Assembly (NCBI RefSeq): GCF_029338555.1 | Contig: NZ_CP119989.1 | Coordinates: 248,001-312,000 of the forward strand | Source: Halobaculum marinum | GTDB lineage: Archaea > Halobacteriota > Halobacteria > Halobacteriales > Haloferacaceae | Direction: 5' to 3' | Length of the DNA stretch: 64,000 nt | Shown: in pieces, positions 1 through 64,000 of the stretch | How positions within the stretch are numbered: position 1 is the first letter of the stretch | How the letters are laid out: the number at the start of each line of letters is the position of its first letter | The notes under the pieces: model-generated | Databases searched by the model: none | Told to the model about the DNA's origin: nothing | The model's input: the letters and a program-made list of their open reading frames with translations, nothing else | Position numbers and translations under genes: made by a program

Positions 1-1
1 C

Positions 2-1429
2 TACTCCATCGCCGAGGCGTTCGGCGTACTGACGACTGAGAACTCCGCCGACTGGGTCGGCTGGCTCTTCGGTGCGGTGTTCGCCATGACGGCGGCGACC
101 ATCGTCTCCGGGGCTGTCGCGGGGCGCATGAAGCTCCGCGCGTACGTGACCTACACCATCCTGCTCGCGGCAGTCATCTACCCGGTCGTCACCGGCCTGA
201 CGTGGGCGGGTGGCTTCCTGGCGAACTTCGGCTTCTCCGACTTCGCGGGCGGCATGATCGTCCACGGGATGGGCGGCATCGCCGGCCTCACGGCGGCGTA
301 CATCGTCGGCCCGCGCATCGGGCGCTACAACGACGACGGGTCGGTGAACGTCATCCCCGGCCACTCGCTGACGTTCGCGGTGCTGGGCACGCTCGTGCTC
401 GCGTTCGGTTGGTACGGCTTCAACGTCGGTACCGCCGCCTCGGTGTTCGCCGTCGAGAACGGTGAACTGACGCTCGGCGCGTTCTCCTACGTGGGTCGCG
501 TCGCTCTGACCACCACCCTGGGCATGGCCGCCGGCGCCATCGGCGCGGGCCTGCTCTCGGTGTACAAGACCGGCAAGGTCGACACGCTGTACGTCGCCAA
601 CGGCCTGCTCGCGGGCCTCGTCGGCATCACCTCGAACACGGACGCCATCATCTGGCCCGGCGCCATCGTCATCGGCCTGCTGGCCGGTGCGCAGTTGCCC
701 ATCGTGTTCGAGTTCGTCGAGAAGCGCCTCAAGATCGACGACGTGTGTGCGGTGTTCCCCGTCCACGGCTCGGCGGGTGTGCTGGGCGCGGTCCTGCTCC
801 CGTTCTTCGCGGTTGACGGGTTCACCGTGAGCGCGCTCGTCTCGCAGGTCGTCGGCGTCGCCGTCATCGCCGCCTGGACCATCGGCGCGACCGCTCTCGT
901 GTTCGGCGTCATCAAGGCGCTCGGTGAGATTCGCGTCACCCGCGACCACGAGCTCGAAGGCCTCGACTCCTCCGAGCACGGCGTCGACACGTACCCCGAG
1001 TTCGGTCGCCCCGACACCGCCGCCGACGGCGGCTTCGTCGAGCGCGACGGCATCGTCCGCCCCGACGGCGGCGTCGCCAACGACGGCGGCATCAAGATGG
1101 TGACGGCGTTCATCCGTCCCGACAAGCTCTCGTCGGTCAAGCAGGCGCTGGCAGAGGTCGGCGCCCCCTCGCTGACCGTGACGAACGTCTCCGGTCGCGG
1201 CAGCCAGCCCGCCAAGAAGGGCCAGTGGCGCGGCGAGGAGTACACCGTCGACCTCCACCAGAAGGTGAAGCTCGAGTGCGTCGTCGCCGACATCCCGGCT
1301 GAGGACGTCGCGGAGGCCATCCGTGACGCCGCCAGCACCGGCGAGAAGGGCGACGGGAAGGTGTTCATCATGCCCGTCGAACAGGCGTACCAGATCCGCA
1401 CCGGCGAGACGGGGCGCCCCGCGGTCTGA
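2..1429 (+). CDS. amt: Ammonium transporter (Amt) fused to a C-terminal PII domain, 5' truncated
   Basis: This is the 3' part of an Amt/MEP/Rh-family ammonium channel; the reading frame is already open at base 2, so the N-terminus lies outside the window. Multiple hydrophobic helices are visible, with Amt-type stretches such as [17 protein letters not shown] and [10 protein letters not shown]. After the last helix (about base 930) comes an acidic, Gly/Asp-rich linker, and from about base 1090 a complete PII (GlnK-like) domain: [13 protein letters not shown] start, a T-loop region with EEYTVD, and the B-loop motif [10 protein letters not shown]. No stop codon separates the two, so channel and regulator appear as one polypeptide. 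Amt and GlnK are usually separate genes in haloarchaea, as I recall. The PII domain would be expected to gate the channel in response to ATP/ADP and 2-oxoglutarate. Confidence 0.9.
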
Positions 1430-1761
1430 GGCCCCACGTCTCGCTCGCGACGCATCGACAGCCGACCACCCGGACACCCGCTCCGTAGCCGGCACGGACG
1501 CGGCCGACGGGGGCAGCGCACAGGAGGATCCCACTGGTACTGGTGTTCACCTCCGTGCGACCGCCACCGTGCCACGTTCCGTGTCACCGCCCCCGCGGCC
1601 GCCGTAGCCGTCTGCCGGGTGACGTGTCCGGCCACAGCCGCGACGGGCCGCCAGCCCGTCGCGACAGTCACCCGCTTTCTGTCAAGCACCCGTATCGACA
1701 GCAACGGCGCCCGCGCCGCGACCCAGTAACGCCTTTGCGGGGGACGTGCGAAGGCCCGCGC
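1430..1761. other. 332-nt spacer between amt and hemL, no gene seen
   Basis: No convincing coding frame is present. The spacer holds a 10-bp perfect hairpin (listed separately) and a weak promoter-like CCTTTGC stretch about 30 nt before hemL. Confidence 0.5.
1639..1663. terminator. Perfect 10-bp hairpin downstream of amt
   Basis: CGCGACGGGC pairs with GCCCGTCGCG around a CGCCA loop. It lies about 210 nt after the amt stop and 100 nt before hemL. A terminator or RNA-processing role is inferred only; there is no long T tract. Confidence 0.35.
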
Positions 1762-3105
<1,344 letters not shown>

Positions 3106-3119
3106 AGCGGTCCGGCGGT

Positions 3120-3434
3120 CTACGACTCGTCCGGCCGAGATCCCGGATCGTCGCGCGCGTCGATCCGCGTCTCGTACTTCTCGATGGCCTCGTCGAGCGC
3201 CTCGTCGGCGTCAACGTCCAGCGAGTTACACAGCGACAGCAGCGAGAACAGCGCGTCGCCGAGTTCGTCCGTCTTCACGGCGAGGTCGTCGGGGCGTTCG
3301 CCGTAGGCGGTCGACTTGGCGGCGTCGCCGGCGATTTCGCCGACCTCGCTGGCCAGATCGAGCGCCTGGTACGCGGGACCCCCACCGAGGTCGTGACGGT
3401 CGAAGAACTCCGTGACGCGGTCTTGTGCGTCCAT
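3120..3434 (-). CDS. MazG-like nucleotide pyrophosphohydrolase
   Basis: A 104-residue all-helical protein of the MazG/dUTPase-like NTP pyrophosphohydrolase superfamily. The metal-binding pattern is visible: SEVGEIAGD at about residues 29-37 and KTDELGDALF at about residues 54-63 (E-x-x-E ... E-x-x-D). Such enzymes hydrolyse non-canonical NTPs to NMP and PPi for house-cleaning. The ATG at 3434 directly precedes the family start MDAQDRVTEFF; the longer open frame upstream is Arg-rich shadow sequence. It is convergent with hemL. Confidence 0.8.
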   Translation of the reverse strand: MDAQDRVTEFFDRHDLGGGPAYQALDLASEVGEIAGDAAKSTAYGERPDDLAVKTDELGDALFSLLSLCNSLDVDADEALDEAIEKYETRIDARDDPGSRPDES

Positions 3435-3496
3435 GCGCGCCACGAGTCGACCGGGTGACAAAAACGCACTCGTTCCGCCACGAGCGCGGGCGACGA

Positions 3497-4204
3497 CTAC
3501 CCGCGGAGTTTCCCGAGGATCCGCGAGACGAGTCCCTGCTGGCCCCGCCGTTCGGGCACGTCGTCCCACAGCGCGAACGCGGCGACGACGTCGGCCTCGC
3601 GGCTGGCGACCGCGCGCTCGTCGTCGGGGGCGACGACGCCCAGGTTGATCTCGTAGTGGCCGTAGTAGCCGTACTTCAGCAGTTCGCGCTCGCGAAAGTC
3701 GACGACGAACTCGCGCACGTCGTCGGGAATCTCCTCGGCGACGAGCACGAACGAGAAGTCCGTCCCGTAGTGCTCCTCGTCGCCCTCGACCCACTCGTCG
3801 GCGAGGTCGTGGGCCACCTCGACGAGTCGCTCCAACTCGCCGACCGTCGGGCGGGCGACGCGGCGGGCGAACAGGTGCTCGTTGCTGTGGTGGTTCGCGT
3901 AGTCGAGCGAGGGGTGGAAGAACTCCTTCTGGGAGGCGATCTGCATGCTCCCGAACAGGTCGAACGACTCGCCGCCCACGCGGTAGTCGCGTTCGAGGTC
4001 GTAGTTGAACATGAGCCGGTCGCTGACGCGGTCGAGGTACTCGTCGTCCCAGACGGGGACGTCCTCGTAGGCCGCGCCGTCGACGATGCGGCCCTGCGCG
4101 TCGGTCCGGAACTCGTCGCCGTCGTCGCCGGTCTCGGCGGCGGACGCCGGGTCCGCACCGCCGCCCGGCCCGTGTGACGGGTCCGCCTCGTCCTCGCCCG
4201 GCAT
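3497..4204 (-). CDS. Conserved haloarchaeal protein of unknown function (second gene of cupin operon)
   Basis: A 235-residue acidic protein without a domain I can name. Residues 1-35 are a low-complexity, Gly/Asp-rich tail; the rest is a compact alpha/beta-like region with conserved-looking blocks WDDEYLDRVSDRLMFNYDLE, FHPSLDYANHHSNEHLF and FRERELLKYGYYGHYEIN. It has no signal peptide or transmembrane segment. The ATG at 4204 begins at the base next to the stop codon of the upstream cupin gene (stop occupies 4205-4207), so the two are almost certainly translated from one message. The aromatic- and His-rich central block is the part most likely to carry function. Confidence 0.75.
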   Translation of the reverse strand: MPGEDEADPSHGPGGGADPASAAETGDDGDEFRTDAQGRIVDGAAYEDVPVWDDEYLDRVSDRLMFNYDLERDYRVGGESFDLFGSMQIASQKEFFHPSLDYANHHSNEHLFARRVARPTVGELERLVEVAHDLADEWVEGDEEHYGTDFSFVLVAEEIPDDVREFVVDFRERELLKYGYYGHYEINLGVVAPDDERAVASREADVVAAFALWDDVPERRGQQGLVSRILGKLRG

Positions 4205-4582
4205 CTACTCCTCCGGGTCGTACGCCACGGCGTCGCCGGAGACGGCTGGTGCACCGAGCGCGAGCGTCGTCACCGGGCCGTCGGCGTCCTCGGGATTGTG
4301 CGCCAACTGCGGGCTCCCCGGCGTGACGGCGAACAGCGATCCCTCGTGCACTTCGAACGTCTCCTCGGGCGTCTCGACGTGGAGCGTCCCCTCGACGACG
4401 TAGAACAGTTCCTCCTGCTCCTCGTGGTAGTGGTACGCCAGCGGAATCTCCTCGCCCGGCTCCGCGCGGAACCAGTTGGCCGCCAACTCCTCGAAGCCTG
4501 CGACCTCGGCGATCCGTCGAAGCTCACACGGCCGATCCGGCACCTCGTCCAGGTCCTCGGGGTTCACGACGTGGTATCCCAT
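4205..4582 (-). CDS. Cupin-domain protein
   Basis: A 125-residue single-domain cupin. The metal-binding motif 1 is seen as YHYHEEQEELFYVVEG (two His, one Glu) at about residues 50-65 and motif 2 as the PGSPQLAHNPED stretch near residue 90. Single cupins of this size are usually small-molecule binding or isomerase/dioxygenase-like proteins; substrate cannot be predicted. The ATG at 4582 is chosen because a TTTTCA TATA-like core at about 4608-4613 lies about 28 nt upstream, typical of the leaderless promoters in this window; an in-frame upstream ATG would lie inside that promoter. It is translationally adjacent to the 235-residue gene downstream. Confidence 0.85.
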   Translation of the reverse strand: MGYHVVNPEDLDEVPDRPCELRRIAEVAGFEELAANWFRAEPGEEIPLAYHYHEEQEELFYVVEGTLHVETPEETFEVHEGSLFAVTPGSPQLAHNPEDADGPVTTLALGAPAVSGDAVAYDPEE

Positions 4583-4704
4583 ACCTCGCGGGATGGGCAC
4601 GGGCATGAAAAGCGCGTCGTCCGCGGCGTGCTGGCGGTGTTCGGACGGGACGCGGGGAGCCGGTCGATTTATCATCGTCGTCCACCCATGTGGACACAGC
4701 TACC

Positions 4705-4914
4705 ATGGGACTCGGTGATCGAGAGGCGTGCGGGCGCTGTTCGATGACGACGGTCGTCGACGCGACTGCCGACGGCGACCGCGACCCGTACGGCGACGAG
4801 CGCATCGAACTCGAGGACGACGACCTCCGGCGGGTGTCCCCGAGCGCGTGGCTCGGCGGCGTCGTCTCGACGCTTGACGACATCGCGACGCGGTTTACCT
4901 ACGGCGGTCGTTGA
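4705..4914 (+). CDS. Small haloarchaeal protein, unknown function
   Basis: A 69-residue acidic ORF with a single CGRC motif near the N-terminus, then an Asp/Glu-rich middle and a C-terminal SAWLGGVVSTLDDIATRFTYGG segment that could form one amphipathic helix. A good TTTATC promoter core at 4668-4673 predicts transcription from about 4697, so the ATG at 4705 fits better than the in-frame GTG at 4690. It is divergent from the cupin operon. Composition is haloarchaeal and the frame is clean, but no family is recognised. Confidence 0.55.
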   Translation: MGLGDREACGRCSMTTVVDATADGDRDPYGDERIELEDDDLRRVSPSAWLGGVVSTLDDIATRFTYGGR

Positions 4915-5011
4915 GGCGGTGTTCGCTCCCCTGACGGACGGTCGTCGGACAGATGCCCGACGCCGGGAGAGACGCTTATACCGCTCCGGGTCGTAGCCGG
5001 GGCTCAACCGC

Positions 5012-5725
5012 ATGGAAGAGAGCATCTCCGGATTCAAGATGCGTGGGGGCTGGGGCGACGCCGTCGAACACGGCGAACGCATCACTCGGGCCCTCCACGA
5101 GAGCGGCGTGCCGGAGGACAACCGAGACGCGTTCGAGGCGTGGGACGAGTGGCGACCGAAGGCGCACGAGCGCCTCGGCGAGGACGTCGACGCGAAGACG
5201 GCCGAGCAGGCCAGCGTCGCCGAGGGGAAAGGCGAGCAGGAGGGGAAGACGCCCGAGGAGGACCTCCAGACCGCCGGAGAGAAGCTCTCGGAGTCGTACG
5301 AGCGCGTCGAGAACGGCGACAGCGACGGCGCGCTGGACTCCTGGAAGGACTCCATCGACCACGTCGCCCGCGCCGCCGACTCCGCCGGTCGCAAGGCGGT
5401 CCGCAAGTTCGAGCACACCGTCTACCGGAAGGTGATGACCCAGCTCGCGCCGTACTACTTCGACAACGAACTGGTGTCGGCGAACATCCAGAAGTCCACG
5501 CGCGGAGAGGGCGGCCCCGAGTTCGTCTTCGAGGTGAACGTGAACGACGACGCGCTCAAGTCGGAGGTGTCCAAGCGACTCGCCGACTACGAGGACGCGA
5601 TCGACCGCTGGCACGTCGACACCCCGAAGGCGGTCGAGTCGGCGGAGGCCGCCGAGGGGGCCGAGCCGCCGCCGAAGACGGTCGAGGACGGCACCGAGGG
5701 ACAGTCGAATCCCACGACGAACTGA
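5012..5725 (+). CDS. DUF5828-like haloarchaeal protein
   Basis: A 237-residue acidic, mostly helical protein beginning MEESISGFKMRGGWGDAVEHG. I associate this N-terminus with the haloarchaeal DUF5828 family from memory. Residues 60-100 are low-complexity (EGKGEQEGKTPEEDLQ) and the conserved core follows at about 110-200 (AGRKAVRKFEHTVYRKVMTQ, PYYFDNELVSANIQ). No membrane segment or catalytic motif is visible. A CTTATA promoter core at about 4976 precedes the ATG at 5012. The coding end is duplicated as part of a 59-bp tandem repeat that begins in the last codons. Confidence 0.8.
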   Translation: MEESISGFKMRGGWGDAVEHGERITRALHESGVPEDNRDAFEAWDEWRPKAHERLGEDVDAKTAEQASVAEGKGEQEGKTPEEDLQTAGEKLSESYERVENGDSDGALDSWKDSIDHVARAADSAGRKAVRKFEHTVYRKVMTQLAPYYFDNELVSANIQKSTRGEGGPEFVFEVNVNDDALKSEVSKRLADYEDAIDRWHVDTPKAVESAEAAEGAEPPPKTVEDGTEGQSNPTTN

Positions 5726-5862
5726 GCCCACTTCGTCGGGCGATACCGTCGTCGTGGGAGTCGAAGAACCCGACGACGAACTGAGCCCACTTCGTCGGGC
5801 GATACCGTCGTCGTGGGAGTCGAAGAACCCGACGACGAACTGAGCCCACTTCGTCGGGCGAT
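5713..5862. repeat. 59-bp tandem repeat, about 2.5 copies, spanning a stop codon
   Basis: The block GACGAACTGAGCCCACTTCG recurs with a 59-nt period: ACTGAG starts at 5721, 5780 and 5839. The first copy contains the last codons and TGA of the upstream gene. Each unit can fold twice: CCCGACGA pairs with TCGTCGGG around the stop codon, and TCGTCGTGGGAGTCGA pairs with the TCGAATCCCACGACGA stretch at 5705-5720 with one mismatch. It looks like a duplicated 3'-end hairpin. Confidence 0.9.
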
Positions 5863-5889
5863 TCTCTTGATCTGTGATGCGGCCCGCGA

Positions 5890-6294
5890 TCACTCGTCCG
5901 TGACCGGCTCTTTCAACTCCACGCGGTAGCCGAAGGGGTCGCGGACGTACACCGCGCCCGCCTCGCCGGTCGCGCCGAGCGGACTGTCGAGTTCCTGTTC
6001 CACGTCGATGCCGGCGTCGCCGAGTTCTGTACGGACCGTCTCCACGTCCTCCTCGACGACGAGCGCGACGTGGTCGTAGTTGGTCGCCGTCGGCGGGTCG
6101 AAGTCGTCGGTCGGCCACAGGTGGATCACGTGCTCGGGCGCGAGGCGCACGTCGAAGAACGGCTTCTCGCCGGCCTCGAAGCGGTCGACGCCCTCCAACG
6201 AGAGGCCGAGGCCGTCGGCGTAGAACGCGCGGGCGTCGGCGAGGCCGTCGGCGGGGATGCGGAGGTTCACGTGGTCGATAGTGCGGACGTTCAC
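5890..6294 (-). CDS. VOC-family (glyoxalase/dioxygenase fold) protein
   Basis: A 134-residue vicinal-oxygen-chelate protein. It starts with the typical beta strand RTIDHVNLRIP (metal His), contains the second half YDHVALVVEEDVE, and ends with VYVRDPFGYRVELKEP (metal Glu in VELKE). Such proteins include glyoxalase I-like lyases and ring-cleaving dioxygenases; the exact substrate is not predictable. No ATG precedes the conserved start, so a GTG at 6294 (MNVRTIDHV) is the best choice. A TTATCT stretch upstream on the minus strand gives a plausible promoter shared divergently with the next gene. Confidence 0.85.
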   Translation of the reverse strand: MNVRTIDHVNLRIPADGLADARAFYADGLGLSLEGVDRFEAGEKPFFDVRLAPEHVIHLWPTDDFDPPTATNYDHVALVVEEDVETVRTELGDAGIDVEQELDSPLGATGEAGAVYVRDPFGYRVELKEPVTDE

Positions 6295-6351
6295 GGCGGA
6301 TCTGGTGTCGCGGAGGCAAGAAAGATAACGGCGGGTCCCAGATGGCAGTGC

Positions 6352-6612
6352 ATGCAACCGCTGGAGGTCGACGCCGGCGAACTCACCACCGCGGAGATCA
6401 TCGACGCCCTCCGCGAGGGCCGTCGGGTCGTCGTCACGGCCGACCTGTTCGGCAGCGAGCGGAAACTGACGCTGCGCCACGACGGGGAGACGTTCTACTG
6501 CGACACGCCCACCAGACTCCACAAACACGAGGCGGAGGAGGACATGGTGCTGTGCATCGAGCGCATGGGGTACTCGCGCGACGACGAGGCGGACGCGGAC
6601 GACGAGGAGTGA
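6352..6612 (+). CDS. Small conserved haloarchaeal protein, unknown function
   Basis: An 86-residue acidic protein with a neat alpha/beta pattern: LTTAEIIDALREGRRVVVTAD, then KLTLRHDGETFYCDTPTRLHKH and VLCIERMGY. One Cys lies in FYCDT and another in VLCIE, with two His in HKH; metal binding is possible but not shown. It ends in an Asp/Glu tail common in haloarchaea. It diverges from the VOC gene. I do not recognise the family. Confidence 0.7.
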   Translation: MQPLEVDAGELTTAEIIDALREGRRVVVTADLFGSERKLTLRHDGETFYCDTPTRLHKHEAEEDMVLCIERMGYSRDDEADADDEE

Positions 6613-6717
6613 CCGCGGACGCGGTGGTACGCGCCGCCGCGTCGCCGCCGGGCGGTGACCGTCCGGATGCCGCGACCGCGGGGCTTTATTCGCGGCGACG
6701 CCGACGTTCGAGACGAG

Positions 6718-7092
6718 ATGAGTGAGCCGCCGGATATGGAGGACCTGATCCACACGCAGGACCCGACCTTCGGCCACGTGATGGCCTGTGTGTTCGGGAT
6801 CCAAGAACACGAGAGCCGGACGTACCTCCGCCTCCTCGAGAACCCGGGCAGCACCGTCGAGGAGTTGGCGGACGTGCTCGAGCGCGACCGGTCGAACGTG
6901 AACCGGTCGCTGACGACGCTGCTGGAGAAGGGGCTGGCCGAGCGCGAGCGACGGCTACTCGACCCCGGCGGCTACGTGTACCAGTACACCGCGACGCCGC
7001 TGCCGGAGGCGAAGGAACTGCTCCACGAGGCGCTCGACCAGTGGGCCGAGACGGTCCACGGCGTCATCGAGGACTTCGGCGGCGAGGAGTAG
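6718..7092 (+). CDS. Winged-helix transcriptional regulator (TrmB/MarR-like HTH)
   Basis: A 124-residue DNA-binding protein. The helix-turn-helix is clear: SRTYLRLLENPGSTVEELAD then LERDRSNVNRSLTTLLEKGL (recognition helix), followed by a wing around ERRLLDPGGYVYQYTATPLP and a C-terminal dimerisation helix. It has no ligand-binding domain, like many small haloarchaeal regulators. A CTTTATT promoter core at 6684-6690 sits 27 nt before the ATG at 6718, implying a leaderless message. It is followed by an unusually structured spacer and thrC; targets are unknown. Confidence 0.8.
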   Translation: MSEPPDMEDLIHTQDPTFGHVMACVFGIQEHESRTYLRLLENPGSTVEELADVLERDRSNVNRSLTTLLEKGLAERERRLLDPGGYVYQYTATPLPEAKELLHEALDQWAETVHGVIEDFGGEE

Positions 7093-7125
7093 TCGGGTCG
7101 TTCGCGGACCGCTGCGCCGTTCTTC

Positions 7126-7217
7126 GAGACCTCCCTGCGGTCGGTCTCACGTTTTCGATGGGCGGAGCGGCACAAGACCGCTCCGCCGTCCGTCGAGGGC
7201 TCGCTTCGCTCGCCCTC
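7126..7217. other. Cluster of three perfect hairpins upstream of thrC
   Basis: Three stem-loops follow one another: GAGACC/GGTCTC (7126-7148), GGCGGAGCGG/CCGCTCCGCC with a 7-nt loop (7161-7187, 10 perfect pairs), and GAGGGC/GCCCTC (7195-7217). They lie in the 198-nt spacer between the HTH gene and thrC and before the thrC promoter core. They could be terminators of the HTH gene, an operator array or a small RNA. Confidence 0.5.
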
Positions 7218-7260
7218 GCACTGCTCGCTCTCGCTGGCACTACCCGCCCCGAACCACCCA

Positions 7261-7268
7261 CTTTTACG
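7261..7268 (+). promoter_or_regulatory. TATA-like core of thrC
   Basis: CTTTTACG is centred about 26 nt before the thrC ATG, so the transcript should start at or next to the start codon. Confidence 0.5.
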
Positions 7269-7290
7269 CGGCGAGTCCGACCGACTCGCC

Positions 7291-8553
7291 ATGAGCCTCT
7301 CTCTCGACGCGCCCGCGCAGGACGCGCCGGCGGTCGCCGACGACGGCGTCTGGCTGGAGTGTATCGCCTGCGAGGGGCAGTTCGCCCCGTTCGACGACGT
7401 CCGCTTCACCTGCGACGACTGCGACGGCCTCCTCGAAGTGCGCTACGCCGACCCGCCGACGTTCGACGACTTCTCCGGCGTGGGCGTGTGGCGATACGCC
7501 GCCGCACTCCCGTTCGAAGAGGGCGTCTCGCTCCCCGAGGGCCACACGCCCCTCCACGAGGTGCCGCGCCTCCGCGAGGACATCGGCGTCAACCGCCTCC
7601 GCGTGAAACACGAGGGGATGAACCCGACGGGGTCGTTCAAGGACCGCGGCATGACCGTCGGCGTCCGCGTCGCGGAGGAACTCGGCGTGGACCGGCTGGC
7701 GTGCGCCTCGACCGGGAACACCTCCGCTGCGCTCGCGGCGTACGGCGCCCGCGGCGGGATGGAGACGCTCGTGCTCCTCCCGGCGGGGAAGGTCGCCGCC
7801 GGCAAGGTCGCGCAGGCGGCGCTCCACGACGCCCGGATCCTCGAAGTCGACGGCAACTTCGACGACTGCCTCGACATCGTGCAGGATCTGGCGAACCGCG
7901 GCGAGGTGTACCTGCTCAACTCGCTGAACCCGTTCCGCCTGGAGGGCCAGAAGACGATCGGCTTCGAGATCCTCGAGGAGTTCCGCGACGACTACGGCCG
8001 CTTCCCCGACCGAATCGTCCTCCCCGTCGGCAACGCGGGCAACACCTCGGCGCTGTTCAAGGCGTTCCGCGAGTTGGTCGCCGCCGGCGAGATGGACGCC
8101 GACGAGGTGCCCGCCCTGACCGGCGTGCAGGCCGCCGGCGCCGCGCCGATGGTCGAGGCCATCGAGAACGGCGCCGACGAGGTGCGCCGCTGGGACGAGG
8201 TGGAGACGCGTGCGACGGCCATCCGCATCGGCAACCCAGTGAACGCGCCGAAGGCGCTCCCCGGCATCCGCCAGACCGGCGGCACCGCCGTCGCCGTCAG
8301 CGACGAGGCGATCACCGAGGCGCAACGCGACCTCGCTCGCGAGGGCGTCGGCGTCGAACCGGCCTCCGCGGCGTCCGTCGCGGGCCTGCGGAAACTGCGT
8401 GAACAGGGCGTCGTCGACGCCGACGAGGACGTGGTGTGTCTCACGACCGGCCACCTGCTGAAAGACCCCGACGCCGCCTACGAGGCCGGCGGCGACCCCG
8501 AACCCGTCGCGAACTCGACGGACGCGGTGCTGGAACACATCGGCGCTGAGTGA
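7291..8553 (+). CDS. thrC: Threonine synthase
   Basis: A 420-residue fold-type II PLP enzyme that converts O-phosphohomoserine to threonine. The N-terminus carries a zinc-ribbon-like CIACEGQF...FTCDDCDG (residues 23-50), as in archaeal threonine synthases. The PLP lysine is in NPTGSFKDRGM, the phosphate-binding loop is VGNAGNTSALF and an STGNTSAALAAY motif binds substrate. The start at 7291 is supported by the promoter core 27 nt upstream. The homoserine branch also feeds the metX/metY genes at 18-22 kb of this window. Confidence 0.95.
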   Translation: MSLSLDAPAQDAPAVADDGVWLECIACEGQFAPFDDVRFTCDDCDGLLEVRYADPPTFDDFSGVGVWRYAAALPFEEGVSLPEGHTPLHEVPRLREDIGVNRLRVKHEGMNPTGSFKDRGMTVGVRVAEELGVDRLACASTGNTSAALAAYGARGGMETLVLLPAGKVAAGKVAQAALHDARILEVDGNFDDCLDIVQDLANRGEVYLLNSLNPFRLEGQKTIGFEILEEFRDDYGRFPDRIVLPVGNAGNTSALFKAFRELVAAGEMDADEVPALTGVQAAGAAPMVEAIENGADEVRRWDEVETRATAIRIGNPVNAPKALPGIRQTGGTAVAVSDEAITEAQRDLAREGVGVEPASAASVAGLRKLREQGVVDADEDVVCLTTGHLLKDPDAAYEAGGDPEPVANSTDAVLEHIGAE

Positions 8554-8624
8554 GGCGGCGACGCGAGTGGCGGGGGCGGCGACCGACCGAACGCTTCAGG
8601 TGCGGAGGTCGAGTGGTCGGTGTC

Positions 8625-8795
8625 GTGTCCGACCGCACCGACCGGCTCCTCGCCCTCCACGTCGTGGTACTCGCACTGTTGACGATCTCACAGACGACCA
8701 CCGTCCCGCGGAACCAACTGCTGGGAACGATCGGCCTGCTCGTCGGGACACTCGCAGCCGTGTCCGCGGTCGTCGAGTTGATTCGAGCCAGCTGA
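8625..8795 (+). CDS. Putative small two-helix membrane protein
   Basis: A 56-residue frame from a GTG at 8625 reads MSDRTDRLLALHVVVLALLT..., with two hydrophobic stretches (about residues 9-20 and 32-50) separated by a polar loop containing TTTVPRNQ. Such tiny membrane proteins are common in haloarchaea. The same frame is open further upstream but Arg-rich there, which argues for the internal GTG. No family is recognised. Confidence 0.45.
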   Translation: MSDRTDRLLALHVVVLALLTISQTTTVPRNQLLGTIGLLVGTLAAVSAVVELIRAS

Positions 8796-8926
8796 GGCGC
8801 TCGGTTTCTGGGTCGACGAACCGGCCCACGGCTCCGACGACGCAGACGGATTACGCGCGGGCGTCACCCGATCGTCGCCCCTCCGTCCGACGAGGCTTTT
8901 TGCGCCTTCGGTCGGTACGTTGTCAC

Positions 8927-9193
8927 ATGGGGGATGAGCGCGCGGACCGCGGCAGCGGCAGCGACGGCGACGACGCCCGCGACGGGAGCGACGAGACGGC
9001 GCGCGAGGCGACGGTGACTCGCCTCAAACGGGAGAACGAGCGCCTCCGTGAACGCCTCGACGAACGACGCTCGGAGCGTGAGCAACTCGTCGACCACTAC
9101 GAGACGCTGCTGGACGCGGCACGGCGTCGGGACGGCGACGACTCGGAGAGCGAGGCGTCCTCGCCGATCCAGCGGCTGTTCGACCGACTGTGA
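8927..9193 (+). CDS. Small coiled-coil haloarchaeal protein
   Basis: An 88-residue protein: residues 1-28 are disordered (Asp/Gly/Ser-rich), and about 29-67 form a strong heptad coiled coil (TRLKRENERLRERLDERRSE). The C-terminus ends IQRLFDRL. A GCTTTTT promoter core at 8895-8901 precedes the ATG at 8927 by about 28 nt, supporting a leaderless gene. No partner or function can be inferred. Confidence 0.7.
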   Translation: MGDERADRGSGSDGDDARDGSDETAREATVTRLKRENERLRERLDERRSEREQLVDHYETLLDAARRRDGDDSESEASSPIQRLFDRL

Positions 9194-9297
9194 CACTCGT
9201 CGGTCGGGCGTGGTCGGAACGGAGGTCGCCGAAACGCGGAGAAGTAGCGGTGGGATCCGAGCGGCGGTGAGATCCGGATCGAACTGTGCGTGGCGCC

Positions 9298-10896
9298 TCA
9301 GCGACCGTTGTCGGCGTCGTCGAGGACGATCTGGTTCACCGAGATGATCCGGTCGTCGTCGAGCAGGCGCCCGATGGCGTCGTCGGGCACCTCGTTGTCG
9401 AGGTTGTACACGGTGAGCGCCTCCCCGCCGATGGTCTCGCGACCGTTGAACATCCCCGCGATGTTGACGCCGGCGTCGCCGAGGACGCTCCCGATGAGGC
9501 CGATGACACCCGGTTCGTCACGGTTGCGCGCGACGAGCATCTGGCCGTACGGGCGGGCGTCGACGCGGTACCCGTCGATGCGGACGATGCGCGGGTCGTC
9601 GCCCGCGAACAGGGTGCCGCACACCGACAGCTCCGTGTCGCCGTCCTTCACGGTGACCGTGACGAGGCTCTGGAAGTCCTCGGCCTGGCGTGTCTTGCTC
9701 TCGGTCACCTCGATGCCGCGGTCCTTCGCCAGTTGCGGGGCGTTGACCGCGTTCACCTCGTACTCCAGCGGCGAGAACACGCCCTTGAGCGCGCTGGCGG
9801 TGACGAGGTCGACCTTCTCGGCGGCGATGTCGCCCTCGTAGTGGACCTCGACGCCTGAGATGCGCTCGCCCAGCAGTTGGGCGGCGATCTTGCCGGCGGT
9901 CTCGGCCACGTCGAGGTACGGCTCGATGCGCGGGAACGCCGACTCGTCGACCGACGGGGCGTTCAGGGCGTTGACGACCGGTTCGTCGGCGAACGCCGCG
10001 ATCACCTGCTTGGCGGTGTCGACGGCGACGTTCTCCTGGGCGGCCTCGGTGCTGGCACCGAGGTGGGGCGTCGTGATGATCTCGTCGACGTCGAGCAGCG
10101 GCGAGTCGTCGGCCAGCGGTTCCTCGGCGAACACGTCGAGCGCGGCGCCGGCGACCGGCCCGTTCTCGACGGCCTCCGCGAGCGCCGGTTCGTCGACGAT
10201 GCCGCCGCGTGCGCAGTTGACGAGGTAGGCGTCGCCCATCGTCTCCAGTTCCTCGGCGCCGATCATCCCCTCCGTCTCGGGGAGCAGCGGCGTGTGGATG
10301 GTGACGAAGTCCGCGCGGGCGAGGCAGTCGTCGAGGTCGTCGACGAGTTCGGCGCCGAACTGGGCGGCGCGCTCCTCGTTGATGTACGGGTCGTAGACGA
10401 CCAGATCCATGCCCAGCGAGTCGAGACGCTTGGCGACCTCCTGCCCGACGCGCCCGAGGCCGACGATGCCGAGCGTCTTGTTGTTCACCTCGCGCCCGAG
10501 GTAGTCGCCCTTGGCCCACTCGCCGTCCTTGAGACGGCTGTGCGCCTGCGGGATGGAGCGCGCGACGGCGAACGTCATCGCGACGGTGTGTTCGGCGGCC
10601 GCGCGGACGTTCCCCTCGGGGGCGTTCGCGACGACGACGCCGTGGTCGGTCGCGGCCTCGATGTCGATGTTGTCGACGCCGATGCCCGCGCGCCCGACGA
10701 TGACGAGCTCTGGCGCCGCCTCGAACACCTCGGCGGACACGTCCGTCCCGGAGCGGACGATCAGCGCGTTGGCGTCGGCGACGGCGTCGAGGAGCGCGTC
10801 GCCCTCCAGGTCGTACCCCGTCTCGACCTCGTGGCCGGCGTCTCGCAGCGTCTCGATCCCCGCGTCCGCGATGGGGTCCGTGACGAGTACCTTCAT
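9298..10896 (-). CDS. serA: D-3-phosphoglycerate dehydrogenase
   Basis: A 532-residue long-form SerA that oxidises 3-phosphoglycerate to 3-phosphohydroxypyruvate, first step of serine synthesis. The NAD-binding glycine loop is LGIVGLGRVGQEVA; the catalytic His lies in TTPHLGASTEAAQ; the Arg-containing VNCARGGIVDE motif is present. After the catalytic core come the ASB intervening domain (about 320-450) and a C-terminal ACT domain (DEPGVIGLIGSVLGDAGVNIAGM) that usually binds serine for feedback inhibition. It is divergent from serB, with 200 nt between the starts, so the two serine genes may share control. Confidence 0.95.
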   Translation of the reverse strand: MKVLVTDPIADAGIETLRDAGHEVETGYDLEGDALLDAVADANALIVRSGTDVSAEVFEAAPELVIVGRAGIGVDNIDIEAATDHGVVVANAPEGNVRAAAEHTVAMTFAVARSIPQAHSRLKDGEWAKGDYLGREVNNKTLGIVGLGRVGQEVAKRLDSLGMDLVVYDPYINEERAAQFGAELVDDLDDCLARADFVTIHTPLLPETEGMIGAEELETMGDAYLVNCARGGIVDEPALAEAVENGPVAGAALDVFAEEPLADDSPLLDVDEIITTPHLGASTEAAQENVAVDTAKQVIAAFADEPVVNALNAPSVDESAFPRIEPYLDVAETAGKIAAQLLGERISGVEVHYEGDIAAEKVDLVTASALKGVFSPLEYEVNAVNAPQLAKDRGIEVTESKTRQAEDFQSLVTVTVKDGDTELSVCGTLFAGDDPRIVRIDGYRVDARPYGQMLVARNRDEPGVIGLIGSVLGDAGVNIAGMFNGRETIGGEALTVYNLDNEVPDDAIGRLLDDDRIISVNQIVLDDADNGR

Positions 10897-11096
10897 GCGC
10901 GACCGGAATCACGGCGCGTGGGTAAGGCTTTCCACGTCGGCGTAACCTGCCCACCAGAGCGATCCATATCACTGGATAGACAACCCCATCGTTTCGGGTG
11001 GAGATTCCACGGTCGTGCGTCATCAACGGACGAACACGTGATCGTGCCCCGACGCGAACCACAGGAGTTGAGACCGGGGGCCCCGAACGACCGAGC

Positions 11097-11759
11097 ATGA
11101 CGCGACTCGTGGCGTTCGACTTCGACGGAACGCTGTCGGACTCGGAGATGACCGTGCTGTTGGGCGAGCGGTGCGGCGTCGCCGACGAGATGGCCGACAT
11201 CACCGCCCGGGCGATGAATGACGAACTCAGCTACGCCGAGAGCCTCCGGAAGCGCGCCGCCCTCCTCGAACACCTCGAAGAGGAGGAAGCGCAGATCGCG
11301 TGGGACCAGGTGGAACTGCGCGAGGGCGCCGCCCGGGTCATCGAGCGGCTGCGCGACCGTGGCCACTACGTCGCCATCTTCACCGGCGGCTTCGAGCGCG
11401 GCGTCGCCGCCGCGCTGGAGCAGGCGGGCGTCGAGGTCGACGAAATCGTCGCCAACCGCCTCCCGATCGAGGGCGGTCGCCTCACCGGTGGTGTGGAGGG
11501 GCCGCTCATCGAGGGGACGAAAGACGAGCAGTTGGAGCGCGTCGCCGACGAGCAGGGCGTCCCGATGACCCGCACCGTCGCCGTCGGCGACGGCGCTAAC
11601 GACCTGCCGATGCTGGAAGTCGCCGGCCTCGCGGTCGGCTACGAGCCGAAGCCCGCTGTCGAACCGGCGTGCGACGTGGTCGTCGAGTCGATGTTCGACC
11701 TCGCAGACCTGTTCGAGAACGAAGGAATCCTCGTGCCGGACGTCCAGCACGAACGGTAA
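11097..11759 (+). CDS. serB: Phosphoserine phosphatase (HAD family)
   Basis: A 220-residue HAD hydrolase matching SerB: motif I FDFDGTLSDSE (nucleophile and acid Asp), motif II FTGGFERG, the substrate Lys in the EGTKDEQL region, and motif IV VAVGDGANDLPML. It removes phosphate from phosphoserine, the last step of serine synthesis. The ATG at 11097 begins exactly at the conserved MTRLVAFDFDG. Divergent placement to serA supports the assignment. The intermediate transaminase (serC) is not in this window. Confidence 0.92.
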   Translation: MTRLVAFDFDGTLSDSEMTVLLGERCGVADEMADITARAMNDELSYAESLRKRAALLEHLEEEEAQIAWDQVELREGAARVIERLRDRGHYVAIFTGGFERGVAAALEQAGVEVDEIVANRLPIEGGRLTGGVEGPLIEGTKDEQLERVADEQGVPMTRTVAVGDGANDLPMLEVAGLAVGYEPKPAVEPACDVVVESMFDLADLFENEGILVPDVQHER

Positions 11760-11845
11760 CGACGCGGCGCCGTCCGGACCGACACGCCGTCAGCCGACGG
11801 CGAGTGACCGACGAGAGAGACCGGAGTGGTCGGTGCTGGACTCGG

Positions 11846-13834
11846 TCAGCGCTCGGCGTCCGACTCAGCGCCGAACTGGAACTCGCCGTCGTCCTCCGTC
11901 GTGCCGCCGTCCTCTATCGCCACCCGAGCGCCGCCGTCGCCGGCGACCTCGGCTCTGTCGCCGCTGGGCGACCCGGCGTCGGCCGCGACCGTGCCGCCGA
12001 CCTCGAACTCCGCGAGGAGGTCTGTGAGCCGGTCGGCTTGTGCCGACAGCGACTCAGTCTCCGCGGAGACGGCGGCCATCGACTCCGTCTGTTCCTCGGC
12101 GGTGTCGGCGGCCTCCGTCGCGTCGGTGGCGGTCTGTCGGCTGATGTCGATCACCGGTTCGATCATCGCGACCGCCTCTTCGGTGCTGGCTGCCTGGTCC
12201 TCGGTCGCGCTGCTGATCTCGTGGACGCCGTGGTTGGTCTCCTCGGTGTTCGTGGCGACCGTCGAGAGCGACTCGGACACCTCCTCGACGGCGGCGGCGC
12301 TCTCGGCGATGTGCGCTTCGGCCTCGCGGACCTCGTCCACGGTGGCGTCGGTGCGAGACTGCGTGCGCTCGATCAGCGACTCGATCTCGGTGGCGGCCTC
12401 CTGCGTCTCCTCGGCGAGTTGCTTCACCTCGTCGGCGACGACCGTGAACCCGTTGCTGTCGCCGCCGCCGCCGGCGCGTGCGGCCTCGATGGAGGCGTTG
12501 AGCGCCAGCAGGTTCGTCTGGTTGGCGATGTCGCCGATGAGGTCGACGATGTCGCCGATCTCGTCCATCTGCTCGTCGAGCGATTTGACGTTGTCGACGG
12601 TGGTGTCGATCGTGTCCTCGACCTCGTCCATGCGATCGATCGCCTCGGCGGCGGCCTCCTCGCTCGATTCGGCGACGCTGGCGGTCTCCTGTGAGATCTC
12701 CGCCACCGACTCGGCCGAGGAGGCGACCTCCTCGATCGTCGCCGACAGCGTGTTCATCTCGCCGGCCACCTCCTCGAGGAGGTCGCGCTGCTCGTCGGCA
12801 CTGTCGGCGATCCCGTCGCTCGCCTCGTTCATCCGGTCGACCGCGCGCGACGCCTCGGAGACGCCGACCGAGGCCTGACCGCTCGCGGAACTGACCTGCC
12901 GCGAGACCGACTTGACGTCGCTCACGGCGGCCTCCATCTCGTCCATCATCTCGTTGAACGCCTCGCCGATCTCTGCCATCGCTTCGCTCTTGCTGTCGGC
13001 GTCGAGACGGACGGTCAGTTCGCCGTCGGCCGCACGGGCCATCCGGGCACTGTAGGCGTCCGCCTTCGACTCCAGCACCTCGTTCAGCCGCTCGACCTCC
13101 TCGCGTCGCTGCTTGGCCTCCGCCATCGCCTCTTCGGCGTCTCGCACCTGCGACTTCTGGCGTTCGACCGCCGCCATCCGCTCGTCGGCCGCCTCGCGGG
13201 ACTTCTCGATGGAGAACCAGTTGCGCATCAGCGCCGCCGCGAGGAAGAGGATGAACACGGCGTGGATCCCTGCCCACACCCACGGGTTCTGGATCGCCGC
13301 CTCGTGGTTGTACACGTTCGTCGGGTCGATCATCGAGAAGATGACGTGGCTCCCCGACACGTAGACGAGACCGAGCGCGAACGGCACCCAGTCCTCGTAC
13401 AGGGCGACGACCGCCATGACGACGAAGAAGTGGAAGTGCGCCTCGATGAATCCGCCCGAGAACCGGACGAGGAACGTCGAACTCGCCATCAGCCCGAGTG
13501 ACGTGAGCGCTGTCTGCCACCGTCTGCCGAGACGCGACCAGTTCGCAAGCAGTGCGATCCCCACGAGGAACACGGCCTGCCCGCCGACCAGCCAGGTCGG
13601 CACCGCGGGGATGGTCGCCCCCGTCACCAGCGACTCAGTGCCCTCGTACAGGCCCAGCGCCGTCAAGAACGGGATGTGTGCGACCAACGCGATCAGGATC
13701 GTGCGGTGGCGCTTCTTCCACTGTTCGTCCGGGATCGTGTCGCCGCTCGGTGTGTATCTGATGACCTCGTCGACTTTCCCCCGGAATCGCTGGGCGACGC
13801 CGGCGCCCGTCCGAGTCCCCTCCACGTTACTCAT
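11846..13834 (-). CDS. Membrane-bound methyl-accepting taxis transducer
   Basis: A 662-residue haloarchaeal transducer. Residues about 45-215 hold six predicted transmembrane helices with the His-rich motif [11 protein letters not shown] and [11 protein letters not shown]; then a HAMP-like segment, a long coiled coil, and the highly conserved signalling hairpin ([19 protein letters not shown]) followed by [13 protein letters not shown]. The hairpin contains a GGGGDSNG insertion before GFTVVAD. The C-terminus is acidic and ends [12 protein letters not shown]. The six-helix, His-containing sensor resembles the aerotaxis-type HtrVIII architecture, but the ligand is inference. It should signal through the CheW/CheA genes at 36-40 kb. 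Confidence 0.9.
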
Positions 13835-13858
13835 GAAAGATTGACAGGGGAGATATCA

Positions 13859-13865
13859 CTAAAAA
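13859..13865 (-). promoter_or_regulatory. TATA-like core of the membrane transducer, inside an inverted repeat
   Basis: CTAAAAA on the plus strand (TTTTTAG on the coding strand) is centred 27 nt before the ATG at 13834. It is flanked by TTGACA (13841-13846) and TGTCAA (13872-13877), an inverted repeat that could be an operator. Confidence 0.5.
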
Positions 13866-13923
13866 GACGGTTGTCAAAATATCCGCGCTGATAGCCCGAT
13901 ATTGCCGGCCGCTGAGGCCGTGA

Positions 13924-16164
<2,241 letters not shown>

Positions 16165-16182
16165 CGAACTGGACGGCGCGTG

Positions 16183-16206
16183 CCGGCGGACCTCAGTGTC
16201 CGCCGG
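16183..16206. terminator. Perfect 9-bp hairpin after ligA
   Basis: CCGGCGGAC pairs with GTCCGCCGG around a CTCAGT loop, 19 nt after the ligA stop. It is a likely 3'-end structure, although no T run follows. Confidence 0.45.
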
Positions 16207-16400
16207 GAGCGCGCGAGGGACGAGTGAGCCGGGAGCGAAGCGACCCGGAGCGGAGCGAGCGGCGAACGAGTCGGCTGGGGAGGGTGTGGGCGGTGCGGGC
16301 GCGGTGGGGGGACTGAACGGGGCCGTGGGGGCGTTCGTTGTCGAGTGGACGGAACTCACGCCGACGGAAACAGCCAGGACACCACCGCCAACGACGAGAG

Positions 16401-16466
16401 GACCAACAGCGACGAGAAGACCAACAGCGACGAGAAGACCAACAGCGACGAGAAGACCAACAGCGG
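16401..16466. repeat. 18-bp tandem repeat, about 3.7 copies
   Basis: GACCAACAGCGACGAGAA is repeated at 16401, 16419 and 16437, with a partial copy at 16455 and a degenerate one before it. The period is a multiple of three and reads TNSDEK in one frame, but it lies outside both flanking genes, 13 nt from the permease stop. Confidence 0.9.
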
Positions 16467-16478
16467 CGTTTCAGCCGA

Positions 16479-17330
16479 CTACAGATCGGCGTCTTCGAAC
16501 CGCCACAGCCCCAGGAGCGGCGGCACCAGCAGCCACGCCGCGAGCATCGCGAACGCCGCGATCTCCATGTCGAGGGCGTACTGGCCCGCACCGCCCTCGA
16601 CGCCCGCCTGCCCCGCGGCGAACAGGAAGCCGTTGACGAACTCGCCCGCGACGATTTTGAACGAGCCGGTGGGGTTGATCAGTCGGAGCAACTCCAGCAG
16701 CGCCGACCCGGAGATGGGCAGCCAGTCGGGGCCGCCCGTGCCGAGGTACAGGCGCAGCGGGAACTGGATGGCGCCCCACAGCGGGACGAACAGGAAGTAC
16801 AGCCCCACCGCGCCGCCGATGGCGAGGCGGTTCGACGCCACGCCCGCGGAGAAGCCGACCGCGATGGCGACGAACGCCGACGACAACACCAGCGTCAGCA
16901 GGATGTACCCGAGGAACGTGAGCGGCTGGAGCGACAGCGGGCCGATGGCGGCGACGAGCGCCGGCAGCAGGAAGCCCACCGAGATGGGCACCGCGATGGC
17001 GCCCGCACGACCGATCACCTTCCCGAACACCACGTCCGCACGGGAGTGCGGGAGCGCGAGCAGGAGCTTCAGTGACCCGGACTCGCGTTCGCCGACGACC
17101 GCGTTGTACGAGACGACCAGCGCGATGAGCGGGATGAGCGTCGTCACCAGCGCGTCGCGGACGAACACCGAGCCGAGGAGCGCGCTCGTCGGGAACGTCT
17201 GGCCCGGCCCCGGGCGAATGACGTAGACGACCGCCGAGACGAGCAGCACGAAGAACGCCGACAGCGCCAGCAGCCAGCGCGAGCGCACGGCGTCTTGGAA
17301 GTCCTTGCGCGCGACGGCCTCGACACTCAT
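16479..17330 (-). CDS. ABC-2 type transporter permease
   Basis: A 283-residue integral membrane protein of the ABC-2/NosY-like family, with about six transmembrane helices. The N-terminus (VARKDFQDAVRSRWLLAL) is the amphipathic connecting helix typical of this family, and the VVGERESGSLKLLLALP motif after the second helix is its coupling signature. Its start overlaps the end of the ATPase gene by 4 nt, so the two form one operon and one transporter. Substrate cannot be told; relatives export drugs, lipids or assist copper-enzyme maturation. A tandem-repeat spacer lies just after its stop. Confidence 0.9.
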   Translation of the reverse strand: MSVEAVARKDFQDAVRSRWLLALSAFFVLLVSAVVYVIRPGPGQTFPTSALLGSVFVRDALVTTLIPLIALVVSYNAVVGERESGSLKLLLALPHSRADVVFGKVIGRAGAIAVPISVGFLLPALVAAIGPLSLQPLTFLGYILLTLVLSSAFVAIAVGFSAGVASNRLAIGGAVGLYFLFVPLWGAIQFPLRLYLGTGGPDWLPISGSALLELLRLINPTGSFKIVAGEFVNGFLFAAGQAGVEGGAGQYALDMEIAAFAMLAAWLLVPPLLGLWRFEDADL

Positions 17331-18277
17331 CGGTCATCACCCACGTTCGCCGGCGCCGTTCCGTCTGGCGCCGCACCATCTTCCGTGTACGTGATGAACA
17401 GGTCCTCCAGACTCGCCTCCTTCGTGGAGAAGTCCTTCACCGTCACGCCGTTGTCCTCCAGCGCGCCGATCACCTTCGTCTTCGCGTCGCTGGCACACGA
17501 GACGGTGACGGTGCCGCCGTCGGTCGCCGCCGAGGAGACGCCCTCCAGCGCGCGGACCGCCGCCAGGTCGTCCTCGCTGGCGGCGTCGACCGTGACGACG
17601 AGCTGCTCCTCGCCGCCGCCGGCCTCGCGGAGGCCCTCGATGGAGTCCTCCGCGACGAGTTCGCCCTCGCGCATGATCCCGACACGGTCACACACCGACT
17701 CGACCTGTCCGAGCACGTGCGAGGAGAAGAACACCGTCGTGCCGCGGTCCGCCTCCGCCCGAACGATCTCACGCATCTCCTTGGCTCCCGCCGGGTCCAG
17801 TCCCGACGAGGGCTCGTCGAGGATGAGCAGGTCGGGGTCGCCGACGAGCGCCATCCCGAGGACGAGGCGCTGGCGCATCCCCTTGGAGTAGCCGCCGGCG
17901 CGGCGGTCGGCGGCGTCGAGGATGCCGACGCGGTCGAGGATCGCGTCGACGTCGGCGTCGACCTCCTTCGAGCGCATCGCGAACTCGACGTGGCGGCGTC
18001 CGGTGAGGCGGTCGTACACGTCGTACCCCTCGGGGAGCACGCCCGTGCGACGGCGCACCGCGACCGACTCCGCTTGCGCGTCCCGCGAGAGCACCCGGAC
18101 GGTGCCGCTCGTGGGGCGCACGAAGTCGAGCAGCATGTTGATCGTCGTGGACTTCCCCGCGCCGTTGGGGCCCAGGAAGCCGAACACCTCGCCTTCCTCG
18201 ACCTGCAGGTGGAGGTCGCTGACGGCCGTCACGTCGCCGTACCGCTTCGTGACGCCCTCCAACTCGATAGCGGCCAT
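17327..18277 (-). CDS. ABC transporter ATP-binding protein
   Basis: A 316-residue ATPase subunit. Visible motifs: Walker A GPNGAGKST, signature GGYSKGMRQR, Walker B LLILDEPSSGLDP, and the H-loop SSHVLGQVE. The C-terminal 90 residues form the extra alpha/beta domain seen in drug/NosF-type ABC ATPases. The ATG at 18277 is preceded by a GTCTAATGC promoter core at 18302-18310, consistent with leaderless transcription of the pair. It powers the ABC-2 permease downstream. Confidence 0.92.
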   Translation of the reverse strand: MAAIELEGVTKRYGDVTAVSDLHLQVEEGEVFGFLGPNGAGKSTTINMLLDFVRPTSGTVRVLSRDAQAESVAVRRRTGVLPEGYDVYDRLTGRRHVEFAMRSKEVDADVDAILDRVGILDAADRRAGGYSKGMRQRLVLGMALVGDPDLLILDEPSSGLDPAGAKEMREIVRAEADRGTTVFFSSHVLGQVESVCDRVGIMREGELVAEDSIEGLREAGGGEEQLVVTVDAASEDDLAAVRALEGVSSAATDGGTVTVSCASDAKTKVIGALEDNGVTVKDFSTKEASLEDLFITYTEDGAAPDGTAPANVGDDR

Positions 18278-18301
18278 ACACGCCCGCTTCCCCCGGTCCC
18301 C

Positions 18302-18361
18302 GCATTAGACTTTGGGACTTCGTGTCCCTCCGGCGAACGTTGCCGTAACTGTCGCGCATAT
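18302..18361. promoter_or_regulatory. Divergent promoters of the ABC operon and the first metY-like gene
   Basis: A minus-strand core (GCATTAGAC on plus, 18302-18310) lies 27 nt before the ATPase start, and a plus-strand GCATAT core (18356-18361) lies about 30 nt before the ATG at 18389. Confidence 0.45.
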
Positions 18362-18388
18362 CCCCGCGCATGGATATGACCGTAACAC

Positions 18389-19744
18389 ATGACCGACGAC
18401 GACACCCCGCGATCGGCCGGGGAAGGGGTGGCGGCGGACGGGCGACGGCGGGGGATCGGGGCGGGCGACGATCTGGGGGCACGGACGCGCGCGCTGCACT
18501 CGGGGTGGAGCGGCGACCCGGAGACGGGTGCCCGAGCGCCGCCCATCTACCAGACGACCTCCTACGCGTTCCCCGACGCCGACACCGCGGCGGACCTGTA
18601 CGCGCTGGAGCGGGAGGGCGACGTGTACACGCGCATCTCCAACCCCACGACCCGGGTACTTGAGAAGCGACTCGCGGATCTGGAGGGCGGCGTCGACGCC
18701 GTCGCCACCGCCTCCGGGATGGCCGCCATCGACACCGCAACGAGCCTCCTCGCGCGCGCCGGCGACAACGTGGTCGCCAGCGCCGATATGTACGGCGGCA
18801 CGAGCACGTATCTCGCGCATATGGCCTCTCGGCGCGGCGTGGACCTCCGCACCGTCGAGACGACCGACTACGAGGCGTACGCCGAGGCAGTCGACGAGGA
18901 CACCGCGTTCGTCCACGTCGAGACGCTGGCGAATCCGTCACTCGTCACGCCCGACGTCGAGTGCATCGCCGACATCGCGCACGAACACGCGGTGCCGCTG
19001 GTCGTCGACAACACGTTCGCGACCCCCGCGCTCTGCCGTCCCATCGAGCACGGCGCCGACATCGTCTGGGACTCGACGACCAAGTGGATCCACGGCGCCG
19101 GCACCACCGTCGGCGGCGTGCTCGTCGACGGCGGGACGTTCCCGTGGGACCACCCGGCCGCCGACTACCCGGAGCTGTCGGGCGAGAACCCCGCCTTCGA
19201 CGTTGACTTCGCCGAGCGGTTCGGCGAGCGGGCGTTCGCGCAGGTCGCGCGCCACCGCGGCGTCCGCACGCTCGGCAACCCGCAGTCGCCGTTCGACGCG
19301 TGGCAGACGCTCCAGGGACTCGCGACGCTGCCGATCCGGATGGAGAAGCACTGCGAGAACGCCCGCATCGTCGCCGAACACCTCCGCGACCACCCCGACG
19401 TGGCGTGGGTCACCTACCCCGGCTTCGCGGACCACCCGACCCACGACAACGCGAGCGAGTACCTCGACGGCTTCGGCGGGATGGTGGTGTTCGGCCTCGA
19501 AGACGGCTACGAGGCGGCGAAGGGCGTCTGCGAGGCGGTCGAGTTGGTGTCGTTCCTCGCGAACATCGGCGACGCGCGCTCGCTGATCATCCACCCCGCG
19601 AGCACGACGCACGCACAGCTCACCCCGGACGAACAGCGCGCGGCCGGCGTCTCGCCCGACCTCCTGCGACTGTCGGTCGGCATCGAGGACCCAGCCGACA
19701 TCGTGGCGGATCTGGACCGCGCCATCACGGAGGTGACGGCGTGA
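18389..19744 (+). CDS. metY: Trans-sulfuration family PLP enzyme, O-acetylhomoserine sulfhydrylase-like (copy 1)
   Basis: A 451-residue Cys/Met-metabolism PLP enzyme. It has [11 protein letters not shown], the PLP-binding lysine at about residue 232 in [11 protein letters not shown], and [14 protein letters not shown] near the C-terminus. It begins with a 30-residue disordered Gly/Arg/Asp tail not present in copy 2. The partner metX starts within its last codons (GTGA overlap), which fixes O-acetylhomoserine as the likely substrate and homocysteine as product; a cystathionine gamma-synthase activity cannot be excluded. The start is supported by the upstream GCATAT core. Confidence 0.9.
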
Positions 19745-20991
19745 CCGCCGTCGAGTCGGTCGGCGAGTTCCGCTTCGAGTGCGGTGAGTCGATCGAGAAT
19801 CTCCGGCTCGCGTACGAGACGTACGGCGAGTTCGACGGCGACAACGCCGTGCTCGTGTGCCACGCGCTCACCGGGAGCCAGCACGTCTCGAACGCACCCT
19901 CCAGCGCCGACCACGACGGCGACGACTTGGGCGACGCCGTCGAAACCGCCGGGCAAGCCCGCGCGTGGTGGAACGACGTGGTCGGCCCGGGGAAGGCCAT
20001 CGACACGACCGAGTACTACGTCGTCTGCGTCAACGTCCCCGGCTCCTGTTACGGCTCCTCGGGGCCGCCCGCGGACGGCCCCGACGACGAACCGTGGGGC
20101 ACCGAGTTCCCACCGGTGACGGTCGGCGACTGGACGCGTGCGCAACGCCGGCTACTCGATCGACTCGGCGTCGGTCGCCTCCACGCCGTCGTCGGCGGCA
20201 GCGTCGGCGGGATGAACGCCCTCGACTGGGCGAAGCGGTTCCCGGACGACGTGCGCCGCGTCGCCGCCGTCGCGACCGCCTCCAGACTGGACACGCAGTG
20301 CCTCTCGCTGGACGCCATCGCGCGCCGGGCGATCACCACCGACCCGGACTGGAACGGCGGTGACTACTACGGCGACGACCGACCGAGCCCGGCCGACGGG
20401 CTGGCGCAGGCCCGACGCATCGGTCACGTGATGTACCTCTCGAAGGCGTCGATGGGGCGGAAGTTCGGGCGCCGCGCCGCCGGTCGCGACGCCTTCGGCG
20501 ACGGCCCCGACGACCCGACGGGGCGGTTCTTCCCGTACCGCGAGGTGGAGTCGTACCTCGACTACAACGCCGACTCGTTCACCACGCGCTTCGACGCGAA
20601 CAGCTACCTCTACCTCACGCGGGCGATGGACGAGTACGACCTCGCGGCGGGCTACGGCTCCGACGCGGAGGCGCTCGCGGCGTTCGAGGGCGAACTGCTC
20701 GCGCTGTCGTTCACGGGCGACTGGCACTTCACCGTCGAGCAGTCGCGCGTGCTCGCGGCGGCGGCCCGCGACGGCGACGTGCCGACCGCCCACCACGTCG
20801 TCGACTCCGACCACGGCCACGACGCGTTCCTCGTCGAACCGGAGTCGGTGGGGCCGCCGCTGCGCGACTTCCTCGCCGACGGTGTCGGCGGCCGCGCCGT
20901 CCGCGACGAGGACGACGACGACGGGCCGCCCGGTGGCCGCGGACGTGGCCCGGACCGCGCACCCGTCCACGCGAGCCTGTTCCCCGGGTGA
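19741..20991 (+). CDS. metX: Homoserine O-acetyltransferase
   Basis: A 416-residue alpha/beta-hydrolase that acetylates homoserine. Family blocks are clear: [25 protein letters not shown] split over two strands, nucleophile Ser in [19 protein letters not shown], catalytic Asp near FTGDWHF and catalytic His in [10 protein letters not shown]. The GTG at 19741 overlaps the metY stop by 4 nt, giving translational coupling; there is no in-frame ATG closer to the conserved region. The last 40 residues are an Asp/Gly/Arg-rich tail beyond the fold. Together with the flanking sulfhydrylases it makes homocysteine from homoserine. Confidence 0.93.
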
Positions 20992-21094
20992 TCGACCGTC
21001 GCCGGCCCGACGCGGCGGGCGGGCGTCACAGGTTCCGGCGAGTTCCGCGACCGACGGTAGCACTTAGCTGTCCGTGTGTGTACACGCGGGTAGT

Positions 21095-22393
21095 ATGACG
21101 AGCGACGACACCGACTACGGCTTCTGGACCCGCAGCGTGCACGAGGGCGCCGACCCCGACCCGGCGACGGGGGCACGAGCGCCGCCGATCCACCAGACGA
21201 CCTCCTACGTGTTCGACGACGCCGACCACGCGGCACGGCTGTTCGCACTCGAAGAGGAGGGGTACATCTACAGCAGGCTGCTCAACCCGACGGTCGCACG
21301 GCTGGGCGAACGACTCGCGTCGCTGGAGGGCGGCGTCGGCGCGGTGCCGACGAGTTCGGGGATGGCGTCGTTCGATCTGGCGAACTTCCTGCTCGCGTCG
21401 GCGGGCGACAACATCGTCTCCTCGTCGTCGCTGTACGGCGGCACCTACACCTACCTCACCCACACCGTCGAGCGCCGCGGCGTCGAGACGCGCTTCGTCG
21501 ACACGCTCGACTACGACGCCTACGCTGAGGCCATCGACGACGACACCGCGTACGTCCACCTGGAGACCATCGGCAATCCCGCGCTCGTGACGCCCGACAT
21601 CGAACGGATCGCCGACATCGCCCACGAGCACGACACGCCGCTGTTCGTGGACAACACGTTCGCGACGCCGTACCTGTGTCGCCCACTCGACCACGGCGCG
21701 GACCTCGTGTGGGAGTCGACGACGAAGTGGATCCACGGCTCCGGCTCCACCGTCGGCGGCGTCCTCGTCGACGGCGGCTCGTTCCCGTGGGGCGAACACG
21801 CCGACCGCTTCCCGGAGTTGGGCGCCGAGAACCCGGCGTACCACGGCGTCAACTTCGCCGAGCGCTTCGGCGAGGCGGCGCTCACCTACGCCGGGATCGC
21901 TCGCGGGCTCCGCGACCTCGGGAGCGCGCAGTCGCCGTTCGACGCGTGGGCGACGATGCAGAAGCTGGAGTCGCTCCCGATGCGAATGGAGCGCCACTGC
22001 GCGAACGCCCAGCACGTCGCCGAACACCTCGCGGACCACCCCGCCGTCGACTGGGTGACGTACCCGGGGCTGCCGGACCACGAGACGCACGCGGAGGCGT
22101 CGGAGTACCTCGACGGCGGCTACGGCGGGATGATCGCCTTCGGCCTCGCCGGCGGCTACGAGGCCGCCCGCGACACCGTCGAGAACACGGAGTTGGCGTC
22201 GCTGCTGGCGAACGTCGGCGACGCGAAGACGCTCGTGATCCACCCGGCGTCGACGACCCACCAGCAGCTCACCGAGGAGGAGCAGGTGGCCGCCGGCGTC
22301 ACCCAGGACATGGTGCGCCTCTCGGTCGGCGTGGAGAACCCCGAGGACATCGTCGCGGACCTCGACCAGGCCATCGACGCGGCGACGCGATAG
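21095..22393 (+). CDS. metY: O-acetylhomoserine sulfhydrylase-like PLP enzyme (copy 2)
   Basis: A 432-residue paralogue of the gene at 18389, with the same landmarks: PPIHQTTSYVF, PLP lysine at about residue 211 in [11 protein letters not shown], and [14 protein letters not shown]. Differences such as the SGSTVGG loop and a YHGVNFAERFG segment suggest it is the more canonical MetY, while copy 1 may have a different preference. It has its own promoter (CACTTAGC core at about 21061, ATG at 21095), so it can be regulated apart from metY1-metX. An 8-bp palindrome GTGTACAC lies between core and start. Confidence 0.9.
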   Translation: MTSDDTDYGFWTRSVHEGADPDPATGARAPPIHQTTSYVFDDADHAARLFALEEEGYIYSRLLNPTVARLGERLASLEGGVGAVPTSSGMASFDLANFLLASAGDNIVSSSSLYGGTYTYLTHTVERRGVETRFVDTLDYDAYAEAIDDDTAYVHLETIGNPALVTPDIERIADIAHEHDTPLFVDNTFATPYLCRPLDHGADLVWESTTKWIHGSGSTVGGVLVDGGSFPWGEHADRFPELGAENPAYHGVNFAERFGEAALTYAGIARGLRDLGSAQSPFDAWATMQKLESLPMRMERHCANAQHVAEHLADHPAVDWVTYPGLPDHETHAEASEYLDGGYGGMIAFGLAGGYEAARDTVENTELASLLANVGDAKTLVIHPASTTHQQLTEEEQVAAGVTQDMVRLSVGVENPEDIVADLDQAIDAATR

Positions 22394-22709
22394 GCTCCGC
22401 TCACGAAGGGGCTGACAGGCGGCCCTGTGACCCGTGAGACGACGTGGGTCGCGCGTCGGCGGTCGGGCCGCACACCCGCCTCGCCGCCGACGACAGTGCT
22501 CAGCGTCGCATCGGCGCGACTGGTTCCGGTATCCGACTTGAACCCTCGTGCGGGACCGGGGGCGCGCGTCGAGGGCGCGCGTCGAGGCCGCCCGTCGGGC
22601 CAGGATCGCCCGCGGCCCGTGTCGCTCGCCGCTCGGACCGAGGCACCCCATCCGGTCAGCCTCGCCCGCGGCGGCAACGCTTTACTGCCGGTCGACCGAC
22701 GCGTCGCGT
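22394..22709. other. 316-nt spacer between metY2 and the PPC gene
   Basis: No gene is supported. It contains a perfect 13-bp tandem duplication GGCGCGCGTCGAG at 22561-22586 and a CTTTACT promoter core at 22680-22686 serving the downstream gene. Confidence 0.5.
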
Positions 22710-23129
22710 ATGAACTACCGTGAGGTCGAGGTCGCCGGCGAGTACATGGCGAGCCTGGACAACGGCGCCGACTGGCGCGAAGAGATCGAGTCGCTCGCGA
22801 ACGAGGTGGAGGCGGACGCCGCGTGGTTCAACGCCATGGGCGCGGTGCAGGACGCGGAGGTGTGGTTCTACGACCAAGACGACCAGGAGTACCAGTCGGT
22901 GACGTTCGACGAGCCGTTGGAGGTCGCCGCCTGCGTCGGCAACGTCGCGCTGCTCGACGGCGAGCGGTTCGCCCACACCCACGCGGTCCTCTCGCGACGC
23001 AGCGGGCAGGCGCTCGCGGGCCACCTCGACGGCGGCACCGTGTTCGCGGGCGAGGTGTACCTCCGCGCGTTCGAGGAGCCGCTGGAGCGCGAACACGACG
23101 CGGTGACCGATCTGGACCTCTGGCTGTAG
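22710..23129 (+). CDS. PPC-domain (DUF296) DNA-binding-type protein
   Basis: A 139-residue single-domain PPC/DUF296 protein, the fold shared by plant AT-hook PCC proteins and many archaeal singletons. Visible are the His-containing motif FAHTHAVLSRR and GHLDGGTVFAGEVYLRAF; in relatives these His bind zinc in a trimer. There is no AT hook, so DNA binding is not assured. CTTTACT at 22680 lies 27 nt upstream of the ATG at 22710, supporting a leaderless start. Confidence 0.85.
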   Translation: MNYREVEVAGEYMASLDNGADWREEIESLANEVEADAAWFNAMGAVQDAEVWFYDQDDQEYQSVTFDEPLEVAACVGNVALLDGERFAHTHAVLSRRSGQALAGHLDGGTVFAGEVYLRAFEEPLEREHDAVTDLDLWL

Positions 23130-23178
23130 TCGGCGGGTCGGGGGCGAGTGACCGGCCCCGAGACCGGATTGACGAACC

Positions 23179-23184
23179 CTTATG
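23179..23184 (+). promoter_or_regulatory. TATA-like core upstream of polC
   Basis: CTTATG is centred about 27 nt before GTG codons at 23205 and 23210, and 135 nt before the polC ATG. It predicts a message with a leader of about 107 nt ahead of polC. Confidence 0.45.
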
Positions 23185-23209
23185 ACCCTGCCCCGCTCAC
23201 CGACGTGAC

Positions 23210-23320
23210 GTGCATCGACGACCCCGACACGCGAGCCGAGGCGGTGCCCACGACGGCGCCGTGACCCCGGTTCCGGGGTCGTCACCGACGACCGCAGCGA
23301 CCGCGGAGGCGACGCGATGA
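23210..23320 (+). CDS. Possible 36-codon leader ORF overlapping the polC start
   Basis: A frame from GTG at 23210 runs without stop to TGA at 23318-23320, overlapping the polC ATG as ATGA. It encodes a basic, Pro/Ala/Thr-rich 36-residue peptide. It lies at the position expected for a leaderless start from the CTTATG core. A second GTG at 23205 opens a different 19-codon frame ending at 23264, so which, if either, is translated is unclear. Composition is unlike a stable haloarchaeal protein, so a regulatory uORF is the more likely role. Confidence 0.3.
   Translation: MHRRPRHASRGGAHDGAVTPVPGSSPTTAATAEATR
23263..23280 (+). promoter_or_regulatory. Perfect hairpin in the polC leader
   Basis: GACCCCGG and CCGGGGTC pair around a TT loop, 37 nt before the polC ATG and just before its ribosome-binding site. 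Confidence 0.45.
23305..23309 (+). promoter_or_regulatory. Shine-Dalgarno site of polC
   Basis: GGAGG (within GGAGGCGA) lies 7 nt before the ATG at 23317, one of the few strong ribosome-binding sites in this mostly leaderless window. Confidence 0.55.
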
Positions 23321-26300
23321 GACCCGACGACGAGCGCTACTTCACCCGGATCGAGGACCGACTCGACGAGGCGTTCGAGCGCGCCGAGGCCGCCAAGCAG
23401 CAGGGGAAAGACCCCGAGACGGAGATCGAGATCCCCGTCGCCCGCGACATGGCCGACCGCGTCGAGAACATCCTCGGCATCCCCGGCGTCGCCGAGCGCG
23501 TCCGCGAACTGGAGGAGGACTACTCCCGCGAGGAGGCCGCCCTGGAGTTGGTGACCGACTTCGTGGAGGGCACCGTCGGCGACTTCGACTCCCGCGCGGG
23601 GAAGATCGAAGGCGCAGTGCGGACGGCGGTCGCCCTGCTGACGGAGGGGGTCGTCGCCGCGCCCATCGAGGGCATCGACCGCGTCGAACTCCTGGAGAAC
23701 GACGACGGCACGGAGTTCATCAACGTGTACTACGCCGGCCCGATCCGCTCTGCGGGTGGGACCGCGCAGGCGCTGTCCGTGCTCGTGGGCGACTACGCTC
23801 GCGCCCTGCTGGGCATCGAAGAGTACCGCGCTCGCGACGAAGAGATCGAACGCTACGCCGAGGAGATCGGCCTGTACGACAAGGAGACGGGGCTCCAGTA
23901 CACGCCGAAGGACAAGGAGACGAAGTTCATCGCCGAGCACATGCCGATCATGCTGGACGGCGAGGCGACGGGCGACGAGGAGGTGTCCGGCTTCCGCGAC
24001 CTCGACCGCGTCGACACCAACAACGCCCGCGGCGGGATGTGCCTCGTGCTCGCGGAGGGGATCGCGCTCAAGGCCCCGAAGATCCAGCGCTACACCCGCC
24101 AACTCGACGAGGTCGACTGGCCGTGGCTCCAAGACCTCATCGACGGCACGTACTACGACGACGGCGGCGACGAGGCGGACGACGGCACCGACGACGCTGA
24201 GACCGACGCCGACGAGGGTGAGGAGGACGCGGACGACGGCGAGACCGAGGAGGAGCCGACCGGGTCGACGCGGGCCGAGCCCTCGAAGAAGTTCCTGCGC
24301 GACCTCATCGCGGGGCGCCCCGTCTTCGGGCACCCCTCGGAAGCGGGCGGGTTCCGCCTGCGTTACGGTCGCGCGCGCAACCACGGCTTCGCGACCGCGG
24401 GCGTCCACCCGGCGACGATGCACATCGTCGACGACTTCCTCGCGACTGGGACCCAGATCAAGACCGAGCGCCCCGGGAAAGCCGGCGGCGTCGTCCCCGT
24501 CGACTCCATCGACGGGCCGACGGTCAGGCTGGCGAACGGCGACGTGCGCCGCATCGACGACCCGAAGGAGGCGCTGGAGGTTCGCAACGGCGTCGAAGAG
24601 GTGCTCGACCTCGGCGAGTACCTCGTCAACTTCGGCGAGTTCGTCGAGAACAACCACCCACTCGTCCCCGCTGGCTACGTCCGCGAGTGGTGGGAACAGG
24701 ACATCGCGGCCGCGGGCGCCGACCTCCAGGCGCTGGAGGACGACCTCACCATCGACCTCGACGACCCCGACGCGGAGACGGCGCTCGCGTGGGTCGGCGA
24801 GTACGACGCGCCGCTGCACCCGGCGTACACCTACTGCTGGCACGACATCAGCGTCGACGAGTACGACGCCGTCGCCGACGCCGCCGCGGCGGGCGAGGTG
24901 ACCGGCGACCTGCTCGTCGTCGAGAACACCGACACCGTGCGGCGCGCGCTGGAGAAACTGCTCGTCGAACACAGCCAGACCGAGGACGCGCTCCGGATCC
25001 CCGACTTCCGCCCGCTCCTCCGGCAACTGGGCGTCACCGACGGCCTGCGCCGCGAGTGGGAGCGCGACGACCTCTCGGCGGAGGCGACCGAGTGGGACGA
25101 CGGAGAGAACGCGATTCGGGCGGTGAACGAGGTCGTCGACTTCGCAGTGCGCGAGCGCGCCCCGACCCGCATCGGCAACCGGATGGGCCGCCCGGAGAAG
25201 TCCGAGAGCCGCGACCTCTCACCCGCAGTGCACACGCTGTTCCCGATCAAGGAGTTGGGTGGCAGTCAGCGCTCGATGGGCGAGGCCGCCCGCAACCGCA
25301 CGGACAAGGGGAAGGGCGTGTACGACGTGCTCGTCGGTGAGCGCGAGTGCCCCGACTGCGGCGAGCACACGTTCAAGTGCCTGTGTCCGGACTGCGGTTC
25401 GCACACCGAACCGTACTACGAGTGCGACGACTGCGGCACGGTCTGTGAACCCGACGAGTCCGGGCGCGTCGAGTGCCCGCGCTGTGAGTGGGAGGTGGAG
25501 AGCCCCGACTGGCACACGATCCACCTCAACGACGAGTACTGGGACGCCCTGGGGGCGACCGACGAACGCGAAGCCTCATTCGAGATTCTGAAAGGCGTCC
25601 AGGGGTTGTCCTCCTCGAACAAGACGCCCGAACCGATCGAGAAGGGCGTGTTCCGCGCGAAACACGGCGTCACGTCGTTCAAGGACGGCACCGTCCGCTA
25701 CGACATGACCGACCTCCCGGTCACGTCGGTCCGTCCGGAGGAACTCGACGTGACCGTCGACCACTTTCGAGAACTGGGGTACGAGACGGACATCGACGGC
25801 GAACCGCTCGTCCACGACGACCAGCTCATCGAGCTGAAAGTGCAGGACATCGTCCTCTCGGACGGCGCCGCCGAGCACATGATGAAGACGGCGGACTTCG
25901 TCGACGAACTGCTCACCGACTTCTACGACCTGGACCCGTTCTACGAGGTGAACGAGCGCGACGACCTCGTCGGCGAGTTGGTGTTCGGGATGGCGCCCCA
26001 CACCAGCGCCGCGGTCGTCGGGCGCGTGGTCGGGTTCACGAGCGCGGCGGTCGGGTACGCACATCCGTACTTCCACGCCGCAAAACGCCGGAACTGCTTC
26101 CACCCGGAGACGAAACTGTGGTACCGCGACGAGGACGGCGAGTGGCACTACGGTCGGATCGACGAGTTCGTCGAGGACCGACTGGACGACCCCGCAGCGG
26201 ACGACTTCGGGACGCTCGTGTCGGAACTCGACGGCGACGTGTTCGTCCCGTCGCTGACCGACGACGGTGAGGAGGTACTGCGCCCGGTCGACGCGGTGTC

Positions 26301-28368
26301 GAAGCACGTCGCACCAGAACACATGGTTCGCGTGGAGACACGGAGCGGTCGGGAGATCACGGTGACACCCGACCACGAGATGCACGTCTTCGACGAAGGG
26401 GCGATCGAGACGAAGCTCGCGAGAGACGTGACCGAGGACGACCACGTGGTCAAGCCCTCGCGACTCGACGGCGTCGACCCGGACGGAACGAAGACGTTCG
26501 ACCTCCTCGCGGAGTTCGTCAGCTCGGAGACGATCGACAACGAGCGGTTGATGATCAAGGGGTTGGAGAAGGATGCGCTCTACGACCTGTTCAGCGACCG
26601 ACTCGCGCCGCAGTGGGATGGTCAGTTCTACCCGCTGAAGAGCACCGCCGAGTATCTCGGGCTCTCGAAGAAGGGACTCAGCAATTACCTCTACCGGGGG
26701 AGCCTCCCGGCGGAACTTCTGTTGGAGTTCTTCGACTCGACGGAGTCGATGCTCGAATTCGTTCCAACGGACGCGAAACTCGGCGTGAAGCGGGACTCGG
26801 TCGAGATCGACAGACACGTCGAATTGAACGAACGGACGGCGACACTCCTCGGCTACTACGCCGCCGAGGGGTTCACTCGCGCACAGGAGACGCCGAAGGG
26901 GACGATCCACCAGACGACGATCTGTGGAACCGAGGACCAGGCCCGAGACTTCTACGTAGAAACCCTGCGCGAGGAGTTCGGTGCCGACCCGTACCGTGAG
27001 AACGAGGCGAAGGTGACCGCGTCCGGTCGACTGCTCCGCGTGTTCTTCGACAGCGTCCTCGACACCGGGACGTCCGCGGAGACGAAGCGCGTACCCCAGT
27101 GCGTCTTCGATGCCGACGAACGAATCGTCGAGGCGTACCTCAGTGGGTATTTCAGTGGCGACGGAACCGCCGAATCGAACGCGGCAGTCGTCTCGGCGAC
27201 GACCGTGAGTCGAGAGCTGAAAGAGGACCTGCTCGCGTTGCTGTCACGGCTCGGGGTCGTCGGTCGTGTCGACATCGAGGCCCCGGTGCCGCTCCACACG
27301 AAGTTCCCCGACTACTACGACGTCGACGACCCGACGATGTCGGCTCGAAGCTACGTTCTCCGTGTCACCTCCGAAGACGCGGTCGCGTTTGCCGAGCGTG
27401 TCGGCTTCCACTTGGACCGGAAGGAGGAACGCCTACGCGAGCAGATCCAGACCAGAGCGACGACGCCGCGTCGCGCGTTCGACGGGGGTGGCGAGGACGC
27501 GCTCGTCGAGGCCGTCGCCACTGTCGAGTACGTCGAGGCGGACACCGAGCACACGTACTGCCTGACCGTCGAGGGAACCCACTCGCTCGTCGCGAACGAC
27601 CTGTCTCAAAAGCAATGCGACGGCGACGAGGACTGCGTCATGCTGCTCATGGACGGTCTGCTCAACTTCAGCAAGTCGTTCCTGCCGGACAAGCGGGGCG
27701 GGCAGATGGACGCCCCACTGGTCATGTCCTCGCGCATCGACCCCTCCGAGATCGACGACGAGGCGCACAACATGGACATCGTCCGGCAGTACCCCCGCGA
27801 GTTCTACGAGGCGACGCTGGAGATGGCCGACCCCGGCGAGGTCGAGGACCGCATCCAACTCGGCGAAGACACCCTCGGCACCGACGACGAGTACCGCGGC
27901 TTCGACCACACCCACGACACGACCGACATCGCGCTCGGCCCCGACCTCTCGGCGTACAAGACGCTCGGGTCGATGATGGACAAGATGGACGCGCAACTCG
28001 CGCTCGCCCGCAAACTCCGCGCCGTCGACGAGACCGACGTGGCCGAGCGCGTCATCGAGTACCACTTCCTCCCGGACCTGATCGGGAACCTCCGCGCGTT
28101 CTCCCGGCAGGAGACGCGCTGTCTCGGCTGTGGCGAGAAGTACCGCCGGATGCCGCTGACGGGCGACTGCCGCGAGTGCGGCGGCGACATGACGCTCACC
28201 GTCCACCAGGGGTCGGTGAACAAGTACATGGACGTCGCGCTGGAGGTCGCCACGGAGTTCGGCTGCCGCGAGTACACCATCCAGCGGCTAGAGATCCTCG
28301 AACGCTCGCTGGAGTCGGTGTTCGAGAACGACAAGAACAAGCAGGGCTCTATCGCGGACTTCATGTGA
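23317..28368 (+). CDS. polC: DNA polymerase D large subunit DP2, interrupted by an intein
   Basis: A 1683-residue precursor of the catalytic subunit of the archaeal replicative polymerase PolD. Without the intein the mature protein is about 1176 residues, normal for DP2. The N-terminal regions are continuous; a haloarchaeal Asp/Glu-rich insert occupies about residues 279-314. Zinc-binding Cys clusters lie at about 678-723 (four CxxC pairs) and 1602-1622 (CLGCGEKY...CRECGG). The catalytic motif NCDGDEDCV, whose aspartates bind the metal ions, is split by the intein between N926 and C1434. The start at 23317 has a strong Shine-Dalgarno site. The small subunit DP1 is not in this window. Confidence 0.95.
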   Translation: MRPDDERYFTRIEDRLDEAFERAEAAKQQGKDPETEIEIPVARDMADRVENILGIPGVAERVRELEEDYSREEAALELVTDFVEGTVGDFDSRAGKIEGAVRTAVALLTEGVVAAPIEGIDRVELLENDDGTEFINVYYAGPIRSAGGTAQALSVLVGDYARALLGIEEYRARDEEIERYAEEIGLYDKETGLQYTPKDKETKFIAEHMPIMLDGEATGDEEVSGFRDLDRVDTNNARGGMCLVLAEGIALKAPKIQRYTRQLDEVDWPWLQDLIDGTYYDDGGDEADDGTDDAETDADEGEEDADDGETEEEPTGSTRAEPSKKFLRDLIAGRPVFGHPSEAGGFRLRYGRARNHGFATAGVHPATMHIVDDFLATGTQIKTERPGKAGGVVPVDSIDGPTVRLANGDVRRIDDPKEALEVRNGVEEVLDLGEYLVNFGEFVENNHPLVPAGYVREWWEQDIAAAGADLQALEDDLTIDLDDPDAETALAWVGEYDAPLHPAYTYCWHDISVDEYDAVADAAAAGEVTGDLLVVENTDTVRRALEKLLVEHSQTEDALRIPDFRPLLRQLGVTDGLRREWERDDLSAEATEWDDGENAIRAVNEVVDFAVRERAPTRIGNRMGRPEKSESRDLSPAVHTLFPIKELGGSQRSMGEAARNRTDKGKGVYDVLVGERECPDCGEHTFKCLCPDCGSHTEPYYECDDCGTVCEPDESGRVECPRCEWEVESPDWHTIHLNDEYWDALGATDEREASFEILKGVQGLSSSNKTPEPIEKGVFRAKHGVTSFKDGTVRYDMTDLPVTSVRPEELDVTVDHFRELGYETDIDGEPLVHDDQLIELKVQDIVLSDGAAEHMMKTADFVDELLTDFYDLDPFYEVNERDDLVGELVFGMAPHTSAAVVGRVVGFTSAAVGYAHPYFHAAKRRNCFHPETKLWYRDEDGEWHYGRIDEFVEDRLDDPAADDFGTLVSELDGDVFVPSLTDDGEEVLRPVDAVSKHVAPEHMVRVETRSGREITVTPDHEMHVFDEGAIETKLARDVTEDDHVVKPSRLDGVDPDGTKTFDLLAEFVSSETIDNERLMIKGLEKDALYDLFSDRLAPQWDGQFYPLKSTAEYLGLSKKGLSNYLYRGSLPAELLLEFFDSTESMLEFVPTDAKLGVKRDSVEIDRHVELNERTATLLGYYAAEGFTRAQETPKGTIHQTTICGTEDQARDFYVETLREEFGADPYRENEAKVTASGRLLRVFFDSVLDTGTSAETKRVPQCVFDADERIVEAYLSGYFSGDGTAESNAAVVSATTVSRELKEDLLALLSRLGVVGRVDIEAPVPLHTKFPDYYDVDDPTMSARSYVLRVTSEDAVAFAERVGFHLDRKEERLREQIQTRATTPRRAFDGGGEDALVEAVATVEYVEADTEHTYCLTVEGTHSLVANDLSQKQCDGDEDCVMLLMDGLLNFSKSFLPDKRGGQMDAPLVMSSRIDPSEIDDEAHNMDIVRQYPREFYEATLEMADPGEVEDRIQLGEDTLGTDDEYRGFDHTHDTTDIALGPDLSAYKTLGSMMDKMDAQLALARKLRAVDETDVAERVIEYHFLPDLIGNLRAFSRQETRCLGCGEKYRRMPLTGDCRECGGDMTLTVHQGSVNKYMDVALEVATEFGCREYTIQRLEILERSLESVFENDKNKQGSIADFM
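26095..27615 (+). mobile_element. PolC intein with LAGLIDADG homing endonuclease
   Basis: A 507-residue in-frame intein (precursor residues 927-1433). It opens with Cys1 (CFHPETKLW, block A), has block B TPDH at 1017-1020, two DOD endonuclease motifs (LLGYYAAEGF near 1177-1186 and YLSGYFSGDG at 1274-1283), and block F HTYCLTVEGTHSLV. It ends LSQKQ, followed by extein CDGDED. The C-terminal residue is therefore Gln rather than Asn and the penultimate one Lys rather than His; C-terminal Gln is known for archaeal PolII inteins. Both endonuclease motifs keep an acidic residue, so the endonuclease may be active. Between A/B and the DOD motifs a TAEYLGLSKKGLSNYL stretch looks like a DNA-binding helix-turn-helix. 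Confidence 0.93.
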
Positions 28369-28414
28369 GCGAGCGCGACGCCACACCTACCCCACTCCGC
28401 GCCGAACGTCGCCC

Positions 28415-28822
28415 ATGCCCACCAGCGACGCCTGCCGCGCCGAAATCGAACGCCTCCACGACTGCTTCGTCGCGTGGTTCACGGGGCACGCCACCGACGA
28501 CGAGTTCGGCGCTGTCGCCGACGCCCTCCACCCGGCGTTCGAGATGGTCACGCCCGACGGCGCGCGCCGCGACCGCGCCGCTGTGTTGGACTCGATCCGA
28601 GGGGGACACGGACGCACCGACCCGGGGTCGTTCGACATCGACATCCGGAACGTCGAGGTCGTCCACACGGTCGATGACCGCGCGACCGTCCGCTACGAGG
28701 AGTGGCAGGAGACGCCCGACGGGACGACCGGGCGGGTGAGCACAGCCCTGCTTCGCGAGGCCGCCGACGCCCCCGGCGGACTCGTGTGGCTCGACCTCCA
28801 CGAGACGTGGATCGAGCGGTGA
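28415..28822 (+). CDS. SnoaL/DUF4440-like NTF2-fold protein
   Basis: A 135-residue protein with the secondary-structure order of the NTF2-like superfamily: N-terminal helices (EIERLHDCFVAWFTG), ALHPAFEMVTPDGARRDRAAVLDSI, then beta strands ending in LVWLDLHETWIE. Family members are small-molecule-binding or enzyme-like (DUF4440, SnoaL), and no specific activity can be assigned. It starts 46 nt after polC with no obvious promoter, so it may be co-transcribed with it. Confidence 0.75.
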   Translation: MPTSDACRAEIERLHDCFVAWFTGHATDDEFGAVADALHPAFEMVTPDGARRDRAAVLDSIRGGHGRTDPGSFDIDIRNVEVVHTVDDRATVRYEEWQETPDGTTGRVSTALLREAADAPGGLVWLDLHETWIER

Positions 28823-28982
28823 CCGGAAGCGGCAGGAGCGTTCCGATTCGGGCCGCCCTCCAGCGATCGTCGTTCGATCGACGCTCGGACGACAACCGAC
28901 AGACACCGACCAACGACGTGGGTCGAACCCGGACAGCGATCCTGTGACATCGCTTACCAGTCGGCGGCGCGTACCGGGTGGT

Positions 28983-29291
28983 ATGGCGAGTGAGCAACGC
29001 GGTGAGCGAACGGAGCTGGCCGACATCTCGGCGGGACAGCCGGTGTACGACGCCGACGGCAACGAACTCGGGACGGTCCGCGGCGTCGACGACGCCGGGT
29101 TCTACGTGCTCGCGGCCGAGGGCGCCGCCACGGTGACGCTCGACGAGGCGCGCGAGGTCTTCGGGAGGGCGTCGGTGATGTGGCGGTGTTGGGCGTGCGG
29201 CGCGATGGGGCGCATCGAGGGCGGTCTGCCGTCGCAGTGCCCGGACTGCGAGGCGCCGCGCGAGGACCTGTACTACTGGGCCGAGGACTGA
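28983..29291 (+). CDS. Zinc-ribbon (rubredoxin-like) haloarchaeal protein, copy 1
   Basis: A 102-residue two-part protein. Residues 12-60 are a small beta domain (GQPVYDADGNELGTVRGVDD) resembling a PRC-barrel-type fold; the C-terminal third is a zinc ribbon: MWRCWACGAMG then CPDCEAPREDLYYWAED. The rubredoxin/rubrerythrin-like four-Cys knuckle ending in YYWAED is a haloarchaeal signature I associate with DUF7130 from memory. A CTTACC promoter core at about 28954 precedes the ATG at 28983. The next gene is a clear paralogue. Confidence 0.8.
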   Translation: MASEQRGERTELADISAGQPVYDADGNELGTVRGVDDAGFYVLAAEGAATVTLDEAREVFGRASVMWRCWACGAMGRIEGGLPSQCPDCEAPREDLYYWAED

Positions 29292-29401
29292 TCGCTGGTC
29301 GGCGGCGCCGTCGTCGGTCGACGCCACACTGGCTGGACGGCCGTTCTCAGGGGGCGAGAGCACCCGGCGCGCTTAGTCTCTCGCCCGACAAACTGACGGC
29401 C

Positions 29402-29695
29402 ATGAGCGAGGAGCGACCGCCGGTCGGACTCGGCCAGCGCGTGTTCACAGAGTCGGGACGAGTCATCGGCACCGTCCGCGGCTTCGACGAACACGGCGTG
29501 TACGTGACGACGCTTGAGGGCATCCGCTCGCTGTCGATCGAACACGAGCGCGCCGGCCACGAGTTCGGCGAGGGCGAGTTGATGTGGCGGTGTTCCGACT
29601 GCGGGGAGATGGGCGACCTCGACGACGGCATCCCCGAGACGTGCCCGAACTGCGACGGTCCCCGCGAGCACATCTACTACTGGACCGAGGACTGA
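29402..29695 (+). CDS. Zinc-ribbon (rubredoxin-like) haloarchaeal protein, copy 2
   Basis: A 97-residue paralogue of the gene at 28983 with the same architecture: beta domain (GQRVFTESGRVIGTVRGFDEHG) and zinc ribbon MWRCSDCGEMG then CPNCDGPREHIYYWTED. The two share the spacing of all four Cys and the terminal YYW-ED, so they arose by tandem duplication. It has its own CTTAGTC promoter core about 30 nt upstream. Electron transfer or a zinc-dependent structural role is possible; neither is shown. Confidence 0.8.
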   Translation: MSEERPPVGLGQRVFTESGRVIGTVRGFDEHGVYVTTLEGIRSLSIEHERAGHEFGEGELMWRCSDCGEMGDLDDGIPETCPNCDGPREHIYYWTED

Positions 29696-29746
29696 CCCGG
29701 CGCGGTCGACCGAACCGCTCTTTTCACCCCGTCGCCACCGCGGAGC

Positions 29747-30649
29747 ATGGACATCGTCGTGTTCGGCGCCGGCGCGTTGGGCAGTCTCGTCGGCGGCCTG
29801 CTCGCGCGCGAACACCACGTGACACTCGTCGCGCGCGACCCGCACGCCCAGCGCGTCGCCGGACAGGGCCTCCGTGTCACCGGCGAACTCGACGCCCACG
29901 TCCGCCCGCGAGCGACGACCGACCCGACGCCCGACGATCTGACCTGCGACCTCGCGCTCGTGACGGTGAAGGCGTACGACACCGCCGAGGCCGCCCGCAC
30001 GCTCGCCACCGGCGACTCCGACGTCGTCTGCTCGCTGTCGAACGGGCTCACCGAGGGGGCGCTGGTCGCCGAACTCGGCGACCGCGTGCTCGCCGGGTCG
30101 GCGACCTACGGCGCCGAACTCGTCGGGCCCGGCGAGGTGCGCTGCACGGGCGTCGGGCGCATCCACGTCGGCGAACTCGCGGGCGGCGAGAGCGAGCGCG
30201 CCGAGCGCGTCGCCGCGGCGTTCCGCGAGGCGGGACTCGACTGCGAGGCGGACCCGGCGATGCCGCGCCGCCGCTGGGAGAAACTCGCGGTCAACGCCGG
30301 CATCAACGCCGTCACCGCGCTCGCGCGGGTCGAGAACGGCGCGCTCGCCGAGGGGCCTGGCCGCGACGTCGCCCACCGCGCCGCGCGCGAGACCGCCCGG
30401 GTCGCCCGCGCGGATGGCGTCGACCTGACCGACGACGCCGCGGTCGCCGCCGTCGACACCGTCGTCGACGAGACCGCCGCGAACCGCTCGTCGATGCTCC
30501 AAGACGTGCTCAGTGGGGGTCGGACCGAGGTGGACGCGATCAGCGGCGCGGTCGTCGACCGCGGCGCCGACCACGGGGTCGCGACGCCGACGAACCGGAC
30601 CCTCGCGGCCCTCCTCCGCGCATGGGGAGCAGACGGGATCACTGAGTGA
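29747..30649 (+). CDS. panE: 2-dehydropantoate 2-reductase
   Basis: A 300-residue NADPH-dependent ketopantoate reductase. The dinucleotide-binding start MDIVVFGAGALGSLVGG, the NADP-type VARDPHAQR strand, the LVTVKAYDT motif and the catalytic Lys/substrate block RRRWEKLAVNAGINAVTAL are all present. It makes pantoate for coenzyme A. The promoter core CTTTTC lies 27 nt before the ATG. The annotation as PanE is by family; some homologues act on other 2-oxo acids. Confidence 0.9.
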   Translation: MDIVVFGAGALGSLVGGLLAREHHVTLVARDPHAQRVAGQGLRVTGELDAHVRPRATTDPTPDDLTCDLALVTVKAYDTAEAARTLATGDSDVVCSLSNGLTEGALVAELGDRVLAGSATYGAELVGPGEVRCTGVGRIHVGELAGGESERAERVAAAFREAGLDCEADPAMPRRRWEKLAVNAGINAVTALARVENGALAEGPGRDVAHRAARETARVARADGVDLTDDAAVAAVDTVVDETAANRSSMLQDVLSGGRTEVDAISGAVVDRGADHGVATPTNRTLAALLRAWGADGITE

Positions 30650-30747
30650 ACAGCCCCGAGTAGAACCTCCGATTCGCAGCCACGTCTAGCGGTTTTCGAG
30701 ACTGGTAAAGGATCGGCGAGGATCGGGAGACGGAGCGAATAGCCGCG

Positions 30748-32313
30748 TTACTCGACGTAGCCCAGATCCCGAAGCCGCTCGGTCGCCTCCTCGTCCATCT
30801 CGTCGAGCGAGTCGTCGGTGACCTCGCCGTCGGCGGCGTCGGTCCACGCCCCACCGGCGGCGGCCTCGAACTCGCCCAGTTTCGACTCCGCCTCGGCGAT
30901 GCGCTCGTCGGTGCCGTCGGCGAGGTTCCGCTCCTCGTCGGGGTCGGCGTCGAGGCGGAACGCCTCGTCGGGGATGCGGTCGATACGGACGTACTTCGCG
31001 TCGGTCGCGCGGGCCGCACGCATCCGCGAGTAGAATCGCGACTCCTCGGGTAGCGTAATGCCGGCGCTCGACGCCTTCTCCTCCAACTGCTTCAACTCGA
31101 CCACGGGCCGGGAGTACTCGACGAAGCCGAACTCGCCCTCGGGAGCCGCGCGCTGGCCGGGGTCGCGCGCGGCCTCGTCGAGACCGGCGAACTCGCGGTA
31201 GTCCGCCGACAGCAGCGAGCGCGTGCGATCGAGCGCGACTGCCTCCTCGCCGGCGGTCGCCGGCTCGCCGCCCTTGACGCCGAGCGTGTCGAGCACCGTG
31301 TGGTAGGTGTCGAGCAGTTCGACGGTGTCCTCGCGGCGCTCGTCGTCGAGCGCGGGGTGTTTGACCATCAGCGGGACGTTGATCAACTGGTCGTACAGGC
31401 AGAACTCGTGGCCGTACAGGTCGTGTTCGCCGTGGAGTTCGCCGTGGTCGGCGCAGACGACGACCGCGGTGTCGTCCCAGCGGCCCGTCTCCTTGAGCCA
31501 GTCGAACAGGCGGGTGAGCTGGTCGTCGATGTGGGCAATCTCGGCGTCATACAGCCCCTCGATGGCGTCCCACTCCTCGTCGTCGATGTCGCGGGCACCC
31601 GAGTTGTACTCCTTGGAGTTCTGGCACACCTCGGTGGAGTCGACGCCGGGCGCGAACTCGTCGACGTACTCCTGCGGCGGGTGGTACGGCAGGTGAGCGT
31701 CCATCAGGTTGATGAACGCGAACCAGTCGTCGCCGGCGGCCTCCGCGTCGTCGACGAACGACTTCGTGCGGTCGATCACCGCGGGCGTCTTCGAGTCGGC
31801 GCCGTCGCCCGACGCGAGGTACTCGTGGGCGACGTTGCCCAGCGAAACGAGTTTGTCCGCGACCGTGCGGAGCGCGTCGTTGTCGTTCATCGCCTTCCAC
31901 GCCTTCGCGAGCGGGCCCGACAGGAAGTCGCCCGGCATCACCTCGAAGAAGTTGTCCTGGTCGTCGAAGCCGTCCGTGAGGTGGGTGTACGGCGTGATCC
32001 ACGCGTTCGAGGAGTAGCAGGCGGTGCGGTACCCCGCGTCCGACAGCGTCTCCGCGAGCGTCGTCGCGCCCTCCAGGTACGGGTTCTCCTGGTCGGCGCC
32101 GTGGCGGTGCGGGTACATCCCGGTGAACAGCGACGCGTGCACCGGCAGCGTCCACGGCGCCGGCGCGACGGCGTTCTCGAAGACGGTCGCCTCCTCGCTG
32201 AACGCGTCGAGCCCCGGCGTCGTCCCCCCGTCGTAGCCGTACGGCCCGAGGCGGTCCTTGCGGACCGTGTCGAGCACGACGAACAGCACGTTCTCGGGCG
32301 AGTCGTCGCTCAT
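30748..32313 (-). CDS. Sulfatase-fold hydrolase/transferase
   Basis: A 521-residue soluble member of the alkaline phosphatase/sulfatase superfamily. Metal-binding blocks are VLFVVLDTVRKDRLGPYG at the N-terminus and VVCADHGELHGEHDLYGHE in the middle; the active-site segment is PAPWTLPVHASLFTGMYPHRHG. At the nucleophile position a Thr replaces the Cys/Ser that is converted to formylglycine in true sulfatases, and the CxPxR motif is absent, so it may instead be a phosphatase or phosphoglycerol-transferase-like enzyme. It has no signal peptide. A GGTAATCCC promoter core at 32335-32343 precedes the ATG by 26 nt. Confidence 0.88.
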   Translation of the reverse strand: MSDDSPENVLFVVLDTVRKDRLGPYGYDGGTTPGLDAFSEEATVFENAVAPAPWTLPVHASLFTGMYPHRHGADQENPYLEGATTLAETLSDAGYRTACYSSNAWITPYTHLTDGFDDQDNFFEVMPGDFLSGPLAKAWKAMNDNDALRTVADKLVSLGNVAHEYLASGDGADSKTPAVIDRTKSFVDDAEAAGDDWFAFINLMDAHLPYHPPQEYVDEFAPGVDSTEVCQNSKEYNSGARDIDDEEWDAIEGLYDAEIAHIDDQLTRLFDWLKETGRWDDTAVVVCADHGELHGEHDLYGHEFCLYDQLINVPLMVKHPALDDERREDTVELLDTYHTVLDTLGVKGGEPATAGEEAVALDRTRSLLSADYREFAGLDEAARDPGQRAAPEGEFGFVEYSRPVVELKQLEEKASSAGITLPEESRFYSRMRAARATDAKYVRIDRIPDEAFRLDADPDEERNLADGTDERIAEAESKLGEFEAAAGGAWTDAADGEVTDDSLDEMDEEATERLRDLGYVE

Positions 32314-32619
32314 GTCCTCGGTGTCCCGCTCGCCGGTAATCCCTCTTCTGGTCTCGCGAGGACCGGACAGCCGCGGCTTGGCGCGTCGACTGCGATTCGA
32401 TATCGCGTATTCGAGTTTATCGGGCAGATCGAGGCAAGATCACCGTTCCTGTCGGAGAGGGGGTGAGCACACCGCGAGCGGTCGATCCGGCGGTGACGTT
32501 CGGATCGTCGCCACCGAGCGGCGGTGACGTTCGGATCGTCGCCACCGAGCGGCGGCGTCGCGACTACACGGCCTGAGAGAACGTGAGAACGGGAGAGAGA
32601 AGCCGCCCGAGTCGACCGC
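32314..32619. other. 306-nt spacer between nfu and the sulfatase gene
   Basis: No coding frame is supported. It holds the sulfatase promoter, an AT-rich patch with GTTTATCG at 32415-32422 that could start a plus-strand transcript without an evident start codon, and a 31-bp tandem duplication. Confidence 0.45.
32491..32552. repeat. 31-bp perfect tandem duplication
   Basis: CGGTGACGTTCGGATCGTCG plus CCACCGAGCGG occurs twice in a row (32491-32521 and 32522-32552). Each unit contains an imperfect palindrome (GGTGACG ... CGTCGCCACC). Confidence 0.9.
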
Positions 32620-33006
32620 TCAGAAGGGGGCCTGCGGGCCCTCGTCGTCCTCGCCGTCCGAGGACTCGCCGGGGAAGGAGGGGGACATGCCGCCGTCCGA
32701 GTGGCCCATGCCGCCCAGGTCGCCATCGGCGCCCGCGCCCATGCCGGTGTCGGCGACGACCTCGTTGATCTCGGGGATCTCCTTGGTCATGCGCGACTTG
32801 ATCGCCTGGATCGTCATCGGGGAGATACCGCAGCCGGAACAGGCGCCGCCCAGCGAGATGTGGACCTCGCCCGTCTCGCGGTCGAGGTGCTGGATGGCCG
32901 CGCTCCCGCCGTGCATCTGGATCTGCGGGAAGTTGCGGCGCAGGAAGTTCGTCACGCGCTCGCGGAGCTCGTCCTCGCCGCCGTCGTCTTGAGAGTCGGC
33001 GCTCAT
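32620..33006 (-). CDS. NifU C-terminal-domain (Nfu) Fe-S cluster protein
   Basis: A 128-residue Nfu-type iron-sulfur carrier. The NifU domain spans about residues 12-85: QMHGGSAAIQHLD, then the cluster-binding GACSGCGISPMT with the two conserved Cys, followed by a helix IQAIKSRMTKEIPEI. The C-terminal 40 residues are Gly/Met/Ser/Asp-rich and probably disordered. It would carry or transfer Fe-S clusters to target enzymes. No other Suf/Isc genes are nearby. Confidence 0.9.
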   Translation of the reverse strand: MSADSQDDGGEDELRERVTNFLRRNFPQIQMHGGSAAIQHLDRETGEVHISLGGACSGCGISPMTIQAIKSRMTKEIPEINEVVADTGMGAGADGDLGGMGHSDGGMSPSFPGESSDGEDDEGPQAPF

Positions 33007-33070
33007 TACACTGCGGTTGGCGGCACGAGGGTTTCAACCTTGTGCTCGCGGGAGTCTCGCGACCGGCAGC

Positions 33071-33406
33071 TCACCCGTCGGCGGGCGGTTCGAGGTCGAA
33101 CACGCGGTACAGCTCCGCCTCGATCTGGTCGAGGTAGCGGTCGAGCGTCTCCACGAGTTTCTCGTCGTCGACGACGATGGCGGTCAGCCGCTCCGTGGGG
33201 TTCTCGGGCAGTTCGACGGTGAACTCGCCGGTCGCCTCGTCGTAGAACGGCTCGGACTCGTTGAGAATCTGCTGGTCGATGGCGTGGATCAACTCGGAGT
33301 CGTAGCGCTCGTTCATGTGGTTGAACGCGTTCTTGTACGCTCGCTGGAGTTCGGGGAAGTAGTTCGCGTACTTGTCCTCGAACTGGTCGGGGTCGAACTC
33401 GGCCAT
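33071..33406 (-). CDS. DUF5783-like haloarchaeal protein
   Basis: A 111-residue acidic helical protein starting MAEFDPDQFEDKYANYFPELQ. I link this N-terminus to haloarchaeal DUF5783 from memory. Conserved-looking blocks are AYKNAFNHMNERYDSELIHAID and LDRYLDQIEAELYRVFDLE. No catalytic motif is evident. A CCTAAG element at 33432-33437 is centred 27 nt before the ATG at 33406, which supports this start over the longer upstream frame. Confidence 0.8.
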   Translation of the reverse strand: MAEFDPDQFEDKYANYFPELQRAYKNAFNHMNERYDSELIHAIDQQILNESEPFYDEATGEFTVELPENPTERLTAIVVDDEKLVETLDRYLDQIEAELYRVFDLEPPADG

Positions 33407-33791
33407 TGGCGGGCGTTCTTCCGGGAGTGGCCTAAGGGCGACGGTCGGGCGCCGTAAATCGATTACCGCGATATCGAATCGTCGAGTGGCCGCCGAGAGC
33501 GAGGCAACAGCGGCGTCGGCAGTCTCGGTCGGTCGGTCGGTCGCACGTGCCCGAAGGTGGCGGTCACAGAGACCACTGGTGAGTCGACGGCTCTCCGACA
33601 GTAAGCAGAACGAGGGAGTCACGTCCCGTAGGGAACCTCCGCGCCGCCACTGGCCCTGTCACAGTCCCGCCACGGCGACGCGTGAGACGAAGACGTCCGC
33701 TGTCCGCTGTGACTACCGTCGACGGCGAGACGGCGGCGTCGCTACGGGGGAGACGACGACGGAGAAGTACCGGGGGCGACGACTCAGGCGG
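33407..33791. other. 385-nt spacer, no gene seen
   Basis: Frames here are Arg-rich and have no start supported by a promoter. It contains a short GGTC iteration at about 33525-33541, an AT-rich GATTACCGCGATATCGAATC patch at about 33461-33480, and the promoter of the downstream minus-strand gene. Confidence 0.45.
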
Positions 33792-34418
33792 TCAGAAGGT
33801 CGTCCAGGGTGTCGCGGTTCGCTGGCGTTCGCGCACGCGCATCTCGCGGGAGCCGTCCTCCTCGCGGGTGTTGATCACGGTGTCGAACGGCTCGTACATC
33901 GTGTGGAGCGTCTGCTCGTCGTGCATCGTGGAGTTGATCACGGCGACCGTAGACCACCCCTCGCTCTCGACCTGGCGGGTGAGGACCCGCACGAACTGGT
34001 ACACGTCCTGCGGTTCGAGGTACATCAGCAGTTCCGACAGCGAGTGGATGCCGACCCCGACGGTAGTGTCCGTCTCGCGGAACACCTCGTAGAGGTCCGT
34101 GAACTTCATCCCGATGTCGGTGACGTTCTTCGGGGAGGACGCGTAGCGGACGAGTTCGTCCTGGACGAGGTCGCCCCCGCGCTGTTTCGAGACGCAGTCG
34201 ACGACGCCGACCGACAGCGGGTCGCAGTCGGCGATTTCGGCGTAGTCGGCGCGGACCTGGTCGGCCGGGTCCCCGGTGGTGATGAGGACGCCACGCTCCC
34301 CGACGTCCGCCAGCAGGCGGAGCATCAGGTCGTACTTGCCGGTCATCGGCGGACCGGCGATGAGAAGGCTTCGGCCTCCTGCGCCGCCGTCGAACGACAG
34401 CGGGGCGTCCTCCAGCAT
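33792..34418 (-). CDS. RecA/KaiC-fold protein with degenerate Walker motifs
   Basis: A 208-residue RecA-superfamily protein. The P-loop region reads LLIAGPPMTGKYDLMLRLL, so the Ser/Thr after GK is Tyr. The Walker B strand reads VGVGIHSLSELLMYL, with His where KaiC-type proteins have Asp (IDSLSEL). The fold is otherwise intact through VAVINSTMHDEQT. It may bind but not hydrolyse nucleotide. A promoter core CTAAAA at 34442-34447 is centred 27 nt before the ATG at 34418, favouring MLEDAP over the ATG two codons upstream. It lies downstream of the KaiC-like/paralogue genes on the same strand. Confidence 0.75.
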   Translation of the reverse strand: MLEDAPLSFDGGAGGRSLLIAGPPMTGKYDLMLRLLADVGERGVLITTGDPADQVRADYAEIADCDPLSVGVVDCVSKQRGGDLVQDELVRYASSPKNVTDIGMKFTDLYEVFRETDTTVGVGIHSLSELLMYLEPQDVYQFVRVLTRQVESEGWSTVAVINSTMHDEQTLHTMYEPFDTVINTREEDGSREMRVRERQRTATPWTTF

Positions 34419-34492
34419 ACGCATGAGGTTGCGACGGACGGCTAAAACCTTTGTCCAAACCGACGGGAACGGCAGTTCAGATCGGAACAACG

Positions 34493-35035
34493 TCACAGGT
34501 TTGACCCCTCGTTGTCGGTCGGGTTGCCGAGCCCCTCCGGGAAGCCGAGCGCCTCAAGGTTCTCGCCACCCTCGAGGAGCCCCGCCCGTTGCAGGGTCGC
34601 CGGGAGGTCGGTCGCCGTCGGACGGATGCCGGCGGGGGTCGGGGTCCCGTCGACTCCCGACTCCGGTCCAGCGGCCGTCTCGGCGGACCCGCCCTGTGCG
34701 AGCCGGCTCCGAAGCGTCTCGGCGTCCGTCGACGTCGCGTCGCCGCGCTCGTACCCCTCGGCGTCGCCCTTCCCCTCGCGGTACGCGAGGTCGACGATAC
34801 TCCGGTCGTAGGTGGCGTCGAGCGAGGTTCGGACCTCCTCGAGCGCGGTCTCCGTGTCGGCGCCGAACGCGGCGGCGACCCCGAGCGCGTGCGCCCGGCG
34901 AATCGCCTCGTCCGGCGACAGCGTCTCGTCGGCGTCGCTGACGGACGGAATCACACTTGCGAGGCGGGCGAACAGTCGGCGCACGGCGCCGCCCACCGCC
35001 GTGATCCCGCCGGAGTCGTCGGACTCGACGGCCAC
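34493..35035 (-). CDS. Uncharacterised protein, paralogue B of the KaiC-linked pair
   Basis: A 180-residue protein beginning at a GTG two nt after the stop of paralogue A. Shared blocks with paralogue A are DEAIRRAHALGVAAAFG (helix), ATYDRSIVDLAYREGK and ATDLPATLQRAGLLEGG followed by LGFPEGLG. It has an additional 40-residue N-terminal segment (VRRLFARLASVIPSVSD) that may form an amphipathic helix. Between the blocks lies a variable disordered linker. No enzyme motif is seen. Tight coupling to paralogue A and a KaiC-like ATPase suggests a joint complex; the function is unknown. Confidence 0.7.
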   Translation of the reverse strand: MAVESDDSGGITAVGGAVRRLFARLASVIPSVSDADETLSPDEAIRRAHALGVAAAFGADTETALEEVRTSLDATYDRSIVDLAYREGKGDAEGYERGDATSTDAETLRSRLAQGGSAETAAGPESGVDGTPTPAGIRPTATDLPATLQRAGLLEGGENLEALGFPEGLGNPTDNEGSNL

Positions 35036-35037
35036 GC

Positions 35038-35493
35038 TCAGGCACCCCCTTCGTCGTCGGTGGGGGTGCGCCCCAACAACTCGGGGAAGCCGAGCACGCC
35101 GAGCTCCGCGCCGCCCTCCAGCAGTCCCGCGCGCTGGAGCGCCGCTGGGAAGTCGGTCGCCGTGATCGGTCTCCCGGCCGCCGACGCGCGGTCGAAGGCG
35201 TCGTCGTCGACCGGTGACGTGGGCGCGGTCCCCTCGACGAGCTGTGCCCACACGTCGTCGCCGTCGACGTGGTCGCTGTCGGCGCGGACGACCTGCGCCT
35301 CCTGTTTGCCCTCCTGGTAGGCGAGGTCGATGATGCTGCGGTCGTAGGAGGTGTCGAGCGCCTGTCGGAGTCGGTCGAACTCCTCGCGGTTCTCGTAGCC
35401 GAAGGCGGCTGCGACGCCGAGTGCGTACGCCCGTCTGATCGCCTCGTCGTCCGAGATGTCTGTCCAGTCGGTCCCCAGCCGGTCTTCGTACAT
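35038..35493 (-). CDS. Uncharacterised protein, paralogue A of the KaiC-linked pair
   Basis: A 151-residue acidic protein. Conserved blocks with paralogue B: DEAIRRAYALGVAAAFG, TSYDRSIIDLAYQEGK and ATDFPAALQRAGLLEGG then LGFPELLG. The layout (N-terminal helical block, disordered middle, short C-terminal block) suggests a protein-interaction adaptor. Its ATG overlaps the stop of the KaiC-like gene by one base, so translation is coupled. I do not recognise the family. Confidence 0.75.
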   Translation of the reverse strand: MYEDRLGTDWTDISDDEAIRRAYALGVAAAFGYENREEFDRLRQALDTSYDRSIIDLAYQEGKQEAQVVRADSDHVDGDDVWAQLVEGTAPTSPVDDDAFDRASAAGRPITATDFPAALQRAGLLEGGAELGVLGFPELLGRTPTDDEGGA

Positions 35494-36188
35494 CAGTGGG
35501 TGACCGCCCGGCCCTCGCCGACCACCAGCCCCGAGGCGGTGAACTGGAGGTTCTGGATGTCGGTGTCCACGTCGGCACCGCGCATCTTCACGACCTGCAG
35601 CCCACGGCGCATCCCGTCGTCCTCCATGTAGTTGTGGAAGAAGACGACGCCGTGCGCCAGGAAGTGTTCGTCCGCGTACGCAGAGGGGTCGGTCATCTCA
35701 GATATCAGATACGTCGTGGCGCTGGTCCGCTTGAGCGCCGAGAGGAACCGCATCACCGTGTTGTCGGAGTCGTCCAGCAAGTACCGCAACAGCATCGTCG
35801 AGTCGATGACGACGCGGTCGATGTCGCGCGACTCGATGAACGAACTGATCCGGTTGGTGACGCTGTTGACGTCGCGCCGGTCGCCGGGCATCCCGAAGAA
35901 GCGCTTCCCCTCCGAGGAGAAGGCGTCGAGGAACGTCACCGACCCCGACTCGAGCGCCCGCTCGAAGCCGAAGTCGTAGGCGTCCATGTCGCGTTCGAGG
36001 TCCGCCCGACTCTCGTGCATACTGATGAACAGACAGCGATCCCCCGCGGCCGCCCCGTCGGCGATGAACTGTGCCGAGAACGTGGTCTTACCGCTCCCGG
36101 GAGGTCCACAGATCACGTACAAGCGCTCTCCCGGCAGCCCCCCGTCGACGAGGTCGTCGAACCCCGAAACGCCGCTCGATACACGCAT
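35493..36188 (-). CDS. KaiC-like RecA-family ATPase
   Basis: A 231-residue single-domain KaiC/RadA-fold ATPase. Start GVSGFDDLVDGGLPGERLYVI, Walker A GPPGSGKTTF (about residues 28-37), and Walker B DRVVIDSTMLL are intact; the catalytic-Glu position shows MHESRADLE with a single Glu where KaiC has two. Such proteins serve in circadian systems, archaeal motility (ArlH is one) and signalling. It heads an operon with two paralogous adaptor-like genes and sits 96 nt from cheW, suggesting a link to taxis. A GCATAAGGA promoter core at 36211-36219 lies 27 nt before its ATG. Confidence 0.85.
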   Translation of the reverse strand: MRVSSGVSGFDDLVDGGLPGERLYVICGPPGSGKTTFSAQFIADGAAAGDRCLFISMHESRADLERDMDAYDFGFERALESGSVTFLDAFSSEGKRFFGMPGDRRDVNSVTNRISSFIESRDIDRVVIDSTMLLRYLLDDSDNTVMRFLSALKRTSATTYLISEMTDPSAYADEHFLAHGVVFFHNYMEDDGMRRGLQVVKMRGADVDTDIQNLQFTASGLVVGEGRAVTH

Positions 36189-36210
36189 ACAGGATACCGT
36201 ACGAGGTGCC

Positions 36211-36219
36211 GCATAAGGA
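36211..36219 (-). promoter_or_regulatory. TATA-like core of the KaiC-like operon
   Basis: GCATAAGGA on the plus strand (TCCTTATGC on the coding strand) is centred exactly 27 nt before the ATG at 36188. Confidence 0.5.
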
Positions 36220-36284
36220 CTCCCCCCCGAAACTCAAGCCTGATAGCGAGCCCGGCGGCGCCGGAGCGGCCCCGCGATGGCCGC

Positions 36285-36734
36285 TCACTCGGTTCGGGGC
36301 TCGACCCAGACGACGAAGCGGTCGTCGCCTTTGACGATGCCGCGGACGGAGTCGTCGCCGGCGGTCGTCGCCTCGTCCACCTGGTCGGCGGCCACGTCGC
36401 GGACTTGGAACACCTCGTCGACGACCCAGCCGACGGTACCGCCGTCGTCGACCTCGTCGGGGTCGAACACGATGATCCGCTCGCGAGCGCCCGTCCCCGC
36501 GATCCCGAACAGCGTCTTCGGGTCGATGATCGTGGTGGTCTTCCCGCGCAGGTCCATCACGCCCTCGACGTGGCGCGGCGAGTTTGGGATCGCCGTGAGG
36601 TCGTCGGCGTCGACGATCTCGTCGATGTACGCGATGTCGAGGCAGTACGTCTCGTCCCCCAGGCCAAACTCCAGCACCTGAGTCTGTTCGGCGTCGGCCG
36701 CGTCGGCCTCGGCGGCTCGCTGACTGCTTGCCAT
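36285..36734 (-). CDS. cheW: Chemotaxis coupling protein CheW
   Basis: A 149-residue CheW: VLEFGLGDETYCLDIAYIDEIV, PNSPRHVEGVMDLRGKTTTIID, and GWVVDEVFQVRDV are the standard SH3-like blocks. It links transducers to the kinase CheA. The ATG at 36734 is preferred to an upstream ATG because the extra residues are unrelated and a GTTAAG core lies about 30 nt upstream. It is divergent from cheB, about 100 nt away. Confidence 0.92.
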   Translation of the reverse strand: MASSQRAAEADAADAEQTQVLEFGLGDETYCLDIAYIDEIVDADDLTAIPNSPRHVEGVMDLRGKTTTIIDPKTLFGIAGTGARERIIVFDPDEVDDGGTVGWVVDEVFQVRDVAADQVDEATTAGDDSVRGIVKGDDRFVVWVEPRTE

Positions 36735-36808
36735 ACAACTCATCCCCCGAGCGTCCCGCTTAACGTTAGCCCACGAACTATCAGCCGTGAAATTCGGGGC
36801 GGTGACTT

Positions 36809-36816
36809 CAATAACG
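36809..36816 (+). promoter_or_regulatory. TATA-like core of the cheB leader/che operon
   Basis: CAATAACG is centred about 26 nt before the leader ATG at 36837 and 64 nt before the cheB GTG, so a leaderless message would begin at the leader ORF. Confidence 0.45.
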
Positions 36817-36836
36817 GCGTATCGGTAGCCGAGGAT

Positions 36837-36878
36837 ATGATTCGAGACGCCACACGGCGGGCTGGGGGTGCGCCGTGA
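36837..36878 (+). CDS. 13-codon leader ORF overlapping the cheB start
   Basis: ATG at 36837 opens a frame MIRDATRRAGGAP ending at TGA 36876-36878. The GTG of cheB (36875) overlaps this stop as GTGA. The promoter core places the transcript start at the leader ATG, so ribosomes reaching cheB may have to translate the leader first and reinitiate. No other start for cheB is in frame with a promoter. The peptide itself is probably not functional; translational coupling or control of the che operon is the likely role. Confidence 0.45.
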   Translation: MIRDATRRAGGAP

Positions 36879-37963
36879 GCACGCGGGCACCGCGGACTGT
36901 CGTGGTGGACGACTCCCGGTTCATGCGTGGACTCATCGCCGACATCCTCGAGTCCGGCGGGGTGGACGTCGTCGGCGAGGCCGAGAACGGACGCGAGGCG
37001 CTCGCGGTGGTCGCCGACACCGAGCCGGACGTCGTGACCATGGACGTGGAGATGCCCGAGATGAACGGGATCGAAGCGGTGGAGCGGCTGATGGACGAGA
37101 CGCCGACGCCGACGCTGATGCTGTCTGCGTACACCGCCGAGGGCGCCGAGGAGACGTTCGCGGCGCTCGACGCGGGCGCGGTCGACTTCTTCGCCAAGCC
37201 CGGCGGCGAGGTGTCGATGGGCGTCTCCCGGATGGAAGAACAGCTCGTCGAGACCGTCCGCTCGGTCGCGAAGGCGGACGTCTCGACGGCGGCTCACCGC
37301 CGCCGGACGCAGGCCGCCGCCGCTGCCAGCGGCGGGACGGCGCAGCCCTCGGCGGGCGCTGGGAGTTCGACCGGGAGGGTCTCCGTCGAGCCCAACACGA
37401 CGCTGATCATCGGCTCGTCGACCGGCGGCCCAGACGCCGTCGAGCGCGTCATCTCGGCGCTCCCCGGCGACGCGGACCTCCGCGGCATCGTCGTCCAACA
37501 CATGCCCGAGGCGTTCACCGGGCGCTTCGCCGAGCGGCTCGACGCCGCCTGCGACCTCTCGGTGCGGGAGGCCGAAGACGGGATGCGACTGGGACGGGGC
37601 GAGTTGGCCGTCGCCCGCGGCGGGCACCACCTCGAAGTCGCGAGCGCACGCAACGGGCGGCTGCGACTCAAGGTGGTCGACGAGGACCGCGGCCAGGGCG
37701 TGCGCCCCTCGGTGAACGTGACGATGGAGTCGGCCGCCCAGGTCGTCGACGACCCGCTGATCGGGGTCGTGCTGACCGGGATGGGGGCCGACGGGAGCGA
37801 GGGCGTTCAGGCACTCTCGCGTGCCGGTGCCCGCGTACTCGCGCAAGACGAGGACACCTGCGTCGTGTACGGGATGCCGAAGCGCGCCGCCGAGACGGGC
37901 TGTGTGGACACGGTGCTCCCGCTCGACGACATCGCCGGCGGCATCACGGGTGAGACGGCATGA
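36875..37963 (+). CDS. cheB: Chemotaxis methylesterase CheB
   Basis: A 362-residue protein-glutamate methylesterase/deamidase. The receiver domain has TVVVDDSRFMRG, the phosphoacceptor Asp in VVTMDVEMPEMNG and the Lys in FFAKPGG. After a linker (about 145-180) the catalytic domain shows Ser in GSSTGGPDAVE, His in VVQHMPEAFTGRFAERL and Asp in LTGMGADGSEG. It demethylates transducers in adaptation. The start is GTG 36875, overlapping a leader ORF. Its last codons overlap the cheA start (ATGA). Confidence 0.95.
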   Translation: MSTRAPRTVVVDDSRFMRGLIADILESGGVDVVGEAENGREALAVVADTEPDVVTMDVEMPEMNGIEAVERLMDETPTPTLMLSAYTAEGAEETFAALDAGAVDFFAKPGGEVSMGVSRMEEQLVETVRSVAKADVSTAAHRRRTQAAAAASGGTAQPSAGAGSSTGRVSVEPNTTLIIGSSTGGPDAVERVISALPGDADLRGIVVQHMPEAFTGRFAERLDAACDLSVREAEDGMRLGRGELAVARGGHHLEVASARNGRLRLKVVDEDRGQGVRPSVNVTMESAAQVVDDPLIGVVLTGMGADGSEGVQALSRAGARVLAQDEDTCVVYGMPKRAAETGCVDTVLPLDDIAGGITGETA

Positions 37964-40086
37964 GCGAAGCACACATCCGGGCGTTCGTCCGCGAGTCCGA
38001 GGAGGGGATCACCGAGCTGAACAACTCCATGCTCGCGCTGGAGTCGGACCCGGACGACCCCGAGGCGATGGACGCCATCTTCCGGACCGCCCACACGCTG
38101 AAGGGGAACGCCGCGGCGATGGGCTTCGGCGACTTCTCCGGACTCGCGCACGCGATGGAGGACCTCCTCGACGAGGTCCGCGGCGGCGACATGGAGGTGT
38201 CGAGCGACCTGATGGACCGGCTGTTCGAGGCGGTCGACCTGCTCGACGCGATGCTCGGCGAAATCGACGAGACGGGCGACACCACCGTCGACCCGACCGG
38301 CGTCGAGGAGGAACTCCGGACGCTCGCCGAGGAGGGCGTCGACGCCCTCGACGACGACGGCACAACCGACGCAGCCGACGCGGCGGCCGACGACGCTACC
38401 GAGGACGATTCCACCGACGCGGACACGTCATCGGATGACGACGACGCCGGCGTCGACGCCGACTTCGACCACGGTCTGTCTCCCGCCGACGACGAGGGAG
38501 TCTACCGCGCCCGCATCGAACTCCGGGAGACGGAGATGCCGGGCATCGACGCGATGTTCGTGCTGGAGGCCGTCGACGACGCGTTCGACGGCCTGGCGTG
38601 CGAGCCCGACCGCGAGGCAGTCGAGGAGGGTGAGTTCGACGAGACGTTCGACGCGTACGTGACCAGCGAGACGGGCGCGGCCGTCGCCGCCGGTGTCGAC
38701 GCGGTGACGCAGGTCGGCACCGTCGAGGTCGCGACCGTCGAGCCCGCCCCCGGCGACGAGGAGACGGGCGAGGAGCCGGAGGCGGCCGACGCCGAGTCGA
38801 GCGAGGCAGACGACGCCGACGTGGGTGACGACGCCGCGGCCGACCGCGGCGACAGCGGCTCCGGTTCGTCGTCCACCTCGTCGACCTCCGACAGCATCTC
38901 GTCGGTCCGCGTCGACGTCGAACAGCTCGACGACCTGTACGGCCTCGTCGAGCAACTCGTCACGAGTCGGATCAAGCTCCGGCGAGAGATGGAGGACGCC
39001 GGCATCGACTCGGACAACCTCGACGAGTTGGACAAGATCTCGACGAACCTCCAGGACACGGTGATGGACATGCGGCTCATCCCGCTGTCGGCGGTCGTCG
39101 ACACGTTCCCGCGACTCGTGCGCGACCTCGCGCGCGACCAGTCGAAGGACGTGAACTTCGACATCGACGGGCGCGACATCGAGTTGGATCGCACGATCCT
39201 CACGGAGATTCGCGACCCCCTGGTCCACATCCTCCGCAACGCCGTCGACCACGGCATCGAGTCGCCCGAGGAACGGGAGGCCGCCGGGAAGGACCCGGCA
39301 GGCACCATCGAACTCCGGGCCGACCGCGAGCGCGACCACGTCACCATCGTCGTCGAGGACGACGGCGGCGGCATCGACGCGGACGTGCTCCGCGAGAAGG
39401 CCGTCGAGAAGGGCGTCAAGACCGCCGCGGAGGTGGAGGCCATGTCCGACGCGGAGGCGCGCGAACTCATCTTCCACCCCGGCTTCTCGACCAACGACGA
39501 GGTGACCGACGTGTCGGGTCGCGGGGTCGGGATGGACGTGGTCCGCACGACGGTGAAGGACCTCGACGGGAGCATCAGCCTGGAGTCGACGCCCGGCGAG
39601 GGGTCGCGCTTCGAGATCAAACTGCCCGTCACGGTCGCCATCGTCCGCGTGATGTTCGTCGAGGTCGACGGCGTCGAGTACGGCGTCCCGATCAAGAACA
39701 TCGCGGAGGTGAGCCGCGCGGGCAGCATCGACGTCGCCCACGGCGACGAAGTGGTGCGCCACGACGGCGACATCTACCCGGTCATCCGGTTGGGCAAGGT
39801 GCTCGGGACGGCCGCCGCGAACCCCGGCGGTTCGGGTGCGCTCGCCGACGGCGGCGAGGACGTGCCCGCGGAGGCCGACGAGCACGAGGGGATGCTCCTC
39901 CGGATCCACGAGGAGAAGCGCCCGGTCGCGCTCCACTGTGACGACGTGCTCCACCAGGAGGAGGTCGTCGTGAAGCCGCTGGAGGGCATCCTCTCGGGCA
40001 TCCCGGGGCTGTCGGGGACGGCGGTCCTCGGCGACGGCGACGTGGTGAGTATCCTCGACGTCGAGACGCTCGGAGGGCGGCGATGA
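37960..40086 (+). CDS. cheA: Chemotaxis histidine kinase CheA
   Basis: A 708-residue CheA. P1 Hpt domain: IFRTAHTLKGNAAAMGF with the phosphorylated His at about 48. Acidic linkers around 130-165 and 260-310 flank a P2-like region. P3 dimerisation helices begin near VRVDVEQLDDLYGLVEQL. The P4 kinase domain has the N box DPLVHILRNAVDHGIE, G1 VEDDGGGID and G2 GRGVGMDVV. P5 is CheW-like. It receives signals from transducers through CheW and phosphorylates CheB and CheY; cheY is not in this window. Overlaps cheB and cheR by 4 nt. Confidence 0.95.
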   Translation: MSEAHIRAFVRESEEGITELNNSMLALESDPDDPEAMDAIFRTAHTLKGNAAAMGFGDFSGLAHAMEDLLDEVRGGDMEVSSDLMDRLFEAVDLLDAMLGEIDETGDTTVDPTGVEEELRTLAEEGVDALDDDGTTDAADAAADDATEDDSTDADTSSDDDDAGVDADFDHGLSPADDEGVYRARIELRETEMPGIDAMFVLEAVDDAFDGLACEPDREAVEEGEFDETFDAYVTSETGAAVAAGVDAVTQVGTVEVATVEPAPGDEETGEEPEAADAESSEADDADVGDDAAADRGDSGSGSSSTSSTSDSISSVRVDVEQLDDLYGLVEQLVTSRIKLRREMEDAGIDSDNLDELDKISTNLQDTVMDMRLIPLSAVVDTFPRLVRDLARDQSKDVNFDIDGRDIELDRTILTEIRDPLVHILRNAVDHGIESPEEREAAGKDPAGTIELRADRERDHVTIVVEDDGGGIDADVLREKAVEKGVKTAAEVEAMSDAEARELIFHPGFSTNDEVTDVSGRGVGMDVVRTTVKDLDGSISLESTPGEGSRFEIKLPVTVAIVRVMFVEVDGVEYGVPIKNIAEVSRAGSIDVAHGDEVVRHDGDIYPVIRLGKVLGTAAANPGGSGALADGGEDVPAEADEHEGMLLRIHEEKRPVALHCDDVLHQEEVVVKPLEGILSGIPGLSGTAVLGDGDVVSILDVETLGGRR

Positions 40087-40916
40087 GTCGCGCCAGCCAG
40101 GGTGACAGCGAGACGGAAGGACTGCGGAAGGTCATCGACTTCGTCGAGGACGAGGTGCCGTTCGAGCCGGGATACTACAACGAGGCGTACCTCGGTCGCC
40201 GGGTCGCCGCGCGGATGCAACGCCGCGACACCGACGACCACACCGCCTACCGGCGGATCCTCGAACGCGACGACGAGGAGCGCGAGGCGCTGTTGGACGC
40301 GCTCACCGTCAACGTCACCGGGTTCTTCCGCGACCCGGACATGTGGGCGGACCTCCGGCCCGTCCTCCGCGACCTCAGCGAGGAGAACGGACGCAGCGGC
40401 GTCGACGTGTGGAGCGCCCCGTGTGCGGACGGGCGCGAGCCGTACTCGGTGTCGATGCTCGCCGCCGACGACCCGGACGTGGACGAACGCCGGGTGCACA
40501 TCACCGCCGTCGACATCAGCGAGGAGGCGCTCGACGCCGCCCGCGCGGGCGTGTACGAGACGACACGCACGACGAACATCGAGGAGGAACTGGCGCCGCT
40601 GTCGGACCCGACGGCGTACGTCGAACAGGAGGAGAACGTCTTCCGGGTGCGCCAGTCGGTCAAGTCGCGCGTCGAGTTCGAGCCGTACGACCTCATCAGC
40701 GACGGCCCGAAGGACGACATGGACCTGGTGTTCTGTCGCAACCTCCTCATCTACATCGACACCGCGTACAAAGAGCAGTTGTTCGAGACGCTGCGCGACT
40801 CGCTGCGGCCGGGCGGCTACCTCGTGCTCGGGAAGACCGAGACAGTTCCCCCCGGCCTCCGCGACGACTTCGAGGCCGTGGCGAAACGGAGCCGAATCTA
40901 CCGCTACGAGGGATAA
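40083..40916 (+). CDS. cheR: Chemotaxis methyltransferase CheR
   Basis: A 277-residue SAM-dependent glutamate O-methyltransferase. The N-terminal helical domain (YLGRRVAARMQRRDTDDHTAY) precedes the SAM-binding domain with VDVWSAPCADGREPYSV, the acidic strand HITAVDISEEAL, and MDLVFCRNLLIYID. In the first SAM motif the usual CSTGEEPYS reads CADGREPYS. It methylates transducers in adaptation, opposing CheB. Its stop overlaps the start of the HEAT gene by one base (TAATG). Confidence 0.94.
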   Translation: MSRASQGDSETEGLRKVIDFVEDEVPFEPGYYNEAYLGRRVAARMQRRDTDDHTAYRRILERDDEEREALLDALTVNVTGFFRDPDMWADLRPVLRDLSEENGRSGVDVWSAPCADGREPYSVSMLAADDPDVDERRVHITAVDISEEALDAARAGVYETTRTTNIEEELAPLSDPTAYVEQEENVFRVRQSVKSRVEFEPYDLISDGPKDDMDLVFCRNLLIYIDTAYKEQLFETLRDSLRPGGYLVLGKTETVPPGLRDDFEAVAKRSRIYRYEG

Positions 40917-42142
40917 TGTCGCTGTACACGCTCGCCCGCGACGGGGACATGGAACAGCTCACCGACACCGCGAAAAACAGCGACAGCGCCGCGGTGCGCC
41001 GCCGGGCCGCGGAGATGCTCGGCGACGTGGGCGACCCCGAAGACGACCGGACGATGGACGTGCTCATCTACCTCGCTCGCGAGGACGACGAGGAGGCGGT
41101 CCGGGCGGCGGCGGTCGACGGCCTCGACGAACTCGGCGGCAACGGGCTCGAACGGCTCATCGCCAAGGAGACCGGCGTCGACCCGAACGCCGCCGACTGG
41201 GCCGCCGTCCGCGCGTTCGCGAAGGTGTTGGGCGGCGCGAGCATTCCGGAGTACCGGATGGCCGCCGCGAACGCGCTCGGACGGATGGGCGACTCCGACG
41301 CCGTCGGCCCGCTGGCCAAGCGCCTCGACGACCCCGACCCACGGGTGCGCGAGCGGGCCTGTCTCGCGCTGGGTCGCATCGGCGACCCTCGCGTCGTCGG
41401 GCGCCTCCAAGCGAAACTCGACGACGACCACCCCGCGGTGAAAGCCGCGGCGGCGGACGCGCTCGGCACCATCGCCAACGGGAAGGCGCTGGCGGCGCTG
41501 CTGGACCTGCTCGACGACGAGAACGTCAGCCTGCGGCGGCTGGCGGCGTCGGCGCTCGGCAACGCCAGTTCGGCGAAGCCGGTACCGAAACTCGCGGGCG
41601 CCCTCGAAGACGAGCACGACACGGTGCGGCGGACGGCGGTGTTCTCGATCATCGAGTTGCTCGCCAACGCGCCGACGAAACAGAGTCACGCGGTCCGCGA
41701 CGCCGTCATCTCGGAGTTGCAAGACGCCGACGACGAGACGGTGCTCGGGCCGCTGGTCGAGATTCTCGAAGACGCCACGCAGGCGCGCCAGCGGCGCAAC
41801 GCCGTGTGGTTCCTCGGGCGGGTGTCGAGCGCAGAGCCGCCGAAACACGTCCTGCACGCGCTCATCGACGCGCTCGACGACGACGACAAGATGACCGCCC
41901 AGTTCGCGGCGACGAGCATCACGAACCTGGAGGGCCTCCAGGTGGAGTCGGCGCTGATCGAACTGGTGAAAGACGACGACGCGTCCGTCGAGGCGCGCGC
42001 GAAAGCGGCGTACGCCCTCGGCTCCGTGGGCGGCGACCGCGCGCGCGAGACGCTGGACGCGATCACCGACAGCGACGTGGACAAGCAGATCCGGAAACGG
42101 GCGTTCGCGTCGTTGTCGAAGCTCGGAGGTGTTAGACAGTGA
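40916..42142 (+). CDS. PBS-lyase-type HEAT-repeat protein of the che cluster
   Basis: A 408-residue alpha-solenoid made of about ten HEAT repeats, e.g. AAANALGRMGDSDAVGPLAKRL and RACLALGRIGDPRVVGRLQAKL. In Halobacterium salinarum the homologous HEAT protein next to cheF (OE2401F) interacts with Che and archaellum proteins. Position, order and neighbours match that arrangement. It probably scaffolds CheY/CheF-archaellum contacts rather than acting as a lyase. It overlaps cheR by 1 nt and cheF1 by 4 nt. Confidence 0.88.
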   Translation: MSLYTLARDGDMEQLTDTAKNSDSAAVRRRAAEMLGDVGDPEDDRTMDVLIYLAREDDEEAVRAAAVDGLDELGGNGLERLIAKETGVDPNAADWAAVRAFAKVLGGASIPEYRMAAANALGRMGDSDAVGPLAKRLDDPDPRVRERACLALGRIGDPRVVGRLQAKLDDDHPAVKAAAADALGTIANGKALAALLDLLDDENVSLRRLAASALGNASSAKPVPKLAGALEDEHDTVRRTAVFSIIELLANAPTKQSHAVRDAVISELQDADDETVLGPLVEILEDATQARQRRNAVWFLGRVSSAEPPKHVLHALIDALDDDDKMTAQFAATSITNLEGLQVESALIELVKDDDASVEARAKAAYALGSVGGDRARETLDAITDSDVDKQIRKRAFASLSKLGGVRQ

Positions 42143-43047
42143 GCAACGCACAGCGGAACGGCGGTGGCGGACAGCAGCCCGGTGAGGGCGAGGAGTACAA
42201 GGTCGCGGACACTCGCGGCAAGTTCGCCCAGGCGATGAAGGGCGGGCGAAAACTCAACGACGTGTCGTGGTCGAAGGGGCGGATCATCCTCTCGAACAAG
42301 CGCGTCGTCCTCGTCGGCAACGGCGGCAAGCGGACGCTCGCGCTGTCGAGCGTCGACGGCATCGGCGGGCGCTACGACGCCAACCAAGAGATCCAGCGCG
42401 TCTCCAACTACGTCAGCCTCCGCATCGGCGACGACGTGTTCCTCATCGCCGCCGAGGAGCACGACGAGTTCCGCACGGACCTGTACCGCGCGTTCCTCGA
42501 CCGCAAGGTGATCAAGGCCCGTCACCCCGCGATCAAAGGCGGCGTCGTCCAAGACACCGAGTGGGAACAGGCCCGCGTGAAAGTCGAGGCCGACGGCATC
42601 TCCATCGCCCAACAGAGCGGCGCGTTCGTCCGGTTGGAACTCGACGACATCGGCACGCTCGAAGAGACCGAGCGCACCGTCATGGACGAGAAAGCGTCGG
42701 TCATCGAGGCCGAACACACCGACGACGAAGGCACCAGCGTCCAGACGTACCTCTCGGGGCAGCCGTGGATCGTCGCGGTGATCAAGTCGTACCTCGGCGA
42801 GGGCCGCGACCGAAACCGCGGCGCCGTCGAGTTGTCCGAGTCCGAGCGCGAGGTGCTGATGGCGCTGTACTCGGGCGTCTCCTCGTTCGAGGTGCCCAAC
42901 TTCCTCGGGATGAGCGTCGACCGCGTCGAGGAGATCTTCGAGCGCCTCATCGAGGCGGAAGTGCTGGAGGAGGTGCGCACCCGCCGCGAGGTCGCGCTGG
43001 AACCGCGCGGGCGCAACATCGCCAGCGAGGCGATGAACGAACAGTAA
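42139..43047 (+). CDS. cheF: CheF adaptor (DUF439), copy 1
   Basis: A 302-residue archaea-specific chemotaxis protein. CheF connects phosphorylated CheY to the archaellum motor (ArlCDE). The family pattern is a duplicated beta domain (SKGRIILSNKRVVLVGNGGKRTLALSSVDGI split by a few residues) followed by a C-terminal winged-helix-like unit (ELSESEREVLMALYSG, VEEIFERLIEAEVLEEV). Its GTG start at 42139 overlaps the HEAT gene stop, completing the cheB-A-R-HEAT-F operon. Confidence 0.88.
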   Translation: MSNAQRNGGGGQQPGEGEEYKVADTRGKFAQAMKGGRKLNDVSWSKGRIILSNKRVVLVGNGGKRTLALSSVDGIGGRYDANQEIQRVSNYVSLRIGDDVFLIAAEEHDEFRTDLYRAFLDRKVIKARHPAIKGGVVQDTEWEQARVKVEADGISIAQQSGAFVRLELDDIGTLEETERTVMDEKASVIEAEHTDDEGTSVQTYLSGQPWIVAVIKSYLGEGRDRNRGAVELSESEREVLMALYSGVSSFEVPNFLGMSVDRVEEIFERLIEAEVLEEVRTRREVALEPRGRNIASEAMNEQ

Positions 43048-43187
43048 CGGACCGTCACCTCCGGTCGAGTCCGCCGGTTTCTCCCCAGTCGCTCGCGCCA
43101 CTGCGTCGTGAGCAACCGCGGCTGGTGGCCCGAACCTGTCGACACACGCACGGAAGTTACAAGTACGAGAGAGAGGTTTGAGGGCCA

Positions 43188-43682
43188 ATGAACCGATCAC
43201 GGACCCTCGCGGTCGCCGCCCTGGTAGTGTTGTCGCTGCTTGCAGTTTCCCCGACGGTGGCCGCCGCGCAACAGCAGGAGGAGTGTTCGATCGACAACGC
43301 GGAGTTGGACGTCGCCGTCGCGGCGTACAACGCCAACCTCGATCAGGTGCCGGGTCCCGTCCGCGGCCAACTCGCCGACGAGCGCGTGGACGTGCGCATC
43401 GACACGCCCGACGGCGAGCGCCGCTTCGGCGCCGTCACCGACAACTCGGGTCGCGTCAGCGACTTCTCGGAGACCGGCGTCGACGACCCGACGCTGCGCG
43501 TCGAGACGAGCGAGTCGACGATCTGTGGTATCGTCCAGTCTGACGACCCCGCGGGCGCCGCACTCGACGCGTACCGGAACGACGAGATCCGTATCGAGGG
43601 CGTCGGCGCGGTGAAGTCGGTGACGTTCTCGGTCGCGAAGGCGGCCGTCGACGTGGTGGACTTCTTCAGCGGTCTCTTCTGA
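43188..43682 (+). CDS. Exported protein of unknown function between the two cheF genes
   Basis: A 164-residue protein with a clear Sec signal peptide (MNRSRTLAVAALVVLSLLAV, cleavage likely after TVAAA near residue 27). The mature part has two Cys (EECSID and STICGIV) that could form a disulfide, a beta-rich acidic body (RVDVRIDTPDGERRFGAV) and a hydrophobic/amphipathic C-terminus ending VVDFFSGLF. A TTACAAG promoter core at about 43153 precedes it. No family is recognised. Its position between cheF copies suggests a possible link to motility or the cell surface, but this is only context. Confidence 0.75.
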   Translation: MNRSRTLAVAALVVLSLLAVSPTVAAAQQQEECSIDNAELDVAVAAYNANLDQVPGPVRGQLADERVDVRIDTPDGERRFGAVTDNSGRVSDFSETGVDDPTLRVETSESTICGIVQSDDPAGAALDAYRNDEIRIEGVGAVKSVTFSVAKAAVDVVDFFSGLF

Positions 43683-43721
43683 ATCGGCGCGCTCGCCAAT
43701 CCGGCGCGAGTGACAAGATGA

Positions 43722-43735
43722 TCCGCACGTGCGGA
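43722..43735. terminator. 14-bp perfect palindrome between convergent genes
   Basis: TCCGCACGTGCGGA lies between the stop of the exported-protein gene and the stop of cheF2 (5 nt away), fitting a bidirectional 3'-end signal. Confidence 0.35.
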
Positions 43736-43739
43736 CGGG

Positions 43740-44606
43740 CTACGTGTTGACCGACTCGATCCGCTGGCCGACGACGACGCGGCCCTTCGCGGTGAGCTGC
43801 GTCCCCTCGTCGGTGTCGACGAGCAACCCCTCGTCGATGAGTCCGTTCAACAGCATGGTGAGCCGCTGGGGTTCGATGTCGACCACCTTGTTCAACGAGA
43901 TGCCCGGCCCGGCGGAGTAGGCCGCGACCAGCACCTCCAACTCCTCCTCGCTGGGGTCGACGTCCTCCAACTCCGCCTGCACGTCGGCGTAACGCAGGCG
44001 GATGTAGCGACCGAGGATGTTGGTGAGTCGTCCGGAGGTCATCCCCACCTGCGAGGTGACCGCGGTGCCGTCCTCGATGTGCCGGAACGAGACGACCGGG
44101 TGCGAGCCGTTGCCGATGTCGCGCTGTGACCGCTCGACGGAGATGATGTTCGCGAGGTCGACAGTGAACGACTCGCCGGAGCCCTCGAAGGAGAGCGACC
44201 CCTGCGTCACGTCGAGGCGCATCTGTCGGCTCTCTGCGTCGACGACCCGGCCACCGATCTTCGCGGGGTGGCGTGCGAGCGCCTTCGTCCCGTTGAGCAG
44301 CACCTTGAACAGCACCGTCGCGAAGCGGTCGATGTTGGTGCCGGTTCCCTCGATGGCGGCGACCGCTCGCCCCTGGTCCTTCTGGTAGGCGACGGTGACG
44401 GTGTCGTTGAAGTAGCCCGCCATCTCCGGTGGAACCTGGCCGAGCGTCACGTCGAACACCGACGACAGCGGAATCGTCTCCTTGTAGCCGTCGGCCGCGA
44501 GCACGAGCCGCCGCTGGCTGAGGATGATCCGACCCCTCGGGGGTTCACCCTCCACGCCGGGTGCAAAGAATCGACCGACGAAATCCGCGACGACCGACTC
44601 GCTCAT
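43740..44606 (-). CDS. cheF: CheF adaptor (DUF439), copy 2
   Basis: A 288-residue paralogue of CheF1, with the same order: RGRIILSQRRLVLAADGYKE, IPLSSVFDVTLG, KALARHPAKIGGRVV and a C-terminal winged-helix unit (SLNKVVDIEPQRLTMLLNGLIDEGLLV). Two CheF-type genes in opposite orientation near the HEAT gene match the H. salinarum OE2402F/OE2404R arrangement. The start ATG lies inside the left arm of a perfect 9-bp inverted repeat (ATTGAATCC/GGATTCAAT), which might control its expression. Confidence 0.87.
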   Translation of the reverse strand: MSESVVADFVGRFFAPGVEGEPPRGRIILSQRRLVLAADGYKETIPLSSVFDVTLGQVPPEMAGYFNDTVTVAYQKDQGRAVAAIEGTGTNIDRFATVLFKVLLNGTKALARHPAKIGGRVVDAESRQMRLDVTQGSLSFEGSGESFTVDLANIISVERSQRDIGNGSHPVVSFRHIEDGTAVTSQVGMTSGRLTNILGRYIRLRYADVQAELEDVDPSEEELEVLVAAYSAGPGISLNKVVDIEPQRLTMLLNGLIDEGLLVDTDEGTQLTAKGRVVVGQRIESVNT

Positions 44607-44657
44607 TGAATCCGTCTACGAGCCGGGTGACTTGACGGTTTCGCACCGGGATTCAAT
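44605..44657 (-). promoter_or_regulatory. 9-bp inverted repeat at the cheF2 start
   Basis: ATTGAATCC at 44605-44613 and GGATTCAAT at 44649-44657 are exact reverse complements, 35 nt apart, covering the start codon and promoter region of cheF2. It could be an operator or a 5' RNA hairpin. Confidence 0.45.
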
Positions 44658-44710
44658 GATGAAAACCGGGGCGGTCGACGCGGAACCGGCCAACTGGATG
44701 TCATCAGTGC

Positions 44711-45910
44711 CTACTCCGGTGTGAGTCCGACGAGTCGCTCGATGCGCCGCGCCTCGCTCATCGCGACGGTGCCCGCGAACGACATGACGAGCACGTAGCC
44801 GACGGCGAACGCCGGCACCACCGAGGAGATGAGGGGGTCGGGCGAGGCGGTCGCGAGCGCCGCGATGATCAGCGAGAACTCCCCGCGGGGGACGAGTGCG
44901 AGGCCGGTGCGGAGCGAGCGGCGCGGCGACAGGTCGTACAGCCGCCCACCGACAGTGCCGCTGACCACCTTCGCGGGGCCGGAGACCGCCGCCGCGACGA
45001 GCACGGGGACGGCGACCGCCGCGACGGCGACGACGTCTGTGTTGAGGCCGACCCACGCGAAGAACACGACCGCGAACACGTCGCGCAACGGAGCGATCCG
45101 GTCGGCGACGCGGTCGTGCAGCGGGGTGGCGCCGACGCCGACGCCGACGAAGAAGCCGGCGACCGCCTCGCTGGCGCCGACCGACAGCGCCAGTCCCGAG
45201 ACGACCAGCGCCACCGCGACCGTGCGCACGACGACGTCCTCGTCGCTGGTGCCCAACAGCGGCGCGAGCCGCGGCGCCAGCAGTTGGGCCGCGAGCGCGA
45301 CCGCCCCGAGGAAGCCGAGCGCGACGGCGATGCGCGGGAGCGCGTCGACCGGGGAGCCGCCGACGACGAGCGCGCCCGCCAGCGCGAGGTAGACGGCGAC
45401 GACGAGGTCCTCGGCGACCAGTATCCCGAGCACCGGTTCGGCCTCCGGGTCGGCGATCCAGCCGAGGTCGACGAGCGACTTGGTGATCACCGCCGACGAG
45501 GAGATGTACACGATACCGCCGACGAGGAACGCGCCGAGCGGCCCGAGTCCGAACAGGAACCCGAGCGCGACGCCGACGGGGAAGTTCACCAACAGGTCGA
45601 CCGCCGCGGCCCCTGAGAGCCGCCGCCGGGCGGCGATCAGTCGGTCGATGCTGAACTCTAAGCCGAGGAAGAACAGCAGGAGCACCACCCCGACCTCCGC
45701 GAGCGTCGTCAGTTCGCCCGGTTCGATCGCCGGGAGGCCGACCGCTCCCGCGACCGACGGGCCCGCGAGGACGCCGCCGAGGACGTACAGTGGCACCGAG
45801 GGGATGCCCACCCGACGACCCGCCGCCGCGACCGCCGCGGCGACGGCGACGACCGCACCGAGCGCGAGCAGACCGTTGAGGTCGCCCGCGACTGCCGGTC
45901 CCGCCGCCAT
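44711..45910 (-). CDS. CPA2-type K+(Na+)/H+ antiporter membrane subunit (KhtU-like)
   Basis: A 399-residue protein with about 12-13 transmembrane helices of the KefB/CPA2 antiporter family. Diagnostic are LFFLGLEFSIDRL after the third helix, GIVYISSSAVITKSL, LVAEDLVVAVYLAL (ion-binding ED) and LVPRGEFSLIIA. The C-terminal NAD-binding domain of KefB is absent; instead a separate TrkA-C protein is encoded just upstream with a 1-nt overlap, as in KhtTU systems. It likely exports K+ (or Na+) in exchange for protons at the cell membrane. Confidence 0.88.
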   Translation of the reverse strand: MAAGPAVAGDLNGLLALGAVVAVAAAVAAAGRRVGIPSVPLYVLGGVLAGPSVAGAVGLPAIEPGELTTLAEVGVVLLLFFLGLEFSIDRLIAARRRLSGAAAVDLLVNFPVGVALGFLFGLGPLGAFLVGGIVYISSSAVITKSLVDLGWIADPEAEPVLGILVAEDLVVAVYLALAGALVVGGSPVDALPRIAVALGFLGAVALAAQLLAPRLAPLLGTSDEDVVVRTVAVALVVSGLALSVGASEAVAGFFVGVGVGATPLHDRVADRIAPLRDVFAVVFFAWVGLNTDVVAVAAVAVPVLVAAAVSGPAKVVSGTVGGRLYDLSPRRSLRTGLALVPRGEFSLIIAALATASPDPLISSVVPAFAVGYVLVMSFAGTVAMSEARRIERLVGLTPE

Positions 45911-46479
45911 CAGCGCCCGCCGTCCGCGTCGTCTCCGTCGCCCGCGCCCGGACCGCCGCCCGCGTCACCGAGGTCGGTCGATCGACCGACCGCGTCGGGG
46001 TCGATGAACGCGTCGTTGAACGCGTCGACCTCCGCCCGCGAGCCGATGACGACCACAGTGTCGCCCGCGCGGACGCCGGCACCGGGGTCCGGGTTCGGCG
46101 TCACCTCGTCGTCGTGTTCGACCGCGATGATCGACGCGCCGGTGCGCTGGCGCACGTCCGCCGCGGCGATGGTCTCGCCCGCGAGTTCCGAGCCCTCGGG
46201 CACCTCGTACCACTCGATGAGCGCGTCGCCCCCGAGGACCGTGTCGATGTTCTCCGTCGCGACCGGCTGGAAGTACGCCCCTTCGAGGACGGTGCCGACG
46301 GTGCGGGCGAGCCCGTCGGACAACTCGAACAACTTCTCGGCGTCCGCGTCCGCGTCGGCGCGCCGGTACACCTCCCGCTTGCCGGTGTTGTGGGTGACGA
46401 CGACGAGTCGCTCCTCGCCGCCGAGTTCGATCTCGTGTTTCTTGCCGACGCCGGGGAGGTCCGACTCGTAGACGGTCAT
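45910..46479 (-). CDS. TrkA-C-domain regulatory subunit (KhtT-like)
   Basis: A 189-residue soluble protein. The N-terminal part (VGKKHEIELGGEERLVVVTHNTGKREVY) resembles the KhtT N-domain; residues about 85-160 are a TrkA-C (RCK-C) domain with GSELAGETIAAADVRQRTGASIIA split by a few residues and GVRAGDTVVVIGSRAEVDAF. It ends in a disordered Gly/Asp tail. RCK-C domains bind cyclic di-AMP or other ligands and gate K+ transport. It overlaps the antiporter gene by one base. Confidence 0.87.
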   Translation of the reverse strand: MTVYESDLPGVGKKHEIELGGEERLVVVTHNTGKREVYRRADADADAEKLFELSDGLARTVGTVLEGAYFQPVATENIDTVLGGDALIEWYEVPEGSELAGETIAAADVRQRTGASIIAVEHDDEVTPNPDPGAGVRAGDTVVVIGSRAEVDAFNDAFIDPDAVGRSTDLGDAGGGPGAGDGDDADGGR

Positions 46480-46624
46480 TGGGGAATGGTGACACGGTCG
46501 AGGCATAAATACGACGACGGGAACGGGATGGAGCCGGGGGCTTTCGCGGTCGTCATCGCCGTCGGGGGAGCGAACTGGTCCAGCGCCGAACCGCCACGCA
46601 CACGAGATCGATCCGATCGCGAAC

Positions 46625-46631
46625 CACTTAC
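46625..46631 (+). promoter_or_regulatory. TATA-like core of hisA
   Basis: CACTTAC lies about 28 nt before the hisA ATG, giving a leaderless transcript that probably runs into hisB. Confidence 0.45.
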
Positions 46632-46655
46632 GCCCGGTGCGACCCAGCCACGCGT

Positions 46656-47378
46656 ATGAGCCACTTCCCGGCGTTCGAGGTCGTCCCCGCCGTCGACATG
46701 GAGGGCGGCGAGGTCGTCCAACTCGTACAGGGAGAACGCGGCACCGCCACCCGCTACGGCGACCCCGTCGAGGCCGCCCAGCGGTGGGTCGACGAGGGCG
46801 CGCAGACGCTCCACCTCGTCGACCTCGACGGCGCCTTCGACGGCGAGCGCGCGAACGCCGCCGCCGTCGACGCGATCCTCGACGCCGTCGACGTGCCGGT
46901 CCAACTGGGCGGCGGGATCCGCACCGCCGCCGACGCGATCGACCTGCTCGACCGCGGCGTCGACCGCGTGATCCTCGGCACCGCCGCCGTCGAGACGCCC
47001 GAGATCGTCGCCGAGATCTCGGAGGCGCACCCGGACAGCGTGATGGTGAGCCTCGACGCCAAGGACGGCGAGGTCGTCGTCTCCGGCTGGACCGAGGGCA
47101 CCGGCCTCGACCCCGCCGAGGCCGCGGGGCGCTACGAGGAGTTGGGCGCGGGCGCGATCCTGTTCACCGACGTCGACGTGGAGGGGCAACTGGAGGGCGT
47201 CAACCGTGGGAGCGTCGAGCGCGTCACCGAGGCCGTTGACATCCCCGTCGTCGCCTCCGGCGGTGTCGCGAGCCTCGACGACGTGCGCACGCTGCGCGAG
47301 GCGGGCGCGGCGGCGGTCGTCGTCGGCACCGCGCTGTACGAGGGGACGTTCACGCTGGCGGAGGCGCAGTCCGTCTGA
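46656..47378 (+). CDS. hisA: 1-(5-phosphoribosyl)-5-[(5-phosphoribosylamino)methylideneamino]imidazole-4-carboxamide isomerase
   Basis: A 240-residue TIM-barrel HisA. The catalytic Asp near the N-terminus is in VVPAVDMEGGEVVQL and a second in LFTDVDVEGQLEG; phosphate-binding loops LGGGIRTAAD and VASGGVASLDD are present as in the duplicated half-barrels. It isomerises ProFAR in histidine synthesis. hisB follows 39 nt downstream. Confidence 0.95.
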   Translation: MSHFPAFEVVPAVDMEGGEVVQLVQGERGTATRYGDPVEAAQRWVDEGAQTLHLVDLDGAFDGERANAAAVDAILDAVDVPVQLGGGIRTAADAIDLLDRGVDRVILGTAAVETPEIVAEISEAHPDSVMVSLDAKDGEVVVSGWTEGTGLDPAEAAGRYEELGAGAILFTDVDVEGQLEGVNRGSVERVTEAVDIPVVASGGVASLDDVRTLREAGAAAVVVGTALYEGTFTLAEAQSV

Positions 47379-47417
47379 GCCGGAACGGTCTTGCCGGCCC
47401 GTACCCACGCACCGCGC

Positions 47418-48008
47418 ATGAGCGACCGCACGGCGGCCGTGACGCGGGAGACGGCCGAGACGGAGATCGATCTCACGCTGGCCGTCGACGGCGACGGCGA
47501 CAGCGAGGTGGAGACGGGCGTCGGCTTCTTCGACCACATGCTGACGGCGTTCGCCAAGCACGGCCTGTTCGACCTGACCGTCCGCTGTGACGGCGACACC
47601 CACATCGACGACCACCACACCGTCGAGGACGTGGGGATCGCACTCGGCGAGGCGTTCGCCGAGGCGCTCGGCGACAAACGCGGCATCCGGCGCTACGCCG
47701 ACCGGCGCGTCCCGCTGGACGAGGCGGTCGCGGGCGTCGTCGTCGACGTGAGCGGGCGCCCGTACTTCGAGTTCAGCGGCGAGTTCTCGCAGGACGCGGT
47801 CGGTGAGATGGCCAGCGACATGGCACGTCACTTCGCGTACTCGCTGGCGATGAACGCCGGGCTCACGCTCCACACGGAGGTCGAGACGGGCGTCAACGCC
47901 CACCACGAGGTCGAGGCGCTGTTCAAGGCGCTCGCGCGGGCGCTGGACGACGCGACCCGACTCGACGAGCGTCGCAGCGACACGCCAAGCACGAAAGGCG
48001 ACCTGTAG
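47418..48008 (+). CDS. hisB: Imidazoleglycerol-phosphate dehydratase
   Basis: A 196-residue HisB, single-function type. The Mn-binding repeats are intact: [30 protein letters not shown] (split by none) and [17 protein letters not shown]. It converts imidazoleglycerol phosphate to imidazoleacetol phosphate. The ATG at 47418 follows hisA closely and no separate promoter is evident, so hisA-hisB are probably one transcript. Confidence 0.95.
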
Positions 48009-48041
48009 GTCGCCCGCTCGCGCCGACGCTCCGACCTCGCC

Positions 48042-48545
48042 TCAGCCCTTCACCAACTGCCCGTTCTCCTCTGCGAGGATCCCGCGCTCGATGGCGTAGT
48101 CGAAGATCTCGCGAACCTCGTCGTCCTCCAAGCCGTACGCGCCGGCGGCGAACTCCGACACCTCCGCGCGGTCGACGGGGAACTCGCGGTTGTTCAGGAA
48201 GCGCATCACCTTCCGAAAACTGTCCGGTTCGGTGCGTTCGGGTGCCGCGGCGTCGGTAGCGAGGTCCCGGTCGGCGCCCGTCTCGTCGATAGCGTCCTCG
48301 GTGGGCGACGGGTCTGAGGGCGCGTGCCCGGCAGTCGCATCGGCGAACGAGTGGTCGACGCCGCCGTCGTCGCGGGCGCCGAGGCGGTCGAGCAGCGGGG
48401 CGAGCACGTCGTCGAGCGTCTCGCGACAGTCGCCACAGAGGACGACGCGCACCTGTTCGCCGGGCGCGGGGTCGACCTCGTCTGGCAGTATCTCGTAGGC
48501 CCCCGCGGCCGTCCCCCCACAGAAGTCGCAGTCGAGTTCGCGCAT
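48042..48545 (-). CDS. Zinc-ribbon haloarchaeal protein, unknown function
   Basis: A 167-residue protein with an N-terminal zinc ribbon (MRELDCDFCGGT ... VVLCGDCRETLDD, two CxxC pairs), a disordered acidic middle (about 60-110) and a C-terminal winged-helix-like region (SFRKVMRFLNNREFPVDRAEV, FDYAIERGILAEENGQL). The combination suggests nucleic-acid binding. The start at 48545 begins directly at the zinc ribbon. It converges with hisB. Confidence 0.75.
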   Translation of the reverse strand: MRELDCDFCGGTAAGAYEILPDEVDPAPGEQVRVVLCGDCRETLDDVLAPLLDRLGARDDGGVDHSFADATAGHAPSDPSPTEDAIDETGADRDLATDAAAPERTEPDSFRKVMRFLNNREFPVDRAEVSEFAAGAYGLEDDEVREIFDYAIERGILAEENGQLVKG

Positions 48546-48611
48546 AGCATGGGTGTGGGCGGGGGGTGTCAAGGGCGTTGTGGGGCGGTCGGACCGTGAA
48601 CTCGGGGGTGG

Positions 48612-48632
48612 GTCGCCGACGCAGTCGGCGAC
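48612..48632. promoter_or_regulatory. 9-bp perfect palindrome upstream of the ACT-domain gene
   Basis: GTCGCCGAC and GTCGGCGAC pair around GCA, ending about 22 nt before the TATA-like core of the next gene; a candidate operator or activator site. Confidence 0.4.
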
Positions 48633-48654
48633 TCGGATCGACCGACTCCGAACA

Positions 48655-48661
48655 GTTATGC
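48655..48661 (+). promoter_or_regulatory. TATA-like core of the ACT-domain gene
   Basis: GTTATGC is centred about 30 nt before the ATG at 48688. Confidence 0.4.
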
Positions 48662-48687
48662 CCGCTCGTGGGGCACGATGCACACGG

Positions 48688-49188
48688 ATGTTCGACGAGA
48701 TCATGGGGAAGTTCGAGGGGTCGCCGGGGCAGCAGGCGGTGGTGCGACTGCTGCTGGCGCGGGGCTTCTCGGTGAACGACGACGGGCGCGTCGTCTCCGG
48801 TGGGATCGAGATCCCCGACACCGGCATCGCCCGCGAGGCCGGCGTCGACCGGCGGGTCGTCGACGCGACGACGACGGCGATCCGCGACGACGACGACCTC
48901 CGCCGGATCTTCGCCAACATCACCTCGGTGCCGAGCCTGATGGACCTCGCGCCGGTGCTGGACCTGACGGTGCTCACCGTCGAGGTCGGCGACCCCGACG
49001 CCTCTGGCATCGTCGCCGAGATCACCGGGATGCTCGCCGACGCAGACCTGTCGCTGCGGCAGGTGCTGTCGGACGACCCGGAGTTCGCCGACGAACCGAA
49101 ACTGTACGTCATCACCGACGAGGAACTCCCCGGCGACCTGCTCGTGGCGATCCGGGACCTACCGTACGTCCGCAGCGTCGAGTTCTGA
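48688..49188 (+). CDS. HTH/ACT-domain regulator-like protein
   Basis: A 166-residue protein. The N-terminal half is helix-turn-helix-like (QQAVVRLLLARGFSVNDDGR, IPDTGIAREAGVDRRVVDATT), and residues about 93-166 are an ACT domain (LTVLTVEVGDPDASGIVAEIT, DLSLRQVLSDD). ACT domains bind amino acids, so it may be an amino-acid-responsive regulator; it lies near his genes, but its ligand is unknown. The start at MFDEIMGKFEG is supported by the promoter core. Confidence 0.8.
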   Translation: MFDEIMGKFEGSPGQQAVVRLLLARGFSVNDDGRVVSGGIEIPDTGIAREAGVDRRVVDATTTAIRDDDDLRRIFANITSVPSLMDLAPVLDLTVLTVEVGDPDASGIVAEITGMLADADLSLRQVLSDDPEFADEPKLYVITDEELPGDLLVAIRDLPYVRSVEF

Positions 49189-49245
49189 GTCGCGAGGCAT
49201 CGGGCGAACCGACGCCGCTTTCACCGCGAGTCGCCGAGTGCGACC

Positions 49246-49734
49246 ATGGACGACCGAACCGCGAGCGTGTTGCGCGTCCTCGGCGTGCAGGCGGCGCTCG
49301 TCTCGGCGGCGATTCACCTGATCGAGGGACTCCCGCGGCTCCTCGTGTACCTCCCCATCGGCCAGTTCGCCGACCCGCGCCCGTACCTGTTCGTCCCCTC
49401 GGCGCTCCTGCTGGTGGGGCTGTCGACGGCCATCGTCCGCGGCGCCCGCCACCGACGGCTGTACTCGCTGACGGCGGGCGTCCTGTTGGCGTACACCGTC
49501 GGCTACGCGTGGTGGCACCTCACCGACCACGGCGGCCTCGTCCCGAGCCACGAGGTGACGAACCCCGTCGGCGAGGTGTTCGCCCACCTCGCCGGCGATC
49601 CGATCGCGCTGGTCGCGTTCGTCGCGCAACTGTTCGGCGCCGCCTGCCTGCTCGCGCTGTTCGTCGCGGACCCGCACACCGCCGACTCCGGCGCGGGCGC
49701 GACCGCCGACGGTCCGACGGCGGTCGACGAGTAA
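49246..49734 (+). CDS. Four-helix membrane protein, unknown function
   Basis: A 162-residue membrane protein with about four transmembrane helices (around residues 8-35, 45-65, 72-95 and 117-140) and a cytoplasmic disordered tail. A conserved-looking periplasmic segment WWHLTDHGG lies after helix 3, and His/Glu (IHLIEGLPR) in helix 1. Family not recognised; possibly small-solute or sensory. Confidence 0.7.
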   Translation: MDDRTASVLRVLGVQAALVSAAIHLIEGLPRLLVYLPIGQFADPRPYLFVPSALLLVGLSTAIVRGARHRRLYSLTAGVLLAYTVGYAWWHLTDHGGLVPSHEVTNPVGEVFAHLAGDPIALVAFVAQLFGAACLLALFVADPHTADSGAGATADGPTAVDE

Positions 49735-49758
49735 TCCTTTCACCACGCGTCCGGAAGG

Positions 49759-50397
49759 ATGACCATGGCGAACCCGGAGCCGTACCGCACCGTCGCCGAG
49801 CGCGCGACCGCGGAGTTCACCGTGCAGGGCTCTCGCTTCCTCGGCCACGTCGCCCCCGTCGACACCGTCGCCGCGGCGGAGGCGTTCGTCGACGAGGTGT
49901 GTGCGGAGTTCGACGACGCCACCCACAACGTCCCCGCCTACCGCGTCCCCGCGGGCGACGGTCCGTCGAAGTCCCCTGGCGAGGTGATGCTCCGGGAGTA
50001 TTCGAGTGACGACGGCGAGCCGACTGGCTCCGCCGGCAAGCCGGCGCTGAACGTCCTCCAGCAGCAGGAGATCCGAAACGTCGTCGCCGTCGTCACGCGC
50101 TACTACGGCGGCACGAATCTCGGGGTCGGCGGGCTCGCCCGTGCGTACTCTCGGGCGGTGAAGGATGGCCTAGACGCCGCCGGCGTCGTCGAAGAGGAAC
50201 CGCACGAGCGGGTCGCCGTCACCGTCGCGTACGACGACTCCGGCACCGTCCGCGGCATCCTCGAGTCGACCGGCGTCGAGTTCGACGCCGACTACGACGC
50301 CGAGGTCACCTTCCAGGCACGCGTCCCCGTCGCCGACGCCGCGGGGCTACGGGACCGGTTGCGCTCGGCGACGAGCGGGCGCGTCGACATCGAGTAG
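49759..50397 (+). CDS. IMPACT/YigZ family protein (UPF0029)
   Basis: A 212-residue protein of the IMPACT/YigZ family. The signature is unmistakable: SRFLGHVAPVDTVAAAEAF, DDGEPTGSAGKPALNVLQ and VTRYYGGTNLGVGGLARAY. The C-terminal UPF0029 half is a ferredoxin-like EF-G-type domain. The role in archaea is unknown; eukaryotic IMPACT regulates translation through Gcn1/Gcn2. A second ATG two codons in (49765) is an equally plausible start. Confidence 0.9.
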   Translation: MTMANPEPYRTVAERATAEFTVQGSRFLGHVAPVDTVAAAEAFVDEVCAEFDDATHNVPAYRVPAGDGPSKSPGEVMLREYSSDDGEPTGSAGKPALNVLQQQEIRNVVAVVTRYYGGTNLGVGGLARAYSRAVKDGLDAAGVVEEEPHERVAVTVAYDDSGTVRGILESTGVEFDADYDAEVTFQARVPVADAAGLRDRLRSATSGRVDIE

Positions 50398-50453
50398 CCC
50401 GCGTCCGATTCCGGGTTCCGAACGTACTTCACCCGCGACTCCGACGCCGGGAT

Positions 50454-52505
50454 ATGGACACGATTCAGGCGAGCGACTTCCACGACATCGCCAAGCCGAG
50501 CGACCCGCGGGTCGCGCCGGACGGCGAACACGTGGCGTTCGTCCGGAGCGAACCGGACGACGACGACTCCTACGAGTCGACCGTCTACCTCGCGCCGACC
50601 GACGGGGACGGGGAGGCGCGACGACTGACGCTCACGGAGGGGAGCGACGCGGAGCCGCGCTTCTCGCCGTCGGGGGACCACCTCGCGTTCACCTCGACGC
50701 GCGGGAAGGACGACGACACCCAACAGTTGTGGCTGCTCCCGCTCGACGGCGTCGGCGGCGAGGCAGAGCAGGTGACGGACGTGGTCGGCGGCGTGAACGC
50801 CATCTCGTGGAGCCCGGACGGCACTCGGATCGCGTTCCTCCAGTCGGTCACCGCCGACGACCGCGAGGCGGAGCGCGACCTCGAGGTTCCCGAAGAGTAC
50901 GAACCCGAGGAGCCGGACCCGCGCGTCATCGACCGGACGGTGTACCGCACCGGCACGAGCTACTTCGACGGGAAGCGCCCGCAGGTGTACGTCCTCGACG
51001 TCGAGTCGGGCGACCTCGAACGGGTCACCGACGGCGACCACGACCACGGCGCGCCCGCGTGGGGCGACGACGAGACGCTGTACTTCACGGCGCAGAAGAG
51101 CGGCCAGGACCCCGACGACAACTACGACATCGACGTCGTCGCCTACGACACCGAGTCGGGCGACGCCGAGGACGTGCTCCGCACCACCGGCTGGGGTGCG
51201 TCGCTGGCGGTCACCGAGGACCACCGCATCGCGTACACGTACACAGAGGCCGAGCAGGCGAGCATCCAGCCGACCGAACTCCACGTGTACGACCGCGCCG
51301 CCGACGAGACGTACGACCTGACGGCGGGGCTGGACCGCGGCCTCGGCTATGAGGCCGCCCCGCAGTGGGGGCCCGACGAGGAGCGTGTGTTCTTCGCGAC
51401 GCCCGACGAGGGCGCGACGAGCCTCTGGTCGGCGCCCGGCGACGCGAGTAGCGACCCCGAGCGCGAGTACCGCGGCGGCTCCGTCGACGGCGCCCACGTC
51501 GCCGACGGCGTCACTGCGATCACGAAGAGCGAGTGGGACCACCCCGGCGACGTGTTCGTGCTCGACGGGAGCGAGGAGCGCCGGCTGACGGAACTGAACG
51601 AGGCGTACCTCGGCTCGGTCGCCGTCTCCGAGCCGGAGCCGCTCGCGTTCGAGTCCGAGCAGGGGCCCGTCGAGGGGTGGGTGCTCACGCCACCCGGATT
51701 CGACGCCGACGAGACCTACCCGCTCGCGGTCGAGGTCCACGGTGGTCCGCACGCGATGTGGACGACCAGCGGGACGATGTGGCACGAGTTCCAGACGCTC
51801 GCCGCCCGCGGCTACGTCGTCTTCTGGTCGAACCCGCGCGGGTCGACCGGCTTCGGCGAGGAGTTCATGCAGGCCATCGAGCGCGACTGGGGCGACGTGA
51901 CCCTCACCGACGTGATGGCCGGCGTCGAGGCGGTCGCGGCACGCGAGTACGTCGACGAGACGAACGTGTTCCTCACCGGCGGCTCCTTCGGCGGCTACAT
52001 GACCTCGTGGGCGGTCGGGCAGTCGGACTACTTCCGCGCCGCCGTCTCCCAGCGCGGCGTGTACGACTTCACCGGCTTCTACGGCTCGACCGACGGGGCG
52101 TACAAGCTGGTCGAGGGCGACTACGACACGACGCCGTGGGAGGAGCCGGAGTTCCTGTGGGAGCACTCGCCGGTCGCACACGCCGACGAGGTGGACACGC
52201 CGACGCTGGTGCTCCACTCCGACCGCGACTACCGCACGCCGGACAACACCGCGGAACTGTTCCACCGCATCCTGCGCAAACACGGCGTCGACACGCGACT
52301 CGTGCGCTACCCGCGGGAAGGGCACGAACTGTCGCGCTCGGGCGAGCCGGCCCACATCGTCGACCGCATCGAGCGCATCGTCCGCTGGTTCGACGGCTAC
52401 TCGGAGTACCACGACGCCGAGCGCGCGCTCGACCGGCCGGCCGACGACGGCCTGAGCGCCGGCTCGGACGACGAAGCCGAAACCGAGGACGCCGACGAGC
52501 AGTAA
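50454..52505 (+). CDS. S9-family serine peptidase (acylaminoacyl peptidase-like)
   Basis: A 683-residue prolyl-oligopeptidase-family enzyme. The N-terminal half is a beta-propeller (RFSPSGDHLAFTST, ISWSPDGTRIAF repeats); the C-terminal alpha/beta hydrolase has the nucleophile Ser in GGSFGGYMTSW, the Asp in LHSDRDYRTP and His in REGHELSRSG. It should release N-terminal residues or small peptides in the cytoplasm. The start at 50454 begins at the family N-terminus; no signal peptide is present. The C-terminus is an acidic tail. Confidence 0.92.
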   Translation: MDTIQASDFHDIAKPSDPRVAPDGEHVAFVRSEPDDDDSYESTVYLAPTDGDGEARRLTLTEGSDAEPRFSPSGDHLAFTSTRGKDDDTQQLWLLPLDGVGGEAEQVTDVVGGVNAISWSPDGTRIAFLQSVTADDREAERDLEVPEEYEPEEPDPRVIDRTVYRTGTSYFDGKRPQVYVLDVESGDLERVTDGDHDHGAPAWGDDETLYFTAQKSGQDPDDNYDIDVVAYDTESGDAEDVLRTTGWGASLAVTEDHRIAYTYTEAEQASIQPTELHVYDRAADETYDLTAGLDRGLGYEAAPQWGPDEERVFFATPDEGATSLWSAPGDASSDPEREYRGGSVDGAHVADGVTAITKSEWDHPGDVFVLDGSEERRLTELNEAYLGSVAVSEPEPLAFESEQGPVEGWVLTPPGFDADETYPLAVEVHGGPHAMWTTSGTMWHEFQTLAARGYVVFWSNPRGSTGFGEEFMQAIERDWGDVTLTDVMAGVEAVAAREYVDETNVFLTGGSFGGYMTSWAVGQSDYFRAAVSQRGVYDFTGFYGSTDGAYKLVEGDYDTTPWEEPEFLWEHSPVAHADEVDTPTLVLHSDRDYRTPDNTAELFHRILRKHGVDTRLVRYPREGHELSRSGEPAHIVDRIERIVRWFDGYSEYHDAERALDRPADDGLSAGSDDEAETEDADEQ

Positions 52506-52578
52506 GTCGGATCGACCGGCCACGGTCGCCGCACGACCGCCGACCGCTTTTTGTGGAGCACGCGCGTACCATTCGACG

Positions 52579-52755
52579 ATGAGCGAGTCTACCGACTGCG
52601 CGTACTGCGGCTGCGACGTGACCGTCCACGACCCGGTGTACGTCCGCGAGGGCGACGCGTCGGCCGAGACGCCGTACTGTAACTACGGCTGTCTGGCCGC
52701 ACATATCGAGGAGGAGGGGCTCGCCGTCGGGACCACCTGTTCCGTCGACCTGTAG
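52579..52755 (+). CDS. 58-residue zinc-finger micro-protein
   Basis: A 58-residue protein MSESTDCAYCGCDV... with CAYCGC at the N-terminus and YCNYGCLAAHIEEEG in the middle, giving a four- to five-Cys zinc knuckle like other haloarchaeal micro-proteins. A CTTTTTG promoter core lies about 30 nt before the ATG. The gene is below common length cut-offs. It converges with another small zinc-finger gene. Confidence 0.75.
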   Translation: MSESTDCAYCGCDVTVHDPVYVREGDASAETPYCNYGCLAAHIEEEGLAVGTTCSVDL

Positions 52756-52759
52756 CCGG

Positions 52760-52963
52760 TCAGTCGACGATGATGTCGTTCTCCTCGTCGATCTCGACGT
52801 CCGGTTCCGACTGCATCTCCCGGCCGTAGCGGTCGATCCAGTCGGCGAAACAGCCGGGACAGAGGCGCTGTTCGTCGACGGTCGAGCGGTCGACCGAGAG
52901 CCGGACCGTCCGGGCGAGCGCATCCTCCACCGCCGAGCCGCAGGCGTCACACGAGTCGGACAT
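52760..52963 (-). CDS. 67-residue zinc-finger micro-protein
   Basis: A 67-residue haloarchaeal zinc-finger protein: SCDACGSAVED then RLCPGCFADWIDRYG (two CxxC pairs) and an acidic C-terminus ending EENDIIVD. It converges with the 58-residue gene with only 4 nt between stops. A TTTAGTCG-type promoter core on the coding strand lies about 30 nt before the ATG. Function unknown. Confidence 0.75.
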   Translation of the reverse strand: MSDSCDACGSAVEDALARTVRLSVDRSTVDEQRLCPGCFADWIDRYGREMQSEPDVEIDEENDIIVD

Positions 52964-53163
52964 ACCCACGGCTGTGCGAGCCAACGGTTTAGTCGTTGCC
53001 TCGGAGCTGTCGACGAGCCGAGTGCTCGGAGTGTCGTCTAGAGGGGGCGAACAGGCGCCGGGACGCACCGCGACGGGGGTGGCGCACACCCGCAGACCCG
53101 TCGCGACCGTCGTCAGGTCACGCGGGTAGTGGTCCCGGTTTCCGTGATGAACCCTCGGACGCC

Positions 53164-54048
53164 TCAGGACCAGAGTTCGGGCGCTGCCACGTCCTCGTCG
53201 CGGGCGGTCCGCCAGTCGTGGCTCGGGGTCCAGTCGAACAGCGCCGTCGCCTTCGCCGTCGACAGCGCCGACTGCTCGCCGTCGAGGTCGCAGTCGTCCG
53301 GGAGGCGACCGAACTGCTCCGCGACGGCCTCGGCGGTCGACCGACCGAGGTAGTTCTCCGCGGCGGCGGCGTGGACCGCCTCGTGACCCGTGGGTGGGTC
53401 GGCGACCGCACGGGCGACGAGGACAGCCACGTCGCGCACGTCGACGTACGACCAGCAGTTGCCGGCGCCGTCGGCGAGGTCGTCGAGCGTCAGGCAGGTG
53501 TACTCGCCGGGGTACTGGATCCACGACGGGCGCACTGAGGTGACTGAGATGCCGTGGCGTCGGTGCACCATGTCGGCGACCTCCTCGGCGACGACCTTCC
53601 CGGTGCCGTACGGGTCCTCGGGACGCATCGGGTGGGCCTCCGTGATCGGCAGTTCGTCGGGCAGCGGCGTCTCCTCGGCGAACGCCAGCCCGTAGGCGCT
53701 CTCGCTGGACGCCTGCACGACGGTCGCGTCCGCACGACCGGCGGCGACGAGCACGTTGTACGCGCCGGCGACGTTGTCGTGGAACACGCGACTGCCGGCG
53801 TGGCGCGTCGGCGACGGGTACGACCCCCAGTGGACGACGGCGTCCGGGTCGACGGCGCCGACCAGGTCGAACGTCTCGCCCGCGTCCGTCAGGTCAGCGG
53901 CGCGGAAGTCGACGTTGTCGCGCGGGTCGACCTCGTAGCCCGGGTGGTCGAGGTCGACGCAGACAACCTCGTGGTCTTGGGCGAGGCGGTCGACGATCCA
54001 CCGTCCAGAGCGGCCGAGCCCGCCGGTGACGAGTACGGTCGAGTCCAT
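53164..54048 (-). CDS. NAD-dependent epimerase/dehydratase (SDR)
   Basis: A 294-residue extended SDR. NAD-binding TGGLGRSGRWIVD, the acidic NAD ribose strand CVDLDH, SSESAYG near the active-site Ser and the catalytic YGTGK are all present. It probably acts on a sugar nucleotide; the HFD/WS pattern does not identify which. The ATG at 54048 starts directly at the Rossmann fold. A 200-nt non-coding interval separates it from the zinc-finger gene. Confidence 0.85.
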   Translation of the reverse strand: MDSTVLVTGGLGRSGRWIVDRLAQDHEVVCVDLDHPGYEVDPRDNVDFRAADLTDAGETFDLVGAVDPDAVVHWGSYPSPTRHAGSRVFHDNVAGAYNVLVAAGRADATVVQASSESAYGLAFAEETPLPDELPITEAHPMRPEDPYGTGKVVAEEVADMVHRRHGISVTSVRPSWIQYPGEYTCLTLDDLADGAGNCWSYVDVRDVAVLVARAVADPPTGHEAVHAAAAENYLGRSTAEAVAEQFGRLPDDCDLDGEQSALSTAKATALFDWTPSHDWRTARDEDVAAPELWS

Positions 54049-54145
54049 AGCCGTGGCGTCGGCGGGCGGCGACAAAAACGGGGGCGGTAGCCCGAGAGAA
54101 CGGTCGGAGGGTGGGCGGCGAGCGGGCGGACCGAGGTAGAGCCGC

Positions 54146-55060
54146 TTACGCGATCTTGTCGTACTGTGTCGAGAGCTTCTCGGCGGCCTCGTCCATGAGG
54201 TCGGCCTCGTAGTCGTCCAGGTCCCACTCGACGACCTCCTCGACGCCGTTCGAGCCGAGCTTCACGGGGACGCCGAAGGCGGTGTCCTCGTGGCCGAACT
54301 CGCCCTCCAGCGCGAGCGACCCGGGGAGCACCTCGCCGGTGTCGCGGACGACGGCCTCGACCATGTGGGCGACGCCCGTCGCCGGGCCCCACTGGGTCGC
54401 GCCCTTCCGGGAGATGACGTCCATGGCGGACTCCTGCAGGTCGCCGAGGATCTCCTCCTTCTCGTCGGCGGTGAACGCGGGGTCGGTGCCGTCGACGCGG
54501 ACCTTCGAGAACACGGGCACCTGCGCGTCGCCGTGCTCGCCGAGGATGGTGGCCTCGACGTTCTTCACGGGCGCGTCGAAGCGCTCGGAGAGCACGTAGC
54601 GGAAGCGCGCGGAGTCGAGTCGCCCGCCGAAGCCGATCACCTTCTCGCGGGCGCGCTCGCCGCTCTCGTACAGGTGGCGGTTGAGCAGGTCCACGGGGTT
54701 CGACGTCGTGATCGACACGAAGTCGTCGTTGTACTCGCGCAGCGACTCGCCGATGTCCTCCATGATCGGCGCGTTGTCGCCCGCGAGGTCGATCCGGGTC
54801 TGGCCCTCCTTGCGCGGGATGCCAGCCGTGATGACGACGACGTCGGAGCCCTCGGTGGCCTCGTAGCCGCCCTGGCGGATCCGCGTGTTGGAGTCGTACG
54901 CGACGCCGTGGTTGGTGTCGGCCGCCTGGCCGATGGTCGTCTCTTCCATGTCCGGGATGTCGACGAACACGAGCTCGTCGGCGATGTCGCGGAGCGCGAT
55001 GTTGTAGCCGGCCGCGGCGCCGACCGTCCCCGCCGCGCCGATCACACTGACTTTCGTCAT
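54146..55060 (-). CDS. mdh: Malate dehydrogenase
   Basis: A 304-residue LDH-like malate dehydrogenase of the tetrameric haloarchaeal type. NAD loop [11 protein letters not shown], the substrate Arg in [10 protein letters not shown] (specific for malate), the catalytic His in [12 protein letters not shown] and the C-terminal Asp/His pair region are clear. It interconverts malate and oxaloacetate in the TCA cycle. The ATG at 55060 is fixed by [11 protein letters not shown]. The promoter has a BRE-like CGAAACG just before its TATA core. Confidence 0.95.
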
Positions 55061-55085
55061 ACCACGTGAATCGCCGACCGAGCCG

Positions 55086-55100
55086 CCACTAAACGTTTCG
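55086..55100 (-). promoter_or_regulatory. BRE and TATA core of mdh
   Basis: On the coding strand CGAAACG is followed by CGTTTAGTGG, with the TATA part centred about 30 nt before the mdh ATG at 55060. Confidence 0.5.
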
Positions 55101-55204
55101 AAAGGCGCGATATGGAAGTGCTGAACGACGAATCGGAGTTCGTCGATCGTCGATTTTTCGGCTCCGAAACCGCGACGGGCGTCGCGTCGCGCGCAACCCA
55201 ACGG

Positions 55205-55212
55205 GATTATCA
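55205..55212 (+). promoter_or_regulatory. TATA-like core of upp
   Basis: GATTATCA lies about 32 nt before the upp ATG at 55241. Confidence 0.4.
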
Positions 55213-55240
55213 CCGGTCGCACGGCAACGTTCGGACAACG

Positions 55241-55918
55241 ATGGCAATCGAGAAGCGAGGCGACGCGCACCTCATCACGCACGCGCTGGCGAAGGACACG
55301 CTCTCGCGGCTCCGCGACGTGGAGACCGAGCAGGTCGCGTTCCGCAAGGGGTTGGTGAAGTTGGGCCGCATCTGCGGCTACGAGATCATCGACGGCGCGA
55401 TGGAGACGGAGTTCGTCTCCATCGAGACGCCGCTGGCGGAGACGACCGGCGAGCGCGTGAAGGGGCTCGACAACGTCGTGATCATCAACGTCCTGCGCGC
55501 CGCGACGCCGTTCGTCGAGGGGCTGCTCAAGGCGTTCCCGCGCGCGAAGCAGGGCGTCATCTCCGCGGGTCGCAACGAGGAGGCCGGGATGGGCGACGAC
55601 GGCACGTTCCCCATCGAGATCGACTACACGAAGCTCCCCGACATCACCGCCGAGGACACCGTCATCGTCGCCGACCCGATGCTCGCGACCGGGTCGACGA
55701 TGTGCGCCGTGCTCGACCACGTGATCGCGAACAACCCCGAGCCGGAGGACCTGTTCGTGCTGTCGGCCGTCTCCGCGCCCGACGGCCTCACGCGCGTCGC
55801 CGAGGAGGTTCCGGAAGCCGACCTGCTCACCGTCGCCATCGACGACGAACTGAACGAGGAGGGGTTCATCGTCCCCGGCCTCGGCGACGCCGGCGACCGC
55901 GCGTTCCGGACGAAGTAG
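55241..55918 (+). CDS. upp: Uracil phosphoribosyltransferase
   Basis: A 225-residue UPRTase that salvages uracil to UMP. The PRPP-binding loop [13 protein letters not shown], the [10 protein letters not shown] strand and the uracil-binding [15 protein letters not shown] tail are canonical. It starts [10 protein letters not shown] at 55241; longer frame upstream lies inside the promoter. It is divergent from mdh. Confidence 0.95.
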
Positions 55919-55964
55919 CGCCGCCGCGCCACGAGCGGCCACACCTTCTTGTACGAGAGCGGGT

Positions 55965-55984
55965 CTACGTCCCGTGTGACGTAG
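55965..55984. terminator. 7-bp hairpin between convergent upp and uvrC
   Basis: CTACGTC pairs with GACGTAG around CCGTGT, 47 nt after the upp stop; a possible 3'-end structure. Confidence 0.3.
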
Positions 55985-56077
55985 CGGAAGCCGTCGCGGA
56001 ACTCGGCGGGTGTGCGACCCACCCGCGACGGCGCGTGCGGGTCGCCTGTCAGCCTCGAACCGACCAACGACGACGAG

Positions 56078-57811
56078 CTACAGCCGCGCTTTCAACTCGG
56101 TGGCGGTCTTCTCGCCGACGCCCGGTACGTCCAGCAGGTCGTCCTCGCTTGCCGCGCGGACGTTCTCCACGGAGCCGAAGCGCCGGAGGAGTCGCCGGCG
56201 CGTCTCCGGACCGATACCGGGCACGTCGTCGAGCACGGTGGACACGTCGTCGCGGAGCGTCTGGTGGTACTGTACAGCGAAGCGGTGCGCCTCGTCGCGC
56301 ACCCGCTGGAGCAGGTGGAGGTGGGGCGCGTCGGCGTCCCAGCGGTGGACACCGTCGGGAGCGATCACCAACTCCTCCTCCTTCGCGAGCGCGACCGCCG
56401 GCACGTCCCAGCCGACCTCCGCGAGCGCGTCGCGGGCGGCGCCGAGTTGGCCGTCGCCGCCGTCGATGAGAAGCAGGTCCGGATCGGGCCGGTCGTCGCG
56501 CCCCTCGACGGCGCGCTCGGCGCGCCAGCGAACGAGTTCGCGCATGTTCGCGTAGTCGTCGTTGCGGTCGGTGAGCTTCTTCCGTCGGTAGTCCGCCGTC
56601 TCGGCGCTCCCGTCGACGAAGCACACGTCGGAGCCGACTACCTGCTTCCCCTGCGCGTGGCTCACGTCGAACCCTTCGATGCGCGCTGGACGGTCGATGC
56701 CGAGCGCGTCGGCCAGCGCGCCGAGTTCGTCGCGTCGTGCGGGGCCGCTGCGGGCGTTCTTCAGCGCCAACTCGACGAGTTTCGCCTCCCGCCCGGTGCC
56801 GGGGACGCGGACCGCCACACCCTCCGCCTCCAGCCACGCGAGCACGTCCTCGTCGGCGGGGCGCTCCGAGAGGAGGACGGCGTCGGGCAGTTCCCGCTCG
56901 GCGTAGTACTGGACGAGGAACGCCGCGAGCACCTCCGCGATGCGGTCTTCGGCCTCCGGCGCGTCCAACGAGTGACGCGTGCGGTCGACCAACTGCCCGC
57001 GTTCGCTGTGGAGGCGGGCGACGACGGCGGCGTCGCCCTCGACAGCCGCGCCGAGCACGTCGACCGCGCGTTCGTCGGTCCGGTCGGACACCGCCTCTTC
57101 GCCGGCACCGTGGAACGACTCGACGGCGGCCAGTCGGTCGCGGAGGTTGGCGGCGCGCTCGAACTCCTGCGCCTGCGCTGCGGCCTCCATCTCGCGGCGG
57201 AGTGGATCAGCGAGCGCGCCCGTCTCCCCCTCGAAGAACCGGACCGCCGACTCGACGTCCGCGCGGTATGCCTCGGGAGTGATCTCGCCGGTGCACGGCG
57301 CCGAGCACAGCCCCATCTCGTAGTCGAGACAGGGGCGAGCGCGTCCCTCGTACTTGTGGTCGGAACAACCCCGGAGTCCGTACGTCTCGCGTATCGCTTT
57401 GACCACGGTGTCGACGCGGCCACGGTCGGTGAACGGGCCGAACACCGTCGCGGCCTCGTCGGGGTCGCGGGTCACCTCGATCCGCGGCACCGCGTGGTCG
57501 GTGAACTGCACGAGCGGGTACGATTTGTCGTCCTTGAGGCGAACGTTGAAGCGGGGGTTGAGCCGCTTGATCAGGTTCGCCTCCAGCAGCAGCGCCTGCG
57601 TCTCGGTGTCGGTCACCGCGAAATCGATCGCGTCCGCGGCCCCGACCATCCGGGCGACACGGGCCGACCGAGGGTCGGCGTAGGAGGGCACCCGGTCGCG
57701 GAGGTCGACCGCCTTCCCGACGTACAACACGGTGTCGCCGGCGAGGAACTGGTACACCCCCGGCTCGCGGGGCAGGTCGGCGGCGCGTTCGCGGACCGCG
57801 CTCGCGTCCAT
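56078..57811 (-). CDS. uvrC: Excinuclease ABC subunit C
   Basis: A 577-residue UvrC of bacterial type. The GIY-YIG nuclease domain starts [25 protein letters not shown] (split by a few residues), a UVR motif [15 protein letters not shown] lies at about residue 215, the RNase H-like 5' nuclease domain follows ([17 protein letters not shown]), and two C-terminal HhH motifs ([29 protein letters not shown]) end the protein. It makes the dual incisions in nucleotide excision repair with UvrA and UvrB, which are elsewhere. Haloarchaeal uvrABC is thought to be of bacterial origin. Confidence 0.95.
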
Positions 57812-57883
57812 CGACGATCGGTGGGCGCTCCGGGGGTTTGAGGCTGACGCGTGGGAGCCCGCCTCCGTGGAACCACCGACCGG

Positions 57884-57956
57884 ATGCTATCAATTCACAT
57901 AGCATATCTGGGCTCTGTGATTATTCGATGTGAAAACCGGCGAGTAAGGCTTAATC
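57884..57956 (+). promoter_or_regulatory. Promoter region of the soluble transducer with two inverted repeats
   Basis: A 7-bp inverted repeat ATGCTAT/ATAGCAT (57884-57905, 8-nt spacer) and a second TTCACAT/ATGTGAA (57894-57934) precede the GCTTAATC core at 57949-57956, which is 27 nt before the ATG. These look like operator sites for regulated expression. Confidence 0.5.
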
Positions 57957-57979
57957 GGAGGACTGATAGCCAGGGTAGT

Positions 57980-59731
57980 ATGTCACTGTTAGGTCGGCTC
58001 CGGGAGTGGGTCCCCGGCGCGGCGAACGATACCACCATCGCAGACGGCGGCGTCACCGTCGAGTCGGGCGGCGATTCCGCGTCGATGCCGGAGGTAGACG
58101 CAGAAGACGACGACGAACTGAACGTGGACGACGACCTGTTGCTCGACGGGATGGGGTCGCCGGTGTTCATGCTGGACAGCGACGGCGAGATCGTCGCGTG
58201 GAACGCCGCGATCGAAGACCTCACCGGAGCGACCGCCGAGGAGGCCGTCGGGCACGACCACGTGAGCGAGATGTTTTACCCCGACGGCCGGCGCGCACAG
58301 ACGCTCGCCGACAAGGTGCTGGAGCACCCGAAGTCCGTCCACGAGAAGTTCGACGTCGACCTCGAGGACAAGTCGATGTGGCTGTACGCGGACACCAGCG
58401 TCATGACCGACCAGCACGGCGTCGACAGGCACATCTACTTCACCGCGATGCCGCTGTACGAGGACGACGAACTCGTCGCGGTCGTCGAGACCGTGCAGGA
58501 CCGCACGGAGCACGTGAAGCGCCAGGAAGCGGTCGAGGGACTAGTCGACGAACTCGGGTCGACGATGAATCAACTCACGACCGGGAACCTCTCTCGCCGC
58601 GCGCAGTTCGTCGACGAGGACGACTGTCTCGATGACCGCCTGCTGTCGGTCGTCGACAACATCAACGAGATGGCCGACGCGTTCGAAGAGACGGCTGCCA
58701 GCGTCGACGAGGGGACGGCCCGACTCGAACGCTCCGTGGAGGAAGCCGTCGAGGCCGCCGACGAGATCGCCGAGAACGTCGGCCAGCAGAACGAACTGCT
58801 GACCGAGGGCGTCACCGAGATGCAGACGTTCTCGGCGTCGATGGAAGAGGTCGCGGCCACCGCCGAGGAGGTCGACGTGGCCGCCGAACAGGCCCGCGAC
58901 GCCGCGACCGAAGGACTCGACGCCAGCGAGGACGCCCGCGAGGCGACCGAGGAGGTGACCGAGATCGGCGAGGAACTCGTCGACTCCGTCACCGACCTGG
59001 GCGACCGGATGGACGACATCGAGGCGGTCGTCGAGGTCATCTCCGACGTGGCCGAGCAGACGAACCTGCTCGCGCTCAACGCCAACATCGAGGCCGCCCG
59101 CGCGGGCAAAGACGGCGACGGCTTCGCCGTCGTCGCCGAGGAGGTGAAGACGCTCGCCGACGAGACCCGCCAGCACACCGAGCAGATCACCGGCAACATC
59201 GAGCAACTGCAGAACCAGACCGACTCGACGGTCGTCGCCGCAGAGCAGAGCCACCAGCAGATCGACCACGCCGCCGACCAGATCGACGACGTACTGGAGG
59301 CGTTCGAGGACATCGCCGCCTCCATCGACCAGGCCGCCGACGGCATCACAGAGGTGTCGCGCGCGACCGACGACCAGGCCGCGACCGTCGAGGAACTCAC
59401 CGCGACCATCGAGGACGTCCGCGAGCGGTCCACAGAGACCGAGGAGGCGGCGAACCGGATCGCCGAGGCGACGGAGGACCAGAGCGCCGCCATCACCGAC
59501 CTCTCCGCGCGCGTGGCCGAACTGCGGGGCCAGGAGGCCGTGAAGGCCGACGTCCGGACCGACGGCGGCGTCACCATCGACATCGACCCGAGCGAGCACG
59601 ACGACGACGCCAACGACGACGACGGGGTCACCATCGAACCCGACCCCGTCGGAGACGCTTCCGACGACGCCGACACCGACACCGACGACGCCGCCGCCGA
59701 CGACTACGGCGGCTTCGAGTTCGGGAACTAA
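57980..59731 (+). CDS. Soluble PAS-domain taxis transducer
   Basis: A 583-residue transducer without transmembrane helices. After a disordered acidic N-terminus comes a PAS domain (about residues 55-175: GSPVFMLDSDGEIVAWNAA, YFTAMPLYEDDELVAVVETVQDRTEH split), then a coiled coil and the signalling hairpin [19 protein letters not shown] with FAVVAEEVKTLADET. The tail is Asp-rich and ends DDYGGFEFGN. It should sense an intracellular signal through PAS and signal to CheA/CheW. The ATG at 57980 fits the promoter core exactly. Confidence 0.9.
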   Translation: MSLLGRLREWVPGAANDTTIADGGVTVESGGDSASMPEVDAEDDDELNVDDDLLLDGMGSPVFMLDSDGEIVAWNAAIEDLTGATAEEAVGHDHVSEMFYPDGRRAQTLADKVLEHPKSVHEKFDVDLEDKSMWLYADTSVMTDQHGVDRHIYFTAMPLYEDDELVAVVETVQDRTEHVKRQEAVEGLVDELGSTMNQLTTGNLSRRAQFVDEDDCLDDRLLSVVDNINEMADAFEETAASVDEGTARLERSVEEAVEAADEIAENVGQQNELLTEGVTEMQTFSASMEEVAATAEEVDVAAEQARDAATEGLDASEDAREATEEVTEIGEELVDSVTDLGDRMDDIEAVVEVISDVAEQTNLLALNANIEAARAGKDGDGFAVVAEEVKTLADETRQHTEQITGNIEQLQNQTDSTVVAAEQSHQQIDHAADQIDDVLEAFEDIAASIDQAADGITEVSRATDDQAATVEELTATIEDVRERSTETEEAANRIAEATEDQSAAITDLSARVAELRGQEAVKADVRTDGGVTIDIDPSEHDDDANDDDGVTIEPDPVGDASDDADTDTDDAAADDYGGFEFGN

Positions 59732-59787
59732 CCGCCCGCGCCGACCGAACCACGGACCCTTTCTCGGACCCGCGCTAACACCGGGCC

Positions 59788-60039
59788 ATGCGTCTTTGGC
59801 TCGTCTCCCGCGAGTACGACACCCGACAGACCGTGACGCTCACGTACGCGAGCGTCGACGGCGACCGCTCGTACACCCGACAGGCGTCGATCGAACTCCT
59901 CCAGCGCAACCCCGTCACCGCCGGGATCGACCGTGATCGGGGGGACACCGAACCCGTCGAGGATCCGGCGACGCGCGAGCGCTACGCTGAGGAGGCCGGC
60001 CGGATGGCCGACGAGCACGACCCGGGCGACGAGGTCTGA
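59788..60039 (+). CDS. Small conserved haloarchaeal protein, unknown function
   Basis: An 83-residue acidic protein with a beta-rich start (MRLWLVSREYDTRQTVTLTYAS) and a helical, charged C-terminus. It follows the transducer by 56 nt. The start ATG is close to the beginning of a credible fold. No family is recognised, and co-regulation with the transducer is not evident. Confidence 0.65.
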   Translation: MRLWLVSREYDTRQTVTLTYASVDGDRSYTRQASIELLQRNPVTAGIDRDRGDTEPVEDPATRERYAEEAGRMADEHDPGDEV

Positions 60040-60116
60040 GCGCGACTCGGCGGCGCAAGCGCTAGAGCGCGCGAGACGAACGGCAGAAGTCGACGGCAGT
60101 GCGGGCGCTCAGCCCG

Positions 60117-60269
60117 TCAACACCAGTTCTCGAGCACCGGGGCGTCGGACTCGCCGACGGAGATCCAGGCGTCGTCGCACGCGAGGTCGGCGATGACGAA
60201 CTCTGCGGAGTGTTCGTCGACCGACGCCATGACCTCTCCGGGGTCGCCCCCCGTGTGCCTCGTTGTCAT
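60117..60269 (-). CDS. Small haloarchaeal protein (50 residues)
   Basis: A 50-residue protein MTTRHTGGDPGEVMASVDEHSAEF... ending SDAPVLENWC. Its body resembles a recurrent haloarchaeal small family that I recall as DUF7556; the name is from memory. The TATA-like core CTGATAAAC (60292-60300 on plus) is centred 27 nt before the ATG at 60269, so this start is favoured over the internal ATG at 60230. A single Cys is the last residue. Function unknown. Confidence 0.65.
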   Translation of the reverse strand: MTTRHTGGDPGEVMASVDEHSAEFVIADLACDDAWISVGESDAPVLENWC

Positions 60270-60291
60270 ATGCGTACGTCTCACATACACA

Positions 60292-60300
60292 CTGATAAAC
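60292..60300 (-). promoter_or_regulatory. TATA-like core of the 50-residue gene
   Basis: CTGATAAAC (GTTTATCAG on the coding strand), centred 27 nt before the start codon. Confidence 0.5.
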
Positions 60301-60457
60301 TCGTCGGATCGCGAGCGGGTGCACCCCTTCGTGGAACCGCCGGTCCGCCAGCCCCCGCGTCGGCGGTCGTACCGGGGAGAGAACCCACCACGGGTCCCGC
60401 GACACGCCGCTCCACACCTTCGCATGATACAAGAGGCGTGGGGGCGCAAGACCGGGT

Positions 60458-61312
60458 ATGAACGTAGCCGACGCGATGACGCCGCGGGCCGACCTCGTCA
60501 CGGCCTCGCTCCCCGGCGGCCGAGACGACGTACTCGCCTACCTCCAGGAGTACCGCTTCTCCTCGGTCCCCGTGGTCAAGGGCGATGGCGACGACGAGGT
60601 GTACCGCGGTCTCGTCTCCCGCGACGATCTGATCGAGAAACCCAACGAGGACCAACTCGCGCTGTTGATGCGCGAGACGCCGACGGTGACGCCGGAGACG
60701 AACCTCCGCGACGCCGCGCAGGTGATGATCGGCGGGACGCGCCGGATCCCCGTCGTCGAGGCGGACGACGGCGACCGCCTCGTCGGCATCGTCACCGTCA
60801 CCGACATCGTCGACGCCATCGCCCGCGAGGAGGTCACCACGGACGCGACCTGTGGCGACGTGGCCGGCACCGACATCAACACCGTGTACGCCGGCGCCCC
60901 GCTGACGGTCGCCGAGCGCGAACTGTTCTTCGCCAACGTGCCGTACGGCGTCGTCCTCGACGACGACGGCGACGTGGCTGGCATGCTCACCGAGGTCGAC
61001 GTGCTCGACGTGGCCCGCGTCGTCGAGGGCGAAGACGACACCGGCGACTCCATCGCCGGCCAGGACGACGAGTGGAAGTGGGAGGGCATCAAGGCCGTCG
61101 GCAGCGCCTACGTCCCGACGCGTAACGTCGAGATCCCCGCCGAACCCGTCTCGGAGTTCATGACCGCGGACGTACTCACCGTCTCCCGGACGCGCAGCGT
61201 CGTCGAGGCCGCACAGGAGATGATCACCGAGGACATCGAGCAGATCCCGATGCTCGCGGGCGGCGAACTCGTCGGCATCGTGCGCGACGTCCACCTGCTG
61301 GAGGCACTGTAG
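60458..61312 (+). CDS. Four-CBS-domain protein
   Basis: A 284-residue protein made of four CBS motifs (two Bateman modules): VADAMTPRADLVTAS, ETPTVTPETNLRDAAQVM with RIPVVEADDG, TPLTVAERELFF-type, and SEFMTADVLTVSRTRSVVEAAQEM with QIPMLAGGELVGIV. Bateman modules bind adenosine nucleotides and act as energy or ionic sensors. No enzyme domain is attached. It is immediately followed by glyS (1 nt gap), so the two are likely co-transcribed. Confidence 0.88.
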   Translation: MNVADAMTPRADLVTASLPGGRDDVLAYLQEYRFSSVPVVKGDGDDEVYRGLVSRDDLIEKPNEDQLALLMRETPTVTPETNLRDAAQVMIGGTRRIPVVEADDGDRLVGIVTVTDIVDAIAREEVTTDATCGDVAGTDINTVYAGAPLTVAERELFFANVPYGVVLDDDGDVAGMLTEVDVLDVARVVEGEDDTGDSIAGQDDEWKWEGIKAVGSAYVPTRNVEIPAEPVSEFMTADVLTVSRTRSVVEAAQEMITEDIEQIPMLAGGELVGIVRDVHLLEAL

Positions 61313-61313
61313 G

Positions 61314-63110
61314 ATGGCCGAACAGGAGGACGTGATCGAACTGGCGAAGCGCCGGGGCTTCTTCTTCGGCGCCAACGGCGCCTACGGTGGCGTCGCCGGT
61401 TTCTACACGTACGGCCCGAACGGCGCCGCGGTGAAGGACAACCTCGAGTCCGCCTGGCGCGACCGCTTCACCGTCCGCCAGGGCAACATGGAGATCGAGG
61501 CGCCCACCATCATGCCCGAGGCCGTCTTCGAGGCGTCGGGCCACCTCGACGGCTTCGACGACATGCTCGTCGAGTGCCCCGAGTGCGGCGAGTCCCACCG
61601 CGCCGACCACCTCATCGAGGACAACACCGGCATCGAGGAAGCCGAGTCGCTCCCAATCGCCGAGGTCGAGGAACTGATCCGCGAACACGACCTGCGCTGT
61701 CCGTCGTGCGACGCCGAACTCGCCGGCGAACCGGTCGAGGACTTCAACCTCATGTTCGAGACGAGCATCGGCCCCGGCTCGGGTCAGCCCGGCTACATGC
61801 GCCCGGAGACGGCGCAGGGCATCTTCGTCGAGTTCCCGCGCCTCAAGGAGTACGCGCGCAACCGCCTCCCGTTCGGCGTCACCCAGATCGGTCCCGCCTA
61901 CCGCAACGAGATCAGCCCGCGCAAGGGCATCATCCGCGTGCGCGAGTTCACGCAGGCGGAGTTGGAGACGTTCATCGACCCCGAGGAGGACGAACCGCCG
62001 CTCCACGAGGTCGAGGACGTCGAGGTCACCCTCTATCCGGCAGACGAACAGGAGGCCGACGACGGCGAGGCGTACACGACGACCGTCGGCGAGGCCGTCG
62101 ACGAGGGCGTCATCGGCTCCGACTGGGTCGGCTACTACCTCGGCGTCGCGCAGGGCTGGTACGAGCGCGTCGGCGTCGACATGGACCGGTTCCGCTTCCG
62201 CCAGCACCTCCCCGGCGAACTCGCCCACTACGCGGCGGACTGCTGGGACGCCGAGAGCGAGGTCGGTGGCGACTGGATCGAGATTACCGGCTTCGCGTAC
62301 CGCTCTGACTACGACCTCACGAAGCACGCCGAGCACTCCGGCGAGTCGTTCACCGTGTTCAAGCAGTACGACGAGCCGAAGACCGTCGAGCGCGCGGCGG
62401 TCGACCCCGACATGGCGACGCTCGGCCCCGAGTTCGGCGGCGACGCCGGCGCGGTCGCCGAGGCGCTCCAGACGCTCGCCGAGCGCGACCCCGACGCCTT
62501 CGACGCCGACGAGGTGACCGTCGAGGTCGACGGCGAGTCGTACAGCGTCGACACGGACGTGGCGAACTTCTCCGTCGAGACGGTGACCGAGAACGGCGAG
62601 CACATCACCCCGCACGTCGTCGAACCGTCGTTCGGTGTCGACCGCATCGTGTACACCGTCATCGAGCACGCCTACCGCGTCGACGAGGTCGACGGCGAGG
62701 AGCGCACCTACCTCGCGCTCGACCCGGAGATGGCCGCGACCGACGCCGCCGTCTTCCCGCTCGTCTCCAACGACGACCGCCTGCTCGACCTCGCGGACGA
62801 GGTGACGGGCGACCTCCGGAAGGCCGGGCTCGCCGTCGAGTACGACGACTCCGGCTCCATCGGTCGGCGCTACCGCCGGCAGGACGAGGTCGGCACGCCG
62901 TTCTGTCTCACCGTCGACCGCGACGGCATCGAGGGCGACGGCCCCGACACCGTCACGGTGCGCGAGCGCGACTCCGCCCGGCAGGTCCGGGTTCCCGTGA
63001 GCGAGGTCGCCGACGAGATCGCCGCCCTCCTCGACCCCGAGACGGAGCGCGCGTTCGACGCGCTGGCGGCGGCGTACGACGAGATCGCGACCGACGTCGA
63101 AACCGCCTGA
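61314..63110 (+). CDS. glyS: Glycyl-tRNA synthetase
   Basis: A 598-residue class II, eukaryote/archaea-type GlyRS (single alpha2 enzyme). Features: N-terminal LAKRRGFFFGANGAYGG, a zinc-binding CPECGE ... CPSCDAEL pair, motif 2 RNEISPRKGIIRVREF, motif 3 EPSFGVDRIVYTVIEHA and a C-terminal anticodon-binding domain. It charges tRNA-Gly. An acidic insert (about 225-270) is typical of halophilic versions. Translationally adjacent to the CBS gene upstream and 6 nt from the kinase-like gene downstream. Confidence 0.95.
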   Translation: MAEQEDVIELAKRRGFFFGANGAYGGVAGFYTYGPNGAAVKDNLESAWRDRFTVRQGNMEIEAPTIMPEAVFEASGHLDGFDDMLVECPECGESHRADHLIEDNTGIEEAESLPIAEVEELIREHDLRCPSCDAELAGEPVEDFNLMFETSIGPGSGQPGYMRPETAQGIFVEFPRLKEYARNRLPFGVTQIGPAYRNEISPRKGIIRVREFTQAELETFIDPEEDEPPLHEVEDVEVTLYPADEQEADDGEAYTTTVGEAVDEGVIGSDWVGYYLGVAQGWYERVGVDMDRFRFRQHLPGELAHYAADCWDAESEVGGDWIEITGFAYRSDYDLTKHAEHSGESFTVFKQYDEPKTVERAAVDPDMATLGPEFGGDAGAVAEALQTLAERDPDAFDADEVTVEVDGESYSVDTDVANFSVETVTENGEHITPHVVEPSFGVDRIVYTVIEHAYRVDEVDGEERTYLALDPEMAATDAAVFPLVSNDDRLLDLADEVTGDLRKAGLAVEYDDSGSIGRRYRRQDEVGTPFCLTVDRDGIEGDGPDTVTVRERDSARQVRVPVSEVADEIAALLDPETERAFDALAAAYDEIATDVETA

Positions 63111-63116
63111 GCGGGG

Positions 63117-63749
63117 ATGGGGGAACTCAAACGGCGGGCGGTGCACGCCTCGGGGACGGGCTTCCCCGCCATCTACCTGCTCGGCCTCGTGACGTGGCGC
63201 CAACTGCAGGCGCTGTTGCTGGTGGCGACCGCCGCCGTGTTCGTGTTGGAGTTCCTCCGCCTCGTCGTCGAGGTGGAGTGGGGCCCGCTGACTCGCGTGT
63301 ACGACGAGTTGACGCGCGAGTACGAGGCCGACAACGTCGCCGGCTACGCGCTGTTCATGGTCGGCGCGACGGTCGCGGCGCTGGCGTTCGCGCCGCCGTA
63401 CGGGCCCGACGCAGTCGCGTTCGAACCGCCGCTGGCGGTGCCGGCGATCCTGATGCTGTCTATCGGCGACCCCGTCTCTGGGTACCTCGGGAGCAACGAC
63501 GCGACGACGGCCAAGGAGGTGGGCGTGCTCGCGGTGATGTTCCTCGTCTGCTTCGCGCTGGCGGTGCCGTTCACCCTCGCGCACGCGGGGACCGTCGTCG
63601 GCGTCCTCGCCGCGGTCGCCGGTGCGCTCGGGGCGACCGTCGCCGACGGCCTGAAGCCGGTGATCCGCGGCTACGTCGTCGACGACAACCTCACCATCTC
63701 CCCGACCGCGGGCGCCGCGATGACGGCGGTGTTCGTGCTGCTGTCGTAA
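63117..63749 (+). CDS. Dolichol-kinase-like membrane protein
   Basis: A 210-residue membrane protein with about six transmembrane helices. It matches the dolichol kinase/phytol kinase/CDP-archaeol family: N-terminal ELKRRAVHASGTGFPAIYL, the nucleotide-binding motif LSIGDPVSGYLGS and the KE/GDKP-like TAKEVGVLAVMF, and VADGLKPVIRGYVVDDNLTI. It may phosphorylate a polyprenol used in glycan or membrane-lipid synthesis. It starts 6 nt after glyS, so a shared transcript is likely. Confidence 0.8.
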   Translation: MGELKRRAVHASGTGFPAIYLLGLVTWRQLQALLLVATAAVFVLEFLRLVVEVEWGPLTRVYDELTREYEADNVAGYALFMVGATVAALAFAPPYGPDAVAFEPPLAVPAILMLSIGDPVSGYLGSNDATTAKEVGVLAVMFLVCFALAVPFTLAHAGTVVGVLAAVAGALGATVADGLKPVIRGYVVDDNLTISPTAGAAMTAVFVLLS

Positions 63750-63780
63750 CTCGCGCCCGACGAGTGGGTCGCCGCCTCCC

Positions 63781-63960
63781 TCACCGCAACACGATCAGGT
63801 ACGTCACCAAGAACACGACGAGCGTCATCCCGACGACGTTCTCGACCGAGAGCGACGCCATCTCCGCGTACGACAGCCCCCACACGACGACGGTGGAGAA
63901 CAGCGTCGAGAGGACGAGATTCATCGCGATCAGCACGCGCGGGTCGCCGTCGCTTGCCAT
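63781..63960 (-). CDS. Small two-helix membrane protein, unknown function
   Basis: A 59-residue protein starting MASDGDPRVLIAMNLVLSTL with two transmembrane helices (about 9-30 and 40-58). The short basic N-terminus and helix pair resemble other haloarchaeal micro-membrane proteins. It converges with the dolichol-kinase-like gene. The ATG at 63960 begins a compact frame; the longer upstream frame is Arg-rich. Confidence 0.65.
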   Translation of the reverse strand: MASDGDPRVLIAMNLVLSTLFSTVVVWGLSYAEMASLSVENVVGMTLVVFLVTYLIVLR

Positions 63961-64000
63961 GCGTCGGCCTGCGGGGACCACCTACTTGGCTCCCGCGGTC

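Follow-up and report, generated by a model that had tools for sequence, protein, structure and literature searches.

The KaiC-like ATPase CirD and its small helical partner: a conserved two-gene module associated with archaellum and chemotaxis genes

The cirD gene cluster in the Halobaculum window

The window analysed here is a 64,000-nt stretch of the Halobaculum marinum genome (NZ_CP119989.1, positions 248,001 to 312,000), and coordinates given without a locus name refer to it. On the minus strand, five genes lie in the order cheW, KaiC-like ATPase, A, B and DUF7504 protein. CheW (36285..36734; PF01584, 9.8e-27) is encoded directly upstream of the ATPase (35493..36188, 231 aa), a single-domain protein that matched the Pfam KaiC family PF06745 at 1.3e-41, scoring 143 bits against a gathering score of 26.6. 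The ATPase gene overlaps that of A (35038..35493, 151 aa) by 1 nt (TGATG), and B (34493..35035, GTG start) follows A after a gap of 2 nt. The fifth gene (33792..~34445, start uncertain) encodes a RecA-fold protein. On the plus strand, divergently oriented, are cheB, cheA, cheR, a HEAT-repeat protein gene (40916-42142) and cheF. The HEAT-repeat gene keeps its position between cheR and cheF throughout the che loci of Haloferacaceae. An ORF check of the initial annotation returned the same coordinates and overlaps.

A and B are 53% identical. The three sequence blocks said to be common to them were found in both, and neither matched a Pfam or NCBIfam family, in agreement with the claim that they carry no known domain. 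Both had been assigned to one general module, and this part had to be revised: among the Halobaculum genomes sampled, B was found in the window genome and in H. litoreum only (L154:11235-11696, 58.6% identity, dN/dS 0.47), and the conserved unit is the ATPase with one partner. B has neither the MYE..TDW start nor the conserved Trp of A, and is best described as a diverged, fast-evolving local tandem duplicate of A under weaker constraint. The downstream protein, described earlier as a degenerate RecA-fold protein, is indeed a member of DUF7504 (PF24336, 1e-26; 95 bits against a gathering score of 27), with a weak match to Pfam KaiC (0.0014) and a P-loop, GPPMTGKY, in which the usual Ser/Thr is missing. 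Of the 80 loci compared, 20 have it beside the pair; all of these are from Haloferacaceae, in which it is an add-on.

Because CirA is the known haloarchaeal KaiC protein of motility, identity of the ATPase with CirA was tested first. The published cirA primers (PMC3941300) found a different Haloferax gene, encoding a protein with 25% identity to the ATPase of the window, and a separate CirA orthologue (67%) is encoded in the window genome about 46 kb away. The published cirD primers sit in the correct orientation within the Haloferax genes orthologous to that of the window ATPase and span 248 bp, with 0-2 mismatches per primer in most Haloferax species (H. volcanii itself was not among the species read). 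The Haloferax proteins carrying these sites are 55% identical to the window ATPase, and the flanking genes, an oxidoreductase and a hypothetical protein, match the description of cirD. Primer placement and matching flanks thus identify the window ATPase, at the level of sequence, as the orthologue of CirD, which is HVO_2232 in Haloferax volcanii (PMC10869688). The module had been called possibly undescribed; its ATPase was in fact named in 2014. Its closest named relative is that of Halobaculum litoreum (94%), and within Halobacteria the identity gap is sharp, with orthologues at 48-93% and other paralogues at about 31%. Unlike that of Haloferax CirD, the window pair adjoins che genes and is accompanied by a second paralogue and the DUF7504 protein.

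CirD was also compared with other KaiC-type proteins. In the alignment, Walker A (invariant GPPGSGK) and Walker B are intact. His58-Glu59 is invariant in haloarchaeal CirD where KaiC has Glu-Glu, and the methanosarcinal sequences read have Leu, Ile or Ser at the first catalytic position, never glutamate. At the position of the Ser-Thr phosphorylation pair of KaiC CII, CirD has an invariant Leu177-Ala178. KaiC proteins are the closest solved structures, and cyanobacterial KaiC has the ATPase fold in common with CirD; however, the single domain of CirD and the invariant residues at these two sites set it outside the circadian KaiC family. ArlH resembles CirD in having one KaiC domain and a role in archaellum assembly, and CirD, too, is without the first catalytic Glu, but the two are separate families, the window ATPase scoring 35.3 bits on NCBIfam NF052589 (ArlH) against a cut-off of 215. 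CirA (HVO_1212) is likewise a KaiC-like haloarchaeal protein that influences motility and cell shape, yet it has the opposite deletion phenotype to cirD (hypermotile, always rods). According to the 2014 paper (PMC3941300), the catalytic glutamate pair is retained in all four Cir proteins; the CirD orthologues read here, by contrast, have His at the first position.

Pairing of CirD with partner A

The distribution of A was surveyed in 194 Halobacteria genomes, and gene neighbourhoods were compared in 80 loci. The ATPase and A were both present in 114 genomes and were never found apart, so that all 194 genomes had both or neither. The search recovered both genes in 79 of the 80 loci, on the same strand every time; in the remaining one (L114), an A-like ORF occupies the equivalent position. 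Gaps between the two genes ranged from -4 to +25 nt in 76 of the 79 loci, the others being +35, +65 and +100, the last at a locus that is probably decayed (L043). In each Haloferax locus, A lies directly 3' of cirD. The side-by-side position of the two genes across Halobacteria indicates that the arrangement is not due to chance. Occurrence of the partner far from a KaiC-like gene, which would have spoken against the association, was not seen in these genomes. CirD and A therefore form a well-supported two-gene module, and A, a small helical protein and obligate companion of CirD, is the new component described here.

The AlphaFold model of A has a helical N-terminal domain with pLDDT above 90 for residues 1-70, followed by a disordered tail mostly below 55. 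The tail ends in P-x-x-L, and close to the C-terminal end the alignment shows a proline that is invariant and a leucine that is nearly so. A scan of 79 A homologues against Pfam gave no credible match, the single hit (0.0078) being at chance level, and a comparison of A with the PDB gave neither a sequence nor a fold match. CirD is more conserved than A, with a mean column identity of 65% versus 25% and dN/dS of 0.10 versus 0.32. HVO_2231 and HVO_2233, the genes neighbouring cirD, are unmentioned in the literature found, and no paper found describes the partner gene. The known hypermotility genes HVO_2248, HVO_1357 and HVO_1726 were considered as the partner, but what is published of their neighbours or domains does not fit, and they were rejected.

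CirD-like ATPases are also present in Methanosarcinales, at about 35-39% identity, and most of them directly precede a small protein laid out like A. Profile comparison of this protein with A gave a probability of 85% (E 6e-6), with a match that extends over the helical region as well as the terminal motif, and the predicted helices of the two are broadly similar. A search of 295 genomes of the phylum found the methanosarcinal partner in 29; the ATPase was directly upstream in 30 of 30 loci fetched, and ArlD/E was present in all 29 methanosarcinal-type genomes carrying the pair. In one Euryarchaeota MAG (L155), the pair lies amid archaellins, an ArlD/E protein and a FlaC-ArlD/E fusion.

Association with motility genes and a CsmR-type promoter motif

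The initial annotation had suggested following the co-occurrence of the family with KaiC-like and che genes, and such co-occurrence was observed: A always accompanied the ATPase, and the pair tracked CheF. Among the 194 Halobacteria, 113 genomes had both the pair and CheF, 1 the pair only, 15 CheF only and 65 neither, counts for which Fisher p-values overstate the case because the genomes are related. When only genomes with archaellum ArlD/E were counted, the numbers were 113, 0, 15 and 29, respectively. The 15 genomes with CheF and ArlD/E that are without the pair indicate that it is not universally required. Within genera, the pair and CheF changed together in four cases (g1, g3, g42 and g51) and apart in one (g22). 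The sole genome with the pair and without CheF (G184, 93% complete) has no ArlD/E; its ATPase is a fragment and its partner is split. At this Halobaculum locus (L043, around 10000), the state of the two genes may mean that they decayed once motility was lost, or that the assembly is faulty.

The pair adjoins cheW, cheB and cheA in Haloferacaceae, and cheA and cheB in one other family (f4). A cheB, cheA, cheR, cheF or HEAT gene was located within 10 kb in 31 of the 80 loci, and counting cheW alone added 3, giving 34. Most loci thus have no che gene inside 10 kb, and the association there is one of co-occurrence, not of position. In published work, CirD falls more than 8-fold (log2 < -3) in quorum-sensing conditioned medium, together with CheY, CheW1, ArlA1 and ArlG (PMC12240190), and it is placed in one protein cluster with CheB and two transducers (PMC10869688). 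KaiC is unmentioned in the paper on the H. salinarum taxis interactome.

The published consensus of CsmR is TATCA-N4-TGATA, next to a TATA box. A CsmR-type semi-palindrome, TATCA-N4-TGAGT (36232..36245, minus strand), is located 57 nt upstream of cirD in the window, just above a putative TATA element, CTTATG (36212..36217, minus strand, about -29). Such a motif at about 57-59 nt, with at most 2 mismatches, was found in 47 of 80 cirD promoters versus 9 of 1075 control promoters, taken from other genes of these loci, and a TTAT-like element is present near the same place in most aligned cirD promoters. The Haloferax cirD sites are mostly 2 mismatches from the consensus. A second motif, TATCAGCCGTGAAA (36779..36792, plus strand), lies between the divergent cheW and cheB genes of the window, and motifs with at most 1 mismatch were found in 19 of 19 other divergent cheW/cheB intergenic regions. 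In all, the window has 6 matches to the CsmR-type motif versus 0.65 expected. CsmR would be expected to bind at the cirD and cheW/cheB motifs, a prediction made from their sequences; cirD is reported to be up in a csmR deletion (PMC13286277).

The cirD site is one of 7 matches to TATCAN4TGAKW in the 3.5-Mb window genome. The exact motifs were considered as a genome-wide motility regulon, and this was rejected: no site agreed with it other than that of cirD and perhaps one at a pilin-like gene, and most of the remaining exact matches are not near known motility genes. Outside the che region, a CsmR-type palindrome with 1 mismatch, readable on both strands, was noted at 13880-13893, between two divergent genes, one at 11846-13834 (minus) and the other at 14017-16164 (plus).

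Proposed function of the module

Deletion of cirD in Haloferax gives cells that are non-motile and without archaella, with a normal rod-to-plate shape change (PMC13286277, June 2026). The initial annotation had proposed a switch or signalling module feeding taxis or motility. In view of this phenotype, the guess at motility was largely right, and the co-occurrence with CheF, the che and archaellum loci and the promoter motif point the same way; a role specifically in taxis switching fares less well, since the filament itself is lost, which makes assembly or expression the likelier level of action.

We give a probability of roughly 0.5 to the reading that CirD and A are a module expressed with che and archaellum genes and needed for the archaellum, with CirD as an ArlH-like switch and A as its effector. 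A physical CirD-A complex, a nucleotide switch and a target are what we infer for this module. ArlH binds ATP, does not hydrolyse it and is required for archaellum assembly (PMC8978795); by analogy, CirD may form oligomers and act as a switch that binds ATP and hydrolyses little of it, with A serving it as a dedicated effector or adaptor. The helical head of A would bind CirD, the disordered tail would dock through the terminal P-x-x-L motif on a motility protein, and ATP-bound CirD-A would license archaellum assembly post-transcriptionally. In a broader form that we put forward only tentatively, CirD and its partner would be an unrecognised second KaiC-type archaellum switch, parallel to ArlH and common to Halobacteria and Methanosarcinales, in which the output would reach the motor or switch complex through the partner and not through catalysis.

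A serious rival, though a somewhat unlikely one in our estimate, is that the module is regulatory: CirD, aided by A, would act on a transcription factor, by way of its expression or its activity, and the loss of archaella would follow from altered gene expression. In its favour, transcription of arl is affected by the paralogue CirA, which also shows overlap with the CsmR regulon. Moreover, PMC13286277 reports strong stationary-phase transcriptome shifts in the cirD deletion and slight motility regained in a csmR cirD double deletion. The same paper reports, however, that CsmR target genes including arl and che are minimally changed in the cirD deletion, and the Leu-Ala at the KaiC CII phosphorylation sites also argues against a regulatory role of this type. 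Action in chemotaxis proper, at the receptor array, at CheA/CheW or in CheF-ArlCDE switching, is distinctly improbable. In Halobacteria the pair does track CheF better than archaellum ArlD/E, its neighbours in Haloferacaceae and family f4 are che genes, and the promoter motif is common to cirD and cheW/cheB. Yet when the orthologue is deleted it is the filament that is lost and not only directionality (PMC13286277), and in Methanosarcinaceae that bear the pair CheF is seldom detected while ArlD/E always is.

The close spacing of the two genes makes co-translation of CirD and A likely, and it raises the possibility that the published phenotype is due to A, the cirD deletion being polar, A the archaellation factor and CirD accessory. 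No cirD complementation was found in the searched main text of PMC13286277, so the deletion may be polar on A. The far higher conservation of CirD than of A, in both column identity and dN/dS, would be odd for an accessory protein, and we consider this explanation very unlikely.

The preferred reading, that of an ArlH-like switch with A as effector, bears on work with Haloferax, in which the need of CirD for archaella was recently shown. The obligate partner offers a direct handle on the mechanism, and its position directly behind cirD means that polar effects should be kept in mind when cirD is deleted. Through this one small protein it also becomes possible to test whether KaiC-like ATPases act, as has been proposed, as signalling hubs in archaea. 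The partner also extends the CirD system to methanogens. A Methanosarcinales MAG (L152) has tandem partner copies at 3019-3438 and 3672-4142, a parallel to A and B, and its ATPase has lost the second catalytic glutamate too. Each sampled genome of one genus (g98, probably Methanolobus) has two separate partner copies, as at L191 and L217 in G247.
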